Part shown: positions 1-64,000 of the stretch, one piece after another
How positions within the stretch are numbered: the stretch's first letter is position 1
Layout: each line of letters starts with the position of its first letter
Assembly: GCF_021032705.1 (NCBI RefSeq)
Contig: NZ_JAHVXI010000002.1
Location: forward strand, 62,001 to 126,000
Length of the DNA stretch: 64,000 nt
Direction: 5' to 3'
DNA from: Psychroserpens luteolus
GTDB lineage: Bacteria; Bacteroidota; Bacteroidia; Flavobacteriales; Flavobacteriaceae
Notes under the pieces: generated by a model
Databases searched by the model: none
Told to the model about the DNA's origin: nothing
Seen by the model: only the letters and a program-made list of their open reading frames with translations
Made by a program: the position numbers and the translations under genes

Positions 1-1
1 T

Positions 2-457
2 TTAGGTTTTGTAAGTACCAACTTTAGACGAGAAATTGATGTGCGTTATCTCTTTGGTGCAGGCGTGACTTATCAAGTGTTGAACAAGAATAAAAATTGG
101 CTTAAGTTTTCAATTACTGGTGAATACGAACAAACCAATTTTTCTGAAACCGACTTTAATATTTCGGAATATGATGGCAGTAAATCGATCAACACCTTAA
201 GAGGTACGATATGGGTTAATGGAAAGTACCATCTATTCAAAAACAAATTGATTTTAACCCATGAGAGTTTTGTGCAACCGTCTCTAGAACGTAGTAATAA
301 TTATAGGTGGCGAGCCGATTTTGGGTTAGAGCTCCCAGTTTGGAAGTTTTTAAATTTCAAAATCAACTATCTACATACCTTTGAAAGTATTGTCATTGAA
401 GGTCAAAAGCGTCAGGACAAATTTTTAACATTAGGATTTACTTTAAAAAGCTATTAA
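2..457 (+). CDS. C-terminal part of an outer-membrane beta-barrel protein (DUF481-like), partial
   Basis: The reading frame is open from the first bases of the window, so the gene begins upstream and only its last ~151 codons are seen; the GTG at 41 is internal, not a start. The visible part is a series of alternating polar and aromatic segments ending in a short strand with the last residues Lys-Ser-Tyr, typical of an outer-membrane barrel. The pattern (tests of a gradient-like strand ladder with WVNGKYHL and NFKINYLHTFES) recalls DUF481 proteins of flavobacteria; this is recognition by memory only. The stop abuts the stop of the convergent gene next to it with no spacer. Confidence 0.6.
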   Translation, partial: LGFVSTNFRREIDVRYLFGAGVTYQVLNKNKNWLKFSITGEYEQTNFSETDFNISEYDGSKSINTLRGTIWVNGKYHLFKNKLILTHESFVQPSLERSNNYRWRADFGLELPVWKFLNFKINYLHTFESIVIEGQKRQDKFLTLGFTLKSY

Positions 458-1048
458 TTATAGCTTTAGCAATTCAACATAAGGATCACCACTTAGTCCT
501 AAAAGCTTTGCGAAAGCAGGTTCTGTTTTCATGCCGTTAGATTTCAATTCTATAATATCTTGTCTGAATTTTGATCCTTTTTCTGTCAAAATTCGATCTT
601 CAATAACCATATGTTGATAGGCGTTCTGCTGGTTGGTTGGAATGTTTTGTCCGAAAATCTCAAATGAAAACTGTTCTGTCTTAAATTCGGCAATTGTTGA
701 TTCTATATTTTGATATGTTGTCGTATAGATTTTAAAATGGTCGTAATGCCCAAATAACTTCGTCATATGTACAGAAAATGCGCAGTGATTATTACATTGA
801 CATATGATATCTAGATCACTATCTGGTAAATCGATACCAATGGGTATGGTTCCTGTTAGAATGGGATCATAGGTTTTGAGTAGTTCCAGAATGTTAAGTT
901 TCTTAATAACAGTGTAAGCGCGTTTTTGCCTGTTATTTCCGGATTTGAGATAGTCGATATGTTTAAAGTCTTTGGTCAATTCTGGACATTTTGAATTCTC
1001 TGTCTGACAACTTACTTTATTTCCACTCCCAATCCAGTTCATTGACAT
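458..1048 (-). CDS. DUF4269 family protein
   Basis: A 196-residue soluble protein matching the DUF4269 family. The signature is around residues 33-90: YLKSGN, then GTIPIGIDLPDSDLDIICQC, which looks like the G-[ST] and D-x-D core of a minimal nucleotidyltransferase fold; that catalytic role is inference and no activity is assigned. The ATG start overlaps the end of the upstream gene by 32 bases, and homologues usually begin just before YLKSGN, so the first ~25 residues may not be translated (the second ATG at 1042 or a TTG near 979 are alternatives). It is the last gene of a two-gene unit with the YcxB-like gene. Confidence 0.75.
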   Translation of the reverse strand: MSMNWIGSGNKVSCQTENSKCPELTKDFKHIDYLKSGNNRQKRAYTVIKKLNILELLKTYDPILTGTIPIGIDLPDSDLDIICQCNNHCAFSVHMTKLFGHYDHFKIYTTTYQNIESTIAEFKTEQFSFEIFGQNIPTNQQNAYQHMVIEDRILTEKGSKFRQDIIELKSNGMKTEPAFAKLLGLSGDPYVELLKL

Positions 1049-1556
1049 AGTCTAAATCGATATCAGTAAATAGTTTCTTGAATTTGTCATGATCAGTAAC
1101 AGCACGTTTTGGGATAATTAAAGATAATTCTGATTTAAGTTTTAAAAAGTAATGCTCTTTTAATTCGATCAATTTATCAAACTCCGAATCTTGTATTCTG
1201 CTTTGTGATCCGAAATCGGAAGTTTCAATAAAATCGGTGTCATCACCAAAAGTGAGCACGTTTTCCTTGCCTATTCTGTTTTTATAATGTTCTTTGATAT
1301 GGTTTTCAAAGTGTCTTTTATATCTCCCTTTGGAATACAATGGATAAAAAATATACCAGAGTAGTGCAAAAAGAATAAATAGTATTGCAAGCTCTGTCCT
1401 CTTCAAAAAGAACATCACTAATCCTAGTATCACATAAATTATTGGGATAACTAGTCTTGATTTGTTTCTGTTTTTTTTATGCTGTTTGGATTTAGAAGAC
1501 GCATAAAGTTGATATTCTAAAAAATCATCAAAGTTTAAGGTGTAATGTAATGTCAT
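1017..1556 (-). CDS. YcxB-like family membrane protein
   Basis: A 179-residue protein with a basic linker followed by two close transmembrane segments at about residues 35-70 (VIPIIYVILGLVMFFL and AILFILFALLWYIF) and a C-terminal soluble domain with the TDFIETSDFGSQSR / FDKLIELKEHYFLKL pattern seen in YcxB-like proteins (a PH-like fold at the membrane face). No molecular role is known. It overlaps the start of the DUF4269 gene and is probably co-transcribed with it. Recognition of the family is fairly firm from layout and the C-terminal motif. Confidence 0.65.
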   Translation of the reverse strand: MTLHYTLNFDDFLEYQLYASSKSKQHKKNRNKSRLVIPIIYVILGLVMFFLKRTELAILFILFALLWYIFYPLYSKGRYKRHFENHIKEHYKNRIGKENVLTFGDDTDFIETSDFGSQSRIQDSEFDKLIELKEHYFLKLKSELSLIIPKRAVTDHDKFKKLFTDIDLDYVNELDWEWK

Positions 1557-1590
1557 TGGTGTTGAAGCTTGTTAATACAAGGAGGAAAGT

Positions 1591-1624
1591 TAAAAAAAAA
1601 AGATTGCCTATCTAGACAATCTTT
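1591..1624 (-). terminator. Rho-independent terminator of the cold-shock gene
   Basis: On the minus strand AAAGATTG ... CAATCTTT form an 8-bp stem (1599-1606 with 1617-1624) followed by an uninterrupted run of ten T residues. It lies about 40 bases past the stop of the csp gene. Confidence 0.8.
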
Positions 1625-1662
1625 AATTTTGAACTATAAGAAATAGTTAGATTTGTTTCTAT

Positions 1663-1857
1663 TTAATGAATGACTTCAACGTTAATAGCATTTAATCCTT
1701 TTTTTCCTTGTTCAGTTCTAAACTGAACTTTGTCATCTTCTTTGATGTTATCAATCAAACCTGAATTGTGTACAAAAATATCCTCTCCTGAGTCTTTTGA
1801 TGTGATAAACCCAAATCCTTTTGAGCTGTTAAAAAATTTTACTGTGCCTTCTTGCAT
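1663..1857 (-). CDS. Cold-shock domain protein, CspA family
   Basis: A 64-residue single cold-shock domain (OB fold) that binds single-stranded RNA/DNA and melts RNA structure. RNP1 is KGFGFIT (residues 13-19) and RNP2 is DIFVH (26-30); the N-terminus EGTVKFFN is canonical, and the size is that of the family. It has its own terminator and a long upstream region without genes holding a -7 box about 220 bases before the start, so a long structured leader, as in other cold-shock mRNAs, is likely. Which paralogue (A, C, E) cannot be told. Confidence 0.95.
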   Translation of the reverse strand: MQEGTVKFFNSSKGFGFITSKDSGEDIFVHNSGLIDNIKEDDKVQFRTEQGKKGLNAINVEVIH

Positions 1858-2075
1858 CTTTACTAAATTTAAAATTAAAAATAAGTTTTGTTCAAGATTA
1901 TATCCTGTGACGCTAATTTGAGTATATCATAAGCTTTGTTATGAGCTATTCATGATTTTGCAAACGCTTAAAAAAATAAAGTAGTGATGAAATAAAAAAG
2001 GAAAGAAGGGCTAAACTCTTTAATTGATTATAAAATAATACCCTAGAATTGTAAAGGTGTTCTGCTTGAACAGTG

Positions 2076-2083
2076 CAAATATA
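2076..2083 (-). promoter_or_regulatory. Probable -7 promoter box for the cold-shock gene
   Basis: The minus strand reads TATATTTG here, an exact match to the Bacteroidota TAnnTTTG box. Transcription would start near 2070 and give a leader of ~210 bases before the csp ATG at 1857. No clear TTTG -33 partner is seen, so support is moderate. Confidence 0.45.
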
Positions 2084-2138
2084 GACTATTAAATATTGGA
2101 ATATGTCCTAATACTTAAAAATCTTCATCGCTAGCTTT

Positions 2139-3215
2139 TTAATTGGTTAATTTTCTCATGATCCATTCCAATGGTCCTGATTGTTTATATTTCCGCCACA
2201 CTACAGCAAATAGAATGCAGAGTACACTAAAGCCTAATGCATAAGCCACTGAAAATTGAACAGAATATTGACCCATTTTTGAAGGGTCTATCGCGTCAAT
2301 AAGTCCCATGCCGATAATAACATGCGCCACATAAAAGGTGAGCGCTAATTGTCCAGTTTTATTTAAAGCGGTAATTATGATATTATTTTCATAGCGCTTG
2401 GCGATTAGTATACATGCTGAAATGATGGAGAAGGCTATTGCAATTCCGTTGAACATATAAATGGGCAGTGGTGGCATTGGATTGGTTCCAATAATTTCAG
2501 CTAATTCTTTTGCAGTGTCTTGGTTTCCTGCTGATAAGACTACAATAGAGACATAGGACAAGGCTTGAATAGATAAGAAAATAAGTGTACTCACCCAAAA
2601 GGTCTTTTTTATGAACTTATCATTGTGCAAATCCTGTTTTCCAAACCAATAGCCAAACAGCATAAAGGCAGTCCACGGAATTACAGGGTGAAAACCGTTG
2701 GAAAATAGATTCCTCAAAAACCCATTAAAGGTCCAAAAATCTTGATAGGTAAGCGTTTTAAAGTCCCAACCAGTTTCATAATTCCAAAGGATCATAAGTA
2801 TCGGGAAAGCCAGTATTATGGCGATTGCTGAAGCTATAAGTGTTTTTCCTTTGCTGGTTAATAGCAACATTGTTACAGCCATATAAATCCCATAAAAATG
2901 AAGAATGTCTGCTGGCCAAATGGTGATATAGGAGATGCCGACAACAAAGAGGAATACAGCTCGTTTTGCAATTCTGTTGCGAGCAATTTTTAATTTGGCT
3001 TGATCATTATTTAGAATGGCAGAATTGGTCATTAAAGCGAGCCCGACACCAGCTAGCACTACAAATGTTGCAGCAGCTTTTCCATCAAAAATGCCAACAA
3101 TAGACCTTAACCAATTAGGACCAGATTGCCCAAAAACAACTTTAAAATTGACAATGATCATTCCGATAATAGCCAATGCTCGTGCAACATCAATTCCAAT
3201 GATTCTTTTTTTCAT
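2139..3215 (-). CDS. DUF418/DUF1624-type multi-pass membrane protein
   Basis: A 358-residue protein with about ten hydrophobic segments. The N-terminus (RIIGIDVARALAIIGMIIVN) matches the opening of the heparan-alpha-glucosaminide acetyltransferase-like / YeiB group, in which an RxxxxDxxRGxA-like motif starts the first helix; here it is GIDVARALAI. The C-terminus (LTFYVAHVIIGMG ... RKYKQSGPLEWIMRKLT) is typical of DUF418. The family is thought to move or transfer acyl groups across the inner membrane, but no substrate is known. It is a single gene, separated from its neighbours on both sides. Confidence 0.75.
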   Translation of the reverse strand: MKKRIIGIDVARALAIIGMIIVNFKVVFGQSGPNWLRSIVGIFDGKAAATFVVLAGVGLALMTNSAILNNDQAKLKIARNRIAKRAVFLFVVGISYITIWPADILHFYGIYMAVTMLLLTSKGKTLIASAIAIILAFPILMILWNYETGWDFKTLTYQDFWTFNGFLRNLFSNGFHPVIPWTAFMLFGYWFGKQDLHNDKFIKKTFWVSTLIFLSIQALSYVSIVVLSAGNQDTAKELAEIIGTNPMPPLPIYMFNGIAIAFSIISACILIAKRYENNIIITALNKTGQLALTFYVAHVIIGMGLIDAIDPSKMGQYSVQFSVAYALGFSVLCILFAVVWRKYKQSGPLEWIMRKLTN

Positions 3216-3282
3216 GTCTTTCTTTTCTATTTAAATAGACGTGAAATGTTGTATGATGGTTGCCTGAGGTGCTGGTACTTTG

Positions 3283-3936
3283 CTATTTGTTTTTTATTAA
3301 TAGCGGATACACCTCTCCAGAGTCATGCTCATCAATAATAAACATAAAGTCATTTTTGTAGTTTAGTCCTTCGAACTTTTGTTCAAAGTCCATTTTCATT
3401 AAAGTTTCATGAATCGCAATAAAGCCTTCAAACTTGTATAATTCAAACAGTTCTATAAGTCCGTCTAATTCATCAATATCCACATCTTTATACTCTGAAG
3501 GTAAGTTCTCATCATCTAGTATGGCCAAGGGATCCATAAAACTCATAGTGATTCCTGGTAAGGCATCAAACTTGGTGGCGAAGTCATAGTCGTATCCCAT
3601 GTCAAATTCTTCTGTTTGGACTTCGTAGTCTTTCCAAGTTCCAATGCCATAGGCTGCAGCATCTACACCTTCCATTAAAAAATAGCCATCAAACTCGAAG
3701 AGGATGGCAAATAACTCCTCGTCTCTTACAATGCCCTTTTCAGGATTTATCCACCATTCGTTCAGGTTCTTCTCAATTTCAACCTCTAAGTGTTGCTTAT
3801 AGGTTTCAAAATCATAGGCTTTTAATTCCTGATATAAACGATACAGTAGCTTATCCAAATTAGGGATAGCATTAAAATTGGTGTCGTATTCGTTTTTAAG
3901 ACTGGATAATGTTGCTATTATTTTGCTGTTGCTCAT
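3283..3936 (-). CDS. Unrecognised acidic soluble protein
   Basis: A 217-residue protein with no signal peptide or membrane segment and a strongly acidic middle and C-terminal part (for example EYKDVDIDELDGLIELFEL). I do not recognise the family. Its composition and the FEFDGYFLMEG / WKDYEV segments suggest a small alpha-beta cytoplasmic protein. It stands just downstream of the membrane-anchored gene at 3961-4623 on the same strand with a 24-base gap, so the two may be co-transcribed. Confidence 0.6.
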   Translation of the reverse strand: MSNSKIIATLSSLKNEYDTNFNAIPNLDKLLYRLYQELKAYDFETYKQHLEVEIEKNLNEWWINPEKGIVRDEELFAILFEFDGYFLMEGVDAAAYGIGTWKDYEVQTEEFDMGYDYDFATKFDALPGITMSFMDPLAILDDENLPSEYKDVDIDELDGLIELFELYKFEGFIAIHETLMKMDFEQKFEGLNYKNDFMFIIDEHDSGEVYPLLIKNK

Positions 3937-3960
3937 GGTTACCTATTATAGTTAATAAGA

Positions 3961-4623
3961 TCATTTTTTTCTTGAAAGTTTTATAATCAGAAACACGAAG
4001 CCAACTAGTATGAATAAATAGGGAGAATATCTTCCGATGATATAACCAAGGCGATAACCTTGCGACTTACCGTTAAACTGACTTATTTTATTGTCCTTAT
4101 TTATTTGTGCTGAATTAAAAAAATAATCTTTCGTTTCATTATTAAAAGACACGTCGTCGAAATAACTAAAACAATAAACACTGTTGTTTAATATAAAAAC
4201 ATCTGTCTCACTCGATTGTTTATTATTAGAACTTATCACTTTAAGTTTCATACCAACAAAACTATCTTTCTGGATTTCAATTTCTTCAATGCGCATAGAG
4301 TTTCTACTATTACTAATTCCTTTTGAATACCCTTTATAATACGTCATTAAAGATTCTTTATCATGAGGCAAATTAGATAGATTTTCATCAGTAGAGTTGT
4401 TTTTTAAAGACAATCTTTGGAGCATATATGTAGAGTTGCCAACAGAAGTGTAGATTTGACGTGTATCGATTCCATTCAAAATACTATCTAACACATAAAC
4501 TTTTTCACTAGGCATTCGAACCGAAATTAGCGAATCAAACTTATATTCATACCACTGTGTTTCCTGAGAAAAAGATTGAGCCGAAAAGAACAGCATAAGT
4601 ATTAGAAAAAATGTCTTTATCAT
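3961..4623 (-). CDS. Unrecognised secreted/membrane-anchored protein
   Basis: A 220-residue protein with an N-terminal signal peptide (FFLILMLFFSAQSFSQ, cut near residue 19), a soluble domain of ~165 residues rich in Ser and Asn, and one C-terminal transmembrane segment (YLFILVGFVFLIIKLS) followed by RKK. This is the shape of a periplasmic domain tethered at its C-terminus. The family is unknown to me. Its start lies 40 bases beyond the short repeat element at 4664-4724, so it may be the first stable gene next to the cassette-like block. Confidence 0.6.
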   Translation of the reverse strand: MIKTFFLILMLFFSAQSFSQETQWYEYKFDSLISVRMPSEKVYVLDSILNGIDTRQIYTSVGNSTYMLQRLSLKNNSTDENLSNLPHDKESLMTYYKGYSKGISNSRNSMRIEEIEIQKDSFVGMKLKVISSNNKQSSETDVFILNNSVYCFSYFDDVSFNNETKDYFFNSAQINKDNKISQFNGKSQGYRLGYIIGRYSPYLFILVGFVFLIIKLSRKK

Positions 4624-4663
4624 TTGAATAAAATTTAGTTATATAGAACTTTTAACTTGTTAG

Positions 4664-4724
4664 TTTTTGCTAATATGAGTGCATTCAGACTGAGATTAAT
4701 TATACACGTTACTAGGCAATGTTT
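4664..4724 (-). repeat. Short cassette-like boundary element (copy A)
   Basis: Begins five bases past the stop of the lipoprotein gene in the direction of transcription: the minus strand reads GCCTAGTAACGTGTATAAT and ends at TAGCAAAAA. Both ends match copy B at 5168-5310 (GGCTAACAACGTGTATA at one end, TAGCAAAAA at the other), but the middle is much shorter and the second arm is degenerate. Confidence 0.6.
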
Positions 4725-4728
4725 CTGT

Positions 4729-5157
4729 TTATCTTTTTTCAAATTCTTCATTACATTCTGCACTTTTTGAACGTTTATTAATTTCAGTGAATGAAAAGTT
4801 ATTTTCTGTGTTGTCAACAACAAAATTTAAAGGCTTGAACTCTATTTTCTCATTACGATTAATAAATTCCACTGATAAGGATTTTCCAATATTGTAATCT
4901 AAAATAGCTTTTATTGAATCGGTTTTGAATCCACCTGGCAAAATATAATGCATGGTATCAGATTCTATTTTATAGTAAGTCCAACTTGTTTGTATTCCTG
5001 AGGTTGTTACAACTCTGAATGAATCTTTTTTAGTGTACAACTCTAAATATCCATCATTAGAATTACATGAATACCAGTTTCCTTCTAATTGGTTTGTATT
5101 TGGTTTACAAGAAATTAATGAAAATAAAAATAAAAATAGAATAAATGAGTTTTTCAC
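4729..5157 (-). CDS. Small lipoprotein of unknown function (lipocalin-like size)
   Basis: A 142-residue lipoprotein: the start is taken as the GTG at 5157, which gives a perfect lipoprotein signal (KNSFILFLFLFSLISC, lipobox LISC with Cys17). The longer frame from the ATG at 5208 would add 17 residues encoded by the adjacent repeat element and bury the signal. After the Cys, EGNWYSCNSNDGYLELY and a later TSWTYYKIESDTMHY resemble the beta-strand pattern of small lipocalin-like lipoproteins of this phylum, but no family is certain. It sits between two boundary elements like a cassette gene. Confidence 0.65.
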   Translation of the reverse strand: MKNSFILFLFLFSLISCKPNTNQLEGNWYSCNSNDGYLELYTKKDSFRVVTTSGIQTSWTYYKIESDTMHYILPGGFKTDSIKAILDYNIGKSLSVEFINRNEKIEFKPLNFVVDNTENNFSFTEINKRSKSAECNEEFEKR

Positions 5158-5167
5158 TTTCTTTAAA

Positions 5168-5310
5168 TTTTTGCTAGCGTGTTCGTGTATGGTTAGTTGC
5201 GTAGACAAGAACTAAGTTAGCAAAAGAAAACGAACCAGAGGAAATTTCAAAGAAATTTCCAAGTAGGCAAGGCAAGAACGAGCAATTGACTATACACGTT
5301 GTTAGCCACA
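5168..5310 (-). repeat. Imperfect-palindrome cassette-boundary element (copy B)
   Basis: A ~140-base element between two single genes. Outer arms: TTGCTAGCGTGTTCGTGTAT with GTTAGTTGC (5171-5200) pair imperfectly with GCAATTGACTATACACG and TTGTTAGCCA (5282-5308). Nested inside is a perfect hairpin, GGAAATTTC-AAA-GAAATTTCC (5240-5260). One end lies 4-7 bases past the stop of the upstream gene; the other ends about 11 bases before the GTG start of the next. The layout recalls an integron attC site (GTTAGCC matches the GTTRRRY core at six of seven positions). Confidence 0.65.
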
Positions 5311-5314
5311 GTTT

Positions 5315-6394
5315 TTATGCAATTATTTCTTGAGCGTGTAATCGAATTATATTATCTACATCTAGCAAATTTCTTTCTTTATAGAAGTTGGTATGTTCTT
5401 CATAGGTAAGCCACCTAGAACCAATCATTCTTGCGTTAAAAAGCTCATCGAATATTTTGTAAGACACATTCCTACCTTTTACATTTTTCTTATTCAACGA
5501 CTTTTCGGTTTCCATTATTTTTTTTACCTCGCATATTGGAACATGAAGTCCTGTACTTACCATTTTACTATCAGAATTTTGTAGTTTGCTTGTTGGACGT
5601 AGAAATGCACAACAATAAGGAAGGCGATATCCTTTAATGGACTTTTTTCCCTTGTCATTATTGCAATATCCTGCTTGACAAAGGTTTTTACTCATTTTTT
5701 CAATTTGAGCACTTAAACTACCAGCTTTAAAATTTAGGCTTTTGTTATTCCAAGTTTTATATTGCATATGTAGAAAACGTATCTGTCCACTTTTTGTGTC
5801 CAGATGTTCATAAATTAAGTCAGCTCCAATTATATTTTCTGCATTATCCGGATGTAAAAGTCTTAAACGAAGAACATTATCACTATCTAATTTGTAATCA
5901 ACAAACTCTTCTCGCTCATAGATTTTATGCTTTAATTTGAGATCCTTTCTTTCAGCTAAATAAGTATCTCGATTTAATATTTTATGTTCAGAAATTTTAC
6001 GTGGTTGAAAATATTCAATGGCATTCTTATAATCTCTAATCCGTTTCTTTAGAAATCTTTTATTTCCTTTATTCAATGCAACATTATCTAAATCTTTTAA
6101 GTCTTTCTCAATTAAATCAACTGGATTGACTTCATTTTCTGGTGTTGATTGAGCGTCCGCTAATTCTTTGTAAAATTTAACCCAATCACTTTCATTTTTT
6201 CTATCTAATAAACCTGTAATTGAATCATAAATTTCTGGATTCAAATCTTGAACCAAATCTATAGTCTGTTCGTAAGAAATAGGTTGATTTAATTTTCTCG
6301 AAATACTAACCACCTCTCTTAATGCATTAACAAGTTGAAAAGCCGTGTTTCTTCTTTCGTCTTCGTTTACAGAGTCATTTGAAAAGTAATCCAT
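5315..6394 (-). CDS. Unrecognised protein with a PD-(D/E)xK-like motif, possible defence nuclease
   Basis: A 359-residue soluble protein. The N-terminal half is helical and charged (residues 1-150). In the middle, GADLIYEH (190-197) followed after about 14 residues by HMQYKTW (209-215) fits the D ... QxK core of restriction-endonuclease-fold nucleases, with D192, Q211 and K213 as candidate residues; this is inference from pattern alone. Five Cys (about 239, 244, 261, 262, 288) lie in the next 50 residues and could bind metal. The gene stands alone, its stop four bases from a cassette-like element, so it looks like transferred cargo. A phage-defence role is a guess; no partner gene is present. 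Confidence 0.6.
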   Translation of the reverse strand: MDYFSNDSVNEDERRNTAFQLVNALREVVSISRKLNQPISYEQTIDLVQDLNPEIYDSITGLLDRKNESDWVKFYKELADAQSTPENEVNPVDLIEKDLKDLDNVALNKGNKRFLKKRIRDYKNAIEYFQPRKISEHKILNRDTYLAERKDLKLKHKIYEREEFVDYKLDSDNVLRLRLLHPDNAENIIGADLIYEHLDTKSGQIRFLHMQYKTWNNKSLNFKAGSLSAQIEKMSKNLCQAGYCNNDKGKKSIKGYRLPYCCAFLRPTSKLQNSDSKMVSTGLHVPICEVKKIMETEKSLNKKNVKGRNVSYKIFDELFNARMIGSRWLTYEEHTNFYKERNLLDVDNIIRLHAQEIIA

Positions 6395-6665
6395 ACTAGT
6401 TTATTTATGCTTTCCGAAAGTTAACCAAAACAACGCTTCTATTTATACGTACTTCTACGTATCTTTTAACGTCCTCCTAAAATGCTTAATTGTTTTCCTA
6501 ATAAGGCCAAAACACTAGCAGCTAAGCCGTCTGCAATACCATTCATAAACATTCATTAAATTCAATAGTTGATCAGAAAGACTCTCGTTAGCTTTTACAT
6601 CTACTATAAAATTTAAGTATAAACTTTTTCGGTTACTTCTTGTTTTTGTATTCTATTTCTATATC
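6395..6665. other. Gene-free stretch between sulP and the cassette-like block
   Basis: 271 bases that hold the duplicated 24-codon relic (6464-6545), a short palindrome TACGTacttctACGTA just beside it, and otherwise AT-rich DNA in which I see no gene. Confidence 0.6.
6464..6545 (-). pseudogene. Duplicated 3' end of the small membrane-protein gene at 8925
   Basis: The minus strand encodes the end of the 118-residue membrane protein again: LLGKQLSILGGR and a stop at 6466-6468, preceded by GLAA-V-A matches. The DNA is nearly identical from 6464 to about 6530 and fades by 6545 (compare 8923-9004). It has no start and is a relic. sulP lies between the two copies. Confidence 0.85.
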
Positions 6666-8894
6666 CTAATCCATTATGTCTATGAGTGTGGCTAATTCTT
6701 TACCATAATCTATAAATGCAATGGTTTCATCTGTCCTTGCCAATTTGATTTTATCAAAAATAACTAGTGCCTCACCATTACTTTCTAAATGATAAATCTG
6801 ACGACTTTCGAAAAAACGAATGATTTCATCTGAAAAAAATGACCTAATCTCAGATTCATTATTCCCCATAAGCAAGAATTTTTTAGAAAAATCAGGATAC
6901 ATATCAAAATCAATGTCCTTATAGCCAGTAAATGCCATCACCTTGTCAAATATTTTTTCTAATACAGCTTCTTTTTCCATGGTAAAAACGGGAATTTTTT
7001 TATTCAATTTTAAGACCATTAGAGTGGTGTTAAACGTCTCAGCTGTAAAAGCCTGACCTTCATTGAATGTTACATCTGCAATTTCCCAAGACACATCCAA
7101 ATCTTTAAATGTTCCTTTGAGACAATTGTATTTGCCTTCAATAGGTCTAATTTCAAAAAAGTGGAACTTCTTTAAATAATCTGTATTCCAATCAACTTGA
7201 CTTGCGTATTGATAATTTTTCTCAGTTGCTAAATTTCGTAATCGCTTTTGCCTTTGAGATAGTTTAGTTCCAGAACCAGCGATATTAATTTTTAAAGCCC
7301 TATTATAGGTAGATGAAGAAACATGAGAATCTAATCCTGATATAAAGACCTCACCGCCTGTAGCCCTCTGTATGTTTAGGTAGTCCACTAGGTAGTCCAT
7401 ATAAGTAATGCCTACCAATCTTGTTTCTGATAAATCAATATTGACATCTGCTCCAGAAGGAATTTGAGCCACTAGTTTATCAACTTTTATAATGCCTAAA
7501 AAATTCGCAATACCTCTAATCTTTAAATCGAAACTGCCATCTGATCGCTTTATTAATTTTGTACGTGATTTATAAACCATTTTAAAAAACCGAGAAATGG
7601 ATACCCTTGCCAATAACATGTGAATGACCAGTGCCAATAATAACCCACCGAGTAAACCAATTAATAAATTGGTGTAAAGTGTTAAAACCATGGTGCCAAC
7701 AAAAAATATTAATTGCTCGATTCCTTGATTATAAATTTGTTTAAAAACGGCAGGAGACGCTAATTTAAACCCAGTATAAACAAGTAAAATTGCAAAAGCA
7801 CATAGCGGGACTTGTCTCATTATTGGGCTCAAAACCACTATAAAAACTAACAATAAAAGTCCTTGATACATGTTGGACCACTTTGTCTTTGCACCATTAT
7901 GAATATTGACTGTACTTCTAATAATGACAGCAATAATTGGCAGACCTCCAATTAGGCCAGCTACCATCGTACTCAATCCAATGCCAGTCAAATCTTTATT
8001 TAAATCCGTCTTTCGTTTATAAGGGTCAATTTTGTCAACAGCTTTCGCAATGGCTAATGATTCAATACTTGTTATGATTAAAATAGATACTACGGTTGTC
8101 CAGAATTCAATGGTATTGATTTTACTAAAATTTGGATGCATTATTGAATCCATAATATTATCTGGAATATCCAACAGCAGATTAGGTCCTACCTCGTATG
8201 CCTTTCCAAAGAATGAAAGCGTATGTTGGTCAAAGAAATTGAAAGCATAAACAAAGGGAATGGAAAGAGCGACGACCCACATTGGCGTAGGCAAAATATG
8301 GAAAAATCGATTACTGATTTTGGAATGAAACAATAATAAAAGTAAGCCTACCAAAGCAATAATCACCACAAAAGGATTCGCTTGAGGTAGGTATAGAACC
8401 GCATCAATAAGGTTTTGTATAATACTCGGACTATCTGAATGCGTGCCTAAGGCAACATGGATTTGTTTTGCAAAGATGATAATTCCGATTGCTGCCAAAA
8501 TACCGTGAATTACAGAAGAATGGAATATATCCGCTAATCGACCCAATTTCAATACTCCCAATACTACTTGAATAGCACCTGAAACGACCACTGCTGCCAA
8601 TACATAACTAAATGCTTGCCCAGAACCATCATCCATCAATACAATTCCCAAAAGTATGACAGCAATAACTCCTTTGGCAGGTCCGTTGACCGATATATGA
8701 CCACCTCGATAAAGGGTTGTTACAACACCGCCAACAATTGCTGAGATGATACCGGACATTGCAGGTGCACCTGCTGCCAAAGCAATGCCTAATGAAAGAG
8801 GTAGTGCAATAAGTGATACACTCACTGCTGCAATTAAATCACTTTGCCAATTTTGAATTAAACCTTTAAAGCCTTTTTCTGGTGTAATTTCCAT
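6666..8894 (-). CDS. SulP family inorganic anion transporter with STAS domain
   Basis: A 742-residue SLC26/SulP transporter for anions such as sulfate or bicarbonate (substrate cannot be told). The N-terminus has the family opening (WQSDLIAAVSVSLIALPLSLGIALAAGAP) and the GGHISVNGPAKG segment of the core domain; about 11-14 hydrophobic segments run to residue ~440. A STAS domain follows (VNIDLSETRLVGITYMDYL, ~490-510). Beyond it there is an extra cytoplasmic tail of ~200 residues without a family I know. It is in an operon with the small membrane protein and the acylase upstream. Both its flanks carry the same 24-codon sequence, a sign of rearrangement. Confidence 0.92.
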   Translation of the reverse strand: MEITPEKGFKGLIQNWQSDLIAAVSVSLIALPLSLGIALAAGAPAMSGIISAIVGGVVTTLYRGGHISVNGPAKGVIAVILLGIVLMDDGSGQAFSYVLAAVVVSGAIQVVLGVLKLGRLADIFHSSVIHGILAAIGIIIFAKQIHVALGTHSDSPSIIQNLIDAVLYLPQANPFVVIIALVGLLLLLFHSKISNRFFHILPTPMWVVALSIPFVYAFNFFDQHTLSFFGKAYEVGPNLLLDIPDNIMDSIMHPNFSKINTIEFWTTVVSILIITSIESLAIAKAVDKIDPYKRKTDLNKDLTGIGLSTMVAGLIGGLPIIAVIIRSTVNIHNGAKTKWSNMYQGLLLLVFIVVLSPIMRQVPLCAFAILLVYTGFKLASPAVFKQIYNQGIEQLIFFVGTMVLTLYTNLLIGLLGGLLLALVIHMLLARVSISRFFKMVYKSRTKLIKRSDGSFDLKIRGIANFLGIIKVDKLVAQIPSGADVNIDLSETRLVGITYMDYLVDYLNIQRATGGEVFISGLDSHVSSSTYNRALKINIAGSGTKLSQRQKRLRNLATEKNYQYASQVDWNTDYLKKFHFFEIRPIEGKYNCLKGTFKDLDVSWEIADVTFNEGQAFTAETFNTTLMVLKLNKKIPVFTMEKEAVLEKIFDKVMAFTGYKDIDFDMYPDFSKKFLLMGNNESEIRSFFSDEIIRFFESRQIYHLESNGEALVIFDKIKLARTDETIAFIDYGKELATLIDIMD

Positions 8895-8924
8895 GTATTT
8901 AACTATCTGTGTTTATAAAATATT

Positions 8925-9281
8925 TTAACGTCCTCCTAAAATGCTTAATTGTTTTCCTAATAAGGCCGAAACACCAGCAGCTAAGCCACCTACAACTCCA
9001 GTCACGAGGATGAGGAGATATGGATTTCCACCTAAATAGAGTAGTACCGAGATCTTTTTGGCGAGTGTAAAGTCATTGCCACTACTTACCATAACCGCAT
9101 AAACGACCCAAAATAGGAGAATGGCAAAAAATGGGACAAAGAACACTGCCGATTTTTTCAAACTAAAAAACAGCGCAGAGACAAAACCTGCCACCATAAC
9201 CGACCACCAAGGTAAAAACTGAGATAAGATCAAGGCTAATATAATCGTAACGATAAAGTTGATGATGTTTGGCTTACTCAT
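8925..9281 (-). CDS. Small hydrophobic membrane protein
   Basis: A 118-residue protein with four hydrophobic segments (about residues 8-24, 26-42, 46-68, 84-112), the last containing a glycine-rich helix GVVGGLAAGVSALLG and ending LSILGGR. The family is unknown to me; it is seen next to acylase genes in flavobacteria as far as I recall, but that is weak. The start overlaps the end of the acylase gene by eight bases, so the two are translationally coupled. Its last 24 codons are repeated at 6464-6545. Confidence 0.75.
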   Translation of the reverse strand: MSKPNIINFIVTIILALILSQFLPWWSVMVAGFVSALFFSLKKSAVFFVPFFAILLFWVVYAVMVSSGNDFTLAKKISVLLYLGGNPYLLILVTGVVGGLAAGVSALLGKQLSILGGR

Positions 9282-11694
9282 TGCTAGAAGGTGTTAAGGT
9301 TTGTGTAGAGATGATATCGCTTGTTGCTGTGTCGCTTTGCATAAAATTGAGCTCGTGATAGTTCCCAGCAGCCCAATCGTCTATAAAGTTATCGTAATAG
9401 GTGCTTCCTGGGTTTCCAGACTGACCGCCTGGATAAATTCCCAATGCTTTTGGAGGCGAACTCATTTCTACGATCATACGCCATGATGGCCCATGGTTTT
9501 TAGAAGTGGCATTCACAATATTGGCATCACCACCAATAGGCAAATCAAAGCGCGAAAAGGCAGGCAATCCTTGCAATAGGTGTCCGACATATGTGCCTTT
9601 AAAATCGCCCCAATTGTAATCACCATGCTTGGCTTTCCATTCGGTGAGATAGGTAGCTGCTTCTTTAAAGGATTTTAAGAACAGGTCATTAGCTGTTTCT
9701 TTTTCGGGTGTGTCCAGAATATCCATAAAGGGATCTTCAGGATGGTGTTTCAATAAATAAATGGCTTGATAGGTAAACGGTGAGGTTAAGGCTTCATCCT
9801 CACTGTCAAACTCATCCCAAATCATTGGATATAGTGCATGCCACCAGGCACGCCAAATGCTTGGCCCAACCTTATCAATGTCATTATAGAAGTCCCAGCC
9901 TTTTAATTCCTCCAATAGCTTTTCTTCATCTGGTGTTAGTCCAGAATCTTCCATATGCGCATACATATGAGGCAAGAGTTCGGCCGCTTTTAAATTATAG
10001 TTGTTATTGTGAAGCGCTTTAAAGTCGTCTACAGAGAATTTTTTCTTAGAGCTGAAGAAACTATTAATCACACGATTGCGATAGGTTTCGTAGCCATCGT
10101 TAAATACGTAGAACGGATAACTTTCATCCACAGGATGCTGGTTGGCAGAACTCACAAAACCACGTTCGGGATTCTTGACATGCGCATTAAAAGCTTGCGG
10201 AATAAAACTTTGCCAATCGTGATCCGGATTAGAACCATCCATTAAGAATTTGCCTTGACCTTCCCACTTATTTGGAAAGAGTCCTTGAATCCACAAGGCA
10301 ATATCACCTTCGGTAGAGGCGAATACAAAATTTTGCGCAGGTGCTGTATATGTTTTTAAAGCATCGACATAATCGTCGTAATTCTTGGCCTTATTGAGTG
10401 CTAAAAACGGACGTTGGTTATTGCCACCAATATGACCAACCCATTTCATGGCATAGCCAGCACGTTCGTTATCACTTTTAAAATTATGATCGTAAGTCAC
10501 GGGACCATGATGTGTGTAGATCACAGAATCGATAACCGTTTGCGCACCTCGCACTTTTATGCTTTCCACACGAACACTTGTGTTTTTCCATTGCTTGTCA
10601 TGTTTGTACTGCGTTCTTGTGTCGTCTTTAAATTCGATTTTATACCAATCTAAAACATCGCGTGTTGCATTGGTTTCGCCCCAAGCGATATGTTCATTAA
10701 ATCCTGAAATCACACCTAAAGCACCTGGTAGTGTTGCTCCCATAGTTTTATGGTTTGGTGTACTTAATTGCATGACAAACCAAATAGAAGGTATGTTTAG
10801 ACTTAAATGCGGATCGTTAGCGAGTATTGGATTCCCTGTTGCCGATTTAGCGCCTGAAACTGCCCAGTTGTTACTGCCATTATCAGGATGTGGCTTTTCA
10901 ATGGTCTCTCTAATGGTATCTAGAGGCAATTCACTTCGTGGTGTTTTTGTTTTTTCGGTATCAATAAAACTCCAATCGGTCTCTTTAGGAATTACAGGAT
11001 CGTTCACATCAAAGAAATCAGGGAAGAGCAAATCGAAGCGTTCCTGACCAAATTTACGTAAGACGTTGGTGTATTCGAGATCGTCATCACCACCTGCTAA
11101 CATTTTGGTCATATACATCAAAAGCAAGGCTGTTTTTTTGATAGTCCAAGGTTCTGGCTTGTAATCCAATAATTTAAATTCTACCGGAATGCTCTTCGTG
11201 TCCAAAGATTCGATATAAGCATTTACACCATCACGATAGGCTTCTAAGAATGCTATAGCTTCAGGATCATCTTTCATTTTTTCTAAGGCTTTTTCTGCGC
11301 CATACGCCATACCACGTCTGCGTTCACGACGATCATAATCTATGGCATTTTCCCCTACAATTTCAGATAAGCGTCCAGCTGCAGCATGTGTTTGAAACTC
11401 CATTTGCCACAAACGGTGTTTTGCAGTAATATACCCTTGAGCTTTGTATAGATCGGCGTCGTTTTGTGCGAAGACATGCGGAATTAAATGTTCGTCATAA
11501 TGAATCGTAACTGGAGCCGATAAGCCTTTGATGGTTACATTTCCGTCGATAACCTCATTGGTATCATTTTGCCAGACACCACTTACAGGATCGAGGAATT
11601 TTCCAATGGGAGGGATGCTACCTAGCTTTGTATTTAAACAATAAAAAACAACTAAGGTGAGCACCAAAGTTGTAATGAGTTTGATGTATTTCAT
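9274..11694 (-). CDS. Penicillin acylase family (Ntn-hydrolase) protein
   Basis: An 806-residue member of peptidase family S45. It has an N-terminal hydrophobic helix (residues 4-22) that exports it to the periplasm, an A-chain region, and the autoprocessing site GSNNWAVSG with Ser274 as the expected N-terminal nucleophile of the B chain. Later motifs (SGFNEHIAWGETNA, SANQHPVD, GGQSGNPGSTYYDN) are those of the B chain. The family hydrolyses amides of acylated amines such as beta-lactams or acyl-homoserine lactones; the true substrate here is unknown. It begins the operon with the small membrane protein and sulP. Confidence 0.93.
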   Translation of the reverse strand: MKYIKLITTLVLTLVVFYCLNTKLGSIPPIGKFLDPVSGVWQNDTNEVIDGNVTIKGLSAPVTIHYDEHLIPHVFAQNDADLYKAQGYITAKHRLWQMEFQTHAAAGRLSEIVGENAIDYDRRERRRGMAYGAEKALEKMKDDPEAIAFLEAYRDGVNAYIESLDTKSIPVEFKLLDYKPEPWTIKKTALLLMYMTKMLAGGDDDLEYTNVLRKFGQERFDLLFPDFFDVNDPVIPKETDWSFIDTEKTKTPRSELPLDTIRETIEKPHPDNGSNNWAVSGAKSATGNPILANDPHLSLNIPSIWFVMQLSTPNHKTMGATLPGALGVISGFNEHIAWGETNATRDVLDWYKIEFKDDTRTQYKHDKQWKNTSVRVESIKVRGAQTVIDSVIYTHHGPVTYDHNFKSDNERAGYAMKWVGHIGGNNQRPFLALNKAKNYDDYVDALKTYTAPAQNFVFASTEGDIALWIQGLFPNKWEGQGKFLMDGSNPDHDWQSFIPQAFNAHVKNPERGFVSSANQHPVDESYPFYVFNDGYETYRNRVINSFFSSKKKFSVDDFKALHNNNYNLKAAELLPHMYAHMEDSGLTPDEEKLLEELKGWDFYNDIDKVGPSIWRAWWHALYPMIWDEFDSEDEALTSPFTYQAIYLLKHHPEDPFMDILDTPEKETANDLFLKSFKEAATYLTEWKAKHGDYNWGDFKGTYVGHLLQGLPAFSRFDLPIGGDANIVNATSKNHGPSWRMIVEMSSPPKALGIYPGGQSGNPGSTYYDNFIDDWAAGNYHELNFMQSDTATSDIISTQTLTPSSNE

Positions 11695-11767
11695 GCGGTT
11701 GGAACTTTTAAGGCATGAATTTACTGAAATATTTTGAAATTAATTATTTGGATGAGTAATTAAAGGC

Positions 11768-12064
11768 TTACCTAAGTACCAACTTTTTAATCACTTCCTT
11801 ACCCACAGATTCATTAAGCATATCAATAATCTTTTGTTTGCCATAACTTAACTCTTCACGAAGTACACTTGAGCTTAATGACACATATAAAGTATCTCTA
11901 TCTAGTTTGATATCGGTCGTGTAGTTATTCACACCATTCCCCATCATTTTAGACCAAGCTTCACGCACATCAACCTTGTCCAAACCAGCTTGTAGCTTAT
12001 TGGTATCCACAAATTCCTTGAGGATATCGCTTATAGGTAAGTGATCATTTTGTCGTTTGGCCAT
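11768..12064 (-). CDS. DUF721 (DciA-like) protein
   Basis: A 98-residue DUF721 protein. In other bacteria the N-terminal KH-like domain of this family (DciA) helps load the replicative helicase. Here SDILKEFV (start of the domain), VREAWSKMMG and the closing LYVSLSSSVLREELSYGKQKIIDMLNE are the family pattern. It follows recF and a lipoprotein gene in one operon, its ATG sharing a base with the stop of the gene before it; a link to replication fits the recF neighbour. Confidence 0.88.
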   Translation of the reverse strand: MAKRQNDHLPISDILKEFVDTNKLQAGLDKVDVREAWSKMMGNGVNNYTTDIKLDRDTLYVSLSSSVLREELSYGKQKIIDMLNESVGKEVIKKLVLR

Positions 12065-12483
12065 TAGTCTAAATCTAGAGGTTCATAACGTCTATAAAGA
12101 TACATATCTTTATTGGTATTATTGATAATGAGCAACTCATTTTCGGTAGCATTTAGCACGGTTTCTTTCCAGTTGGCATAAGGTGTTTTATAATAGATAT
12201 TTAAACTATCATTCTCTAGTTTTATATGAAATGACTCCACACTTTTTGATGTTTCATATTTCCCTAAAAGATTGGGCTTTAGTTTCCGGCGAGAACCTGT
12301 TAAACTATCTGAAACTTGGATATAATCTATCGTATTGTTAAATCTGTAATCTCTTTTAGAACCATCGCTAAGTGTGACTTCGTCGATTTCCCAATAGCCT
12401 TCTAGATGCATGATAAAGGTTTCAGGATCTTTTGAGCAACCCAATGTGATACTAACAAAGAGTAGGAGTAGGATTTTTTTCAT
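12064..12483 (-). CDS. Lipocalin-like lipoprotein
   Basis: A 139-residue lipoprotein: signal [12 protein letters not shown] with the Cys at residue 16. The rest is beta-rich, with [10 protein letters not shown] near the N-terminus and repeats of charged and hydrophobic residues as in the short lipocalin-like lipoproteins common in flavobacteria. Probably outer-membrane linked on the periplasmic side. It overlaps recF by four bases and is the middle gene of the recF-lipoprotein-DUF721 operon, a conserved order in this family as far as I recall; the ligand is unknown. Confidence 0.75.
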
Positions 12484-13559
12484 AATTTGAAAATTTTATA
12501 CGATTGATGGATTTGCTTCACTACATTTTCGGTACGCTCGGCATGTGTATCACTTATGAATAATTGTCCGAAATCATCATTATCCACCAAACTGATAATT
12601 TGTGCCACCCGGTTTTCGTCTAACTTATCAAAAATATCATCCAATAATAACAATGGTGTGACACCACTTTGTTGCTTTATAAAGTCGAATTGCGCCATTT
12701 TTAGAGCAATTAGGAAAGATTTTTGCTGACCTTGACTTCCAAATTTTTTAATAGGATAGGTGTCAATCTGAAAGTTGAGATCATCCTTATGAATTCCAAC
12801 GCTCGTATATTGCAAGGCTTTATCTTTATTGATGTTATTGGCTAATAAGGTTTGCAAGTCACCATCAAACAAATCGCTCTTATACTTCAAATTCACAGCT
12901 TCATTTTTATTGCTAATGGCTTCATAACGCGCTTTAAATATTGGAATGAATGTTTTTAGAAAGGCATCACGCGTTTTAAAAATCTCACTGCCATAGATTG
13001 ATAATTGCTCATTATATACCTCTAATGTTTGTGCATTAAACGTGTTATTAAGCGCAAAGTATTTGAGTAAAGCATTACGTTGTGACAATACTTTATTGTA
13101 GTTAATCAAATTATTGAGGTAGCTTTTGTCACTTTGCGATATGACGCTATCAATAAACTTACGTCGTGTATCACTACCTTCAATGATGAGATCGCGATCT
13201 GCAGGTGAAATAATAACCAAAGGAATAAACCCAATATGATCGCTAAACTTCTCATACGCTTTCCCATTGCGTTTAATCATTTTTTTTTGTCCGCGCTTTA
13301 AGGACACCACAATTTTTTCAGTTTTATCATTTTTACTGAAAATCCCATCTATAACAAAAAAGTCTTCATCGTGTTTAATATTTTGCGTGGCAACAGGGTT
13401 GAAGTAACTTTTTCCGAAGGATAAATGGTAAATAGCGTCAAGTGCATTGGTTTTACCGACACCATTGGCTCCAACAAAACAGTTAATTTTAGTATCAAAT
13501 TCAAAATCCTGACTTTCAAAATTCTTGTAATTAACTAAGCTTAACGTGTTTAAAATCAT
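12480..13559 (-). CDS. recF: DNA replication and repair protein RecF
   Basis: A 359-residue SMC-like ATPase of the RecFOR pathway, which helps load RecA on gapped DNA. Walker A is GANGVGKTN (residues 30-38), the ABC signature region is [18 protein letters not shown] (~275-292), and Walker B is [12 protein letters not shown] (~305-316), followed by the switch segment [12 protein letters not shown]. Length matches the family. It leads an operon with a lipoprotein and DUF721 and is divergent from the TPR-ribH operon. Confidence 0.98.
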
Positions 13560-13653
13560 AAAACTAATAGGAATATTCTTAATAAGGTTGGCTTTATTGT
13601 AAGCGGAAGTAAAAATAACAAATAATTTACCTTTTAAATCCCAATAAAAATTT

Positions 13654-13661
13654 TATTTTTG
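13654..13661 (+). promoter_or_regulatory. Probable -7 promoter box for the TPR-ribH operon
   Basis: TATTTTTG, an exact match to TAnnTTTG, 19 bases before the ATG at 13681. Transcription would begin near 13668 and leave a very short leader. No clear -33 TTTG is seen. Confidence 0.5.
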
Positions 13662-13680
13662 CGGGCACAAATACAGAATT

Positions 13681-14457
13681 ATGGCAACATATAAGAAAAG
13701 AGGATACAAACCGAAACCGATAAAGGAAAAAGGTGAAAAAATAGAAGTTTTAGAACAAGAGTCTACAACGGCAGAAGTATTTAACACTTTAGATGAAGGC
13801 GCTAATAAAGCTGAAGACTTTGTGGCGAGAAATCAAAAAGGTATTTTCATTATTGTAGGTTTAGCAGCAGTTATTGCACTAGCTTATTTAGGATACAACA
13901 AATATATTGCTGGTCCTAAGGCTAAAGAAGCTATGAATGAAATGTATATTGCACAGAAACATTTTGAAGATGCATTTGTAACAGGAGCTAATAAAGATTC
14001 GTTATTAACAATTGCACTAGATGGCGCTGAAGGTAAGTTAGGTTTATCTGATATTGCAGACCAATATGGTAGTACATCGGCTGGAAATATAGCAAACTAT
14101 CAGGCTGGTATGGCTTATTTAAACTTAAAAGATTATACGAATGCTGTAAAATATTTAGGTGATTTTAAAACAAGTGATGCTGTTTTAGGGCCATTAGCTA
14201 AAGGTGGTATAGGAGATGCGTTTGTACAATTAGAACAATTACCAGAAGCTTTAGACTATTATGAACAAGCAATCAAAGCCTCTACGAATGACTATACAAC
14301 ACCTATGTACTTATTGAAAGCTGCAAATGTAGCACAGACGTTAGGACAATCGGATAAGGCGTTAGGTTATTATAAGAGAATCAAATCTGATTTTTCAGAT
14401 TCAGATCAGGCTAAGAATATAGAAACGTTTATTGGTAGAGCAGAAGCAAGCAAATAA
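13681..14457 (+). CDS. Membrane-anchored tetratricopeptide repeat protein (YfgM-like)
   Basis: A 258-residue protein with a basic N-terminus, one transmembrane helix at about residues 58-76 (FIIVGLAAVIALAYLGYNKY) and a C-terminal periplasmic TPR region: YLNLKDYTNAVKYL, LEQLPEALDYYEQAI and LGQSDKALGYYKRI are three recognisable repeats. The layout (cytoplasmic tail, helix, TPR) is that of YfgM, an accessory of the Sec translocon; function here is inferred. It is transcribed with ribH, with two bases between the genes. Confidence 0.8.
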   Translation: MATYKKRGYKPKPIKEKGEKIEVLEQESTTAEVFNTLDEGANKAEDFVARNQKGIFIIVGLAAVIALAYLGYNKYIAGPKAKEAMNEMYIAQKHFEDAFVTGANKDSLLTIALDGAEGKLGLSDIADQYGSTSAGNIANYQAGMAYLNLKDYTNAVKYLGDFKTSDAVLGPLAKGGIGDAFVQLEQLPEALDYYEQAIKASTNDYTTPMYLLKAANVAQTLGQSDKALGYYKRIKSDFSDSDQAKNIETFIGRAEASK

Positions 14458-14459
14458 TT

Positions 14460-14942
14460 ATGGCAACTGCAAATCATAATTTATCAAACTACGATAAAAA
14501 CACAATCCCAAACGCGAAAGACTTTCGGTTTGGGATTGTTGTTTCTGAATGGAATGATACCATCACAAATGGTCTATTTCAAGGTGCTTATGACGCCTTA
14601 ATAGACTGTGGTGCATTAGCTGATAACATTATCAAATGGGATGTTCCTGGCAGTTTTGAACTGATCTATGGCAGCAAAAAAATGCTCGACCAAAACGTTG
14701 ATGCTGTTATTGCCATTGGCTGTGTGATACAAGGTGAAACCAAACATTTTGATTTTGTTTGTGAAGGAGTGACACATGGTATCAAAGCGTTGAATTTAAC
14801 GTCTGATACGCCTGTCATCTTTTGTGTACTTACCGATAATACGATGCAGCAATCGATTGATCGTTCTGGAGGTAAGCATGGTAATAAAGGCACTGAAGCT
14901 GCTATTGCGGCAATTAAAATGGCCGAACTTTCTAGACGCTAG
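14460..14942 (+). CDS. ribH: 6,7-dimethyl-8-ribityllumazine synthase
   Basis: A 160-residue lumazine synthase, the penultimate step of riboflavin synthesis, which condenses 5-amino-6-ribitylamino-uracil with 3,4-dihydroxy-2-butanone 4-phosphate. Family motifs: FGIVVSEWND (the phosphate-binding N-terminal strand), VPGSFEL (~56-62), IAIGCVIQGETKHFDFVCEGVTHGI (~84-108, with His catalytic) and FCVLTDN. Length is typical. It follows the TPR gene directly; no other rib gene is near. Confidence 0.98.
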   Translation: MATANHNLSNYDKNTIPNAKDFRFGIVVSEWNDTITNGLFQGAYDALIDCGALADNIIKWDVPGSFELIYGSKKMLDQNVDAVIAIGCVIQGETKHFDFVCEGVTHGIKALNLTSDTPVIFCVLTDNTMQQSIDRSGGKHGNKGTEAAIAAIKMAELSRR

Positions 14943-15139
14943 TACATTTTTAATCTTTAATGTCATAGGTTAAATTGGGCTGTGCCAAATTGGACACTTT
15001 TGCAGTCCTTCTGGTACACCGTCAAATAGCTTCACTTTCAAAATTTAGTTTTTGAGATTTTGAATTCATTTAAGGAGTTGGCATTCTTTTTGTTAATAAT
15101 TTTAGCGAATCCTTAAGTGTTTTTTCCTTGTAATTTCTG

Positions 15140-15147
15140 TACTTTTG
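15140..15147 (+). promoter_or_regulatory. Probable -7 promoter box for the small-membrane-protein-mutL operon
   Basis: TACTTTTG matches TAnnTTTG. It is 32 bases before the TTG start at 15179. The 236-base gap after ribH holds this and no gene. Confidence 0.45.
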
Positions 15148-15178
15148 AGATATATCAGGTTTAATTAAGTCAGTCAAC

Positions 15179-15406
15179 TTGTTTAATCAAAGAAAAAATA
15201 GGCGTTTTAGTTATAAGTCACGTTTGAAGGGTTCTGATACCGAAGGTTATCGGGAAGAGTCTAAAGAAGACTTGAAAGCGAAGTGGGAAGACATGCGAGG
15301 TCATACAAGGCGTAAAGGCAGTATATTAACCTCTCTACCGGCTTTAATACTAATTTTAGTAGCGCTTTTTGTTTTAATTTATATCCTTAACAGATATATT
15401 AAATAA
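15179..15406 (+). CDS. Small membrane protein upstream of mutL
   Basis: A 75-residue protein with a TTG start, the only start that keeps the basic, well-conserved-looking N-terminus FNQRKNRRFSYKSRL. A charged linker leads to one C-terminal transmembrane segment (LTSLPALILILVALFVLIYIL). I know no function; proteins of this shape precede mutL in flavobacteria. Seven bases separate it from the next small membrane gene, and the pair shares the plan of basic N-terminus, charged middle and one C-terminal helix. Confidence 0.6.
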   Translation: MFNQRKNRRFSYKSRLKGSDTEGYREESKEDLKAKWEDMRGHTRRKGSILTSLPALILILVALFVLIYILNRYIK

Positions 15407-15413
15407 TTGTACT

Positions 15414-15719
15414 ATGGGTCCAATAAAATTTACTTTAATCAAAAGATTACCTAGAAATAAAAGGTTCAACTATACACCGCGATATTATAATGGTAAAGAA
15501 GATACAGATACCACGCAATACCCAACTAAGATTGATGCCTATGCCGACACCTATAATAAAAATGATATTTCTGGCCAATGGCATGAAAACAGAATAAAGA
15601 ACAGAACCAGAAATAATTCTGAATTTAATAGAACCATCCTAATTTTAATTGGAATCTTCGTTTTAGTGTTTCTATACATTATAGATTTCGATTTATCCAT
15701 TTTCTCCCTTAAACGCTAA
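15414..15719 (+). CDS. Small membrane protein, second of the pair before mutL
   Basis: A 101-residue protein, again with a basic N-terminus (IKFTLIKRLPRNKRFNYTPRYY), a polar middle and a single C-terminal membrane helix (TILILIGIFVLVFLYIIDF). The RNKRFNYTPRYY stretch resembles RKNRRFSYKSRL of the gene before it, so the two may be ancient relatives. Its stop shares a base with the mutL start. Function unknown. Confidence 0.6.
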   Translation: MGPIKFTLIKRLPRNKRFNYTPRYYNGKEDTDTTQYPTKIDAYADTYNKNDISGQWHENRIKNRTRNNSEFNRTILILIGIFVLVFLYIIDFDLSIFSLKR

Positions 15720-17578
15720 TGGCAGACATTATTCAATTGTTACCAGACCATGTTGCGAATCAAATAGCAGCAGGAGAAGTTGTGCAACGCCCAGCTTCGG
15801 TGGTTAAAGAATTATTAGAAAATGCCATAGATGCTGGCGCAAATTCTATAAAGCTTATTGTAAAAGACGCAGGTAAGGCTCTTATTCAAGTTATTGATAA
15901 TGGCAAAGGGATGAGTGCCACAGATGCACGATTAAGTTTTGAACGCCATGCCACGTCAAAAATACGTTCTGCTGAAGACCTATTCAGTTTAAATACTAAG
16001 GGGTTTCGAGGCGAGGCTTTAGCTAGTATTGCTGCGATAGCTCATGTCGAATTAAAAACAAAGTTAGACGATGATGAGTTAGGAACGCTTATAGAAATTG
16101 AGGGAAGTACTATTAAGAGTCAAGAGGTTACCGTAACACCTAAAGGAACATCACTATCTGTAAAGAATTTGTTTTTTAATATTCCTGCAAGACGAAATTT
16201 TCTAAAATCAAATAATGTAGAGTTACGACATATCATAGATGAGTTTCATCGTGTTGCTTTAGCACATCCAACTATTACTTTTGCTATGTATCACAATGGT
16301 AGTGAGAGTTTTAATTTACCAGAAAGCAATTACAGACAGCGTATCGTTAATATTTTTGGAGGAAAGACCAACGAAAAATTAGTTCCTGTTGAGGAAGAAA
16401 CTGAAGTGCTAAAAATTTCAGGATTTGTTGGGAAACCCGAGTTTGCTAAGCGCACTAAGAGTGAACAGTTCTTTTTTGTCAATAATCGATTTATTAAAAG
16501 TGCCTATTTAAATCATGCCATAAACTCGGCATATGAAGGTTTGGTAAAAGACGGTAGTTATCCGAGTTATTTTTTGAATTTAACGGTTGATCCCAAGACC
16601 ATAGATATTAATATTCATCCAACTAAAACGGAGATCAAATTTGATGATGAGCATACGTTATATGCGATTTTGAGATCTTCGGTAAAGCATAGTTTGGGTC
16701 AGTTCAATATTGCACCTGTATTAGATTTCGATCGTGATAACAACTTAGATACACCTTACGATTATAAAGATAAAAATGCATCTACACCAACGATTGAAGT
16801 CGATCGTTCGTTTAATCCGTTTCAAGATGAAAAACCAGTATCTAAGTCTAGTGGCGTGTCGACGTCTTATAGAAAAGAGCCGGCAGCTCAATGGGAAAGT
16901 TTATATGTTGGATTAGAGTCTAAAGGTACCAAGGTAGAGCATGATTTTAGTGAAGTCGAATTTGAAAGTGAATCTGAAAACGCATCGTTATTTGCTGAAG
17001 ATAAATTAGTTGAAACGACGCAAACTACGTATCAACTTCACAACAAGTATATCATTAGTACGATAAAGTCTGGAATGCTAATTTTAGATCAGCATCGTTC
17101 ACATCAACGTGTACTTTATGAAGGGTTTTTGAAGCACCTGACGGTTAAAGAAGCTGTAAGTCAGCAATTATTATTTCCATTGACTTTGGAATTTACTTCT
17201 ACGGAAATGGAATCATTAAGACAGCTAAAAGAAGATCTAGAACATACTGGTTTTGTGTTTTCATCGTTTAAGGACAAGGCTATAGAAATTACAGGTGTAC
17301 CAATTAATGTGCCTGAAAGTGAGGTGTCTATTATTTTGGAACAATTGATAAGTGATGTAGAGCAGGAGGTTCCAGATAGCAATTTTAGTGCTACAGATTT
17401 ATTGGCAAAATCGATGTCGAAGAGTTTGGCTATTAAAACAGGTCAGTCCTTAACACGATTAGAGCAGGAGCATTTGGTGAATAGTTTGTTTGCTTGTAAA
17501 GAACCATCAGTTTCACCAACTAATAGAATCACATTCATTACGATGAGCGTTGATGATTTTGATAAAAAATTTATGTAA
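15719..17578 (+). CDS. mutL: DNA mismatch repair protein MutL
   Basis: A 619-residue MutL, the ATP-dependent link between MutS and downstream steps of mismatch repair. GHKL ATPase motifs are clear: VVKELLENAIDAGA (motif I, N at ~35), DNGKGM (~60-65), GFRGEALASI (~96-105) and TKGTSLSVKNLFFNIPARRNF. The C-terminal domain has DQHRSHQRVLYE at ~457-468, where the endonuclease motif DQHA(x)2E(x)4E would be: the first E is Q and A is R. The CPHGRP motif is absent (EPSVSPTNR instead). Confidence 0.97.
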   Translation: MADIIQLLPDHVANQIAAGEVVQRPASVVKELLENAIDAGANSIKLIVKDAGKALIQVIDNGKGMSATDARLSFERHATSKIRSAEDLFSLNTKGFRGEALASIAAIAHVELKTKLDDDELGTLIEIEGSTIKSQEVTVTPKGTSLSVKNLFFNIPARRNFLKSNNVELRHIIDEFHRVALAHPTITFAMYHNGSESFNLPESNYRQRIVNIFGGKTNEKLVPVEEETEVLKISGFVGKPEFAKRTKSEQFFFVNNRFIKSAYLNHAINSAYEGLVKDGSYPSYFLNLTVDPKTIDINIHPTKTEIKFDDEHTLYAILRSSVKHSLGQFNIAPVLDFDRDNNLDTPYDYKDKNASTPTIEVDRSFNPFQDEKPVSKSSGVSTSYRKEPAAQWESLYVGLESKGTKVEHDFSEVEFESESENASLFAEDKLVETTQTTYQLHNKYIISTIKSGMLILDQHRSHQRVLYEGFLKHLTVKEAVSQQLLFPLTLEFTSTEMESLRQLKEDLEHTGFVFSSFKDKAIEITGVPINVPESEVSIILEQLISDVEQEVPDSNFSATDLLAKSMSKSLAIKTGQSLTRLEQEHLVNSLFACKEPSVSPTNRITFITMSVDDFDKKFM

Positions 17579-17583
17579 AGATT

Positions 17584-18315
17584 ATGATGAAGATTACTGA
17601 TACAGTTAAACATCTATTGATCATCAATGTGGTCGTATTCATTGGTAGAATGACATTGGGTGGTGGAGAATTATTTATGCAGTGGTTTGCTCTGTATTTT
17701 CCTGAGAATCCATTATTTCAGCCATGGCAAATTTTTACGCACATGTTTATGCATGCAGATGTGATGCACATATTTTTTAATATGTTTGCTCTTTGGATGT
17801 TTGGAACTGCTGTTGAACATCAATTGGGTTCAAAGAAATTTTTATTTATATACATATCTGCAGGTCTTGGAGCAGTTTTCTTTCAATTAGGCTATCACTA
17901 TTTTGAATATTTGCCACTAAAACAAGCTCTACTAGATGGAGGTGTTAGCAATAGTTATATAATAGAAACTTTGAGTGAAGGAAAGGTTTTTACTGCAGTT
18001 GGAGATAAGCTAACCGAAGTTTTCTTTTTACCAATGGTAGGGGCTTCAGGATGTATTATGGGAGTTTTAGCTGCTTTTGGGATGATGAATCCTGAAGCCA
18101 AATTGATGTTGATTTTTTTGCCAATTCCAATAAAAGCTAAATATTTTATTCCAGGAATTATTATCCTTGATATTATATCTGCACTAACTGATCAATCATT
18201 CTTTAGTCCTAGTAATACAGCTTATATGGCTCACGTTGGAGGTGCTATTACGGGCTTCTTAATTATGTGGTATTGGAAGAAAACACAGTTTAACAAAAAC
18301 CGTTGGGATCGATGA
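17584..18315 (+). CDS. Rhomboid family intramembrane serine protease (first of a pair)
   Basis: A 243-residue protein with six membrane segments. The rhomboid marks are HMFMHADVMHIFFNMFALWMFG (residues ~39-60), the catalytic GASGCIMG (Ser ~156) and the catalytic His in YMAHVGGAITGF (~218). It has an ~50-residue insertion before the active-site helix (YLPLKQALLDGGVS ... GDKLTEVFFLP). Two in-frame ATGs (17584, 17587) compete. It overlaps the second rhomboid gene by 13 bases. Substrates are unknown. Confidence 0.93.
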   Translation: MMKITDTVKHLLIINVVVFIGRMTLGGGELFMQWFALYFPENPLFQPWQIFTHMFMHADVMHIFFNMFALWMFGTAVEHQLGSKKFLFIYISAGLGAVFFQLGYHYFEYLPLKQALLDGGVSNSYIIETLSEGKVFTAVGDKLTEVFFLPMVGASGCIMGVLAAFGMMNPEAKLMLIFLPIPIKAKYFIPGIIILDIISALTDQSFFSPSNTAYMAHVGGAITGFLIMWYWKKTQFNKNRWDR

Positions 18316-19190
18316 CTTCTTTAACTTACGACTTTAAAGACAAGCTTAAACGCTTAAATGTTTTTGAGAAGATTATAGCAGTAAACATTGGAATCTTTTT
18401 CTTGGGTTGGGTACTAATGCTTATAAGACGAGTACCAAGAGGAAACACGTTGACATGGCTTGAGTTGCCGAAAGATTTCTTTGAGTTCTTAACTAGACCT
18501 TGGTCTATTATTACTTACGGATTCACGCATTATGATTTTTTTCATCTCCTCTTTAACATGTTGGTGCTCTATTTTGTGTCGAGAACCATGGTTAATATAT
18601 TTCCAAGTAAGCAATCACTAAATATCTATTTCCTTGGGATTATAACAGGAGGCTTGGCCTATTTAGCCATCTATAATATTTTGCCAGAGCGTTTAGTATT
18701 AGCTAATGCTGGAGCACTTGTAGGTGCATCGGCTGGTGTACGTGCTTTATTGATTTTTATTTGTGCCTATATGCCATATCGTGAAGCTCGTTTTTTTTCA
18801 GTAAAAATTAAGTTATGGTATATTGGAGTTGCCCTTGTTGCATTTGATACCATAGGTCTGTTTGGAAACAATCAAGGTGGTAATGTTGCACATTTAGGTG
18901 GTGTTTTATTAGGTTATCTGTATGCTACCCAATTGTTAAAAGGAAAAGATATTGGTGAAGGATTTGGACGATTCATGGATAAGATAGCTAATGTGTTCAA
19001 ACCAAAATCACCACTTAAGACAGTTCATAAAAAGAAGAAGAAACCTTTTGCTGGTCATAATAAAGACGAGTTTAATGAGTTTAATAATCAGAAAAAAGTA
19101 GACCTCATTCTGGATAAAATCAGTAAAAGTGGTTACGAAAGTTTAACTAAAGAAGAAAAGGCATTTTTATTTAAAGCAGGTAAGGATTAA
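18303..19190 (+). CDS. Rhomboid family intramembrane serine protease (second of a pair)
   Basis: A 295-residue rhomboid with GFTHYDFFHLLFNMLVLYF, catalytic GASAGVRALL (Ser ~143) and catalytic His in NVAHLGGVLLGYLY (~198). A ~90-residue C-terminal cytoplasmic tail, very basic (KKKKKP) then charged, contains LILDKISKSGYESLTKEEKAFLFKAG, the tail pattern common to rhomboids of this phylum. The start is within the end of the first rhomboid gene, so the two are coupled, and the pair lies in the mutL operon. Confidence 0.93.
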   Translation: MGSMTSLTYDFKDKLKRLNVFEKIIAVNIGIFFLGWVLMLIRRVPRGNTLTWLELPKDFFEFLTRPWSIITYGFTHYDFFHLLFNMLVLYFVSRTMVNIFPSKQSLNIYFLGIITGGLAYLAIYNILPERLVLANAGALVGASAGVRALLIFICAYMPYREARFFSVKIKLWYIGVALVAFDTIGLFGNNQGGNVAHLGGVLLGYLYATQLLKGKDIGEGFGRFMDKIANVFKPKSPLKTVHKKKKKPFAGHNKDEFNEFNNQKKVDLILDKISKSGYESLTKEEKAFLFKAGKD

Positions 19191-19195
19191 ACCAT

Positions 19196-20215
19196 ATGCG
19201 TAAACTTAAACGTTATGAGAAGCTGATATTTGTCGTCAATTCGTTGATGGCATTTGCTTTGTTATTATCTTACATTCTACCTTATATCGAACCAGAAAAG
19301 TTTGCGTTTTTATCGGTTCTTAGTCTAGCTGTACCATTTTTAATCATTATTAATATTCTATTTTTAGTGTATTGGTTGCTCAAAGTTAAGAGGCAACTAT
19401 TAGTGTCTTTGGTTGTGCTTTTAATTGGTTATAGTTATGTATTCTCTCTCTACAAATTTTCATCGTCAAAGAATGTTGATGACCATCAAAATCTTTCGGT
19501 AATGAACTATAATGTTCGATTATTCAATATTTTTGATTGGATCGATAGCCCGAATATAAAGGAGAACATTTTGACTTTTATTTCTGAAAAGCAACCAGAT
19601 ATTTTGTGTTTGCAGGAATATAGGCGAGATGATGATATGCATTTTGATGGCTATCATAAATATGAAAAGATTACAGGTAATAAAGTAAAGAGTGGTCAGG
19701 CCATTTTGACTAAGTATCCAATTATTAATTCAGGTTCGATAGCGTTTCCTAACACGTCTAATAATGCCATATTCGTAGACGTTATTGTTAAAAGCGACAC
19801 CATACGAGTTTATAATTTACACTTAGAATCGTTGCGAATAAATTCCGACGTTGAAAGCTTAGCTAAAGAGGATTCTGGCAACTTATTTAACCGTGTGAGT
19901 TCTACGTTTAAGATGCAGCAATCACAGGCTGAATTATTTTTAAAGCATCAATCCAAATGCAAATATCAAATGATTATCTGTGGTGATTTTAACAATACAG
20001 CATATTCGTATGTGTATAAAGAAATTAAAGGTGATTTAAAAGATGCCTTTGAGCAAGCTGGGAATGGTTTTGGAAGAACCTTCGATTTTAAATTCTTTCC
20101 TGTGCGTATTGATTTTGTTTTGGTAGATGACGGATTTGAAATTAATGCCTTTAAAACCTTTGATGTTCAATATTCCGATCATTACCCAATTATGGCTAAG
20201 GTTAAGCTCAAATAA
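19196..20215 (+). CDS. Membrane-anchored endonuclease/exonuclease/phosphatase-fold protein
   Basis: A 339-residue protein with three membrane segments in the first ~95 residues (about 10-30, 36-60, 67-88), then an EEP (DNase I-like) domain: MNYNVRLFNIFDW (~101-113), LCLQEYRR (Glu ~137, metal), YNLHLESLR, CGDFNNTAYSYVY (Asp/Asn ~262) and the final SDHYPIMAKV (His ~328). The domain probably faces the periplasm. Nuclease versus phosphatase activity cannot be told. It ends exactly where the convergent DUF6122 gene ends. Confidence 0.92.
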   Translation: MRKLKRYEKLIFVVNSLMAFALLLSYILPYIEPEKFAFLSVLSLAVPFLIIINILFLVYWLLKVKRQLLVSLVVLLIGYSYVFSLYKFSSSKNVDDHQNLSVMNYNVRLFNIFDWIDSPNIKENILTFISEKQPDILCLQEYRRDDDMHFDGYHKYEKITGNKVKSGQAILTKYPIINSGSIAFPNTSNNAIFVDVIVKSDTIRVYNLHLESLRINSDVESLAKEDSGNLFNRVSSTFKMQQSQAELFLKHQSKCKYQMIICGDFNNTAYSYVYKEIKGDLKDAFEQAGNGFGRTFDFKFFPVRIDFVLVDDGFEINAFKTFDVQYSDHYPIMAKVKLK

Positions 20216-20524
20216 CTACATCATCCAACAATCTGCTTGGTCTGCAATGATGTGTATGACTAAACCCAATCCAATGCATCTGGTCTTTTTCCAAATGGTC
20301 AAGAGTACATATACACCAATAGCATAGTAGGAGTGAAGCGGATGAAAATTTATACTGCATCTGTTTGGGTCAAACATAGGATTGGCTAACACATGATCTA
20401 AATCAATTATAAAAGCACCTAACATAATGACATATACTATGAGCCACTGCTTTCTAAAAAACACTAAGGCAATTATTAGTGGCAATAGGAAATGAATCCC
20501 ATAATGAACAAAAGGCTGTAACAT
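20216..20524 (-). CDS. DUF6122 family membrane protein
   Basis: A 102-residue membrane protein with about four hydrophobic segments. It matches the DUF6122 pattern (HYGIHFLLPLIIALVFFRKQW, GAFIIDLDHVLANPMFDPNRCSINFHPLH, GLGLVIHIIADQADCW), with conserved D-x-DH and H residues like those of YdjM/LexA-regulated metal-dependent hydrolases, suggesting a metal site in the membrane. It is the last gene of the par-dap-lep operon; its ATG shares a base with the stop of wbqC. Confidence 0.85.
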   Translation of the reverse strand: MLQPFVHYGIHFLLPLIIALVFFRKQWLIVYVIMLGAFIIDLDHVLANPMFDPNRCSINFHPLHSYYAIGVYVLLTIWKKTRCIGLGLVIHIIADQADCWMM

Positions 20525-21144
20525 TACAGATTTAAGGTTTGCGATTCGAGGTAAAGCTCTGTGTTAGGACCTTCGTTAAATAGTAAATCTAGAATGCTGA
20601 GATTTGGAATAAACCCATGTTTGGAATCAAATACCTGAGCATAAGGTGTGAGGTTTTGCTGAATTTCTTTTCGGCTATTAACTAAACCTCTAGCATCAAT
20701 GACTCCCTTTAGTTTTGGATCGAATTGCTGAGTTGTATTATAGGAAAAAGGCAATTGTAAACACTCAAAAATGACTTCAATACATGTAAAGTTAAACGCC
20801 ATTATCGTCTTGCTTTCCATTTGAAATAAAGGCAATACATCATCAATATAGAATTCGAAGAAAGGAGAGGTGCGGTAAGCAGATTCAAGCGATTTAAGAT
20901 GCTGTGTTTGCCAATTTTCAGAATTGAAAATAGCAACATCTTTAGATAGCTGTCTATTCTTTTGAGAATACACAACAGGAACATTAAGATCCAGTTTACC
21001 ATTAGCACCAAAAATAGATGCACGATTTCTGTATGTTTGTTTTTGGTAATTATCGCAGACTTCAAAAATGATACGATCTGCTTGAAGCATGGCAGCAAAA
21101 TGAGCTATACTCGGAAAATATGTTGGATGTAAAACTACGTCCAT
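20524..21144 (-). CDS. WbqC-like family protein
   Basis: A 206-residue WbqC-like protein. Features: LHPTYFPSIAHFAAMLQADRIIFEVCDNYQKQTYRNRASIFGANGKLDLNVPVV at the N-terminus, the family pattern with conserved YQK-N-R, and the later DARGLVNSRK. WbqC is linked to surface polysaccharide synthesis in some bacteria, but no catalytic role is proven. In this phylum it sits next to lepB. Seventeen bases separate it from lepB. Confidence 0.9.
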   Translation of the reverse strand: MDVVLHPTYFPSIAHFAAMLQADRIIFEVCDNYQKQTYRNRASIFGANGKLDLNVPVVYSQKNRQLSKDVAIFNSENWQTQHLKSLESAYRTSPFFEFYIDDVLPLFQMESKTIMAFNFTCIEVIFECLQLPFSYNTTQQFDPKLKGVIDARGLVNSRKEIQQNLTPYAQVFDSKHGFIPNLSILDLLFNEGPNTELYLESQTLNL

Positions 21145-21161
21145 ATGCTACAAATAAAACC

Positions 21162-22880
21162 TTATTTTGCTTTTTTCTTCTTACGCCATTTACTGTATCC
21201 AATCCAAGCAGCTAAGAGCACTAAAAACGGAATTAAGTAGGATACAGGTTTACCTGAGCCTCCTACAGTTGTAAACCAGCGTTCCCAACGCGGATTTTTA
21301 ATACCATCCCAACTCATCCATATAAATACAGGTTTACCAACGACATGGTCAAAAGGAACATATCCCCAACCACGAGAATCGATGGAATTGTTTCTATTAT
21401 CTCCCATCATCCAATAGTAGTCTTGATCGAATGTATAAGATGTAGCTGGTTCTCCTTCAATTAGAATTTGATTACCACGTGTTGTTACTTTTTTGCCTTC
21501 ATATTCTGAGATTAAACGTTTATAAAGCGGTAAAACTTCCATGTTTAACTCAATAGTTTCTCCCTTTTTTGGAATATAAACTGGTCCGAAATTATCATAA
21601 TTCCAATTGTATTGTGGATTATGAGGAAAAACAGTTGGGTTTCTTAGCTGATAAGAGAATTGATTTAGTGATACTGTATTTGATGAGCTTTTAATTTTGG
21701 CAGCATTTTCAGCAGTAAGGTTTATATTAAACTTATTCTCAATAGGCTTCATCCTTAACTTTATCATGTCATCGTATTGAATGTAACCGACAACCTCAGT
21801 CATAAGTGAATCTCTTGATGATTCTTTTAAGTATGATCTATCTTCCTCAGCTAAATAATCTTTTACTCTCTGATCATCCCACAATTGATTTTCTATTTTA
21901 TAAAATCTCCAAAAATTCTCTATTTCATAAGTATCAACAAAATTTTGGGTGATATTAGATTTGGATATCCAAGTATAATAGTGCTGCAATTTTGCACGAT
22001 CGGGTAATTCATTTTTTTGACCATTAATATAGACATAACCTCCTTTTACTTCTAATGAATCACCAGGAATACCAACACAACGTTTGACTAAATTCGTTCG
22101 CTTGTCAATAGGCTTATAATAATTCCGATCTGGAGTAAAGTCGTTCATATTAACTAATGTATCAGCAGGCTGATTAAAAACGACAATATCATTGCGTTCT
22201 ATACTTTCAAAACCAGGAATTCTCATGTAAGGCAGCTGTAACTTATTCTTTAATGAGGATTTGTTCTCTTCTAGTTTATCATTATATAGGTATGACTTAA
22301 CTTTTGCAAGAGGAATCGTATCATGTACCATAGGAGTGGCAACGGTAGTCATTGGAATACGTGCTCCATAATGCACTTTGCTAACAAACAGGAAATCACC
22401 TACTAATAAGGATTTTTCAAGAGATGAACTTGGTATAGTAAACGGTTGCACAAAATAGGTGTGTACAATGGTGGCTGCCACAATGGCAAATAAAATAGAG
22501 CTTACCCAATCACCAGAACTAGACTTTGGGTTTATGTCTCTATCTTGTACATAAGTAACATCTGTAGCATAATTAAGGTAATAGTTATAAAACCCCAAAG
22601 TGATAACGGCTAAAAAGGTATCGAGATACTGATTTTTCCCAAAGCTTCGCGCAGTTTCTACCCAAACAATAATAAACATAATCAAGTTCACTATGGGTAC
22701 AAATAGTAAAATCGTCCACCACCAAGGACGCTTTATAATCTTCATTAAAATTACAGCATTATATACAGGCACAAAAGCTTCCCAAGCCTGGCGTCCTGCT
22801 TTTACATACAATTTCCATGTTCCAAGTCCGTGTATAACTTGAATTACTAGAATAAATATTAACCACTCTGTGATAGTCAT
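21162..22880 (-). CDS. lepB: Signal peptidase I (long Bacteroidota form)
   Basis: A 572-residue signal peptidase, which removes signal peptides at the outer face of the inner membrane. The N-terminal ~100 residues carry three hydrophobic segments and a DUF5684-like region. The catalytic Ser is in PFTIPSSSLEKSL (~Ser153), the general-base Lys in LVKRCVGIPGDSLEV (Lys266), and the box E in MGDNRNNSIDSRGWGYVP (~493). A long insertion of ~200 residues lies between box D and box E, a feature of this phylum. A C-terminal membrane helix with a basic tail ends it. It lies in the operon between dapB and wbqC. Confidence 0.96.
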   Translation of the reverse strand: MTITEWLIFILVIQVIHGLGTWKLYVKAGRQAWEAFVPVYNAVILMKIIKRPWWWTILLFVPIVNLIMFIIVWVETARSFGKNQYLDTFLAVITLGFYNYYLNYATDVTYVQDRDINPKSSSGDWVSSILFAIVAATIVHTYFVQPFTIPSSSLEKSLLVGDFLFVSKVHYGARIPMTTVATPMVHDTIPLAKVKSYLYNDKLEENKSSLKNKLQLPYMRIPGFESIERNDIVVFNQPADTLVNMNDFTPDRNYYKPIDKRTNLVKRCVGIPGDSLEVKGGYVYINGQKNELPDRAKLQHYYTWISKSNITQNFVDTYEIENFWRFYKIENQLWDDQRVKDYLAEEDRSYLKESSRDSLMTEVVGYIQYDDMIKLRMKPIENKFNINLTAENAAKIKSSSNTVSLNQFSYQLRNPTVFPHNPQYNWNYDNFGPVYIPKKGETIELNMEVLPLYKRLISEYEGKKVTTRGNQILIEGEPATSYTFDQDYYWMMGDNRNNSIDSRGWGYVPFDHVVGKPVFIWMSWDGIKNPRWERWFTTVGGSGKPVSYLIPFLVLLAAWIGYSKWRKKKKAK

Positions 22881-22940
22881 AGTTTTTTGTTTGTGTTGTC
22901 AGTTGAATTGTATTAGACAATGTTACATCAAATACTTATG

Positions 22941-23642
22941 TTAACTTATATTTAATACATCTTTCATTGTAAATATTCCTTTTTTGTCATGAACATATTC
23001 TGCAGCAATAACAGCGCCTAAAGCAAAGCCTTGTCTACTATGAGCCGTATGTTTTATTTGTATACTATCGACTTCAGAATCATAATTAATCTCATGTGTG
23101 CCAGGTACATTTTCAATACGTTTTGCTAAAATACCAATCTCATTTTGTTTTGGTGCATCTAAGCTCCAATTTTTATAGTTAGTTTGCTCAATAATGTCAT
23201 CTGCCAACGTAATAGCAGTACCACTTGGAGCATCTAGTTTTTGTGTATGATGAATTTCTTCTATACTCGTTTTATAGTCTGGTAAACTTCGCATGAGTTT
23301 AGCTAGTGTCTTATTGATCTCAAAGAAGATATTAACACCAAGACTAAAATTTGAGGCGTATAAAAAGGTACCATTTTTAGAAGAGCAAAGCGATATCATA
23401 TCATCGTACTGCTCTAACCATCCGGTTGTTCCAGAAATCACAGGTACATTAGCATTAAAACATTTGGTGATGTTAGTAACAGCAGTAGATGGTAGACTAA
23501 AATCGATAGCGACATCAATGCTATCTAATGTGAAATCTTTAGTAGAACTTGAAACTTTTAAAGTGATATCATGTCCACGTTCTAAGGCAATTTTTTCAAT
23601 TGCTTTTCCCATTTTTCCGTAACCTAATAATCCGATATTCAT
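22941..23642 (-). CDS. dapB: 4-hydroxy-tetrahydrodipicolinate reductase
   Basis: A 233-residue DapB, which reduces HTPA to tetrahydrodipicolinate in lysine and diaminopimelate synthesis. The Rossmann NAD(P) motif is GYGKMGKAI (residues 7-15) and the catalytic HHTQKLDAPSGTA (~138-150) is intact. The enzyme is shorter than the E. coli form (273), as is usual here. The first Met codon is four bases after the stop of the DUF5683 gene, in the par operon. Confidence 0.98.
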   Translation of the reverse strand: MNIGLLGYGKMGKAIEKIALERGHDITLKVSSSTKDFTLDSIDVAIDFSLPSTAVTNITKCFNANVPVISGTTGWLEQYDDMISLCSSKNGTFLYASNFSLGVNIFFEINKTLAKLMRSLPDYKTSIEEIHHTQKLDAPSGTAITLADDIIEQTNYKNWSLDAPKQNEIGILAKRIENVPGTHEINYDSEVDSIQIKHTAHSRQGFALGAVIAAEYVHDKKGIFTMKDVLNIS

Positions 23643-23645
23643 ACG

Positions 23646-24242
23646 TCAGAATTTGAAATTCAATGTAAAACCTAAATCCGTATTATTTTCCATTTGGTTG
23701 TATTTAAAATGTGGTCGTAACGATAGGTCTTCATCCACATTAAATTGCAATAAATGTGCATCAACATTAGCGTCGATAATATTTAAAGCATACATTCCTA
23801 TAGTTATTAATAGGGCTAATTCTTTGTTTCGTCGTAACTGTTGTTGGGCTCTAATAAGTCCGTCATTGGAAACATTTGGAAAAGGGTCGCCTTCAGAGCC
23901 TTGACCAAAACCAGCCAAACGTCTTTTATAGGCATCACGATATAAGTTATAGTCCTTATCGTTTTTGATATAGAAATACAATGGTGTACCAATCAAAGCA
24001 TAAGCTATTGGGATTTTCCAATACTTTTTGTTGTAGGCTTGTCCCAAACCAGGAAGAATAGCAGAATAAAACGCTGCTTTTGAAGGCGCTAAAACATTAA
24101 GAGGCTCTCTTTTCGTTTTAATAGAATCTTTGACAACTACTAAATCAGTATTAATGTCTTCAGTTTTTTTATTTTCTTGAGCGAAAATGACACCACTGAA
24201 AAAAAGAGAAAAAAGTAAGCTGTAAACTAATTTATTTAGCAC
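23646..24242 (-). CDS. DUF5683 family protein
   Basis: A 198-residue protein with a signal peptide (LVYSLLFSLFFSGVIFAQ). It has the DUF5683 pattern: APSKAAFYSAILPGLGQAYNKKYWKIPIAYALIGTPLYFYI, then YKRRL and ELALLITIGMYALNIIDANVDAHLLQFNVDEDLSLRP, two membrane-embedded hairpins like those of TM2-type proteins. Function unknown. It overlaps the end of parB by 11 bases and is followed by dapB. Confidence 0.9.
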   Translation of the reverse strand: MLNKLVYSLLFSLFFSGVIFAQENKKTEDINTDLVVVKDSIKTKREPLNVLAPSKAAFYSAILPGLGQAYNKKYWKIPIAYALIGTPLYFYIKNDKDYNLYRDAYKRRLAGFGQGSEGDPFPNVSNDGLIRAQQQLRRNKELALLITIGMYALNIIDANVDAHLLQFNVDEDLSLRPHFKYNQMENNTDLGFTLNFKF

Positions 24243-25131
24243 GTTGCACTAGTTTTTTAATACGATTGAAATCTTCTTCAGAATGAAACGGAATTGTTAT
24301 TTGACCTTTACCATTCTTAGATAGTTTAACGCCAATTTTATGACCAAAGTATTCCGAAAATTCTTTTATGCCTTTTTTAACAAATTTAGGTAGTTCTTGA
24401 CTTTCAGAAGGTTTTTTGGCTGTTGGGTTGTGGTAATTTTTAACTAGGGCTTCAGTGGCTCTAACAGATAATTTATCAGTAATAATCTTTTCATAGATAT
24501 CTAACTGAACACTTTGATCCTCAATATTAATTATAGCACGACCATGACCCATAGAAATAAACCCGTCGCGCATGCCAGTTTGAATGATTGGATCTAATTT
24601 TAGCAATCGTAAATAGTTTGCAATAGTAGAACGCTTTTTTCCTACACGCTCACTCATTTGTTCTTGCGTTAAAGCAATCTCATCAATTAATCGCTGATAG
24701 GACAGTGCAATTTCAATAGGATCTAAATCTTGGCGTTGAATATTTTCCACCAGCGCCATTTCTAAGGACTCTTGGTCATTGGCAATTCGTATGTAGGCAG
24801 GAATGGTTTTTAAACCAATTAATTTTGAAGCTCTAAAACGACGTTCTCCAGATACCAATTGAAATTTGTTGAATTCCAATTTTCTAACTGTAATTGGCTG
24901 TATAACACCCAACTCTTTTATCGATGATGCTAATTCGCGTAAGGTTTCTTCATTGAAATTGGTACGTGGTTGAAACGGATTAATTTCAATGGCCTCTATA
25001 TCTAGTTCTACAATATTACCAATAATAGTATCTGCATTTTTATCATTTGCAGATTTTATATCATTAGAAGGATCTTTCAACAATGCAGATAAACCTCTAC
25101 CTAATGCTTGTTTTTTTGTTGCCTTCGCCAT
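24232..25131 (-). CDS. parB: Chromosome partitioning protein ParB
   Basis: A 299-residue ParB/Spo0J. The N-terminal start ALGRGLSALL is characteristic. The CTP-binding domain has IEINPFQPRTNF and SGERRFRASKLIG (~113-125), with the helix-turn-helix DNA-binding part at EQMSERVGKKRSTIANYLRLLKL (~160-182) and a C-terminal dimer domain. It binds parS near the origin and clamps onto DNA; no parS sequence was found in the window. Its ATG overlaps the parA stop by one base. Confidence 0.97.
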   Translation of the reverse strand: MAKATKKQALGRGLSALLKDPSNDIKSANDKNADTIIGNIVELDIEAIEINPFQPRTNFNEETLRELASSIKELGVIQPITVRKLEFNKFQLVSGERRFRASKLIGLKTIPAYIRIANDQESLEMALVENIQRQDLDPIEIALSYQRLIDEIALTQEQMSERVGKKRSTIANYLRLLKLDPIIQTGMRDGFISMGHGRAIINIEDQSVQLDIYEKIITDKLSVRATEALVKNYHNPTAKKPSESQELPKFVKKGIKEFSEYFGHKIGVKLSKNGKGQITIPFHSEEDFNRIKKLVQRAK

Positions 25132-25895
25132 TATGAGTTCTTGTTTATTATTTCTTTTGCTAAACTTAAATAATTTGTAGCACCTTTACTACTCACATCA
25201 TATTTAATGATACTTTCTCCATAGCTTGGTGCTTCGCCTAGTCTTACATTTCTTTGGATGATGGTTTCAAAAACCATATCACTAAAATGCTTTTGTACTT
25301 CTTCTACTACCTGATTTGATAAACGTAATCGTTGATCAAACATTGTAAGCAACATTCCTTCAATATCTAACTCGGTATTATGAATTTTTTGAACACTTTT
25401 TACAGTATTCAATAATTTCCCTAAACCTTCGAGTGCAAAATATTCACACTGAATAGGAATAATAACAGAATCGGATGCTGTAAGCGCATTTAAAGTTAAT
25501 AATCCCAGAGAAGGAGCACAGTCGATTAAGATATAATCATAAGATGATTTTAAGTGCGATACAGCCTTTCTGAGCATATATTCCCGTTCATCTTTATCTA
25601 CTAGCTCAATTTCAATAGCAACTAAGTCGATATGAGCAGGTATGATATCTACATTAGGTGAATCGGTTTCTATGATGCATTCTTCGGCCGATGCCGTATG
25701 CTCTAATAACTGGTAGGTTCCAATCTCAACTTGTTCTACATCAATGCCAAGTCCGGAAGTAGCATTAGCCTGCGGATCTGCGTCGATAAGCAAGACTTTT
25801 TTTTCTAGAACTCCTAATGATGCTGCTAAATTTACAGAAGTCGTTGTTTTTCCAACGCCTCCTTTTTGATTGGCAATTGCAATGATTTTACCCAT
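25131..25895 (-). CDS. parA: Chromosome partitioning ATPase ParA
   Basis: A 254-residue ParA/Soj ATPase with the deviant Walker A KGGVGKTT (residues 11-18), Walker A' DADPQANAT and Walker B LIDCAPSLGLLTLNAL. It drives origin segregation with ParB. It is the first gene of the operon that runs through parB, DUF5683, dapB, lepB, wbqC and DUF6122 (all minus strand, short gaps or overlaps). The 200-base gap upstream holds no clear promoter box. Confidence 0.98.
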   Translation of the reverse strand: MGKIIAIANQKGGVGKTTTSVNLAASLGVLEKKVLLIDADPQANATSGLGIDVEQVEIGTYQLLEHTASAEECIIETDSPNVDIIPAHIDLVAIEIELVDKDEREYMLRKAVSHLKSSYDYILIDCAPSLGLLTLNALTASDSVIIPIQCEYFALEGLGKLLNTVKSVQKIHNTELDIEGMLLTMFDQRLRLSNQVVEEVQKHFSDMVFETIIQRNVRLGEAPSYGESIIKYDVSSKGATNYLSLAKEIINKNS

Positions 25896-26049
25896 TAATG
25901 ATTTGGTTTTATTTACTGAAGTTTTTATACTTTCTTCAACTGTAAAAATACGATTATTTACGAGTTTTGGAAATGGAAGTTGTTAACAGTATTGCAATAT
26001 ATGCAGAGGTGTCTATTTGTTTAGAAATGAAGCTGATTGGTTATAAAAA

Positions 26050-26075
26050 AAGCAGCCTGAATAGGCTGCTTTTTA
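26050..26075 (-). terminator. Terminator of the M16 peptidase gene
   Basis: AGCAGCCT-GAAT-AGGCTGCT (26051-26070) is a strong 8-bp hairpin flanked by A and T runs, so it works best on the minus strand, 20 bases past the M16 stop; it may also end transcription from the other side. Confidence 0.85.
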
Positions 26076-26095
26076 TTTTATAGAGTGATGGGATA

Positions 26096-28945
26096 TTATT
26101 CTTCTGGTAACAAAATCGCTTTCAAATAACCATCTTGTAAGTATTTCTTAGCAACATTATGAATATCTTCTGTTGTCAAGGCATTTACATTAGCTTCATA
26201 ATTTACAACATTATCTAAATCTGATTTGTTGTAATCTGCATTTTTAATAGCCGATAACCAGAAACGGTTTTGTTCTAATTGCTCTTTTCTTGTTAGTAAC
26301 AAAGCTTTCTTTACTTTGTCAAGATCTGTGGCTTCAGGACCGTTATCAATAATTTTCTGAAGTTCAGCTATAGAAGCTGCTGCGAGCTTTTCGGCATTTT
26401 CAGGAGCACATGGGAAGGAGATACTAAAGTTGAAATTTCCGTATGGAATTTTACGTATCGCTCCTCTAGCACCAGCGCCATAAACGCCACCTTCTTCTTC
26501 TCTTAATTTTTCAATAAGCTTAATACTCAAGATTTCGCCTAAAGCATTCATAGCTCTGGCTTCATTAACATCATATTTAGTTTCACCTCTAAAGACAAGA
26601 TTAACTTGACTCTTTGGCTCTGTACCTTTTCTATATGTGAACTCTTGAGCTCCAGATTTTGGTCTAAAAGAAGATACGTTATACATTTCTCTTTCTGAAG
26701 TCCCAGGCAGTGATGCGATATAGGTTTCGGCTAACTCAGCAATTTTAGCTTCATCGATATTTCCAACGAAATAAAAATTGAAATCACCTGCATTTGCAAA
26801 ACGTTCCTTATACTTTTCATAGGCAAGATCATAATTGGCTTTGTCTAGTCGTTCAGGAGTTGGAAACCCTGTATATCTTGGATTTCCTTCATTTAAGAAT
26901 TCACCTAAAGCAATTGAAAATGATACATTAGGATTAGATAGAATGTTACCTAAAAATGCTTTTTGCTTGCTAATAAATGATGCAAATGCTTCAGGATCTT
27001 TATCTAATTTTGTAAAATATAAATGAACCATCTGGAACATGGTTTCCAAATCTTTTGGTGTTGTAGAACCTCTCATTCCTTCGTCTAAACCTCCAATGTA
27101 AGGTCTAACGTTAGCAATTTTACCAGACATCACTTTTGTCATGTCATTTTTTGAAAGTCCGTCAATACCAGCTTCAGTTAATCCTCCATTTGCACTCGCT
27201 GTTTGCTTTAAAACATCATCAGAGTATAAGGATGTACCACCATAACTAAAGGCCTCAAATAAGATTTCATCATTTTTAAAATCCGTTTTCTTGTAGGTTA
27301 CTTTAGCACCATTACTCAAGGTCATGGTTGTTGTTTCATTTAATTTTCCTTTGTTATTAACTGTAACATTACTAATACTTCCTTTAGCAGGTTTGTTAGC
27401 CATTAATTCTGAACGCACTTCTTCGTCTTCATATCCTTTTAGCTCTGCATTTTTAACGCTATCTAATAAATCGATAACTTCTTTTTCGGTTACTTTTGTT
27501 AATCCATCTTTTTTCGGACCAGTAAGTACCACTAAGCGATTATCGTCATGTAAGAAATCTTTAATCAATCCGTTAACTTCTTCAAGCTTTATTGTAGGCA
27601 ATTGTGATTTTACATAGTTGTATGTCCATTCAGCACCAGGCATTGGACTTTCCTGTAAGAAATTTTGAATATAGCGACCTACAATTCTCCCAGACTCTTG
27701 TTTATCTCTATCTTTATAAGAACGCTCTGTTCTAGCAAAGTAATCCTTTTTAGCACGCTCTAATTCTGATGCATTAAACCCAAAACGCTTTACACGTTCA
27801 TTTTCTTCTAAAAGGGTTTTTAAGGCTTCTAACTGACCAGTTTCGTTAGTCTGCGCGATAGATTGATAGGCTTCTTTATTTCCGATGATACCACCATGAA
27901 ATGAAAATCCGAAAATAAATGGCGGATTAGGTTTGTTGCTGTATTCTCTAAGTCGGTTATTAATCATTTGAGTGAATAAGCCTTCAACCATATTATCTCT
28001 GTAATCCTTTACAGTTCTGGTCTTTTTAACATCACCTTTATCTTTGTAATAGATTTGTACCTGACTTCCAGTTGCCTCTTCGTCCCATTCGATAGCGACA
28101 AATGTGCCTTCATGGTTTTCAGAACCAAACTCTTGTCTAGGCTTAGGGTTTTTAGGGTTTTCTAGACCACTAAAATTAGCTTTGATCTTTTTTTCAAGAG
28201 TCTCTACATCCAAGTCTCCAACAGCAATAACTGCCATTAGGTTTGGGCGATACCAATCTTTTTGAAAGTTTCTTAAGCTTTCATATTTAAAGTTTTCTAG
28301 GTTCTCTTTTGTGCCAATAGGCAAACGATCTGCATATTGAGATTTATATGCAATTTTGTCTAAGTATTTCGATTGCATTCTCGTTGCGGCACCTAATCGT
28401 GTACGATATTCTTCAATCACAACACCTCGCTCTTCGTCGATGTCTTCTGCAGTAAGCAAAGCACCTCCAGCCCAATCTTGCAATATTTGAAATCCTTTAT
28501 CCAATTTTTCTGGATCATCACTAGGAATAGGTAAGATGTAAACCGTTTGATCAAAACCAGTATAGGCATTTAGATCTGCTCCAAATTCTACACCAATGCT
28601 TTGTAGGTAATCAACGAGTTCATTTTTCTTAAAGTTTGTAGTTCCGTTGAAGTTCATATGCTCCATAAAGTGAGCTAGTCCTCTTTGGTCTTCCGTTTCT
28701 AATATAGATCCAGCTTTTATAGCTAGACGTAATTCTACTTTGTCTTCAGGTTTTCCATTGTTTTGAATGTAATAGGTAAGGCCATTACTAAGCACACCAG
28801 TTTTTACATCTGGATTCATTGGAATAGGATCTGAAGGGGAAATTTCTTTTTGCTCCATCGTGGTTTCCTGTGCAAAAGAAACCATTGAGATAAAACATAC
28901 CATAAGCATGCTAAGCATGATTTTTTTTGATGGTTTTAGATTCAT
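26096..28945 (-). CDS. M16 family (insulinase-like) zinc metallopeptidase
   Basis: A 949-residue secreted M16 peptidase: signal peptide ending MVSFAQ, then two M16 repeats. The first repeat carries the inverted zinc motif HFMEH (in GLAHFMEHMNFNG, ~92-96) and the later Glu in the EERGVVIEEY segment (~170). The second repeat lacks HxxEH, as is normal for the inactive half. Size and layout fit PqqL/M16B-type large forms. Probably periplasmic. It is a single-gene unit with its own terminator. Confidence 0.95.
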   Translation of the reverse strand: MNLKPSKKIMLSMLMVCFISMVSFAQETTMEQKEISPSDPIPMNPDVKTGVLSNGLTYYIQNNGKPEDKVELRLAIKAGSILETEDQRGLAHFMEHMNFNGTTNFKKNELVDYLQSIGVEFGADLNAYTGFDQTVYILPIPSDDPEKLDKGFQILQDWAGGALLTAEDIDEERGVVIEEYRTRLGAATRMQSKYLDKIAYKSQYADRLPIGTKENLENFKYESLRNFQKDWYRPNLMAVIAVGDLDVETLEKKIKANFSGLENPKNPKPRQEFGSENHEGTFVAIEWDEEATGSQVQIYYKDKGDVKKTRTVKDYRDNMVEGLFTQMINNRLREYSNKPNPPFIFGFSFHGGIIGNKEAYQSIAQTNETGQLEALKTLLEENERVKRFGFNASELERAKKDYFARTERSYKDRDKQESGRIVGRYIQNFLQESPMPGAEWTYNYVKSQLPTIKLEEVNGLIKDFLHDDNRLVVLTGPKKDGLTKVTEKEVIDLLDSVKNAELKGYEDEEVRSELMANKPAKGSISNVTVNNKGKLNETTTMTLSNGAKVTYKKTDFKNDEILFEAFSYGGTSLYSDDVLKQTASANGGLTEAGIDGLSKNDMTKVMSGKIANVRPYIGGLDEGMRGSTTPKDLETMFQMVHLYFTKLDKDPEAFASFISKQKAFLGNILSNPNVSFSIALGEFLNEGNPRYTGFPTPERLDKANYDLAYEKYKERFANAGDFNFYFVGNIDEAKIAELAETYIASLPGTSEREMYNVSSFRPKSGAQEFTYRKGTEPKSQVNLVFRGETKYDVNEARAMNALGEILSIKLIEKLREEEGGVYGAGARGAIRKIPYGNFNFSISFPCAPENAEKLAAASIAELQKIIDNGPEATDLDKVKKALLLTRKEQLEQNRFWLSAIKNADYNKSDLDNVVNYEANVNALTTEDIHNVAKKYLQDGYLKAILLPEE

Positions 28946-29118
28946 GTGTTTGAGTTTAATTGATTTAAAATTTGAATGTATAAATATAACTAAGTTTTTA
29001 GTTGAATTATTAAATCTTGTACTAAAATTCTTAATTATTTTCCGAAGATATAAAACAAGCGATTGATTTAAAGAAGTTTAACAGGTTTTAACTCTGTAGA
29101 ATAGGAGGTGTGTCAAAA

Positions 29119-29955
29119 TTAATTTTGTGTCAAGTCTTTGAGATAGCGTTTAACAGATTTTCTAAAGTAGCGTCGTAACTTGCGTTCCATTTTAGCATTA
29201 GAAATCGTATCGCGATAATCGAAGCCGTTAAAATACACTCTCGTTTTTCCTTTATTTGCTTTTATCATCGACAGTTGCACATTATGTAAGGTGTCGTTTT
29301 CAATGATGAATTTTTCGATTTTATAATAATTGAGGCTATCACCTTTAGTTCTATAGTAGCCAGTCATTGAAGTTAAAGTTGTATCCTTTTTGATGTCAAA
29401 CGCGCGAAGTTTTTCTAAAATCTGTTTTTGCGTCATTCTTAAAGTAACATCACAATTATGACAAATAAAACTGCTGCTATTAGCTGTTAAATAAAAATAT
29501 CTGGGAGGTGTTTCAGACATTAAAATAAATAGCGTTGGTAAAAGAATGAAAGAAGCATTTAATTTTAAGGGGATAACAAATGCAGATTTGGTTTGTATGT
29601 TCTTTATTAACACATGGGCCAACGGTAACATTAATAAGGCAATATAATCGGTATAATCTACGACTCTTGAGGTTTTTATGAATGCGTATTGGTTATAAAT
29701 ATCTATAGCGCTTGTAGACCATGATGATTTCCAAAACATGAAGAGAACTGCAGACAAGAACAAATTGAATTTAACATGTTTCGGATTAAAAAACGTAATT
29801 AGAACAGGAAGAATAATCATACCTACGATATCAGACAGTTTTCCTGTAAACCAGTTTGAAAACTCCCATTTAAAAACATGATCATTAAGAACTAAGATGA
29901 TGAGACATATGATAAATACGTAGTTTAAGAGTAAGTGTCGTCTTTCAAATTTCAT
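29119..29955 (-). CDS. Unrecognised multi-pass membrane protein with a C-terminal basic domain
   Basis: A 278-residue protein with about five membrane segments in the first 155 residues (WFTGKLSDIVGMIILPVLITFF and similar), then a soluble part with a CHNC pair (~residues 164-167), TLRMTQKQILEKLRAFDI and a very basic tail (KMERKLRRYFRKSVKRYLKD). The family is unknown to me. Start of a run of three membrane-linked genes (29119-30841) on the same strand with short gaps; the CxxC could bind metal or heme-like groups, but that is a guess. Confidence 0.6.
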   Translation of the reverse strand: MKFERRHLLLNYVFIICLIILVLNDHVFKWEFSNWFTGKLSDIVGMIILPVLITFFNPKHVKFNLFLSAVLFMFWKSSWSTSAIDIYNQYAFIKTSRVVDYTDYIALLMLPLAHVLIKNIQTKSAFVIPLKLNASFILLPTLFILMSETPPRYFYLTANSSSFICHNCDVTLRMTQKQILEKLRAFDIKKDTTLTSMTGYYRTKGDSLNYYKIEKFIIENDTLHNVQLSMIKANKGKTRVYFNGFDYRDTISNAKMERKLRRYFRKSVKRYLKDLTQN

Positions 29956-29981
29956 ATAGTCTTAACGCGAAATTTATTAAA

Positions 29982-30485
29982 TTATTGATTAGAATACTGT
30001 TGGACCATTCGTTTTATATTTGGTTTTAAATCTTCATATACAATAGCCTTCTCTGGTTGGTTAATTTTGTAAATGATATAACTTGATTTTACCTGTTTGC
30101 TTTTGTTTTTAAATTCGATGTCGTAGATTTTACCAGAAGCTTCATATTCAAAAAGATGTACATTAAAAGAAGATGTTTTATTAGGTTTTATAACATCGCT
30201 GTATATGAGTTGGCCTTTAACAATCATGCCATTAGAGAGAATGCTGATAACCTTCTTCTTCTTTACATCCCATTGTACTAAACTCAAAATGAAGAGCACT
30301 TGAAATACGATGGATGCACCTTTCCAAAACAGCCCTTCTGTGACTAAAAATCGTGGCTGTGAACTAAACAAATCAATATTGATTATGGCAAAAATAACAA
30401 TGACAATATAAAGGATGTAGTTGTTTCTATTAAGTGCCTTAGATAGTTTTGCATTGTCCCGTATTTGAATTTTGCCTGTTCTCAT
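29982..30485 (-). CDS. Unrecognised membrane protein
   Basis: A 167-residue protein with two membrane segments (about 27-46 and 52-72) and a C-terminal soluble part of mixed strands (VISILSNGMIVKGQLIY, YEASGKIYDIEFKNKSK). I do not recognise the family. Its ATG overlaps the stop of the RDD gene by four bases, so the two form a unit. Confidence 0.65.
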   Translation of the reverse strand: MRTGKIQIRDNAKLSKALNRNNYILYIVIVIFAIINIDLFSSQPRFLVTEGLFWKGASIVFQVLFILSLVQWDVKKKKVISILSNGMIVKGQLIYSDVIKPNKTSSFNVHLFEYEASGKIYDIEFKNKSKQVKSSYIIYKINQPEKAIVYEDLKPNIKRMVQQYSNQ

Positions 30486-30841
30486 TTAGCTTTCATAAGT
30501 TTAGTGCTTGAGAATAGATCATGCATTCCTAATTCATAACCAAACATATAGGAAAGTGTATCAAAAGGCAGTACTCTAGATATCGAGCGAATTAAAATCC
30601 TAATAGCATATGGTTTGGTACCATCATTTTGGACAACTCTAGTTTTGGTAATCATTTTACCTAAGGTTTGATGTGTCGTCAATTCAAACAAGAAATAATA
30701 GGCAAACATGATACTATAGAATACGACATAATTAATGCTGTAGCTATTTTCGAATATTGTAAACACAAAAAACAAGAGATAAACAACTAGCATGTCGATG
30801 ATGTAATTAGCAAGTCGTGTGGTTTTATCTATGTTTTTCAT
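30482..30841 (-). CDS. RDD family membrane protein
   Basis: A 119-residue RDD protein with three membrane segments. The pattern TTRLANYIIDMLVVYLLFFVF (Arg-Asp/Asp pairs in the first helix) and LGKMITKTRVVQNDGTKPYAIRILIRSISRVLPFD at the C-terminus are characteristic. The family is thought to carry small solutes or ions, without proof. It precedes, and overlaps, the gene at 29982-30485. Confidence 0.88.
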   Translation of the reverse strand: MKNIDKTTRLANYIIDMLVVYLLFFVFTIFENSYSINYVVFYSIMFAYYFLFELTTHQTLGKMITKTRVVQNDGTKPYAIRILIRSISRVLPFDTLSYMFGYELGMHDLFSSTKLMKAK

Positions 30842-30860
30842 TTATCATGTTTCAGATAAT

Positions 30861-32978
30861 TTAGTCAATTAGAATGTCTAATATCTTAATCGCTGCATCA
30901 CTAATTTTGGTGCCTGGACCAAATACGGCTACTGCGCCAGCATCGAATAAATATTGATAATCTTGCTTAGGAATCACGCCTCCAACGATAACCATGATGT
31001 CTTCACGACCATAGTTCTTTAGTTCTTCTATTACTTGAGGTACTAAAGTCTTATGTCCTGCAGCTAAGGAAGATACGCCTAAAATATGAACGTCATTTTC
31101 CACTGCTTGTTTAGCCGCTTCTTTTGGTGTTTGAAACAGCGGACCAATATCAACATCAAAACCAACATCGGCATATCCAGTGGCTACAACTTTGGCACCA
31201 CGATCATGACCATCTTGCCCCATTTTGGCAATCATTATTCTTGGTCTTCGACCGTCTTGTTCAGCAAAAGTATCTGCTAATTCTCTAGCCTTTTTAAAAC
31301 TTTCGTCGTCTTTAATTTCTTTACTATACACGCCTGAAAATGATTTTATTTGTGCTTTATATCGTCCAAATTCTGCTTCTAGAGCATCACTAATTTCACC
31401 CAATGTAGCACGTTCTCTCGCTGCATCTACTGCTAAAGCTAATAAATTCTCTTTGCCTGAGCGAGCGGCTTCGGTTAATTTTGATAGTGCTTGGTGTACT
31501 TTTTCTGTATTTCTTGTTGATTTGATTTGCTCTAAACGCTTAATTTGTCCATTCCTAACTGTTTGATTGTCAACTTCTAAAGTTGAAATTGGATCTTCTT
31601 CTTCCAACCTGAATTTATTGACTCCAACAATAATATCTTGTCCAGAATCGATACGAGCTTGCTTACGCGCGGCAGCTTCTTCAATTCTTAATTTAGGAAT
31701 ACCAGCTTCAATAGCTTTAGTCATTCCACCAAGCTCTTCGACCTCTTCAATTAAAGACCACGCTTTTTGAGCGATATCATGAGTGAGTTTTTCAACGTAA
31801 TAACTTCCAGCCCATGGGTCGACAGTTTTAGTGATTCCCGTTTCCTCTTGTAAAAAAATTTGTGTGTTTCTTGCAATACGCGCCGAAAAATCGGTTGGTA
31901 GTGCAATGGCTTCATCTAAGGCATTGGTATGTAAACTTTGCGTACCACCAAAAGCAGCAGCAGCAGCTTCAATAGTAGTTCGAGCCACATTATTAAAAGG
32001 ATCTTGTTCTGTTAAACTCCATCCTGAGGTTTGGCAATGTGTTCGCAAAGCCAAAGATTTTTGGTTTTTAGGATTGAATTGACTCACTAGTTTTGCCCAA
32101 AGCATTCGTGCGGCACGCATCTTTGCAATCTCCATAAAGTGATTCATTCCTATAGCCCAAAAGAAGGACAAGCGAGGTGCAAAAGTGTCTATATCCATTC
32201 CAGCTTCAAGTCCTTTCTTAATGTATTCTAATCCGTCGGCTAATGTGTAAGCCAACTCAATATCACATGTTGCTCCAGCTTCTTGCATATGATATCCAGA
32301 AATACTAATACTATTAAATTTGGGCATGTTTTGACTTGTGAATTCAAAAATATCCGAAATGATCTTCATTGAAGGTGTAGGCGGATAGATATAGGTATTA
32401 CGCACCATGAACTCTTTGAGAATATCATTTTGAATTGTTCCAGCCAATTGTTCTGGAGAAACACCTTGCTCTTCTGCAGCTACAATATAAAACGCCATTA
32501 TTGGTAGTACAGCACCATTCATGGTCATGGATACCGACATTTTATCGAGCGGAATTTGATTGAATAGAATTTTCATATCCTCAACCGAATCTATAGCGAC
32601 ACCAGCTTTACCAACATCACCAACAACACGTTCATGGTCAGAATCATATCCTCGATGTGTAGCAAGATCAAATGCAACCGATAGCCCTTTTTGACCAGCG
32701 GCAAGGTTTCTTCTATAGAACGCATTACTATCCTCAGCTGTTGAAAAACCAGCATATTGACGAATGGTCCAAGGTCTGCGCACATACATCGTCGAATAAG
32801 GTCCACGTAAGTTAGGTGCTAAACCAGCAACGAAGTTTAAATGCTCAAGGTTTTCAATATCATCTTTAGAGTAAGAGGATTTAACCTCGATATCCTCAGC
32901 AGTTTGAAAAGTGCTTTCGGCAGCCGATCTATGAATTGTTTTACGATCTATTGTAATATGTTGAAGATTTTTACGCAT
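30861..32978 (-). CDS. scpA: Methylmalonyl-CoA mutase, large (cobalamin-binding) subunit
   Basis: A 705-residue adenosylcobalamin-dependent mutase that interconverts (R)-methylmalonyl-CoA and succinyl-CoA. The TIM-barrel part has [41 protein letters not shown]; the B12 domain at ~578-705 carries DGHDRG (Asp589, His591 as lower ligand), SSLAAGH and GGVIP. Length is typical for the alpha chain. Its gene is the last of an operon with the small subunit and two lipoproteins, whose genes lie between the two subunits. Confidence 0.97.
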
Positions 32979-33583
32979 TATTTCACAACTATTTTTTCAA
33001 TATAAGCATTATAGTTTTTGTTCGTAGTTGAATATATATTCATTGCAAATGTTTTATAATTTGATGAAATGATATAGATGGTATTATAGCTACTACGTCC
33101 ATGTCCGTCATTCATTCTAAAACTAGATTTAAATACTTTTGTCTTTACATTTCCTGAATAACCAGCATCTAGTCGCTCACAATTCAAGCCTACTGCCTCA
33201 GCATAATCACTACATGACCTTGATAGTATTGATGCTAACTGCGCTGATTGTTCTCTTGTGAAAGGCAAAAAATCTGACACTTTCACACTAATTAATGTTG
33301 ACGATGCGATATCTCTAAAATAATAGATATTTCCTTTTGAATATTTTAAAAAATCAAATCGTCTTTTTTCTATTCTCTTTTCTTCAGAATCCGGAAAGCT
33401 TTCGATTAATTTACCATAAGCGTCTTCTGAAAATTCCTGAAAATAAGATGGTAAATAGATGTCAATATTATCATGTTCTAACTCAAAATATTCACCAGGA
33501 ATATCAACTCTTTTGTTGGTTTCATCTTTACATGATAAAACAGTAAAAATACATATAACAAAAGCTAGTCTAATTTTCATCAA
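32978..33583 (-). CDS. Lipoprotein of unknown function in the methylmalonyl-CoA mutase operon
   Basis: A 201-residue lipoprotein with lipobox VLSC (Cys17) in [20 protein letters not shown]. The rest is a mix of helix and strand with a central Cys pair (around residues 121 and 129). No family is known to me. The N-terminus [10 protein letters not shown] closely resembles CKEETSKKVD of the neighbouring lipoprotein, so the signal regions may be related by duplication. It shares its last base with the start of the mutase gene. Confidence 0.65.
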
Positions 33584-34231
33584 CTAGTGATTATGACCAT
33601 CGTGAGAAGAATGTTCTTGTGCATTACTCTCTACTTTTTGAGGCGCTTTACTAAAATCAATGTCATATATTTTTCCGTAGAAAAACTCTAAAGCGATATA
33701 TGTTGCTAAATATTTATCATCCTTCATTCCAAACGTCTTACGCTTCAATTCTTCACCTACCATACGTAAGCTCATACTGTTGGTTTGAAGTAAAGCACTA
33801 AATGTTTTTTGTAAAGGTTCATCTTTTATGTTATCTCCAACACATGCAATAAAGGGATGATCATAATTGACTCTGCTACCAAAAGCATCTACTGCTGGTC
33901 GCCATAAACTTTCTTGTTGTTTTAAGGCTTCTAATACTTTCTTGGAGTGTTCAGATGTCATTTTATGATAGTCAACTTTATTATTAGATGCTTGACTCAC
34001 AAACATACTATAGGCACGAGAGTAGACAGGGCTGCCAGGTGTGTAAAAGTTGACCAAATCATTTTCAAAAGAATAAAAAGCTTCTCTTAATAAATCGGTA
34101 TCCACATTGTCACAATCTATTATGTTTTCAACGCTTGGGTATTTGTATTCAAAGTCTACTTTTTTTGATGTTTCTTCTTTACAGTTGAACAGGCAAAAGC
34201 ATATTGCCAATAGTGTTAATCTTAACTTCAT
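33584..34231 (-). CDS. Lipoprotein with a histidine-rich tail
   Basis: A 215-residue lipoprotein: signal LLAICFCLFNC (Cys17), a helical domain with Tyr- and Phe-rich segments, and a C-terminal tail ending EHSSHDGHNH, a likely metal-binding run. I do not recognise the family, though the plan resembles periplasmic proteins found near metalloenzymes. It lies between the small subunit of methylmalonyl-CoA mutase and the other lipoprotein, with no space between it and the latter. Confidence 0.65.
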   Translation of the reverse strand: MKLRLTLLAICFCLFNCKEETSKKVDFEYKYPSVENIIDCDNVDTDLLREAFYSFENDLVNFYTPGSPVYSRAYSMFVSQASNNKVDYHKMTSEHSKKVLEALKQQESLWRPAVDAFGSRVNYDHPFIACVGDNIKDEPLQKTFSALLQTNSMSLRMVGEELKRKTFGMKDDKYLATYIALEFFYGKIYDIDFSKAPQKVESNAQEHSSHDGHNH

Positions 34232-34242
34232 GTTTTTGATTT

Positions 34243-35604
34243 TTATTCGGTTTTAAGTCGTTCTTGTTCTATGGTTTCCGCGAGACGTTTCTCAATAATT
34301 GGTTCGATCAACGTTTTCACAGGGTTGGTTTTTACAAATGGATATAACTCTAAGTCGTTTTTCATTGTATCATGCGGATTTGGATGTTTATTAGTTCCTA
34401 ATAACACATGATCTCCAGCATCAAATAGGTTTTGCTCTTTAGAGGCACTTTCTTTAATTTTCTTTTGAATAGTGCCTTCTTTGAGCTGGTTTAGGAATCC
34501 GCCATTTGCCTCAATATCTTTGAACAACGCCAAAGCCTTGTCACTTAATTGAGTAGTTAAACTTTCAATATAATAAGTACCATCAGCAGGATTATCGACC
34601 TTGTCAAAATAGCTTTCATGCTTTAAAACCAATAATTGATTACGTGAGATACGATCGCCAAATTCATTGTTTTTGTGATAAATTGCATCATATGGTAAAT
34701 TGGTAATAATATTTGCGCCACCTATAACAGCACTCATGCATTCAGTTGTCGTGCGTAGCATATTAGTATTGTAATCATAAATAGTCTTATTCCGCTTTGT
34801 AGGTGTTGCTTTAATCACACAGTCTTGATTTATAGTATACTCTTGCGCTAAGGCACTATATAATGTACGCAATGCTCTCAATTTTGCAATTTCAAAAAAA
34901 TAATTTGTACCAACAGATACATTAAAAATTACTTTTAACGATTGCTTTTGAGTTGTATTTAATTTGTTGTCAAAATGATTAAAATACTCATTTATATGAG
35001 CCATTGCATAAGCTAATTGTTGAGTCATATTAGCGCCAGCATTTTGGTAGAGGTCAACATTAATGCTAATTGTATTTGTTTGTTTTACTACCGTTTCAAA
35101 ATGGTTGTGATCTTCTTTCAGGTTATGATACCAATTTCCCGTTTTCGCAAGATGACCAATAATGTCAACTTGAATATCACTATATTCTACTGAAGGTATT
35201 TTCGCTATAAATTCTGAGGATAAAAATTGAGGTGTAATCGTTATTGGAGTAGAAGAAGAATCAATATCTTTTAAAAGGTTAGGAATAGACGTGTCTTCGG
35301 AAGGAATGACAAATTCAATAGCTTCTGCGCCTCTTGAAATAGCATCAACCGCTTTAGTGTTTGATTTTTCAGTATGTGCAACAAAAATAGACTGCCCAAT
35401 CTTAAATTCGCTGGCTTTAGCATCAGACAGCAAAGGCAACTTATCGAATTCATCTGCGTGATAAAAGGGTTTAACATCTATACCTTCGTTGGTGTGCCAA
35501 ATTAAAGTCTCGTTATAATCTGCTCCTTTTAAATCGGCTTGAATTTTTTGTTTCCACTGTTTTGAAGAAACTTCAGAAAAATTACTAAATAATGTTTTAC
35601 TCAT
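34243..35604 (-). CDS. Methylmalonyl-CoA mutase, small (beta) subunit
   Basis: A 453-residue homologue of the mutase TIM-barrel that lacks the B12 domain, as the beta chain does; it is shorter than the ~620-residue chain of Propionibacterium. The KQKIQADLKGADYNETLIWHTNEGIDVKPFY start and the NAGANMTQQLAYAMAHINEYF segment are characteristic. It heterodimerises with the alpha chain at 30861-32978, here 1.3 kb away because of two lipoprotein genes. Confidence 0.93.
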   Translation of the reverse strand: MSKTLFSNFSEVSSKQWKQKIQADLKGADYNETLIWHTNEGIDVKPFYHADEFDKLPLLSDAKASEFKIGQSIFVAHTEKSNTKAVDAISRGAEAIEFVIPSEDTSIPNLLKDIDSSSTPITITPQFLSSEFIAKIPSVEYSDIQVDIIGHLAKTGNWYHNLKEDHNHFETVVKQTNTISINVDLYQNAGANMTQQLAYAMAHINEYFNHFDNKLNTTQKQSLKVIFNVSVGTNYFFEIAKLRALRTLYSALAQEYTINQDCVIKATPTKRNKTIYDYNTNMLRTTTECMSAVIGGANIITNLPYDAIYHKNNEFGDRISRNQLLVLKHESYFDKVDNPADGTYYIESLTTQLSDKALALFKDIEANGGFLNQLKEGTIQKKIKESASKEQNLFDAGDHVLLGTNKHPNPHDTMKNDLELYPFVKTNPVKTLIEPIIEKRLAETIEQERLKTE

Positions 35605-35902
35605 CGTTCTTCTCGAGTTTTAGGCTGTCTTCATATTCAATGATGTAGATATCTTCATTTTCTTTCTTCATATAGTATTTTTCACGAGCTAGTTTTTCTA
35701 CACCTTCCTCTGTACTTAACTCTTTAATGGCTTTATTGTCTTTTTCTATTCCACTTTTATAATATTCCTTTTCATCATTTAAATCATTCATGTCTTTATT
35801 TAGTTCTCTATGAATGATTAAAGAATTAGAATCAATAAACAACATCCATATCGCAAAAACGATAAAGACAACGGCATATATATTTTTAAGATATTTTAGC
35901 AT
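35597..35902 (-). CDS. Septum formation initiator (DivIC/FtsB-like)
   Basis: A 101-residue protein with one N-terminal membrane helix (NIYAVVFIVFAIWMLFID) and a coiled coil (LNDLNDEKEYYKSGIEKDNKAIKELSTEEGVEKLAREKYYMKKENEDIYII), the plan of DivIC/FtsB, which with FtsL and FtsQ builds the divisome. The tail LAREKYYMKKENE is the conserved closing motif. Its start overlaps the udk stop by a base and its end overlaps the mutase small-subunit gene by eight. Confidence 0.9.
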   Translation of the reverse strand: MLKYLKNIYAVVFIVFAIWMLFIDSNSLIIHRELNKDMNDLNDEKEYYKSGIEKDNKAIKELSTEEGVEKLAREKYYMKKENEDIYIIEYEDSLKLEKNDE

Positions 35903-36510
35903 TAATTTAATTTTTCGTTGATAATAGTTTTCACTATATCAACTGCAACTGTATTGTATTTGTTGTTTGGTATGATAATATCTGCATATTCTTTCATTGG
36001 TTCTATAAACTGTTGATGCATAGGTTTAAGTGTTGTTTGATATCTACTAAGCACTTCATCGATATCTCGACCTCGTTCTGAAATATCACGTTTTAATCGT
36101 CGTATTAGGCGCTCATCACTATCGGCATGCACAAAAATCTTAATGTCAAACATATCACGTAATTCGGGATTTGTAAGAATTAAAATGCCTTCTACAATCA
36201 TTACTTTACGCGGATTAGTTTTAATAACATCTCCTGTTCTGTTATGCTTTACAAAAGAATATACAGGCTGGTCTATAGCTTGTCCCTCTCTCAATTGTTT
36301 TAAATGTACTTCCAATAATTCGAAATCTATAGAACGCGGGTGATCAAAATTAATTTTCACACGTTCCTCATAACTCAAATGAGATGTGTCTTTATAATAA
36401 GAGTCTTGAGAAATAACACCAACTTCTCCTTCAGGTAATTCGTTAAGTATTTGATTTACAACAGTTGTTTTTCCACATCCTGTTCCTCCTGCAATTCCTA
36501 TAATGAGCAT
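35902..36510 (-). CDS. udk: Uridine kinase
   Basis: A 202-residue uridine/cytidine kinase of the pyrimidine salvage path, which phosphorylates uridine or cytidine. Walker A is GGTGCGKTT (residues 8-16), then SYYKDTSHL, NFDHPRSIDFE (~54-64) and GILILTNPELRDMFDIKIFVHAD. Length is that of the family. It is the first gene of the operon udk-divIC-mutase beta-two lipoproteins-mutase alpha. Confidence 0.97.
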   Translation of the reverse strand: MLIIGIAGGTGCGKTTVVNQILNELPEGEVGVISQDSYYKDTSHLSYEERVKINFDHPRSIDFELLEVHLKQLREGQAIDQPVYSFVKHNRTGDVIKTNPRKVMIVEGILILTNPELRDMFDIKIFVHADSDERLIRRLKRDISERGRDIDEVLSRYQTTLKPMHQQFIEPMKEYADIIIPNNKYNTVAVDIVKTIINEKLN

Positions 36511-36536
36511 AAATAATAACTGATTTTTTTGTTGGA

Positions 36537-36544
36537 CAAATTTA
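36537..36544 (-). promoter_or_regulatory. Probable -7 promoter box for the udk operon
   Basis: The minus strand reads TAAATTTG, matching TAnnTTTG, 27 bases before the udk start. Transcription would start near 36530. Confidence 0.5.
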
Positions 36545-36561
36545 ACAATTATGATAGAAAA

Positions 36562-37020
36562 TCATTGCTCAATTTCTGAAACTTCTTTTTCAGTTATCAA
36601 CTCGTCATTTGTATTTCCCCAACTGTTAGTAATATAATTCATAACATCGGCTATTTCATTGTCTTCAAGTCCTAAGGGAGTCATAACACCATTGTATTTT
36701 ACGCCATTCACAGTAATCTCTCCTGATTGTCCATACTTAATAGATTTGATGCTCTCTATGCGATTATTCATTAAATAATCTGATTTAGCAAGAGGAGGGA
36801 AGGTGTTGATCACGCCCTTGCCATTTGGTAAATGACAACTAACGCAAAAATTGGTATATACATCCTTTCCGCGTTTCATACTTGCTACAAGTTCAGGGTT
36901 TTGCTTTTCCTTAACTTCTTTTACGCTTTTTTTCTTTGTGACTTCTTCTTTTTTTTCTGAAGAATTGCATGCAACAAAAGCAAGTAGAAGCATTAATGTG
37001 ATTGCCGAGATTCTTTTCAT
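36562..37020 (-). CDS. Secreted c-type cytochrome
   Basis: A 152-residue lipoprotein or periplasmic protein: signal ALLLAFVAC (Cys18), a Lys- and Glu-rich linker, then one cytochrome c domain with the heme motif CVSCH (~58-62), and the distal Met in MTPLGLEDNEIADVMNYI. The domain is like those that take electrons from PQQ dehydrogenases. It directly precedes (in the same operon) the sugar dehydrogenase, starting one base before its stop; the two are probably redox partners. Confidence 0.92.
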   Translation of the reverse strand: MKRISAITLMLLLAFVACNSSEKKEEVTKKKSVKEVKEKQNPELVASMKRGKDVYTNFCVSCHLPNGKGVINTFPPLAKSDYLMNNRIESIKSIKYGQSGEITVNGVKYNGVMTPLGLEDNEIADVMNYITNSWGNTNDELITEKEVSEIEQ

Positions 37021-38124
37021 TTATTCTTTTTTAAGTTTTACAATTCCTAAGTTTTCTATTCCTACATATATATAACCATCTGGTCCTTGATTAATTGAAC
37101 GAACTCTACCTAAACCATCTAAAAGGCGCTCTTCTTTAATAACTTTACCATCTTTGATATAGCAATTATCTAAATACTGAAACTTTAATGAGCCTACCAA
37201 TAGATTCCCTTTCCAGCCCTTATATTTATCACTTGAGATAAACTCCATACCGCTTGGAGCAATAGATGGTGTCCAATAATGTAAAGGCTGTTCCATGCCT
37301 TTTCGTTCTGTTTCTTTCGTAATTCTTGTGCCTGAATAATTAACACCATAGGTAATTACTGGCCAACCATAGTTTTTACCTGCATGCACAATATTTATTT
37401 CATCACCACCTTTAGGTCCATGTTCATGTGTCCAGATTTCTCTTGTTTCTGGATGAATCACCATACCTTGCGGATTTCGGTGTCCGTAAGAATAAATAGC
37501 AGTTTTCGCATTTTGATGGTTAATAAAAGGATTGTCATCTGGTATAGAGCCATCATCATGCAAGCGATATACTTTACCTCCATCACGAGTAATATCCTGT
37601 GGGTTTACATCTCTATTACCACGCTCACCTATGGTAAAATATATATAACCACTATCATCAAAAACAATTCTGGATCCAAAATGCTGACCTCTAGTCGTAT
37701 TAGGAGATGCTTTGTAGAGAACCTCTTTGTTTATTAAAGCATTGTCTTTAAGTTGCGCACGCATAAGTGCAGTGTTACCACCTCTATCAGTACCTTCGGA
37801 AGAAGCATATGTAATATAAATCCAACCATTGCTTTCATATTTAGGATGTAATTTAATGTCTAATAAACCGCCTTGACCTCGATTATAAACTTGAGGTACA
37901 TTTTTGATAGTTGTTTTCTTTCCATTTTTGAAATGAATAATTTGACCAGCTTTTTCATTAATTAACATTGAACCATCTGGTAAAAAAGTGAATCCCCAAG
38001 GGTTATTTAGTTCAGAAACAACAAGTTCATAAGAATGTTCAGTATTGACAGGGTTTTTGTCTTGAGCACAAGCATAAAGACTTAGAAAACTAATAAAGAA
38101 TAGAGATTGTCTTACAAATTTCAT
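37021..38124 (-). CDS. PQQ-dependent sugar dehydrogenase-type (YliI-like) secreted protein
   Basis: A 367-residue beta-propeller, secreted as a lipoprotein (lipobox LYAC, Cys19). Motifs: NNPWGFTFLPDGSMLINEKAGQI, GQGGLLDIKLHPKY, GQHFGSRIVFDDSGYIYFTIG, GHRNPQGMVIHPETREIWTHEHGPKGGDEIN (His for PQQ) and GSLKFQYL. These are the marks of the soluble glucose dehydrogenase / aldose sugar dehydrogenase YliI group. Substrate unknown. Co-transcribed with the cytochrome c at 36562, which is downstream; it is the first gene. Confidence 0.93.
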   Translation of the reverse strand: MKFVRQSLFFISFLSLYACAQDKNPVNTEHSYELVVSELNNPWGFTFLPDGSMLINEKAGQIIHFKNGKKTTIKNVPQVYNRGQGGLLDIKLHPKYESNGWIYITYASSEGTDRGGNTALMRAQLKDNALINKEVLYKASPNTTRGQHFGSRIVFDDSGYIYFTIGERGNRDVNPQDITRDGGKVYRLHDDGSIPDDNPFINHQNAKTAIYSYGHRNPQGMVIHPETREIWTHEHGPKGGDEINIVHAGKNYGWPVITYGVNYSGTRITKETERKGMEQPLHYWTPSIAPSGMEFISSDKYKGWKGNLLVGSLKFQYLDNCYIKDGKVIKEERLLDGLGRVRSINQGPDGYIYVGIENLGIVKLKKE

Positions 38125-38184
38125 TAAATTAAATTTTATGCTTAAATTTAATAATAAAAGTTATCAATTTTTAAAGAAAAGATA

Positions 38185-38192
38185 TATATTTG
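38185..38192 (+). promoter_or_regulatory. Probable -7 promoter box for the two tRNA genes
   Basis: TATATTTG matches TAnnTTTG, with a start point near 38198 and a ~54-base leader before tRNA-Pro. Confidence 0.45.
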
Positions 38193-38251
38193 CACCTCGA
38201 ATTTTTGGAGAAATTATTAATTTAAAGCTTCAAAAAGTTGATAACCGTTTT

Positions 38252-38326
38252 CGGGGTGTAGCGTAGCCCGGTTATCGCGCCGCGTTTGGGACGCGGAGGT
38301 CGCAGGTTCGAATCCTGCCACCCCGA
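38252..38326 (+). tRNA. tRNA-Pro (anticodon TGG)
   Basis: A complete cloverleaf: acceptor stem CGGGGTG with CACCCCG, anticodon stem CCGCG/CGCGG around the loop TTTGGGA (anticodon TGG), and the T-arm GCAGGTTCGAATCCTGC. The CCA end is not encoded. It lies 10 bases before tRNA-Arg in one transcript. Confidence 0.97.
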
Positions 38327-38335
38327 CTTTTATTA

Positions 38336-38409
38336 GGGCTCTTAGCTCAGCTGGATAGAGCACCTCCCTTCTAAGGAGGCGGTCGAAGGTTCGAATCCTT
38401 CAGGGCTCA
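38336..38409 (+). tRNA. tRNA-Arg (anticodon TCT)
   Basis: Acceptor stem GGGCTCT with AGGGCTC (two G-T pairs), anticodon stem CCTCC/GGAGG around CTTCTAA (anticodon TCT), T-arm GAAGGTTCGAATCCTTC. CCA is not encoded. The part from its D-arm to the end, with its terminator, is copied beyond the GIY-YIG gene at 38711-38806. Confidence 0.97.
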
Positions 38410-38412
38410 CAG

Positions 38413-38447
38413 AATCCCTTTCATTAGTTTGGAAGGGATTTCTTGTT
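38413..38447 (+). terminator. Terminator after tRNA-Arg
   Basis: AATCCCTT (38413-38420) pairs with AAGGGATT (38433-38440), then a T-rich run. A near-identical copy is at 38765-38806. Confidence 0.75.
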
Positions 38448-38463
38448 TTACATTGTTATTGTT

Positions 38464-38715
38464 ATGTGTTGTTGCACCTACATTTTATATTCAAAATTAA
38501 TTGATCGTTATTATATCGGCTACACTTGTGATGTCATGTCAGAGCGATTGAGAAAGCATAACACAAACCATAATGGTTTTACAGGAAGAACGAATGACTG
38601 GAAAATTGTTTACTTAGAAAATTATAGCAGTAGGAGCGAGGCATATGCTCGTGAAAGAGCTATTAAAAGTAAAAAATCAAGAACTTATATAGAAAATCTC
38701 ATTGCAAATAGATAG
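38464..38715 (+). CDS. Minimal GIY-YIG nuclease
   Basis: An 83-residue single-domain GIY-YIG nuclease, using the ATG at 38464; a TTG at 38443 lies within the tRNA terminator and would give a shadow extension. YILYS (GIY part) and YYIGYT (YIG part), the catalytic Arg of LRKHN, and the Glu in SEAYARERAIKSKKSRTYIENLI are all present. These UPF0213-type proteins lack a DNA-binding domain. The stop codon TAG lies in the D-arm part of the tRNA-like relic that follows. It is flanked by copies of the tRNA-Arg end, so it looks like a mobile insert. Confidence 0.88.
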   Translation: MCCCTYILYSKLIDRYYIGYTCDVMSERLRKHNTNHNGFTGRTNDWKIVYLENYSSRSEAYARERAIKSKKSRTYIENLIANR

Positions 38716-38806
38716 AGTATTCCGCTAAAGCGGAACGGTCGAAGGTACTCCCGATTCATCGGGAACAGAATCCCTTTCATTAATTTGGAAGGGATTTCTT
38801 GTTTTA
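38711..38806 (+). pseudogene. tRNA-Arg-derived relic with its terminator
   Basis: A 96-base copy of bases 38354-38450 of tRNA-Arg and terminator. It keeps GATAGAG, CGGTCGAAGGT and the whole tail (41 of 42 bases), in the same spacing bar one base lost in the anticodon arm. But the anticodon arm is now a perfect hairpin (TTCCGC-TAAA-GCGGAA) and the T-arm another (TCCCGA-TTCA-TCGGGA), so it cannot be a working tRNA. Confidence 0.85.
38766..38806 (+). terminator. Duplicated terminator after the GIY-YIG unit
   Basis: The same hairpin as at 38413, with one base changed in the loop (G to A at 38783), followed by the same T-rich run. Confidence 0.7.
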
Positions 38807-38927
38807 TAGATTTATATAATGTCTTTTTTATGTGCAATTATAGCTTAATTTGGTATGTCGTTCGTCGATATTTCATCTCTAAAAACGCACTTAGTCGATT
38901 ATTTTTATCATTTAAACGATAAAATAG

Positions 38928-38958
38928 TTTGGTTTTGTGGATTTTAAAATTACCTTTG
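38928..38958 (+). promoter_or_regulatory. Full Bacteroidota-type promoter for the secreted protein at 38986
   Basis: TTTG (38928-38931), 19 bases of spacer, then TACCTTTG (38951-38958): both boxes and their spacing match the consensus. The ATG lies 27 bases beyond. It is the best promoter match in the window. Confidence 0.7.
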
Positions 38959-38985
38959 TCTTATATTTCATTAAACCCCAAATCG

Positions 38986-39408
38986 ATGAAAAACCTACTT
39001 AAAAATGCAATTGCATGTGCAATTGTTATGACCACATGCTTTAATTGTTCTGTAGAATCAATTGAAAGTGACCAGTTTGATAACTCTATTCTAGAGAATC
39101 AAAATACTCAAGATCCTTGTTCAGATCAAGATCCTCAAGCGAGGATAACTAACAACGGTACAGTCTCTATTACTTTACAAATTGCTAATATAGATGGAAC
39201 TTTATTGCATACAGTTTCTAATCTAGCTCCAGGTGATGCTTCTGGATATTTAACTTTCTCTGCAGACGATATTATTTTTAATGTATCAAAAAACACTACT
39301 GGAATTAGTGATGAAAAAGTTGTGTATACTATGGATCAGTGCATGAGCTTTGATATGGAAGTTGATGTGGATAATTATCTTACAAGTAGCACACCGCAAA
39401 ACCTTTAG
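38986..39408 (+). CDS. Secreted protein of unknown function
   Basis: A 140-residue exported protein; the ATG at 38986 follows a strong promoter by 27 bases, whereas the upstream ATG at 38929 would lie within that promoter. Signal: LLKNAIACAIVMTTCFNC (Cys20 may be lipidated). The mature part is polar, with three Cys (DPCSDQDPQ and QCMSFDMEVD) and an immunoglobulin-like strand pattern (RITNNGTVSITLQIANIDGTLLHTV). No family is known to me. It overlaps the end of the convergent methyltransferase gene by four bases. Confidence 0.65.
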   Translation: MKNLLKNAIACAIVMTTCFNCSVESIESDQFDNSILENQNTQDPCSDQDPQARITNNGTVSITLQIANIDGTLLHTVSNLAPGDASGYLTFSADDIIFNVSKNTTGISDEKVVYTMDQCMSFDMEVDVDNYLTSSTPQNL

Positions 39409-40586
39409 TATATTTTTGAGCAAACAATTACAATTTTTTCGTTCAGATAATTCGTAGTAAAAAACAGATAGGTGTTACCACCATCTTTGATGCGATATTT
39501 TTTACGGAGTTGTTGTACTGTTTCTGGGAAATTTCTAGTAGTAATATTTGCCTGCGAGATTTTTAACGATTTTAGTCTTTTTTTGCTGTAATCGATTACG
39601 CTTTCAACTTTAAAGGAACGTCCAGGAAATTGAATCAAATCATTACTGGTATACAAATGGGAATGCTGATGAAGCTTTGAAACTTTTAGACGTTCTGCTA
39701 AACTGTTAAAACCTCCAGATTTTAAAATTGACGAATTAGGCTCAAAAAGATACTTTAATGGTAGTTCATAAGCAATATTGGCTTGTGATTCGTTATTTAG
39801 TTTAAACGAAAAGGTATCTTTATGTCCTTCTATTATATTTACGGTTTTGATAGTTATTGGACTATTAAAACCGTTTTCTAGTATCCATATTAACTCTTTT
39901 ACTTCATTTTTTACTGCCACAACATGAATATCTCTGACATGTTTAAGCTCATTTATCCCTACTGAAATATCTAATAAAGGAGATGTCTTAATCGCAATAG
40001 CATTGCTATATCCAAATAGTGTGTCTAAATGCTCAGGAACATTTGGTAAGCAATCCTTCAGAAAAAACACTTTGCCTTTACTGTCATGTCTGCGTGACGG
40101 ATCAACATATATCCAATCATAATCAAATGAGTTAGCTTTCAAATACTCCAAGCCATCTAATGCCACTGTAGTTATATTCGTAACGCCTAATTGCCTATAG
40201 TTATGCGCAACAATACTCGACAATGACTCATCTATCTCACAGTGCACAACGTTCTTAAACCGCTTCGAAAAGTAATAACAATCCACACCAAATCCGCCAG
40301 TAATGTCTATAATTGATTGTCCAGAAAACAACTGTGACTTATGCAGTGCAGTAATTTCTGAAGATGTTTGTTCGATATTGAGTTTGTTGGGGAAATAAAT
40401 TCCTTTCTTAGAAAACCAAGTGGGTAGTTTTTTTTTGCACTTCACCTTGGCTTGAATTTGCTCAATAATTTCAAGAGTGGTAACCTGTTCAAAATCAGTA
40501 CCCTTTAAAAGAATCTTAGTTGTTTCGGTTGTTAGATTTTTGGTGATAAAATCTTGAATTTCAGTATTTAAAATTTCAATATTCAA
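39405..40586 (-). CDS. THUMP-like domain class I SAM methyltransferase
   Basis: A 393-residue protein. The central SAM-binding motif I is DITGGFGVDCYYF (~100-112), and DPSRRHDSKGKVFFLKDCLPN (~162-182) is the catalytic segment of a group of RNA methyltransferases with a C-terminal THUMP-like domain (LQFPGRSFKVESVIDYSKK). RNA target unknown. It is downstream of the AI-2E-type gene, with seven bases between. Confidence 0.9.
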   Translation of the reverse strand: MNIEILNTEIQDFITKNLTTETTKILLKGTDFEQVTTLEIIEQIQAKVKCKKKLPTWFSKKGIYFPNKLNIEQTSSEITALHKSQLFSGQSIIDITGGFGVDCYYFSKRFKNVVHCEIDESLSSIVAHNYRQLGVTNITTVALDGLEYLKANSFDYDWIYVDPSRRHDSKGKVFFLKDCLPNVPEHLDTLFGYSNAIAIKTSPLLDISVGINELKHVRDIHVVAVKNEVKELIWILENGFNSPITIKTVNIIEGHKDTFSFKLNNESQANIAYELPLKYLFEPNSSILKSGGFNSLAERLKVSKLHQHSHLYTSNDLIQFPGRSFKVESVIDYSKKRLKSLKISQANITTRNFPETVQQLRKKYRIKDGGNTYLFFTTNYLNEKIVIVCSKIY

Positions 40587-40593
40587 CTGTTAA

Positions 40594-41682
40594 TTATAAA
40601 CCTTGAGTTAATTTTTTTACCATTTTATTATCTGATAAAAACTCTTTTAAAATAACCTTAATGGCTGTGTATGATGGTACTGCCACAATCATGCCTACAA
40701 CACCAAAAAGTAAACCAGCAATAATGATAATCAAGAATATTTCTAGAGGGTGTGATTTTACACTTTTTGAAAAAATATAAGGCTGACTGAAGAAATTATC
40801 TACTAGTTGAGCAATCGCAATAATAATCATTGTGTAAATAATCTTTGGTAAAATGATATCATTAAAACTGTCACCTAAGTTATTGGTCATTACTAAAAAC
40901 AACATTAAAATGGCTCCAATTAAAGGGCCCAGATATGGAATTAAGTTGATGAGAGCGCACAAAAACGCAATGACTACAGCATTCTTAACACCTATAATTA
41001 ATAGTCCAATAGTATAAATTACAAACAGTATTAAAATTTGAAAAAAGAGTCCAACAAAATAACGCGACAATAAATCTGAGATTTTTGTAAATGAACGCTT
41101 AGTTTTTGATTCCTTTTGATTGGGCACAAATGTTAAAATGCCTTTTTGAAATAAGTTACTATCCTTCAAAAAGAAAAATGCAATAAATAAAACAGACATC
41201 AAACCAATGCTAAAACTTCCTAAGCCAGAGACAATACTGTTTAAAAAATTTGGAATGACGCTATAATCTAAATTGGATAACACCTTGGATTCTTTTATAG
41301 CTTGTTCGGCGTCAATGTGATTGAGTTCTAAATATGCAATTCCAGATCTATAGAGTTCTTCTATGTTTTCTTGTAAAGCAGTAATATCAAGTAAGGACAA
41401 GTTTTGTCCTTGCTCAACTAGAAGCGGAATTAAAAGTCCGATAATACCCACAAAAATCCCAACAAGAAAAAGCATAGTTACAATAACAGCAATTGTATTT
41501 CTAAACTTTAATCGTCGTCTTAAAAAAATAACGATTGGTCTTCCTATAAGTGAAATAACGGCTGCAATGAGAATGTATACGATTACTGATTGAATTTTGT
41601 ACAGGAAGTAAAGTACAAGCGCAACAGCCACTATGATGCCAACTGCTCTTAGGATGCCATTTGCAATAGTTCTAGAATTCAT
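40594..41682 (-). CDS. AI-2E family transporter (PerM-like)
   Basis: A 362-residue membrane protein with about eight segments. N-terminal helices (IIVAVALVLYFLYKIQSVIVYILIAAVISLIGRPIVIFLRRR) and the C-terminal FSKSVKSHPLEIFLIIIIAGLLFGVVGMIVAVPSYTAIKVILKEF, with the P-S-HP-L pattern, are those of the family, which includes TqsA and YdiK. Substrate cannot be told: the family name comes from one member. It starts the two-gene unit with the THUMP-like methyltransferase. Confidence 0.93.
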   Translation of the reverse strand: MNSRTIANGILRAVGIIVAVALVLYFLYKIQSVIVYILIAAVISLIGRPIVIFLRRRLKFRNTIAVIVTMLFLVGIFVGIIGLLIPLLVEQGQNLSLLDITALQENIEELYRSGIAYLELNHIDAEQAIKESKVLSNLDYSVIPNFLNSIVSGLGSFSIGLMSVLFIAFFFLKDSNLFQKGILTFVPNQKESKTKRSFTKISDLLSRYFVGLFFQILILFVIYTIGLLIIGVKNAVVIAFLCALINLIPYLGPLIGAILMLFLVMTNNLGDSFNDIILPKIIYTMIIIAIAQLVDNFFSQPYIFSKSVKSHPLEIFLIIIIAGLLFGVVGMIVAVPSYTAIKVILKEFLSDNKMVKKLTQGL

Positions 41683-41716
41683 TTGATTGATTTTACTTTA
41701 TAAATATATAAAGACT

Positions 41717-42217
41717 TTATTTAAGTTGCCTTGTAATTTCATACAAAGTGATGCTAGTTGCTTGTACAACATTCATACTGCTATTTTGACCATACATATC
41801 TATGTGAATTGTCGCATCACAAGTATTCAAAATAGCGTCCGAAACGCCAAAGTTTTCATCTCCTATAACCAATGCAATAGGCGTATCTTTCGGAAATATA
41901 TAATCTACCAAAGCTTTGCTGTTTGTAGTAATCTCAAGCGCAACGATAAAATAGCCATCACTTTTTAATACTGAAACTACATCTGAAGCATTTGTTTCTA
42001 TCTCATATTTAACCGATTTCTCAGTCGCTCTGGACGTTTTCATCATTTTTCGACCTAATGGGATATGTTCACCACAAAAAATTATCTGCTCAATACCGAA
42101 GGCATCTGCTGTTCTAAATAAGCTACCAATATTTGGTGCATTTGTAACCTGCTCGCAAACTAGAGTAATGGGAAATGTGCGTTTTACAAAATGAGTAGAG
42201 TTGTGGTCGAGTTGCAT
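41717..42217 (-). CDS. SpoU/TrmH family RNA 2'-O-methyltransferase
   Basis: A 166-residue SPOUT methyltransferase. The three marks of the trefoil knot are present: LVCEQVTNAPNIGSLFRTADAFG (motif 1, Asn-Arg), ALVIGDENFGVSDAIL (motif 2) and SMNVVQATSITLYEI (motif 3). Without an N-terminal extension it resembles TrmL or small TrmH forms; the RNA target is unknown. A tail of small genes on the same strand follows; it starts 18 bases after the small protein at 42235. Confidence 0.93.
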   Translation of the reverse strand: MQLDHNSTHFVKRTFPITLVCEQVTNAPNIGSLFRTADAFGIEQIIFCGEHIPLGRKMMKTSRATEKSVKYEIETNASDVVSVLKSDGYFIVALEITTNSKALVDYIFPKDTPIALVIGDENFGVSDAILNTCDATIHIDMYGQNSSMNVVQATSITLYEITRQLK

Positions 42218-42234
42218 TTGTGCTTTTAATAAAT

Positions 42235-42429
42235 CTAATTTAGGTTAGAATCCTTTATCTCTTTGAAATTGACAGGAGTAATTAGATCGTCATAATTTAT
42301 GCATCCAGTAAATCCATATGTGTTTGAAACTCCGACGGTATATGTATGATTATTAATTTCAGCTAAAGGTATTCTTAAAAGAACTATAATTAGTAATGCT
42401 GCAAACCCTTTAAATATGATACTTTTCAT
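42235..42429 (-). CDS. Small exported peptide of unknown function
   Basis: A 64-residue protein with an N-terminal hydrophobic helix (GFAALLIIVLLRIPLAE) and a 40-residue polar remainder with one Cys. Short, no known family; kept because it lies in frame in a tight run between DUF4159 and the methyltransferase, six bases after the first. Whether it is translated is uncertain. Confidence 0.4.
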   Translation of the reverse strand: MKSIIFKGFAALLIIVLLRIPLAEINNHTYTVGVSNTYGFTGCINYDDLITPVNFKEIKDSNLN

Positions 42430-42435
42430 GATTGA

Positions 42436-43107
42436 TTAGTTTTCAAAAGCATATTTTACAATGTTGGCACCCATTTTAAGTGCTTTTTCTCTAACATCTT
42501 CGGGATCGTTGTGTACTTCGGGATCTTCCCATCCATCACCAAGATCACTTTCAAATGTAAACAGTAATACTAGTCTGCTTTTATGAAAAAGTCCTAAAGC
42601 TTGTGGTCGTTTGCCATCATGCTCATGGATTTTTGGTAAGCCTTCAGGGAATTTATAGACAATATTAAATATCTCATGATCTTTTGGTAATTCGATAAGT
42701 TCCTGATTTGGAAACACCTTTTTAAGTTCTTTTTTGATATAAGGTTCCATACCGTAATTATCATCAATATGAAGAAAACCTCCAGAAACCAAATACTTAT
42801 TCAAATTTTCAGCATCTTCATCTGTAAAGAATATATTGCCATGACCAGTCATATGTAATAGTGGGAACTGAAAAATATCAACACTTCCAACCTCAACAAC
42901 TTGCGGCTTTTCATTCATCTGTGTTTTGATATTATCATTACAGAATTCGATTAAATTTGGTAATGCTGTAGGGTTGCTATACCAATCTCCTCCACCTTTA
43001 TACTTAACTATGGCTAAATCTTGTGCAATAGCTGTAAAAGCTGTTAAACTTATCACAAGTGTCAATAGCACTGTAAGATTTCTTAAATGTTGCGAACTAA
43101 ACTTCAT
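42436..43107 (-). CDS. DUF4159 domain protein, exported
   Basis: A 223-residue protein with a signal peptide ending TAFTAIAQ. The DUF4159 pattern (KYKGGGDWYSNPTALPNLIEFCN, FPLLHMTGHGNIFFTDEDAENLNKYLVSGGFLHIDDNYG, FNIVYKFPEGLPKIHEHD, FESDLGDGWEDPEVHND) is complete. It is a GATase1-like fold with an unknown job, often near MoxR-ATPase genes elsewhere; none is here. It is divergent from DUF1223. Confidence 0.93.
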   Translation of the reverse strand: MKFSSQHLRNLTVLLTLVISLTAFTAIAQDLAIVKYKGGGDWYSNPTALPNLIEFCNDNIKTQMNEKPQVVEVGSVDIFQFPLLHMTGHGNIFFTDEDAENLNKYLVSGGFLHIDDNYGMEPYIKKELKKVFPNQELIELPKDHEIFNIVYKFPEGLPKIHEHDGKRPQALGLFHKSRLVLLFTFESDLGDGWEDPEVHNDPEDVREKALKMGANIVKYAFEN

Positions 43108-43132
43108 ATCTCAAAAATAAAAAATAAGCGCT

Positions 43133-43861
43133 ATGAAACATATCCTTTTAACGTTATTTATGATACCATTGCTTTTTTCTACAGAAAAGGTAGAAACTTA
43201 TCCACCTATAACTGTATTAGAATTATTTACATCTCAAGGCTGTTCTAGTTGTCCGCCAGCAGATAAACTCTTAACAGCAATTCAAGATAGAGATGATAAG
43301 AATAGCGTGATTGCCTTGTCATACCATGTCGATTATTGGAATTATATAGGTTGGAAAGATCCGTTTAGTAAAGCATCTTTTAGTGATAAACAGCGTTCGT
43401 ATAGCCGGAAATTTAATAGTAGCACTATTTATACGCCTCAAGTCGTGGTGAACGGCAAGGAGCATTTTGTTGGTTCTAATGAAGTTGTGATGAAAAACAA
43501 ATTAAAGGGCTATGCTTCAATTGCGTCAAAAAACAAAATAGATGTTACATCTGTAGTTAACTCACAAGGCAATATAAGTTTTGAGTATAGCATTGGTGGA
43601 AGTATTAAAAATAAGGTATTACGTGTGGCTTTGGTTATTGAAGAACGCATTACAAAAATTGCTCGTGGCGAAAACAGAAATAGAACACTTAAAAATTCAA
43701 ATATCGTCATATTGGAGGACAAATTAAATTTAAAAAGAGCAACCGGAACTCATCAATTAACCATTCCAAAACTTGTGAATAAAAACGACAATTTAAAACT
43801 TGTTTTTATCATGCAAAATACTGATTTAGATATTCTTGGAGCAAGTCAGGTCAACTTATAG
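43133..43861 (+). CDS. DUF1223 family thioredoxin-fold exported protein
   Basis: A 242-residue protein with a short signal peptide (LLTLFMIPLLFS). The thioredoxin-like start VLELFTSQGCSSCPPADKLL has CSSC (~36-39). VDYWNYIGWKDPFS and YTPQVVVNGKEHFVGS are the family pattern. Redox role is assumed. Its stop overlaps the convergent rsmE by six bases. Confidence 0.93.
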   Translation: MKHILLTLFMIPLLFSTEKVETYPPITVLELFTSQGCSSCPPADKLLTAIQDRDDKNSVIALSYHVDYWNYIGWKDPFSKASFSDKQRSYSRKFNSSTIYTPQVVVNGKEHFVGSNEVVMKNKLKGYASIASKNKIDVTSVVNSQGNISFEYSIGGSIKNKVLRVALVIEERITKIARGENRNRTLKNSNIVILEDKLNLKRATGTHQLTIPKLVNKNDNLKLVFIMQNTDLDILGASQVNL

Positions 43862-44563
43862 TTCATTATAAAATGCAACCGAATGACAAGCAACTATAGC
43901 TGCTGTTTCTGTACGTAGCCTTGTAGAGCCAAGTGTAACAGGGGTGAATTTGTTTTGAAAAGCAAGCTCAATTTCATTTGCGCTAAAATCACCTTCAGGA
44001 CCAATTAAAATAGTTACATGTTCATTAGTTTTTAGCACATGTTTCAAAGCTGTTCTATCTGTATCCTCGCAATGCGCAATAAACCGTTGTCCTTCAAAAT
44101 CTTTAACGATAAACTCTTTAAACGAAATAGCATCATGAAGTTTTGGTGCATAGCAACTTAAAGATTGCTTCATTGCAGACTGTATTATTTTTTCAAAACG
44201 CTCTGGTTTTATAACACGACGTTCACTATTATCACAAAAAACAGGAGTGATGCTGTCTATACCAATTTCAGTAGCTTTTTCTAAAAACCACTCGTAACGA
44301 TCGTTCATTTTGGTAGGCGCAACAGCAAGATGTAGCGTGTATTTCTTTTTTGGTTGCAACTCACAAGATCGAATCAGGGCAATACAATTCTTAATATCGG
44401 AAAGACTAATTTCTGCAGTAAACAAATAGCCTTTGCCATTGGTAATATGTAATGTGTCGCCTACAGATTTGCGCAATACTTTTACAATATGTCTACTTTC
44501 TTCCTTAGAAAAACGTATTTCAGAATCGTCATGAGATAAATCTTGATTGTAAAAGAGCTGCAT
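43856..44563 (-). CDS. rsmE: 16S rRNA (uracil1498-N3)-methyltransferase
   Basis: A 235-residue RsmE, which methylates U1498 in helix 44 of 16S rRNA. A PUA-like N-terminal part (SRHIVKVLRKSVGDTLHITNGKGYLF) leads to a SPOUT domain: KMNDRYEWFLEKATEIGIDSITPVF, RRVIKPERFEKIIQSAMKQS and the knot ILIGPEGDFSANEIELA ... LGSTRLRTETAAIVACHSV. Length fits. Overlaps the start of its neighbour, the parvulin gene, by one base. Confidence 0.96.
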   Translation of the reverse strand: MQLFYNQDLSHDDSEIRFSKEESRHIVKVLRKSVGDTLHITNGKGYLFTAEISLSDIKNCIALIRSCELQPKKKYTLHLAVAPTKMNDRYEWFLEKATEIGIDSITPVFCDNSERRVIKPERFEKIIQSAMKQSLSCYAPKLHDAISFKEFIVKDFEGQRFIAHCEDTDRTALKHVLKTNEHVTILIGPEGDFSANEIELAFQNKFTPVTLGSTRLRTETAAIVACHSVAFYNEL

Positions 44564-45201
44564 TATTTTCTTGGTTCGGTAACTTTTAAGACTTTTACTT
44601 CATCGATAAGCTGTTGCTCTTGCGTCATAACAACAACATAATAGGCCTTAATCTCTGGAATATCAATGGTGAATATATCGTCTGCTACATAATTCCCATT
44701 AACGATTGGCTTTTCAAATTCCGGATGTAGATCCCCTTCCTTAAACCAGCCCATGTCACCACCGCGTTTAGCAGTTTCATCCATAGAATATTGTGACGCT
44801 AAGTCAGTAAACATATAACCTTCACGATATTTAGCCATCACTTTTTTTCGTATCGCGTTAATCTCATCAATAGATTTTTTGTTTCCGTCTAAAAACACCA
44901 CGCTTACTTTGTAATAGGGTATTTTATACTTCTCAATCACTTTATAGTATGTTTTTTGAGGCGCATCTGAGAACGATTTTTTAGCGCCAACGCGCATTCC
45001 AAATATGGCTTCGGCCATACGTGTATGGTGCTTCACTTTATTAAAAACAATCACTTTTCCTTTAGCTTTCTTATTCTTCTCAAAAAATATCGTGACATCA
45101 TCTAATGTTTGAACAGAATCTAAAGATTTTTCGAAATTATCTTGAGCAAAGACAATTGAAACCGATAGGAAAATTAAAGTAGATAGTAAAAATTTAAACA
45201 T
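44563..45201 (-). CDS. Secreted parvulin-type peptidyl-prolyl isomerase
   Basis: A 212-residue exported protein with signal LLSTLIFLSVSIVFAQ. A parvulin domain covers residues ~110-205: FTDLASQYSMDETAKRGGDMGWFKEGDLHPEFEKPIV and the closing GYYVVVMTQEQ-like strand, typical of SurA/PpiC folds helping outer-membrane protein folding. Only one domain is present and the N-terminal part is short. It shares a transcript with rsmE. Confidence 0.88.
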   Translation of the reverse strand: MFKFLLSTLIFLSVSIVFAQDNFEKSLDSVQTLDDVTIFFEKNKKAKGKVIVFNKVKHHTRMAEAIFGMRVGAKKSFSDAPQKTYYKVIEKYKIPYYKVSVVFLDGNKKSIDEINAIRKKVMAKYREGYMFTDLASQYSMDETAKRGGDMGWFKEGDLHPEFEKPIVNGNYVADDIFTIDIPEIKAYYVVVMTQEQQLIDEVKVLKVTEPRK

Positions 45202-45228
45202 AGTTATAGGATGTATTATTTAATGCTT

Positions 45229-45236
45229 CAAATTTA
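45229..45236 (-). promoter_or_regulatory. Probable -7 box for the parvulin-rsmE unit
   Basis: The minus strand reads TAAATTTG, 28 bases before the start at 45201, matching TAnnTTTG. Confidence 0.5.
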
Positions 45237-45311
45237 AAAGGATGAAGACATTGTTAAACACTTTCGTATTGAAGTTTTTAAGAAATGATTGTTTATAACT
45301 CTTAAAACAGT

Positions 45312-45692
45312 TTATCTGACTGCGATCATGCTAATTTCAACATTAACAAACTTAGGCAAATTAGCCACTTCTACAGTTTCACGAGCAGGTGCAGTATTGG
45401 CATCAAAATATTTGGCGTAGACTTCATTGATTTGAGAAAAATTATGCATGTCACTTATAAATATTGAAGTTTTTATGACATTGTCAAAAGTCATTTCTGC
45501 TGCATCTAACACTGCTTTTAAATTTTGCATCACTTGTTCTGTTTCTGCAGAGATAGAATCTAAAACCAATTCACCAGTAGTCACATCAATAGCGATTTGA
45601 CCTGAAGTATATAAGGTGTTCCCTGTTAAAACAGCTTGATTATAAGGCCCAATTGGCGCTGGAGCATTTGGTGTATTTATTATAGTTTTCAT
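45312..45692 (-). CDS. ridA: RidA family reactive-intermediate deaminase
   Basis: A 126-residue RidA, which hydrolyses the 2-aminoacrylate and other enamines released by PLP enzymes. Features: PAPIGPYNQAVLTGNTLYTSGQI (residues 10-32), VDAAEMTFDNVIKTSIFISDM and the active Arg in PARETVEVANLPKFVNVEISMIA. Length and motifs fit. A 17-base gap separates it from the lptD gene upstream, so it may be co-transcribed. Confidence 0.96.
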   Translation of the reverse strand: MKTIINTPNAPAPIGPYNQAVLTGNTLYTSGQIAIDVTTGELVLDSISAETEQVMQNLKAVLDAAEMTFDNVIKTSIFISDMHNFSQINEVYAKYFDANTAPARETVEVANLPKFVNVEISMIAVR

Positions 45693-45709
45693 AATACGTT
45701 GGTTTTATG

Positions 45710-48430
45710 TTATAATTGTTGATCTCGTTGTCTACGTTTATCGTATTTAAGATCTTTAAGCAGATTCGATCGTATACCTATAAAGAAATTCCATGAGTTG
45801 TATTGTCCGAATGGAACCCAAGTGAAGTTCATTCGCCAACTTAATAGATCACGCTCAAAGCGTAATTGTGTTTGAGTAAACCCTTTGTTTACAAAATCAT
45901 AACCTGAGGATGCGCCAACTGCCCAACGTGGAGATAGTTCGATATCACCTGAGAACATCAGAGAGTTGTTTGAAATCCTATTTTGCCTAGCCGAATTGGT
46001 ATAATTAACAGCGTAAGCCAAGCGGAGACTCCAAGGGATCTTATAATTGTAAAATTCTGAAGGTTCCTTCTTTTTGTCTGAACGATCTACATCTGTTAAG
46101 CGCTGATCGGCAAAATCTTGAGGTTTACCAAATAAATCATCTGCTCGTCCACCACTACGCAAAGATTCTTGAATAGCACGATCATCTTCACTGCTACCTT
46201 CATCTTCAAATTGTTTGCTAGAAAGCGAGTAGCTAATGTTAAGGTTGGCTGATGTTAAACGGAATAAGCTCCCACCATTATCAATATTGAATTTATCAAT
46301 TTTTCGATTGTTATTATCCAAAGCATATGGATCTAATACCATTCCAAAGTTAATATTCATCTTATCCTTTAAGATGGTTGTTCCACCAGAAACTCTTAAT
46401 GGACTCCATTGCAACGAATCTCCTGCAAAATTATAAGATGTAGAAAAATTAAGATTATTAAGCAACTTGATCTTTTTAGGTTCTGTTGCTGTGCTATCAC
46501 GATCTCTTACTTTAGCTTCAAAGTTATTACCTATCGAAATTCCCATAGAACTAGAAAAGGTTCTGTTAGGCACACCAAATAAAGCACCTTCAAATCTTGT
46601 GAATTGTTCTCTTTGTACTTCTCCAGCTGTAGTGCCATCGGCATCTACAATCTCGAAAGTGTCATAATACTCGTCAAAAGCCGGATTGATATTATAACTA
46701 ATCGAAGGGCGAATGACATGTCTAACCTGTTGAATTTTTGATGTACTGCCTTCTTTCCCAAACATTCCATATAAAGTAGTTCCGATACTCGCGCTAAAAT
46801 TATAGGTTAGAAAACGATCAAACTGCTTGAGATCTTCAGTTACAATCTCGTCATTCTCTTGGTCATAGAATCGATTAATCGTATTAAGTGTCCAGTTTTC
46901 TTCAAAATTAGCATTTGCACTCATGCTGAAATACTTAAACACTTTAAAGTTGGTCGATACAGGTATAGAATGTACAGCGCCTACACGTGCATCATCGAAC
47001 ATTTCAGATTTAAAGAATAATGAATCTGTTGTTTGTATTCTGTTTTCGCCTCGCACATTATATTGCAAATTTATATTTTGGATAATTCCCTTTTTTGTGC
47101 CTGCTTTTGGTGCAAAAGGAAACACACGACCAACACTAGCCTGAATTGTTGGCAAAGTCATATTAATTTGCTCTGTGTTGGTGTTTTGAGAATGTGTTGC
47201 AGTAACGTTCATGTTCACTTGAGGCTCTCCTGAAAACGTTTTTGAATATGAAATCGATGATGCTAAAGTGTTATTTTGAGTGTTTGATAAATTAAGCTGA
47301 TTAATGGATTGTCTGTAATACTGACTACTACCTAGGTTTACCGATGCCGAAAAACGCGAGTTGGGATTTGCTTTTGCATCTTGATTGTGAGACCATCTGA
47401 TGTTATAAATGGTAGATTTTGCAAAATCTGGAAACCCACGTTCACTATTGATTAGGTTTTCAAATCTAAAACTTAGAGTTCCTCTAAATTTATAACGCAA
47501 GGCGTAATTGCTTTCTAAACGCAAACCATAACTACCATTAGTATAATAATCTCCCAAAACAGCTAGATCTAGATAATCACTTATAGCAAAATAGTAACCA
47601 CCATTTTGCAAAAAATAACCTCTGTCATTACCAAGGTCTTGACCAGGAGTTGGCATGATGACACCAGACGTTTGTTTTTTTGTCATTGGGAAATACGCAA
47701 AAGGCAATCCAATTGGAGTAGGGACATCATAGATAAATAAATTGGTCACACCAGTGACTACTTTTACACCAGGAACAACTTTTGCAGTTCGCATCAAGAA
47801 ATAGTATTCTGGATCGTCTAAATTTTCTGAGGTCGTAAATTTTCCATTTTTTATAAAGAGTATTGAATCATTCTCCCTTTTCGTTTTTTCGGCCATGATG
47901 ACGCCTTCGCCATATTCAGTCTTAGAATTAAATATAATGGCCTTTTTCGTGACTGTATGAAATATAATAGAATCGGGCTCTACAACACTTTGACCTTGTG
48001 TGAACACAGGCGCTTGGGTATATACACCAGCAGAATCTTTTAATCGTCCTGCATAAACCAAATTTTTTCCATGATCAATGACAATAATACCAGCTTTGAT
48101 ATTCATGTCTGTGTAGTTTACTTCGGCTTCGTTATAAAGGGTGGTTCTATTTTCTCTTTGATTAAGTCTTACGTAGTCTTTGGCTTTATAATTTACGATG
48201 CCAGTAAGGACTTCTTTTTTCTTTGGAACCGAATCATTTTTTACGCTATCCTGTTCCTTAATATTAAGTGGTTTTGGCAATAAAGTATCTACAGAAACCG
48301 TAACTGTGTCTTTTTCAGTTTTTGGTTTTATAGGGTCCTTCGTATTTGGCAACTCTTGTGCAAAGCAAAACATGTTAATAAACATGGTAAAACTTAGGGT
48401 AAAAAGTATGTGTAAGCTTTTTGTACGCAA
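45710..48430 (-). CDS. lptD: LPS-assembly protein LptD (Bacteroidota form)
   Basis: A ~900-residue outer-membrane protein. A signal peptide (SLHILFTLSFTMFINMFCFAQ), a Pro/Lys-rich linker, an OstA-like N-terminal domain (TLYNEAEVNYTDMNIKAGIIVID, KNLVYAGRLKD, FNSKTEYGEGVIMAEKTKREND) and a large C-terminal barrel (VPTPIGLPFAYFPMTKKQTSGVIMPTPG, DYYTNGSYGLRLESNYALRYK) are visible. The reading frame is open from an ATG at 48481, but the likely promoter box at 48479-48486 puts the transcript start near 48472, so the TTG at 48430 is a better start. It inserts LPS in the outer leaflet with LptE. Confidence 0.92.
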   Translation of the reverse strand: MRTKSLHILFTLSFTMFINMFCFAQELPNTKDPIKPKTEKDTVTVSVDTLLPKPLNIKEQDSVKNDSVPKKKEVLTGIVNYKAKDYVRLNQRENRTTLYNEAEVNYTDMNIKAGIIVIDHGKNLVYAGRLKDSAGVYTQAPVFTQGQSVVEPDSIIFHTVTKKAIIFNSKTEYGEGVIMAEKTKRENDSILFIKNGKFTTSENLDDPEYYFLMRTAKVVPGVKVVTGVTNLFIYDVPTPIGLPFAYFPMTKKQTSGVIMPTPGQDLGNDRGYFLQNGGYYFAISDYLDLAVLGDYYTNGSYGLRLESNYALRYKFRGTLSFRFENLINSERGFPDFAKSTIYNIRWSHNQDAKANPNSRFSASVNLGSSQYYRQSINQLNLSNTQNNTLASSISYSKTFSGEPQVNMNVTATHSQNTNTEQINMTLPTIQASVGRVFPFAPKAGTKKGIIQNINLQYNVRGENRIQTTDSLFFKSEMFDDARVGAVHSIPVSTNFKVFKYFSMSANANFEENWTLNTINRFYDQENDEIVTEDLKQFDRFLTYNFSASIGTTLYGMFGKEGSTSKIQQVRHVIRPSISYNINPAFDEYYDTFEIVDADGTTAGEVQREQFTRFEGALFGVPNRTFSSSMGISIGNNFEAKVRDRDSTATEPKKIKLLNNLNFSTSYNFAGDSLQWSPLRVSGGTTILKDKMNINFGMVLDPYALDNNNRKIDKFNIDNGGSLFRLTSANLNISYSLSSKQFEDEGSSEDDRAIQESLRSGGRADDLFGKPQDFADQRLTDVDRSDKKKEPSEFYNYKIPWSLRLAYAVNYTNSARQNRISNNSLMFSGDIELSPRWAVGASSGYDFVNKGFTQTQLRFERDLLSWRMNFTWVPFGQYNSWNFFIGIRSNLLKDLKYDKRRQRDQQL

Positions 48431-48478
48431 TGCTTTTAAATGTATTTTTGCTAAAGTATGGCTCGGTTTTTGAATTGC

Positions 48479-48486
48479 CAAAATTA
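48479..48486 (-). promoter_or_regulatory. Probable -7 box for lptD
   Basis: The minus strand reads TAATTTTG, matching TAnnTTTG. It overlaps the ATG at 48481, so the true start is downstream. Confidence 0.4.
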
Positions 48487-48604
48487 CATATATTTTTTAT
48501 GATTAATTTATAATTCAATTAATTTATCAAAAGTATTCAAAGCTTATCAAACCTAGGTATTTGAAGACTTAAAATAAACCGAGTTGATTAAACGTTAAAC
48601 ACGT

Positions 48605-49723
48605 ATGAAAACGATAACACATTATATATTCGTATTGGTAGCCTTTTTATTTACCAGTATTTTAACATCTGCTCATGCATTACAGAAAGATCCAGATAAA
48701 TTTGTGGTCGTTTTAGATGCAGGTCACGGCGGTCATGATTCTGGAAACTTGGGTAGTGGTTACAAGGAAAAGGATATCGCCTTAAAGATTATTCTTCAAA
48801 TAGGTAAAGCTTTAGAAAAGAATGATGACATTAAAGTTATCTATACAAGAAAGAAGGATGTTTTCGTGACCTTGAGAGGTCGCGCAAAGATAGCCAATGA
48901 TGCAGATGCCGATTTATTTGTATCAGTGCATTGTAATGCGCATAATTCTTCTGCCAATGGAACCGAAACATTTGTTTTAGGACTCCATGCGAATCAGCGT
49001 AATTTTGAAATTGCAAAAAAGGAGAATGAAGTAATTTTCTTAGAAGCAGATTATGAACAGCACTATGAAGGATTTGATCCTAATTCGCCAGAATCGTTTA
49101 TCACCTTAAGTCTTTTACAAGAAGACTATTTAGATCAAAGTATTAGATTGGCTAGATATATCGAAGACAATTTCAAATCGCAACAAAAACGTAAGAGTAG
49201 AGGTGTAAAGCAAGCTGGGTTTTGGGTATTGCACAATACGTATATGCCAAGTGTTTTAGTAGAGACAGGGTTTTTAACTTATAAAAAAGAAGGATCGTAT
49301 TTGAACTCTAAGAACGGACAGTCAAAAATGTCTAAGTCTATTACAGATGCTATTTTGGATTATAAAAAGCAACTAGATCTTAATGTAGGCGAAAATATAT
49401 ATCAAGACACTGGCACAACGATTACAGAGGTAGAGCCGCAAATTATCGACAATGTGGTGTTTAAAGTTCAAATTGCAGCAAGCTCTAAAGAATTAGCACC
49501 AAAGTCTTACAATTTTAAAGGATTGCCAGAAATCTCTAGAGAGAAAGTAGGTAATATTTACAAGTATTTTTATGGATATACTTCAGATTATAGTAAGATA
49601 AAGCAATTTCAATCTGAAGCCAAAGCAAAAGGATATGACGACTGTTTTGTTGTCGCTTACCAAGATGGAAATAAAATAGATGTTACCGAAGCATTAAAAT
49701 CTGCATCTAATCCGAAGGATTAA
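48605..49723 (+). CDS. N-acetylmuramoyl-L-alanine amidase with C-terminal SPOR-like domain
   Basis: A 372-residue exported amidase_3 (AmiC type), signal ending HALQ. Zinc site: VVLDAGHGGHDSG (His ~42), YKEKDIALK (Glu ~55), VSVHCNAH (His ~109), and the catalytic Glu in SVLVETGFLT (~220). The C-terminal part (FKVQIAASSKELAP ... SDYSKIKQFQSEAKAKGYDDCFVVAY) is a SPOR-like peptidoglycan binder. It cuts stem peptides during cell separation. A 19-base sequence repeats across its stop codon (49693-49711 and 49719-49737). Confidence 0.95.
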   Translation: MKTITHYIFVLVAFLFTSILTSAHALQKDPDKFVVVLDAGHGGHDSGNLGSGYKEKDIALKIILQIGKALEKNDDIKVIYTRKKDVFVTLRGRAKIANDADADLFVSVHCNAHNSSANGTETFVLGLHANQRNFEIAKKENEVIFLEADYEQHYEGFDPNSPESFITLSLLQEDYLDQSIRLARYIEDNFKSQQKRKSRGVKQAGFWVLHNTYMPSVLVETGFLTYKKEGSYLNSKNGQSKMSKSITDAILDYKKQLDLNVGENIYQDTGTTITEVEPQIIDNVVFKVQIAASSKELAPKSYNFKGLPEISREKVGNIYKYFYGYTSDYSKIKQFQSEAKAKGYDDCFVVAYQDGNKIDVTEALKSASNPKD

Positions 49724-49794
49724 AATCTGCATCTAATTAGAAACATTCTTTATATATTTATCACTAATTTTGTTTTAACCCAAAATTGTAAACT

Positions 49795-50736
49795 TTGAAA
49801 ATTTCAAGAGAAGTAAAAACAGCTGTACTCGTGCTTTCGGGTATTATATTATTGATATTTTTATTCAATTATCTTAAAGGTGAAAATCTTTTTGAATCTC
49901 CTAACACCTATTATACAGAGTTTGACTATAATGCATTAAGTACATCATCTCCAGTGACTGTGAGAGGTAATACTGTAGGTAAAATTAAAAAAATCTCTTA
50001 TGATTTTGATACAGGTAAAACCAGAGTTGCATTTACAGTAGACGATAAATTAACATTCTCTAAGCAAAGTAAAATTAGATTGTATCAAACCGGAATTATG
50101 GGAGGTAATGCACTAGCGGTTATTATCAGCCAGGAAGGAGAAGTTGCTAAACCTGGAGATTTCCTTCAATCTGAAATTAAAGAAGGCTTGGTTCAAAATC
50201 TAACAGATAATTTTGAAGGTGTAAGCGGAAGCCTTGGTTCTACGTTGAAATCGGCAGATACACTACTAGTAAGCCTAAATAATCTTGTTGAAGACGAATC
50301 TGAGGATGGTATCAAAAATGCTATAAAAGAACTTAATGCTACCATGAAATCGTTTAAATCGGTAGCTTATTCTATAAGTGTCTTAGTCGATAAAAATGAT
50401 GATAAGATCGCTGCTGTATTGACAAATTTTGATTCTATAACTAAAAGTTTGTCTGTTATTACGTCCGACTTAAAAAACGTCAAGTTTTCAGAAACTGTTG
50501 CCAAATTGGATGAGACTTTATCTTCGGTTAATACGCTAATGACAAGTATTCAAAATGGAGATGGCACCATAGGCAAGTTATTAAAAGATGAAGGCTTGTA
50601 TGATAATCTCGAGGCAGCATCTAAAGAAATGGAAGAACTCTTAAGAGATATTAAATTGCATCCTGCACGTTACAGACGTATTCTGTCGAAAAAAGAAATA
50701 CCATACACACCGCCTAGCGAAGACCAAAAAAACTAA
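49795..50736 (+). CDS. MlaD family (MCE) protein
   Basis: A 313-residue protein that starts at TTG with the usual KISREVKTAVLVLSGIILLIFLFNYLKG helix. An MCE domain follows (YYTEFDYNALSTSSPVTVRGNTVGKIKKISYD, IMGGNALAVII), then a coiled coil to the end (LKSADTLLVSLNNLVEDES ... LLKDEGLYDNLEAASKEMEEL). It is the periplasmic lipid-carrying part of an Mla-like ABC system, whose ATPase and permease are not in this window. Confidence 0.93.
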   Translation: MKISREVKTAVLVLSGIILLIFLFNYLKGENLFESPNTYYTEFDYNALSTSSPVTVRGNTVGKIKKISYDFDTGKTRVAFTVDDKLTFSKQSKIRLYQTGIMGGNALAVIISQEGEVAKPGDFLQSEIKEGLVQNLTDNFEGVSGSLGSTLKSADTLLVSLNNLVEDESEDGIKNAIKELNATMKSFKSVAYSISVLVDKNDDKIAAVLTNFDSITKSLSVITSDLKNVKFSETVAKLDETLSSVNTLMTSIQNGDGTIGKLLKDEGLYDNLEAASKEMEELLRDIKLHPARYRRILSKKEIPYTPPSEDQKN

Positions 50737-50743
50737 CCATAAT

Positions 50744-52051
50744 ATGGACTACTTACCACAAATATTATTTGCTATAGCACTTGTCGCTGGCATAGGATAT
50801 TTTGCAAGAAATGTTAAAAAACTGATGCGAAACATAAAACTTGGTCGCGATGTTGATGTTAGTGATAATAAGTCACAGCGCTGGAAGAACATGACCATGA
50901 TCGCCCTTGGACAAAGTAAAATGGTAAAACGCCCAATTGCAGGATTACTTCATGTCATCGTTTATGTTGGTTTTGTAGTAATCAATATTGAAGTTCTAGA
51001 AATTATTATTGACGGATTAACAGGTAAACACCGTATATTTTCATCTGCTGGAGCTATTTATGGATTCCTTATTGGGACTTTTGAGATTCTGGCTGTATTG
51101 GTTTTTGTATCTGTTATTGTATTCTGGCTACGCCGAAATGTCATCAAACTTAAGCGATTTTTAAGTTCTGAAATGAAAGGTTGGCCTAAGAGCGATGGTA
51201 ATATGATTCTTTATTTTGAAATGGTATTAATGACCTTATTTTTGGTTATGAATGCCACCGATTTGAAATTTCAAGCGATGGATTCTGGAAATATTATCAG
51301 TCAGCACATAACACCTTGGTTTAGCAATTTTTCAGGACACAGCATTCATCTTATCGAAAGAACTGCTTGGTGGCTGCATATACTAGGAATTCTTATATTT
51401 TTAAATTACTTATACTTTTCTAAGCATTTGCATATTCTTTTAGCATTCCCAAATACCTACTACGGAAAATTAACACCAAAAGGACAATTTGAGAATAATG
51501 AAGCTGTGACTAAAGAAGTAAAAATGATGATGGATCCAAATGTTGATCCATTTGCGGCACCACCTGAAGACGCAGAAGCTGCTGTTCCTGCTAAATTTGG
51601 AGCAAGTGATGTTAAGGATCTCAGCTGGGTTAATTTACTTAATGCTTATACGTGTACAGAATGCGGACGTTGTACTAGTGAGTGCCCTGCCAACCAAACA
51701 GGTAAGAAATTATCACCTCGTAAAATTATGATGGATACGCGTGATCGTCTTGAGGAAGTAGGGAAAAACATAGATGCAAACAAAGGAGAATTTAAAGATG
51801 ATGGTAAGCAATTACTCGGTGATTATATTACCAACGAAGAGCTTTGGGCGTGTACCAGTTGTAATGCTTGTGTTGAAGCTTGTCCAGTAAGTATCGACCC
51901 CTTGAACATCATTATGCAAATGCGTCAATATCTAGTAATGGAGCAAAGTGCTGCGCCAATGGAACTCAACAATATGATGACCAATATAGAGAATAACGGA
52001 GCGCCTTGGCCATACAATCAAATGGATCGTTTAAACTGGAAAGATGAATAA
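50744..52051 (+). CDS. Membrane 4Fe-4S ferredoxin-type protein (NarI/GlpC-like)
   Basis: A 435-residue protein with five to six membrane segments in residues 1-240, with several His that may bind heme, and two 4Fe-4S motifs: CTECGRCTSECPANQ and, later, CTSCNACVEACPVSI. It fits the membrane arm of heterodisulfide-reductase-like / quinone-linked electron transfer complexes, the partner being the CCG-domain protein at 52475. Substrate unknown. Confidence 0.9.
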   Translation: MDYLPQILFAIALVAGIGYFARNVKKLMRNIKLGRDVDVSDNKSQRWKNMTMIALGQSKMVKRPIAGLLHVIVYVGFVVINIEVLEIIIDGLTGKHRIFSSAGAIYGFLIGTFEILAVLVFVSVIVFWLRRNVIKLKRFLSSEMKGWPKSDGNMILYFEMVLMTLFLVMNATDLKFQAMDSGNIISQHITPWFSNFSGHSIHLIERTAWWLHILGILIFLNYLYFSKHLHILLAFPNTYYGKLTPKGQFENNEAVTKEVKMMMDPNVDPFAAPPEDAEAAVPAKFGASDVKDLSWVNLLNAYTCTECGRCTSECPANQTGKKLSPRKIMMDTRDRLEEVGKNIDANKGEFKDDGKQLLGDYITNEELWACTSCNACVEACPVSIDPLNIIMQMRQYLVMEQSAAPMELNNMMTNIENNGAPWPYNQMDRLNWKDE

Positions 52052-52053
52052 AC

Positions 52054-52392
52054 ATGAGTGTTTTTCTGTGGAAATATAAATACATTCTTACAGCTATACT
52101 TTGTTTTTATAGTGCACTACTTAGTGCGCAATCTTATGCTAAAGACTCATTACAAATTAAATCGTATACACTTATTGAATACCGAAATAATGAAGTTAAA
52201 GAAATTAAGCTTTTAAAAGTATTGTGTGATTATTGTACAGATTATCAAAAGCAAATTATTGGAGAGGAAGCAAAACGCAGAGCATATCTCGAACGTTTAG
52301 ATCCGAAAAATAGATTAAAAGAAGGTCAAAAAAAATTGGCCATTTATATAAGAATAGCAAAAAAAGATTTTGCTGAAATTAAAGAACATTAA
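52054..52392 (+). CDS. Unrecognised exported protein between the Fe-S genes
   Basis: A 112-residue protein with a signal peptide (ILTAILCFYSALLSAQ). The mature part is basic and charged, with one CDYC pair (~68-71) and a helical tail (EEAKRRAYLERLDPKNRLKEGQKKLAIYIRIAKKDF). No family is known to me. Two bases separate it from the first Fe-S gene and 82 from the second. Role unknown; the Cys pair makes a redox or metal link possible. Confidence 0.6.
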   Translation: MSVFLWKYKYILTAILCFYSALLSAQSYAKDSLQIKSYTLIEYRNNEVKEIKLLKVLCDYCTDYQKQIIGEEAKRRAYLERLDPKNRLKEGQKKLAIYIRIAKKDFAEIKEH

Positions 52393-52474
52393 GTAGAACT
52401 GGTTTTACAGATTTAGTAAAAGTGACTATAGGCTTATATAGATAATAGTCATCAGTTTTCAAAAATATAAGTAT

Positions 52475-53266
52475 ATGAGCGAATTACTCAAAGTGCCAAC
52501 AATGGCAGAATTTATGGCAGCTGGAAAACAACCTGAAGTATTATTTTGGGTTGGATGCGCTGGGAGCTTTGACGATAGAGCAAAAAAGATCACAAAGGCA
52601 TTTGTAAAACTACTCAATAAAGCAAATGTTGAATTTGCAGTTTTAGGAACAGAGGAAAGTTGTACAGGAGATCCTGCTAAACGTTCTGGTAATGAGTTTT
52701 TGTTTCAAATGCAGGCCGTGACCAATATTGAGGTGATGAATGCTTATGAAATAAAGAAAATTGTTACTGCATGTCCGCATTGTTTTAATACAATTAAAAA
52801 TGAATACCCAGAATTAGGTGGTAATTATGAAGTAATGCATCATACCCAGTTTTTAAAATCGCTCCTCGCCGAAGGTCGTTTAACGATAGAAGGCGGACAA
52901 TATAAAGGGAAGCGCATTACATTTCATGATCCATGTTACTTAGGTCGTGCCAATCAAGTTTATGAAGCGCCACGTGATTTAATACGTAAATTAGATGCGG
53001 AGCTTGTAGAAATGAAAAGTTGCAAATCAAGAGGTTTATGTTGTGGAGCAGGAGGTGCGCAGATGTTTAAAGAGCCTGAAAAAGGAAATAAAGACGTGAA
53101 CATCGAAAGAACTGAGCAAGCTTTAGAAACAAAACCTCAGATTATTGCTGCTGGTTGTCCATTTTGTAATACGATGATGACCGATGGCGTAAAGAATAAA
53201 GAAAAAGAAAATGATATTGCTGTTATGGATATCGCAGAACTTATCGCTAATGCTCAAGACCTATAA
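52475..53266 (+). CDS. CCG-domain Fe-S oxidoreductase subunit
   Basis: A 263-residue protein with two CCG domains as in heterodisulfide reductase B and GlpC/LldE: VGCAGSFDDRAKKITKAF, CPHCFNTIKNEYPEL, DPCYLGRANQVYEAPRDLI with GLCCGAGGAQMF, and AAGCPFCNTMMTDG. These sites bind non-cubane 4Fe-4S clusters. It works with the membrane Fe-S protein upstream, taking electrons to or from the quinone pool; the donor is unknown. Confidence 0.92.
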   Translation: MSELLKVPTMAEFMAAGKQPEVLFWVGCAGSFDDRAKKITKAFVKLLNKANVEFAVLGTEESCTGDPAKRSGNEFLFQMQAVTNIEVMNAYEIKKIVTACPHCFNTIKNEYPELGGNYEVMHHTQFLKSLLAEGRLTIEGGQYKGKRITFHDPCYLGRANQVYEAPRDLIRKLDAELVEMKSCKSRGLCCGAGGAQMFKEPEKGNKDVNIERTEQALETKPQIIAAGCPFCNTMMTDGVKNKEKENDIAVMDIAELIANAQDL

Positions 53267-53269
53267 CCT

Positions 53270-53467
53270 ATGGCAGAAATAAATAAAAAACGCGTTGTTG
53301 TTGCTGCATTAATTGGCGGACTCGTATTTTGCGGAATTGTAACCGTATTCGATTATCTCTTAGGTAGAGGTTTTGAATGGGGAAGAATGGCTTTCTACTT
53401 TCCTTTTGCTGTTGTTATGTATGGCTTCTTAACCTATAGAGCATTGAAGAAGCAGCAGAAAAAATAA
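53270..53467 (+). CDS. Small membrane protein
   Basis: A 65-residue protein with two membrane segments (VVVAALIGGLVFCGIVTVF and MAFYFPFAVVMYGFLTYRAL) and a Lys-rich end. It starts three bases after the CCG gene and is in the same run of plus-strand genes. No known family. Confidence 0.6.
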   Translation: MAEINKKRVVVAALIGGLVFCGIVTVFDYLLGRGFEWGRMAFYFPFAVVMYGFLTYRALKKQQKK

Positions 53468-53474
53468 CTATTCT

Positions 53475-53993
53475 ATGAGCTTTACGAACTCTCAAATATT
53501 TAATGATGCGTTACCAAAGCTTGAAGACGTTAAGTTAAAGTCAATTTCCAAACGGTATTTAAAGATTATAATTTTAAATAAACTAGCAATGTGTGCTGCT
53601 TTTTCAGGAGTGTTGATTGCTGGCAAACTGTTTATTGAAAGAGAAGCTTTTCAAGACAATTTCTGGTTTATATTTTCAATTGTCATGACGTTTTGCTTTG
53701 TCAATTTTGTCATTGCAATTCTGGCATTTAAAAAGCGTAAATATGCTGTTAGAGACCATGATGTTATCTATGCAAGCGGATTGATTGTTAATTCTATCAC
53801 GACAGTGCCAATTTCAAGAATTCAGCATATTGAAGAATCCCGAAGTTGGTTGGCCAGGCAATTTAATCTTGCTACGCTTAATCTCTATACGGCTGGAGAA
53901 TCTGGAAGTGATTTAAGTATAAAAGGGCTTCCACATGAAGAGGCAAAGCAGATAAACGACTACATAAGTGTTAGAATCAATGGAAACCAGTGA
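53475..53993 (+). CDS. PH domain (bPH2) membrane protein, YdbS-like
   Basis: A 172-residue protein with two membrane helices (about 32-49 and 63-86) and a bPH2 domain (YAVRDHDVIYASGLIVNSITTVPISRIQHIEESRSWLARQFNLATLNLYTAG). It is the YdbS-like half of the pair, the YdbT-like half following with an overlap. Role unknown; in Bacillus the pair gives resistance to some antimicrobial peptides. Confidence 0.9.
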   Translation: MSFTNSQIFNDALPKLEDVKLKSISKRYLKIIILNKLAMCAAFSGVLIAGKLFIEREAFQDNFWFIFSIVMTFCFVNFVIAILAFKKRKYAVRDHDVIYASGLIVNSITTVPISRIQHIEESRSWLARQFNLATLNLYTAGESGSDLSIKGLPHEEAKQINDYISVRINGNQ

Positions 53994-55479
53994 TTTTTCT
54001 CAACCAGTTCGTCAATCGGCTAAAGGTATCATCATCATTTTTGGATTTAATACCTTCAAGTTTTTTAAAAAATTCTTTGTTTTATTCTTAGCTCTCGGGC
54101 TTTCATTAATGAAGAAGAAGACTTTTGCAAATTTAAGCCCTACCATCATAATTTTAATTATTGTCAGCATCTTAATTGTTCTACTAGTCTTCGCTATTTT
54201 GAAGTATTTGAATTTTAGGTTTTATGTTAGTAGAGATGATTTTCATTTGTCTACAGGGATTTTCAATAAGGATAATACCATTATTCCAAAATCAAAAATT
54301 CAAAATGTTTATGTGAAACAAAACTTTCTACAGCAACTTATAAATGTAGTATCATTAAATATAGAAACTGCTGGTGATAATAAATCAGAAATTGAAATTA
54401 GTGCCTTAGATAAATCAACAGCATTGCTTCTTAAGAAAGAACTCTTCAATAAAAATCAAGTTAGCACTGATAGTGATTCGACTTTGATTGATGAGCAAAA
54501 CACAGTGTTTTTTAAAGTATCTCCTAAACGATTATTGCTTGAAGGTGTATCTCAAAATCATTTAAAAAGCTTTGCTATTATTGCGTCCTTTGTGTTTGGG
54601 TTATATTACGAATTCAAAGATTACGTTAAAGATCTAAAGATAAGGGAGCGTATTGAAGGGGTCATCCAATTGGATGAAGCCACCTTATTTGGTATTTTTT
54701 TGACCAATCTGTTTATAGTCGTTCTAGCAATTCTATTTTCATTAGTGTTTTCAGTAATAAAAACATTTATTACTAATTTTAATTTGCAAGTGGTTGAAAA
54801 TCAAAAAACCATTGAGATAAATAAAGGACTATTTAATAAGGTCTCATTAAGCTTAACGCCAAGTAGGATTCAAAATATAGTTATCAAAACCAATCGTCTT
54901 AAGCAATATTTTGGGTTGCATACTATGTCGGTGAAGCAAGCCATGGTGAATGCTAAACAAAAAAAGAATTTTGTGATTATAGCCTTGGAGAAAACTCAAG
55001 TAAATCATTTAATAGATAAGCTGTTAGATAATTATACTAGTCATTTAGAAGCATACAAACCAGCATACTATTATAAGCGTATTTTGGCATTTGATATGTT
55101 GATAACTGCTGTCATTGCTAATGGTATTGCGCATGTAATCTTTGGAAGTAATGTATGGTGGATAAACCTTATTCTTGCACCTTTAGCCATCTTATATGTG
55201 TATTATGGTTTTAAAAAAGCGTATTATAAGATTAATGATGAATTTGTCACTATTGGAGGTGGAGTCATAGATACAACTGTTAATATTCTAGAAATTCATA
55301 AGATTCAAGCTGTTAAGTTAAAACAAACTATATTTCAAAAACGAAGACAAATAACATCTGTAATTATCTCAACAGCATCAAAGTCTGTTAAGATCCCTTA
55401 TATTAAAGAAAGTGAAGCTAAATCTATCTATGATTTCTTATTGTATAAAGTAGAATCACAAGACAAAGATTGGATGTAA
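53980..55479 (+). CDS. PH domain (bPH2) membrane protein, YdbT-like
   Basis: A 499-residue protein from the ATG at 53980 (a GTG at 53968 would be four codons earlier). Three bPH2 domains, each after two membrane helices, are visible: FYVSRDDFHLSTGIFNKDNTIIPKSKIQNVYVKQN, LFNKVSLSLTPSRIQNIVIKTN and YKINDEFVTIGGGVIDTTVNILEIHKIQAVKLKQ. This matches YdbT. It overlaps ydbS-like gene by 14 bases, so they are coupled. Confidence 0.9.
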   Translation: METSDFSQPVRQSAKGIIIIFGFNTFKFFKKFFVLFLALGLSLMKKKTFANLSPTIIILIIVSILIVLLVFAILKYLNFRFYVSRDDFHLSTGIFNKDNTIIPKSKIQNVYVKQNFLQQLINVVSLNIETAGDNKSEIEISALDKSTALLLKKELFNKNQVSTDSDSTLIDEQNTVFFKVSPKRLLLEGVSQNHLKSFAIIASFVFGLYYEFKDYVKDLKIRERIEGVIQLDEATLFGIFLTNLFIVVLAILFSLVFSVIKTFITNFNLQVVENQKTIEINKGLFNKVSLSLTPSRIQNIVIKTNRLKQYFGLHTMSVKQAMVNAKQKKNFVIIALEKTQVNHLIDKLLDNYTSHLEAYKPAYYYKRILAFDMLITAVIANGIAHVIFGSNVWWINLILAPLAILYVYYGFKKAYYKINDEFVTIGGGVIDTTVNILEIHKIQAVKLKQTIFQKRRQITSVIISTASKSVKIPYIKESEAKSIYDFLLYKVESQDKDWM

Positions 55480-55484
55480 TATTG

Positions 55485-55492
55485 TATTTTTG
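55485..55492 (+). promoter_or_regulatory. Probable -7 box for the gene at 55513
   Basis: TATTTTTG, matching TAnnTTTG, 20 bases before the ATG. Confidence 0.45.
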
Positions 55493-55512
55493 TCCTCAGA
55501 AAAAAATAAAAG

Positions 55513-55998
55513 ATGCTAGTTGATTTTAATACTCTTCCTGAAGAATCTCGCGTTTGGATTTACCAAGCGAATCGATCATTTACTGATGATGAGCTTTCAG
55601 AAATAAAAGAAAAACTCGATATATTTATTAATAACTGGACTGCTCATGGAAGTGATTTGCAATCTGGCTATACAATTGAATATAAGCGATTTATAGTTAT
55701 AGCTTTAAATCAGAACTTAAATAGCGCTACAGGTTGTAGTATAGATGCTTCTGTACATTTTATCCAACAATTGGAAAAAGACTATAATGTAGATTTAATG
55801 GACAAAATGAATGTGTCTTATAAGCAAGGAGAATATGTGGCTTATAAGTCGCTTTTAGACTTCAAAAAGATGGTAAAAGACAAAGCTGTTTCGAAAAAAA
55901 CCATCGTTTTTAATAATCTCGTTACTAATATTGCCGAGTTTAAAGAAAATTGGGAAGTTCCTGCTAGTGAGAGTTGGCACAGCAGATTTTTAAATTAA
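55513..55998 (+). CDS. Conserved flavobacterial protein of unknown function
   Basis: A 161-residue soluble protein without signal or membrane segment. In databases such proteins are often named 'ABC transporter ATPase', but there is no Walker A or B motif. Motifs seen are PEESRVWIYQANRSFTDDE, NNWTAHGSDLQSGYTIEYKRFIVIALNQ, GCSIDASVHFIQQLE, and FNNLVTNIAEF. It comes before serB with 17 bases between. Function unknown. Confidence 0.85.
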   Translation: MLVDFNTLPEESRVWIYQANRSFTDDELSEIKEKLDIFINNWTAHGSDLQSGYTIEYKRFIVIALNQNLNSATGCSIDASVHFIQQLEKDYNVDLMDKMNVSYKQGEYVAYKSLLDFKKMVKDKAVSKKTIVFNNLVTNIAEFKENWEVPASESWHSRFLN

Positions 55999-56015
55999 CC
56001 AGTTGTAGTTGACGT

Positions 56016-57239
56016 ATGGCGAAAGACATCTTTTTATTAAATATTTCAGGACAGGATAAACCAGGATTAACCTCTAGCTTAACTAGTGTTTTATCAAATT
56101 ATGGAGCTAAAGTGCTTGATATAGGTCAGGCAAACATACATGATACATTATCATTAGGGTTTTTATTTGAAATTGAATCGGGAAATAATTCGGCTTCTGT
56201 ATTAAAAGATTTGCTTTTTAAAGCTTATGAATTAGGTGTGACTGCTAAATTCACTCCAATTTCATCTGAAGATTATGAAAATTGGGTAAAACTGCAAGGG
56301 AAAGACCGATACATCATTACAATTTTAGGTGAACGCTTAACAGCTGAACAAATATCGAAGGTCACTCAGGTTATTTCTGACAGAAACCTCAATATAGATG
56401 CTATTAAACGACTTACAGGACGAACGTCTCTTGTAAGAGAGGAGGAATATCCGCGAGCTTCTATAGAATTGTCCATTCGAGGAAAAATTGATTGTAAATT
56501 TGAATTTACCGAAAAATTCATGGAGATATCCACAGACATGGATGTTGATATAGCATTTCAAGAAGATAATATCTTTAGACGCAATAGGCGCTTGGTGTGT
56601 TTTGATATGGACTCTACACTTATTCAAACTGAAGTCATTGACAAACTAGCAGAACTTGCTGGTGTAGGTGACGAAGTAAAAGCCATCACAGAATCTGCCA
56701 TGCAAGGTGAAATAGATTTTAATGAGAGTTTCAAAAAACGAATGAAACTTTTAAAAGGGTTAAGCGAAGATGTGCTGCATGATCTTGCAGTTAATCTGCC
56801 GATTACCAAAGGCGCCAAACGATTAATAGACACCTTAAGAAGTTATGGATTTAAAACTGCTATCCTCTCAGGAGGCTTTACCTATTTTGGTAACTATTTA
56901 AAGGAAGAACTGGGCATGGACTATGTGTATGCTAATCAGCTTGAAATTAAAGATGGTAAGTTAACAGGTGGTTATATTGGAGATATTGTTGATGGCAATA
57001 AAAAGGCAGATTACCTTAAAGAAATTGCGAAAAAAGAAGGCATAGATATTGGTCAGACTATTGCTGTTGGAGATGGTGCTAACGATTTACCAATGTTAAA
57101 TTTAGCAGGATTAGGGATAGCATTTCATGCCAAACCGAAAGTAAAGGATAATGCACAAAACTCCATATCTAGTATTGGTTTAGATGGTGTGCTCTATCTT
57201 TTAGGATACCATGATAGACATATAGATTTAATAGATTAA
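56016..57239 (+). CDS. serB: Phosphoserine phosphatase with N-terminal ACT domains
   Basis: A 407-residue SerB, the last step of serine synthesis. Two ACT-like regions (IFLLNISGQDKPGLTSSLTSVLS and RYIITILGERLTAEQISKVTQVIS) are followed by a HAD domain: catalytic FDMDSTLIQTEV (Asp197, Asp199), the SGGF motif (~Ser288) and DGANDLPML (~Asp350). The ACT part may sense serine. It follows the gene at 55513 in a likely operon. Confidence 0.96.
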   Translation: MAKDIFLLNISGQDKPGLTSSLTSVLSNYGAKVLDIGQANIHDTLSLGFLFEIESGNNSASVLKDLLFKAYELGVTAKFTPISSEDYENWVKLQGKDRYIITILGERLTAEQISKVTQVISDRNLNIDAIKRLTGRTSLVREEEYPRASIELSIRGKIDCKFEFTEKFMEISTDMDVDIAFQEDNIFRRNRRLVCFDMDSTLIQTEVIDKLAELAGVGDEVKAITESAMQGEIDFNESFKKRMKLLKGLSEDVLHDLAVNLPITKGAKRLIDTLRSYGFKTAILSGGFTYFGNYLKEELGMDYVYANQLEIKDGKLTGGYIGDIVDGNKKADYLKEIAKKEGIDIGQTIAVGDGANDLPMLNLAGLGIAFHAKPKVKDNAQNSISSIGLDGVLYLLGYHDRHIDLID

Positions 57240-57405
57240 GTATCGTAAATCAATTCTAGTCACTTCTCAAGTAAGTGATGGTGTTTCTATTTGTTCACAA
57301 CCTTCTTTATAAATCTATCTTAAAGTCTTTTATACTTAATACTAAAATACTATTTTGGCATAGTTTTTAGTTCTAATTAAGAACAAATCAAAAGACCTTT
57401 AGTTT

Positions 57406-60360
57406 ATGCGTTATATATTGTCCCTCATTTGTATTTTTTCAATGGTATTGCCTACGTTCTCTCAAGATGTAGGTCATCCGTTAGCACATGAAAACCTAGA
57501 AGCCCAACAGAAGTGGGTGGATAGTGTTTACAATAGTATGAGTTTGAAAGAAAAAGTCGGACAGCTGTTTATGGTTCGTGCGTTTTCTAATAACAATAAA
57601 AGTAATGAAGCCGAAATCGCTAAATTGATCAACAATAATCATATTGGAGGATTAATATTTTCTACTGGTGGTCCAATACGTCAAGCAAAACTAAACAACT
57701 TATACCAAGCAATCTCTAAAACACCTTTATTAATTGGTATGGATGCTGAATGGGGATTAAGTATGCGTTTGGATTCTACCTATGCATTTCCATGGAACAT
57801 GACACTAGGTGCTATAGAAGATAACAAGCTTGTTGAACGTACAGGTTATCATATTGGAGAGCATTGTAAGCGTATTGGCGTGCATTTTAATTTTGCACCA
57901 GTTGTTGATATTAATACTAATCCTAAGAATCCTATTATTGGTAATCGTTCATTTGGAGAAGACAGAGATAATGTTACGGCAAAAGCTTCGGCATTTATGA
58001 AGGGTATGCAAGATGCAGGTGTATTAGCTAATGCAAAACATTTTCCTGGTCATGGCGATACAGATAGTGATTCTCACAAAACACTTCCAACGATCAATTT
58101 CAATGAAAAACGTATAGATTCTATTGAATTATATCCTTATAAACAGCTTATAAAAGAAGGCTTGTCTAGTGTTATGGTTGCACATTTAAATGTGCCTAGT
58201 TTAGAGCCACGTGACGGATTCCCATCGTCATTATCTACTCATATCGTATCAGATATACTAAAAGACTCTTTGGGATTCAAAGGACTTATTTTTACTGATG
58301 CTCTTGAAATGAAAGGTGTTTCTAACTATAGTACGCCTGGTGACATAGATCTCGCTGCTTTTCAAGCTGGAAATGATGTTTTACTTATCTCTGAAGATGT
58401 TCCAAAAGCCATTGCAAAAATCATTAAAGCTTATAATGATAAAGACGTCACTGAAGAGCGCTTGGCACATTCGGTAAAAAAGATTTTAATGGCGAAATAT
58501 AAAGTTGGTTTAGATCACTATCAACCTATTGGCACTAACACTTTGGTTAATGATCTCAACAGATTACAAGATGATGCACTGTATGAAGAATTGCTTGAAG
58601 GTGCTATCACAGTATTAAAAAACAAATCTGATCTATTACCACTTCGTAATCTTGAAACTAAAAAGATTGCCTATGTAGAATTAGGAGATGACACTGGCTC
58701 TACATTCTATGATGAGCTTAAAAAATATACAAAGGTTCATAAGGTTAAAGCCAAAAAACTCGATGAACTTATGACCAAGCTTCAAAATTATAATACGGTT
58801 ATTGTTGGTTTTCATAAGAAAAATCAAAATCCGTGGCAAGGTTATAAATTCAAAGACAAAGAGTTAGTTTGGTTATATGAGATCGCTAGAACCAATACAG
58901 TAGTTTTAGATGTTTTCGCACGACCGTATTCTCTTATTGATTTATCAAGTATAGAAAATATTGAAGGTATTGTGATGAGTTATCAAAACAGTGCTATAGC
59001 TCAGCAAAAATCTGCACAACTAATTTTTGGTGCGATTCCGTCCAAAGGAACAATTCCAGTATCTCTTGGAGGTCATTTTAAGGTTGGTGATGGCATTACT
59101 TACAGTTCTATTTCATCATTAAGCTATGGTTTACCAGAACGCGTTGGAATGAGTTCAGATAGGCTCAAGCGTCTAGACTCTGTTGCTAATTATGCGGTTA
59201 ATAATAAGATGACGCCAGGAATTCAGTTGTTGGTAGCCAGAAAAGGAAAGGTTATTTACAATAAGAACTTCGGTAAACACACGTACAAAGGAAAGGAAAA
59301 AGTCAAATTTGAGGATTTATATGATGTGGCTTCTTTGACAAAAATTTTAGCAACCTTACCACTTTTAATGGAACTTGAAGAAAAGAAGGCTTTGTCTTTA
59401 AACACAAAGCTATCTCGTATACTTCCTGAATATAGTTCTTCTAATAAAAAGAATGTGACCATTAAGCAAATGCTATCGCACTATGCGCAACTAAGACCTT
59501 GGGTGCCTTTTTACGTGTCTACTTTAGATTCGGTTACAAAAAAACCACTAACTAAATATTACAGGAGAACATCGTCACCACGATTCAATATTAAGGTAGC
59601 AGAGAACATGTATTTAAGACATGATTACCCAGACTCCATCCAGAAAATTATTGTGGAGACAGAGTTATTATCTTCGCTACGTTACCGTTACAGTGATTTA
59701 CCATACTATATTCTTAAAAAATATATTGAAGGTTATTATGATAAACCATTAGATGAATTGGCACAACAACATTTCTATCAATCACTAGGCGCTAATTATA
59801 CAACTTATAATCCATCTGCCAAGTTTAGCGATAAGAATATTATTCCTACAGAAGTTGATGACTACTTTCGTTTTCAAGAAGTACATGGTTATGTTCATGA
59901 TATGGGAGCAGCCATGCAAAATGGTGTAGGTGGTCATGCTGGTGTGTTTAGTAATGCCAATGACGTTGCCAAAATCATGCAAATGTATCTTCAGAAAGGA
60001 TATTATGGTGGTAAACGCTATTTAAAATCTGAAACTGTTAATAAATTTAATACCTGTCATTTTTGTCATAAAAATGTAAGGAGAGGTGTAGGTTTCGACA
60101 AACCACAACTAGGAGACGAAGGTCCAACATGTGGCTGTGTGTCGATGACAAGTTTTGGGCATTCTGGATTTACAGGAACCTATGCTTGGGCAGATCCTGA
60201 AGAAGAAATTATTTACATATTCCTGGCCAATAGAACCTATCCAAAAGCTGGAAAGAATTTATTGTTAAGAGAAAATATAAGAACCGAAATACAGCGTTTG
60301 ATCTATGAGGCTATTATTGATGATGACTCTGAAAATGATATCGCTGAACACAAAAAATAG
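57406..60360 (+). CDS. Exported glycoside hydrolase family 3 fused to a serine-hydrolase (beta-lactamase-like) domain
   Basis: A 984-residue protein with signal peptide ending LPTFSQ. The GH3 part has KHFPGHGDTDSDSHKTLP (acid/base His-Asp, ~211-228) and the nucleophile Asp298 in FTDALEMKGVS, the NagZ pattern of beta-N-acetylglucosaminidase. A GH3 C-terminal domain follows (~390-560), then a class C beta-lactamase/DD-peptidase domain from ~590, with SLTK (Ser643-Lys646) and later GHSGFTGTYAW. It may act on muropeptides during wall recycling. Confidence 0.93.
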   Translation: MRYILSLICIFSMVLPTFSQDVGHPLAHENLEAQQKWVDSVYNSMSLKEKVGQLFMVRAFSNNNKSNEAEIAKLINNNHIGGLIFSTGGPIRQAKLNNLYQAISKTPLLIGMDAEWGLSMRLDSTYAFPWNMTLGAIEDNKLVERTGYHIGEHCKRIGVHFNFAPVVDINTNPKNPIIGNRSFGEDRDNVTAKASAFMKGMQDAGVLANAKHFPGHGDTDSDSHKTLPTINFNEKRIDSIELYPYKQLIKEGLSSVMVAHLNVPSLEPRDGFPSSLSTHIVSDILKDSLGFKGLIFTDALEMKGVSNYSTPGDIDLAAFQAGNDVLLISEDVPKAIAKIIKAYNDKDVTEERLAHSVKKILMAKYKVGLDHYQPIGTNTLVNDLNRLQDDALYEELLEGAITVLKNKSDLLPLRNLETKKIAYVELGDDTGSTFYDELKKYTKVHKVKAKKLDELMTKLQNYNTVIVGFHKKNQNPWQGYKFKDKELVWLYEIARTNTVVLDVFARPYSLIDLSSIENIEGIVMSYQNSAIAQQKSAQLIFGAIPSKGTIPVSLGGHFKVGDGITYSSISSLSYGLPERVGMSSDRLKRLDSVANYAVNNKMTPGIQLLVARKGKVIYNKNFGKHTYKGKEKVKFEDLYDVASLTKILATLPLLMELEEKKALSLNTKLSRILPEYSSSNKKNVTIKQMLSHYAQLRPWVPFYVSTLDSVTKKPLTKYYRRTSSPRFNIKVAENMYLRHDYPDSIQKIIVETELLSSLRYRYSDLPYYILKKYIEGYYDKPLDELAQQHFYQSLGANYTTYNPSAKFSDKNIIPTEVDDYFRFQEVHGYVHDMGAAMQNGVGGHAGVFSNANDVAKIMQMYLQKGYYGGKRYLKSETVNKFNTCHFCHKNVRRGVGFDKPQLGDEGPTCGCVSMTSFGHSGFTGTYAWADPEEEIIYIFLANRTYPKAGKNLLLRENIRTEIQRLIYEAIIDDDSENDIAEHKK

Positions 60361-60372
60361 AGATACAAATAT

Positions 60373-61509
60373 ATGCGAATAGGAATAGTTTGTTACCCAA
60401 CATTTGGAGGTAGTGGAGTTGTAGCTACAGAATTAGGATTAGAATTATCTAAGCGTGGCCATGAAATCCATTTCATTACTTATAGCCAGCCTGTTCGGTT
60501 AGAGTTACTAAGTAACAATGTGCACTATCATGAAGTAAATGTGCCAGAGTATCCATTATTTTTGTATCAGCCATATGAATTGGCTTTATCTAGTAAATTG
60601 GTAGATATGGTCAAACTTCATAAAATAGAAGTATTGCATGTACATTATGCTATTCCGCATGCTTATGCTGCTTATATGGCAAAGAAAATGTTGCAAGAGG
60701 AAGGTATTTATGTTCCTATTGTAACAACTTTACATGGTACAGATATTACACTAGTTGGTAGTCATCCATTTTACAAACCAGCTGTAACCTTCAGTATTAA
60801 CAAATCTGATGCTGTTACTTCAGTATCTCAAAGTTTAAAAGATGATACGTTGCGCTTGTTTGATATAAAGAAAGACATTAATGTCGTGCCCAACTTTATT
60901 GATTTGGCAAAGCATCAACCTAATTTTACCGATTGCCAACGTGCGATGATGGCCAAAGATGAAGAAAAGATCATCACGCATATTAGTAATTTTAGAGAAG
61001 TCAAACAAATTCCCGATGTAATCAAAGTGTTTTATAACATTCAAAAAGAAATCCCAGCAAAATTGATGATGGTTGGCGAAGGTCCTGAACGTGAACCAGC
61101 AGAACGTTTATGTGACGAATTGGGAATTAGTGATCGTGTGGTATTCTTCGGAAATAGCCACGAAATAGACAAAATACTCTGTTTTAGTGATTTATTCTTA
61201 TTACCATCGTTAACAGAGAGCTTTGGATTATCGGCACTTGAAGCTATGGCGTCTGGTGTGCCAGTGATATCAAGTAATACAGGTGGAATTCCAGAAGTAA
61301 ATGAGCATGGTATTTCAGGGTATTTAAGTGCCATAAATGATGTGGATGACATGTCTAAGAACGCACTTCATATTTTGACAGATGAACAACGTTTGACAGC
61401 ATTTAAATCTAATGCAAAAGCTGTTTCTAAGAAATTTGATATTCATGAAATTGTACCACAATATGAGGCAATTTATGAGGATACTCTAAAAAAGTGCTTG
61501 ATATTGTAA
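60373..61509 (+). CDS. bshA: N-acetyl-alpha-D-glucosaminyl L-malate synthase (bacillithiol synthesis)
   Basis: A 378-residue GT4 glycosyltransferase, BshA, which makes GlcNAc-malate for bacillithiol. Features: CYPTFGGSGVVATELGLELSKRGHEIHFITYSQP (N-terminal domain), LHVHYAIPHAYAAYMA, TTLHGTDITLVGS, and the nucleotide-sugar motif ESFGLSALEAMASGVPVISSNTGGIPE (~277-303). Length fits. Its stop overlaps the start of the next small gene (TAATG). Confidence 0.96.
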   Translation: MRIGIVCYPTFGGSGVVATELGLELSKRGHEIHFITYSQPVRLELLSNNVHYHEVNVPEYPLFLYQPYELALSSKLVDMVKLHKIEVLHVHYAIPHAYAAYMAKKMLQEEGIYVPIVTTLHGTDITLVGSHPFYKPAVTFSINKSDAVTSVSQSLKDDTLRLFDIKKDINVVPNFIDLAKHQPNFTDCQRAMMAKDEEKIITHISNFREVKQIPDVIKVFYNIQKEIPAKLMMVGEGPEREPAERLCDELGISDRVVFFGNSHEIDKILCFSDLFLLPSLTESFGLSALEAMASGVPVISSNTGGIPEVNEHGISGYLSAINDVDDMSKNALHILTDEQRLTAFKSNAKAVSKKFDIHEIVPQYEAIYEDTLKKCLIL

Positions 61510-61812
61510 TGAGACCAATTAAAATAACAGATATCTTAATTAGCGGATTGAGCATTTTTGTTTTTAAGTTGTTATTTTATATTGATTTTGAAATCATTAC
61601 TCCGTTTATATTACCCAAGCCCCTTGCTATTATCATATGAACGATACTCCCTATGGGTTGATATATTCTATATGAGTGGAGGATCAAATGGGCATCCAGA
61701 TGGAAATTTAACCCATATTATAGTAGTACTGGCATTAAGTATTTTTCTAGGACTAAAACTGAAAAAACAGATTGGTAAATTATTACCACCACACCAAAAA
61801 GCCTTTAGTTAA
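61509..61812 (+). pseudogene. Small membrane-protein gene broken by a one-base frameshift
   Basis: The first frame, from ATG at 61509, runs RPIKITDILISGLSIFVF ... ILPKPLA and stops at 61638-61640. The second frame, from there to 61812, reads LSYERYSLWVDIFYMSGG and HIIVVLALSIFLGLKLKKQIGK. If one C is dropped from the CCCC at 61620-61623, the two join as one 100-residue protein with two membrane helices. Either a true mutation or a sequencing error. The family is unknown. Confidence 0.65.
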
Positions 61813-62595
61813 TTCATTAGTTTTGTTTTTCATCCAAAACAAAGGCGATTGCTTATTTTCTAGATAAACGTTTACTGCTATCTTGAAACTAGAATAATTC
61901 AACCAATCAACATTATCATTGGGATTGAGAAACCAATCGATCTTTGCTGGGACATAGAATTGACAATCCACAAATCCTTCTAGCTGCATCACATTAATAT
62001 AGAACCCATACACACAATCTTCATTTAGATGTTCAAAACTCACATTGTGTTGGTAAGGCACAAAGAGTTGTGCTTTAAATACAATGCGTTGCTCAAAGTT
62101 TAAATGCTCTAACTTTAATTGTGATAATGTACTCTTACAATCGTTAGAGTGGAGTAGCGGTAATTGTTTGTCAACTAGCTTTTTTAGTTTCTCAGATAAA
62201 CTATCTTTTCTATTTGGGCCAATCCATTGCTCAATTTCAGATGCACCAGCAGAGGCATCATACACATAAAATTTATAAACGATTTCTAGATGAATGGGTT
62301 TTTTATCTAAGGTCATTAGAGCGTCTAATTCGCCAAGCGTTTGTTTTCCTTTCTGAATTTGAATATTTTCAGCTAATAATTCAATAGTGTCACAAAGTTC
62401 CAGTGTATTAAACACAAATTGTTCGGCTAATTGCCCAAGTCTAAGTTGCCGTTCCAATTTCCGAAGAAATATAGAATGTTGCTCAGTAGTAAATTCTAAT
62501 TGCATTACATCTAAAACAGCATTGCCTTTCCAAAGTAAAGGGGTTTTATAGCAGGCTTGATACAGATTTTGAATATGATTTGATTCCATTTGCAT
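61783..62595 (-). CDS. DUF1853 family protein
   Basis: A 270-residue soluble protein. The DUF1853 pattern is clear: LYQACYKTPLLW, RLGQLAEQFVFNTLELCDTIELLAENIQIQKGKQTLGELDALMTLDKKPIHLEIVYKFYVYD (GELD...HLEIVYKFY, like a PD-(D/E)xK core, E-x-K) and QLFVPYQ...GFYIN. The fold suggests a nuclease-like ancestor, but no activity is known. An ATG two codons later is an alternative start. It ends over the end of the convergent frameshifted gene (30-base overlap). Confidence 0.92.
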   Translation of the reverse strand: MQMESNHIQNLYQACYKTPLLWKGNAVLDVMQLEFTTEQHSIFLRKLERQLRLGQLAEQFVFNTLELCDTIELLAENIQIQKGKQTLGELDALMTLDKKPIHLEIVYKFYVYDASAGASEIEQWIGPNRKDSLSEKLKKLVDKQLPLLHSNDCKSTLSQLKLEHLNFEQRIVFKAQLFVPYQHNVSFEHLNEDCVYGFYINVMQLEGFVDCQFYVPAKIDWFLNPNDNVDWLNYSSFKIAVNVYLENKQSPLFWMKNKTNELTKGFLVWW

Positions 62596-62644
62596 TGAGA
62601 TTCGAAATTACGAATATTAATTCTGAAAGCTTGTAGAATAACAA

Positions 62645-62652
62645 TACCTTTG
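62645..62652 (+). promoter_or_regulatory. Probable -7 promoter box for the helicase gene
   Basis: TACCTTTG, matching TAnnTTTG, 18 bases before the ATG at 62671. Confidence 0.5.
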
Positions 62653-62670
62653 CGCCATATTAATTTGATT

Positions 62671-63792
62671 ATGGATAAGACATTTTTCGACTTAGGGATT
62701 TCTAAACCTTTTATTAAAGGATTGAAGGAACTTCATATTAAAACACCAACGCAAATACAAGAAGAGGCGATTCCTGTACTACTGAAGAACGATACAGATT
62801 TTATTGGTTTAGCTCAAACAGGAACAGGTAAAACGGCAGCATATGGTTTGCCAATCCTTGAAAATATAAATCCGAAAAAGGATCATGTGCAAGCTTTGAT
62901 TTTGGCGCCTACACGAGAATTGGTACAACAAATACAAAAGCAGTTGTTTAAGTTTACTAAGTATTGTGATGCAAAAATTTTTGCAGAGGGCGTATATGGT
63001 GGTGAGAAAATGGACATTCAAATCAAGCGTTTACAACGCACAACTCATATTATTGTGGCAACACCTGGACGTTTATTAGATTTTATAGAACGAGGAGATG
63101 TAAATATTAAGCATATTGAAACCTTAGTGTTAGATGAAGCAGATGAAATGTTGAGTATGGGATTTAAACAAGATTTGAATAAGATCTTAAAATACACGAC
63201 TGGTACTCGACATACATGGTTATTCTCTGCAACGATGCCTGAAGAGATCCAAAAAATTATAAGGACGTACATGTCTGATGATGCCGTTCGTGTGGAGATT
63301 GATAGGAATAGCATTGTAAATGCAAATATCTCTCATCACTATATTGTGACTTCAATCAAGGAAAAAGCAAATATCATTACGAGATTATTAGATAAATTTG
63401 ATACGGATAGAGGTATTATTTTTTGTAGAACCAAAGCAGGAACTAATCAACTTACAGGAGTATTAAAAGCTGAAGGGTTCTCAGTAGATGCACTACAAGG
63501 TGATATGCAACAAAAGGAACGCGATAAAGTGATGCGCGCCTTTAAAAATCAATCGTTACAATATTTGGTGTCAACTGATGTTTCGGCAAGAGGTATAGAC
63601 GTAAATAATTTAGCATTTGTTATTCATCATCAATTACCAGACCAATTAGAGTATTATACACACCGAAGTGGAAGAACAGCTAGGGCTGGTAAAACAGGAG
63701 CGTCAATTGCACTTATAATTTCGGGAGAGGAGCAAAATATCCAAGGTATTCAAAAGGATTTGGGCATTAAGTTCAAGCAAATGACTTTATAA
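62671..63792 (+). CDS. DEAD-box RNA helicase
   Basis: A 373-residue core helicase from ATG 62671; the TTG start at 62650 would lie within the promoter box. Motifs: Q motif FDLGISKPFIKGLKELHIKTPTQIQ, Walker A AQTGTGKTAAYG (~49-57), PTRELVQQ, TPGRLLDF, DEAD (~149-152), SATMP, and in domain two DVSARGIDV and HRSGRTARAGK. No C-terminal extension is seen, so it is a short RhlE/SrmB-like form. Roles in ribosome assembly or RNA decay are likely. Confidence 0.97.
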   Translation: MDKTFFDLGISKPFIKGLKELHIKTPTQIQEEAIPVLLKNDTDFIGLAQTGTGKTAAYGLPILENINPKKDHVQALILAPTRELVQQIQKQLFKFTKYCDAKIFAEGVYGGEKMDIQIKRLQRTTHIIVATPGRLLDFIERGDVNIKHIETLVLDEADEMLSMGFKQDLNKILKYTTGTRHTWLFSATMPEEIQKIIRTYMSDDAVRVEIDRNSIVNANISHHYIVTSIKEKANIITRLLDKFDTDRGIIFCRTKAGTNQLTGVLKAEGFSVDALQGDMQQKERDKVMRAFKNQSLQYLVSTDVSARGIDVNNLAFVIHHQLPDQLEYYTHRSGRTARAGKTGASIALIISGEEQNIQGIQKDLGIKFKQMTL

Positions 63793-63856
63793 AATGTTAA
63801 AAAGCAAGCATATACGCTGCTTTATTCGTATCTTAATAGCACTAAATGTTGTTGCT

Positions 63857-64000
63857 ATGAAAGCTAAATATATAATTGTGTTGATAGTAAGTTGTTTTTT
63901 ACTATCGTGTAGTTCTACAAAGTCTAGTGCTACTCCAGAGCAAATAGAAACTTTAGACGCTTTGGTTGCTGGGAAATCTTTTGAAATTAAATCAGATTGG
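63857..64000 (+). CDS. Start of a DUF4251 lipoprotein, cut by the window edge
   Basis: The first 48 codons of a lipoprotein: signal KYIIVLIVSCFLLSC (Cys18) and SSTKSSATPEQIETLDALVAGKSFEIKSDW, the opening of DUF4251 proteins. The frame is also open from an ATG at 63794, but the later ATG gives the proper signal. The rest is outside the window. Confidence 0.8.
   Translation, partial: MKAKYIIVLIVSCFLLSCSSTKSSATPEQIETLDALVAGKSFEIKSDW

What the first reader, a model, noticed from the sequence alone, without database searches (positions are those of the whole stretch)
38336..38806. A tiny GIY-YIG nuclease gene set between tRNA-Arg and an altered copy of that tRNA
Beyond the GIY-YIG stop codon lies a 96-base colinear copy of the tRNA-Arg 3' two-thirds plus its terminator (38711-38806 against 38354-38450). 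The tail is the same at 41 of 42 bases. The parts between conserved blocks have changed so that the anticodon arm and the T-arm become perfect hairpins (TTCCGC-TAAA-GCGGAA, TCCCGA-TTCA-TCGGGA). The stop codon of the nuclease is in the copied D-arm. Standalone GIY-YIG nucleases of this size have no accepted role. This looks like a minimal mobile unit: the nuclease may cut tRNA genes and the tRNA-like hairpins may be its mark or its own RNA. The tRNA origin is seen; mobility is inference.
Basis: partly seen in the sequence, partly recalled or inferred. Interest (0 to 1): 0.75.

Follow-up and report, generated by a model that had tools for sequence, protein, structure and literature searches.

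The report
Tiny nuclease unit invading tRNA genes
An 83-residue nuclease gene sits in a tRNA gene that looks split and then completed again; genes of the same class lie beside tRNA genes in many Bacteroidota genomes, so this looks like a very small mobile DNA unit that spares the tRNA it invades.

Summary
Between tRNA-Arg(TCT) and a hairpin-altered partial copy of it lies an 83-codon GIY-YIG gene. The closest relative held (G020) lacks the gene here; its flank shows that the altered copy is the tRNA's original 3' end, left in place behind a net 356-bp insertion. None of 18 genus-mates without the gene at this tRNA has the hairpin within 1.5 kb.

The pattern is general for this class. In 93 of 102 related gene clusters a same-strand tRNA lies within 400 bp (control ORFs 1 of 348), and in 24 of 24 loci of a phylum search, one of them already in the first set. 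The outer partial copy is a 3' or a 5' end. Val/Arg-type units carry a hairpin TYCCG..CGGRA in 54 of 63 loci (background 6 in 266 kb). Isotype clusters on the nuclease tree. One array has eight units.

Best reading: a homing-type mobile unit that targets tRNA genes, duplicates the tRNA end so that an intact tRNA remains, and leaves a hairpin in the leftover. Cutting, movement and the hairpin's role are inferred. Parallels: fungal mitochondrial mobile ORFs and phage SegB. Ten library searches showed no description of it.

The parts
38252..38327 (+). tRNA-Pro(TGG), upstream neighbour
   Evidence: ARAGORN; Rfam RF00005; the tRNA-Pro/tRNA-Arg pair recurs in most genus loci fetched
38336..38410 (+). 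intact tRNA-Arg(TCT), the target; its 3' part is inferred to be the newly added copy
   Evidence: native flank comparison
38411..38452 (+). terminator-like hairpin plus T-run, copy 1 (between tRNA and nuclease gene)
   Evidence: sequence; folding
38464..38715 (+). GIY-YIG nuclease gene, 83 aa, ATG to TAG, conserved Y17/R28/E64 present
   Evidence: Pfam; conservation; AlphaFold pLDDT 91.2; best fold matches UPF0213 and Slx1
38711..38766 (+). tRNA-Arg relic: the original 3' part (D-loop end to acceptor end) with two arms replaced by hairpins
   Evidence: alignment; G020 flank
38720..38735 (+). hairpin TTCCGC-TAAA-GCGGAA in place of the anticodon arm
   Evidence: same hairpin class in 54 of 63 Val/Arg loci
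38749..38764 (+). hairpin TCCCGA-TTCA-TCGGGA in place of the T-arm
38767..38808 (+). terminator copy 2 (native one; followed by the native downstream flank)
   Evidence: G020 has this flank directly after its native tRNA 3' end and terminator

Best explanation
A minimal mobile unit (net 356 bp here) made of one GIY-YIG nuclease gene plus a hairpin. The nuclease family recognises a stretch of a tRNA gene near the anticodon arm. The unit enters the tRNA gene and duplicates the tRNA's 3' end (or, in another geometry, its 5' end), so the tRNA stays intact; the displaced native end is left outside the unit as a relic in which a specific hairpin replaces an arm. Shown by comparison: occupied and empty alleles at two tRNAs, displaced native end, hairpin, same-strand tRNA association, clustering of isotype on the nuclease tree, tandem copies. 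Inferred: the nuclease cuts the tRNA gene; repair by recombination with a unit-bearing copy inserts the unit (homing), using the relic as the outer homology arm; repeated cutting and unequal repair makes the tandem arrays; the hairpin is the nuclease's own structured site or protects the relic from being cut.
For: Empty site: G020 (neighbour proteins 96.5% and 98.1% identical) has native tRNA 3' end, terminator, TAGA...; the window has relic, terminator, TAGA..., net insert 356 bp with only this gene. A second unit of this genome, at tRNA-Arg(TCG) with a 5' relic, is also empty in G020. 0 of 18 genus-mates without the gene at this tRNA have the hairpin. 93 of 102 clusters have a same-strand tRNA within 400 bp, 0 antisense, controls 1 of 348; 24 of 24 in a phylum set scored with tRNAs inside arrays also allowed, one locus of which repeats one of the first set. 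Relic sharing >=14 nt with its own tRNA: 71 of 102, far control regions 3 of 102. Hairpin 54 of 63 between tRNA and array end, background 6 per 266,034 nt, with pair changes such as C:G to T:A. Isotype labels need 44 changes on the tree, shuffled mean 74.5, 0 of 200 as low. Two or more domain hits in 42 of 136 clusters (a split gene also counts as two); eight units in one array. Y17, R28, E64, K68 in 74 of 74 aligned proteins.
Against: No cleavage, excision or transfer was observed. The intact tRNA regenerates the presumed target, so self-cutting must be avoided in an unknown way. 31 of 102 clusters show no relic by the 14-nt test, and only in 45 of 102 does the far side score higher with its own tRNA than with every other tRNA sampled (the sample held the same isotypes from other species). 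9 of 102 full-context clusters have no tRNA within 400 bp, though one of them (L124) has a tRNA inside the array. G016 has a truncated gene at the same tRNA and no relic. The same tRNA-Arg also carries unrelated cargo bounded by tRNA 3' copies in G020 and G009, so it is a hotspot for other elements too. Profile A1 was built from tRNA-linked members, which biases the sets towards tRNA linkage. A related subfamily in the genus (14 loci examined) has no tRNA in the fetched stretch.
Confidence: 0.62

Rival explanations
1. Passenger of tRNA-integrating islands: a tyrosine integrase acting in trans inserts small cassettes at the tRNA; the GIY-YIG gene is cargo and the relic is an ordinary attachment-site remnant.
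For: At the same tRNA-Arg, G020 carries a 3.2-kb island (DUF3800, Beta protein) bounded by an exact 46-bp tRNA copy, and G009 a carbonic anhydrase gene bounded by a 47-51 bp copy.
Against: Neither tRNA copy there has the hairpin. The GIY unit adds only 356 bp with no integrase gene. A 5'-end geometry exists. Isotype clusters by nuclease clade. Similar units sit at the start of epimerase-like genes.
Confidence: 0.15
2. RNA-level system: the protein cleaves tRNA (an anticodon-nuclease-like toxin or regulator) and the hairpin-bearing relic is transcribed as a decoy or guide RNA.
For: Isotype clusters by subfamily; the hairpin replaces the anticodon arm and pairing is kept through sequence changes; the relic lies in transcript orientation before a terminator.
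Against: 5'-type units have their relic upstream, often with the hairpin in the D-loop. Some units lie at protein-coding genes. The closest solved relatives are UPF0213 and the DNA structure nuclease Slx1. It does not by itself explain the displaced native end at an empty site.
Confidence: 0.12
3. REP-type system: the hairpins are dispersed palindromes moved by the nuclease (as RAYT transposases are thought to do for REPs, or as recalled for the Ssn nuclease and Neisseria repeats), and tRNA genes are just frequent landing sites.
For: Related non-tRNA GIY-YIG genes in the genus are flanked by direct repeats of at least 16 nt in 7 of 14 loci, control 0 of 70, some with palindromes. The hairpin resembles dRS3 ATTCCC(N8)GGGAAT (PMC3898611, passages read).
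Against: For the window's class the hairpin is not dispersed in what was scanned: none elsewhere in the window and 6 in 266 kb of neighbouring DNA (the whole genome was not scanned). tRNA linkage is far too strong for chance landing.
Confidence: 0.08
4. Not mobile: an old resident gene beside tRNAs whose neighbourhood was made by simple tandem duplication of the tRNA operon.
For: Terminators of the two copies are near identical in many loci; tandem copies are common.
Against: Empty sites in the closest relative at two tRNAs; the gene is at this tRNA in 4 of 23 genus genomes, one further genome (G017) being cut off by its contig end; terminators poorly alike in 17 of 50 loci; many isotypes.
Confidence: 0.03

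Closest known systems
Mobile ORFs (mORFs) of fungal mitochondria (Glomus atp6/atp9/cox2/nad3, Allomyces atp6)
   Same: A free endonuclease ORF (LAGLIDADG, or GIY-YIG in Glomus atp9) lies between an inserted copy of a gene's 3' end, which completes the gene, and the displaced native 3' end (PMC3630166, passages read).
   Different: Protein genes in organelles and an evidently foreign inserted end. Here: tRNA genes of bacteria, 83 aa, an inserted tRNA end often identical to the native one, a hairpin in the leftover, a 5'-end variant, tandem arrays.
SegB, GIY-YIG homing endonuclease of T-even phages
   Same: Free-standing GIY-YIG nuclease linked to tRNA genes; cuts within tRNA genes; drives tandem amplification (PMC13096335, passages read).
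   Different: Phage-borne; a passage says no particular isotype is favoured; the passages read mention no duplicated tRNA ends and no hairpin relic. The window protein has no match in 50,697 phage records at E<=1e-6.
UPF0213 and Slx1 GIY-YIG proteins
   Same: Same minimal domain; closest solved structures by sequence and fold.
   Different: Slx1 works with Slx4 in DNA repair; UPF0213 proteins have no role that I can recall; neither is known to me as a mobile unit (recalled).
Ssn single-strand nucleases of Neisseria and their NTS repeats
   Same: Small GIY-YIG protein with a dispersed palindromic sequence (recalled; not found in the library); dRS3 pattern ATTCCC(N8)GGGAAT resembles the relic hairpin.
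   Different: No tRNA linkage is recalled for Ssn; here the hairpin class is seen almost only in tRNA relics.
tRNA-targeting integrative islands
   Same: Insertion at a tRNA gene with an intact tRNA kept and a partial copy at the far end; such insertions occupy this very tRNA in G020 and G009.
   Different: No integrase in the unit; hairpin substitution; 5'-end geometry; unit of about 350 bp.

Membership tests
GIY-YIG nuclease superfamily | GIY-YIG domain with catalytic Tyr, Arg and Glu | tested here: met
   Pfam PF01541 E 3.5e-14; Y17, R28, E64 in 74 of 74 proteins; predicted fold
Homing endonuclease gene | occupied and empty alleles of one conserved site | tested here: met
   window genome against G020 at tRNA-Arg(TCT) and tRNA-Arg(TCG); hairpin in 0 of 18 genomes without the gene at this tRNA
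Homing endonuclease gene | site-specific cleavage of the empty allele | not testable with these tools
   needs purified protein
Homing endonuclease gene | insertion destroys the recognition site, giving self-protection | tested here: inconclusive
   the intact tRNA persists beside the unit; an arm is replaced only in the relic; the recognition site is unknown
mORF with gene-end duplication | ORF between inserted end and displaced native end of the host gene | tested here: met
   relics by the 14-nt test in 71 of 102
mORF with gene-end duplication | inserted end is foreign in sequence | tested here: inconclusive
   terminators poorly alike in 17 of 50, but tRNA ends without mismatch in 12 of these 17
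Tyrosine-integrase island | integrase gene in the element | tested here: not met
   the net 356-bp insert holds only the GIY-YIG ORF
REP/RAYT system | tyrosine (HUH) transposase | tested here: not met
   the unit's ORF is GIY-YIG
REP/RAYT system | palindromes dispersed in many copies | tested here: inconclusive
   2 in 64 kb, both in the relic; 6 in 266 kb of other neighbourhoods; the whole genome was not scanned
SegB family | membership by sequence | not tested
   no direct comparison made; only a phage-wide search with the window protein, no match

The most novel reading that the evidence does not exclude
A phylum-wide class of the smallest autonomous DNA elements: about 350 bp, one 75-100 aa GIY-YIG gene, each subfamily homing to its own tRNA isotype, rebuilding the tRNA as it enters and stamping its own nuclease-specific hairpin in place of a tRNA arm in the leftover. 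The nuclease would read DNA as folded hairpins, so that tRNA genes are attacked because their single strands fold like the unit's own hairpin.
Probability: 0.4. Interest if true: 0.92.

Novelty: new variant of a known kind. Interest (0 to 1): 0.84.

Why it matters
Small stand-alone GIY-YIG proteins have, as far as I know, no accepted role. Here a class of them sits on the same strand beside tRNA genes across Bacteroidota, with matching anatomy, empty sites and arrays. If the homing reading is right, it gives these proteins a function, adds a very small self-spreading element to the known kinds, shows a way of invading essential RNA genes without harm and without self-splicing, and offers short nucleases with readable, isotype-linked DNA targets. 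It may also explain some tRNA pseudogenes and odd tRNA-like calls in annotation.

Tried and rejected
Ideas dropped. (1) Chance or decay of a duplicated tRNA: rejected by 0 of 18 and by the conserved hairpin class. (2) Quasi-palindrome correction of the tRNA arms: the native anticodon stem is already perfect and the new stem is a different sequence. (3) That the class hits Arg(TCT) and Val(TAC) because their arms are alike: in this genome Val(TAC) matches Arg(TCT) at only 17 of 28 positions, Lys(TTT) at 24; not used. (4) Foreign replacement of the tRNA end: terminators differ in 17 of 50 loci but the tRNA ends mostly do not, so local duplication is at least as likely. (5) Empty-site searches for L123 and L158 gave no clean empty site: the stretches of G141, G151, G144 and G167 shown hold no matching tRNA at the place, and G166 is occupied. 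(6) Phages and plasmids: no protein match at E<=1e-6. (7) Rfam: relic not a tRNA at E<=1. (8) dN/dS: one usable pair (window/G021, 0.12, with dS 2.19, near saturation); the two other pairs gave no dS. (9) A blastn scan for relics misses the window's own relic and was replaced. (10) Fold search: no PDB match at E<=0.001; the best, UPF0213 BH0048, has E 2e-3.

Limits of the counts. The 60 family clusters are the best-scoring ones, whose list was cut by the tool; a match in a 690-aa frame and ten further clusters with E up to 1e-13 were not fetched. The 80 named loci are the best 80 of 189. Four duplicates were removed by contig identity, leaving 60 + 76 = 136 clusters. A check of shared 60-mers showed that phylum locus L317 repeats L233, so 23 of the 24 are new; several named loci are close relatives of each other. 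One search also allowed tRNAs inside an array, which one search did not; of its 5 partial-context loci, 4 have a tRNA. The two figures '102' are different selections. One search printed its table and then stopped on a file-writing error. The hairpin test scans the stretch from tRNA to 130 nt past the array, some 0.5 kb or more. In one search about a third of the 47 segments were cut wrongly by the search pattern and were left in; pairing exceeds all 500 shuffles at positions 2, 3 and 4, exceeds the mean but not the maximum at 1, 5, 6 and 7. Several of the 17 poorly alike terminators look decayed rather than unrelated, and no shuffled control was run for them. Tree labels were assigned by nearest tRNA; 23 of 133 rows bear the label 'none'. 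Some MAG loci labelled Streptomyces, Limnohabitans or Paraglaciecola are probably mis-binned Bacteroidota. Statements on Ssn, NTS, RAYT, UPF0213 and Slx1 biology are recalled.

Full report
What is in the window. Two tRNA genes, Pro(TGG) 38252-38327 and Arg(TCT) 38336-38410, are followed by a terminator, an ORF of 83 codons (38464-38715) with a GIY-YIG domain, and then a colinear partial copy of tRNA-Arg with a second terminator. In the copy the anticodon arm and the T-arm are replaced by perfect hairpins, and the ORF's stop codon lies in the copied D-arm.

Which copy is old. The genus has 23 genomes in the collection, all with a match to this tRNA stretch. The gene is at this tRNA in four: the window genome, G013 and G021 (two tandem copies each), and G016 (truncated); in G017 the contig ends within the tRNA. 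In the closest relative, G020 (upstream neighbour 96.5%, downstream neighbour 98.1% identical in protein), the native tRNA 3' end and the CAGAATCCC terminator are followed directly by TAGACCTAAACAATG..., and in the window the same flank follows the relic and terminator 2. So the relic is the original 3' end in its native place, and the 3' end now joined to the tRNA, terminator 1 and the gene are the addition: net 356 bp. G020 itself carries a different, 3.2-kb insertion between its intact tRNA and its native 3' end. Of 18 genus-mates with an intact tRNA-Arg and no GIY gene at it, none has a TYCCG hairpin in the 1.44-1.5 kb downstream; 17 have no repeat of the tRNA or terminator longer than 13 nt there, and G009 has 35 nt bounding other cargo. 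G016, with a broken gene, has neither relic nor hairpin.

A mirror-image unit in the same genome. Beside tRNA-Arg(TCG) lies another GIY-YIG gene (L002). There the outer partial copy is a 5' end, interrupted at the D-loop by the palindrome CCTGCCTGCGGCAGGCAGG; the gene follows and then the intact tRNA. G020 is empty at this site and its upstream flank matches the flank before the relic; five other genus genomes shown are empty too. Two geometries thus exist: 3'-type (tRNA, terminator, gene, relic 3' end) and 5'-type (relic 5' end, gene, tRNA).

How general it is. A profile of eight tRNA-linked members (A1) hits 87 of 120 genomes sampled over the family at E<=1e-6, which includes the non-tRNA subfamily, and 82 of 148 genomes over the phylum at E<=1e-10. 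I took 60 clusters from the first and 80 named loci from a scan with alignment A2; four were the same contigs, leaving 136. Of 102 with at least 400 bp on both sides, 93 have a tRNA on the same strand within 400 bp (70 upstream only, 16 downstream only, 7 both) and none an antisense one; 1 of 348 control ORFs of similar size in the same stretches does. Of 29 loci from the phylum search, 24 had full context and all 24 have a same-strand tRNA, among them Met, Asp, Asn, Val, Ala, Ser, Arg and Thr; one of the 24 repeats a named locus. The profile was made from tRNA-linked members, so these figures describe this class, not all small GIY-YIG genes.

Relics. In 71 of 102 clusters with an adjacent tRNA and enough sequence on the far side, that side holds at least 14 nt identical to the same tRNA; in control regions further away this is so for 3 of 102. 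Own tRNA beats every other tRNA sampled in 45 of 102; the sample included the same isotypes from other species. Relics can decay, as in G016.

Hairpin. In 3'-type units at tRNA-Val(TAC) and tRNA-Arg(TCT) a hairpin that begins T[CT]CCG and closes with its complement lies between tRNA and array end in 54 of 63 loci; in the other sequence of the same stretches there are 6 in 266,034 nt. The stem changes on both sides together: position 2 is C:G in 23 and T:A in 8 of 47 distinct segments, position 7 is C:G in 16 and T:A in 11. Pairing exceeds all 500 shuffles at positions 2, 3 and 4 and only the mean at the others tested; about a third of the segments were cut wrongly and weaken the count. Other isotypes carry other classes, seen by eye: CCTGCC..GGCAGG at Arg(TCG/ACG) and Met, ATCCGCC..GGCGGA at another Met, TCACGCC..GGCGTGA at Pro.

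Specificity and spread. On a tree of 133 proteins the tRNA isotype needs 44 changes, against a shuffled mean of 74.5 with 0 of 200 as low; many forks are weakly supported because there are only 81 columns. The Val-type rows include records titled or placed as Flavobacteriaceae, Cyclobacteriaceae, Chitinophagaceae and Bacteroidales. Two or more domain hits occur in 42 of 136 clusters, with periods of about 304-412 bp in the rows I looked at and one array of eight; several arrays end in a truncated gene. No match was found in phage or plasmid records at E<=1e-6.

Origin of the added tRNA end. In 50 3'-type loci where both ends could be read, the terminator after the tRNA and the one after the relic are poorly alike in 17 (local score up to 15 of 45), yet in 12 of those 17 the tRNA ends agree without mismatch over the 18-32 nt aligned. 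So the unit may bring its own terminator, while the tRNA end looks locally duplicated or kept identical by recombination. Some of the 17 look decayed rather than unrelated.

The protein. The catalytic Tyr, Arg and Glu and a Lys are in 74 of 74 aligned proteins, so the nuclease appears to be kept active. The predicted fold (28-row alignment A3, pLDDT 91.2) is the bare domain; best solved matches are UPF0213 BH0048 and Slx1 in complex with Slx4 (Foldseek E 2e-3 at best). NCBIfam gave no match for it.

Mechanism. The anatomy fits homing with end duplication: cutting of the tRNA gene, repair from a unit-bearing copy with the tRNA 5' part and the relic as homology arms, and an intact tRNA regenerated beside the unit. 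Recurrent cutting and unequal repair would give the arrays. The hairpin sits where a tRNA arm was, and is kept as a structure, so it is either the nuclease's own site or a device that stops the relic from being cut. These steps are inferred. The main difficulty is that the regenerated tRNA should still be a target.

Comparison. Fungal mitochondrial mobile ORFs have the same order: inserted end, endonuclease ORF, displaced native end (PMC3630166, passages). SegB is a GIY-YIG homing nuclease of phages, linked to tRNA genes, that cuts in them and causes tandem amplification (PMC13096335, passages). The 2006 survey of the superfamily speaks of stand-alone Slx1-like domains without, in the passages read, any tRNA-gene linkage (PMC1564403). 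Ten library searches were made, six of them aimed at this question; the listings show no description of tRNA-linked GIY-YIG units in bacterial chromosomes. Listings were capped, and subscription papers and preprints are mostly not held.

Verdict. The feature is real and general. It is most likely a very small mobile unit that targets tRNA genes. I file it as a new variant of a known kind, the free-standing homing endonuclease with gene-end duplication, because that logic is known from fungal mitochondria; the bacterial tRNA setting, the size, the two mirror geometries and the hairpin-stamped relic appear to be new.

Noticed in passing
L003, L004, L009, L014, L023, L026, L028 (ORF around 1470-1790 of each oriented locus): A related ~100-aa GIY-YIG subfamily (KKWKR type) without a tRNA in the fetched stretch is flanked by direct repeats of at least 16 nt in these 7 of 14 genus loci (control 0 of 70), some with REP-like palindromes such as TCATTCCTGCG..GCAGGAATCC; it may be a second class of mobile unit.
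   Followed up: partly
L156, L161, L163 (around 3900-4350, oriented): GIY-YIG genes inserted at the start of NAD-dependent epimerase-like genes (recognised by the GGAGFIG motif, not by a family search); the upstream side repeats the beginning of such a gene up to GGAGF, and the intact gene follows.
   Followed up: partly
L062 1957-5239 (G020) and L063 611-2137 (G009): The same tRNA-Arg(TCT) hosts other cargo bounded by copies of the tRNA 3' half: DUF3800 and Beta-protein genes in G020, a carbonic anhydrase gene in G009.
   Followed up: partly
L109, L114, L120, L124: In 5'-type units at tRNA-Arg the nuclease ORF runs into the tRNA gene, so its last residues ([RW]PRGA[TI]E) are encoded by the tRNA and the stop codon is in the tRNA D-loop.
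   Followed up: no
L143 about 4000-4480; L266 about 1210: Ends that look like the 3' end of tmRNA are repeated around a GIY-YIG gene or lie alone; tmRNA may be another target (recognised by eye).
   Followed up: no
G000:C11:885521-887587: 16 tRNA matches packed into 2.1 kb of the window's own genome, one with a weak score; looks like a tRNA array.
   Followed up: no
L340 (G219:C34:5000-11500): An array of eight GIY-YIG units with tRNA-Met-like relics, several with both the anticodon arm and a second arm turned into hairpins; no intact tRNA was called in the stretch.
   Followed up: partly
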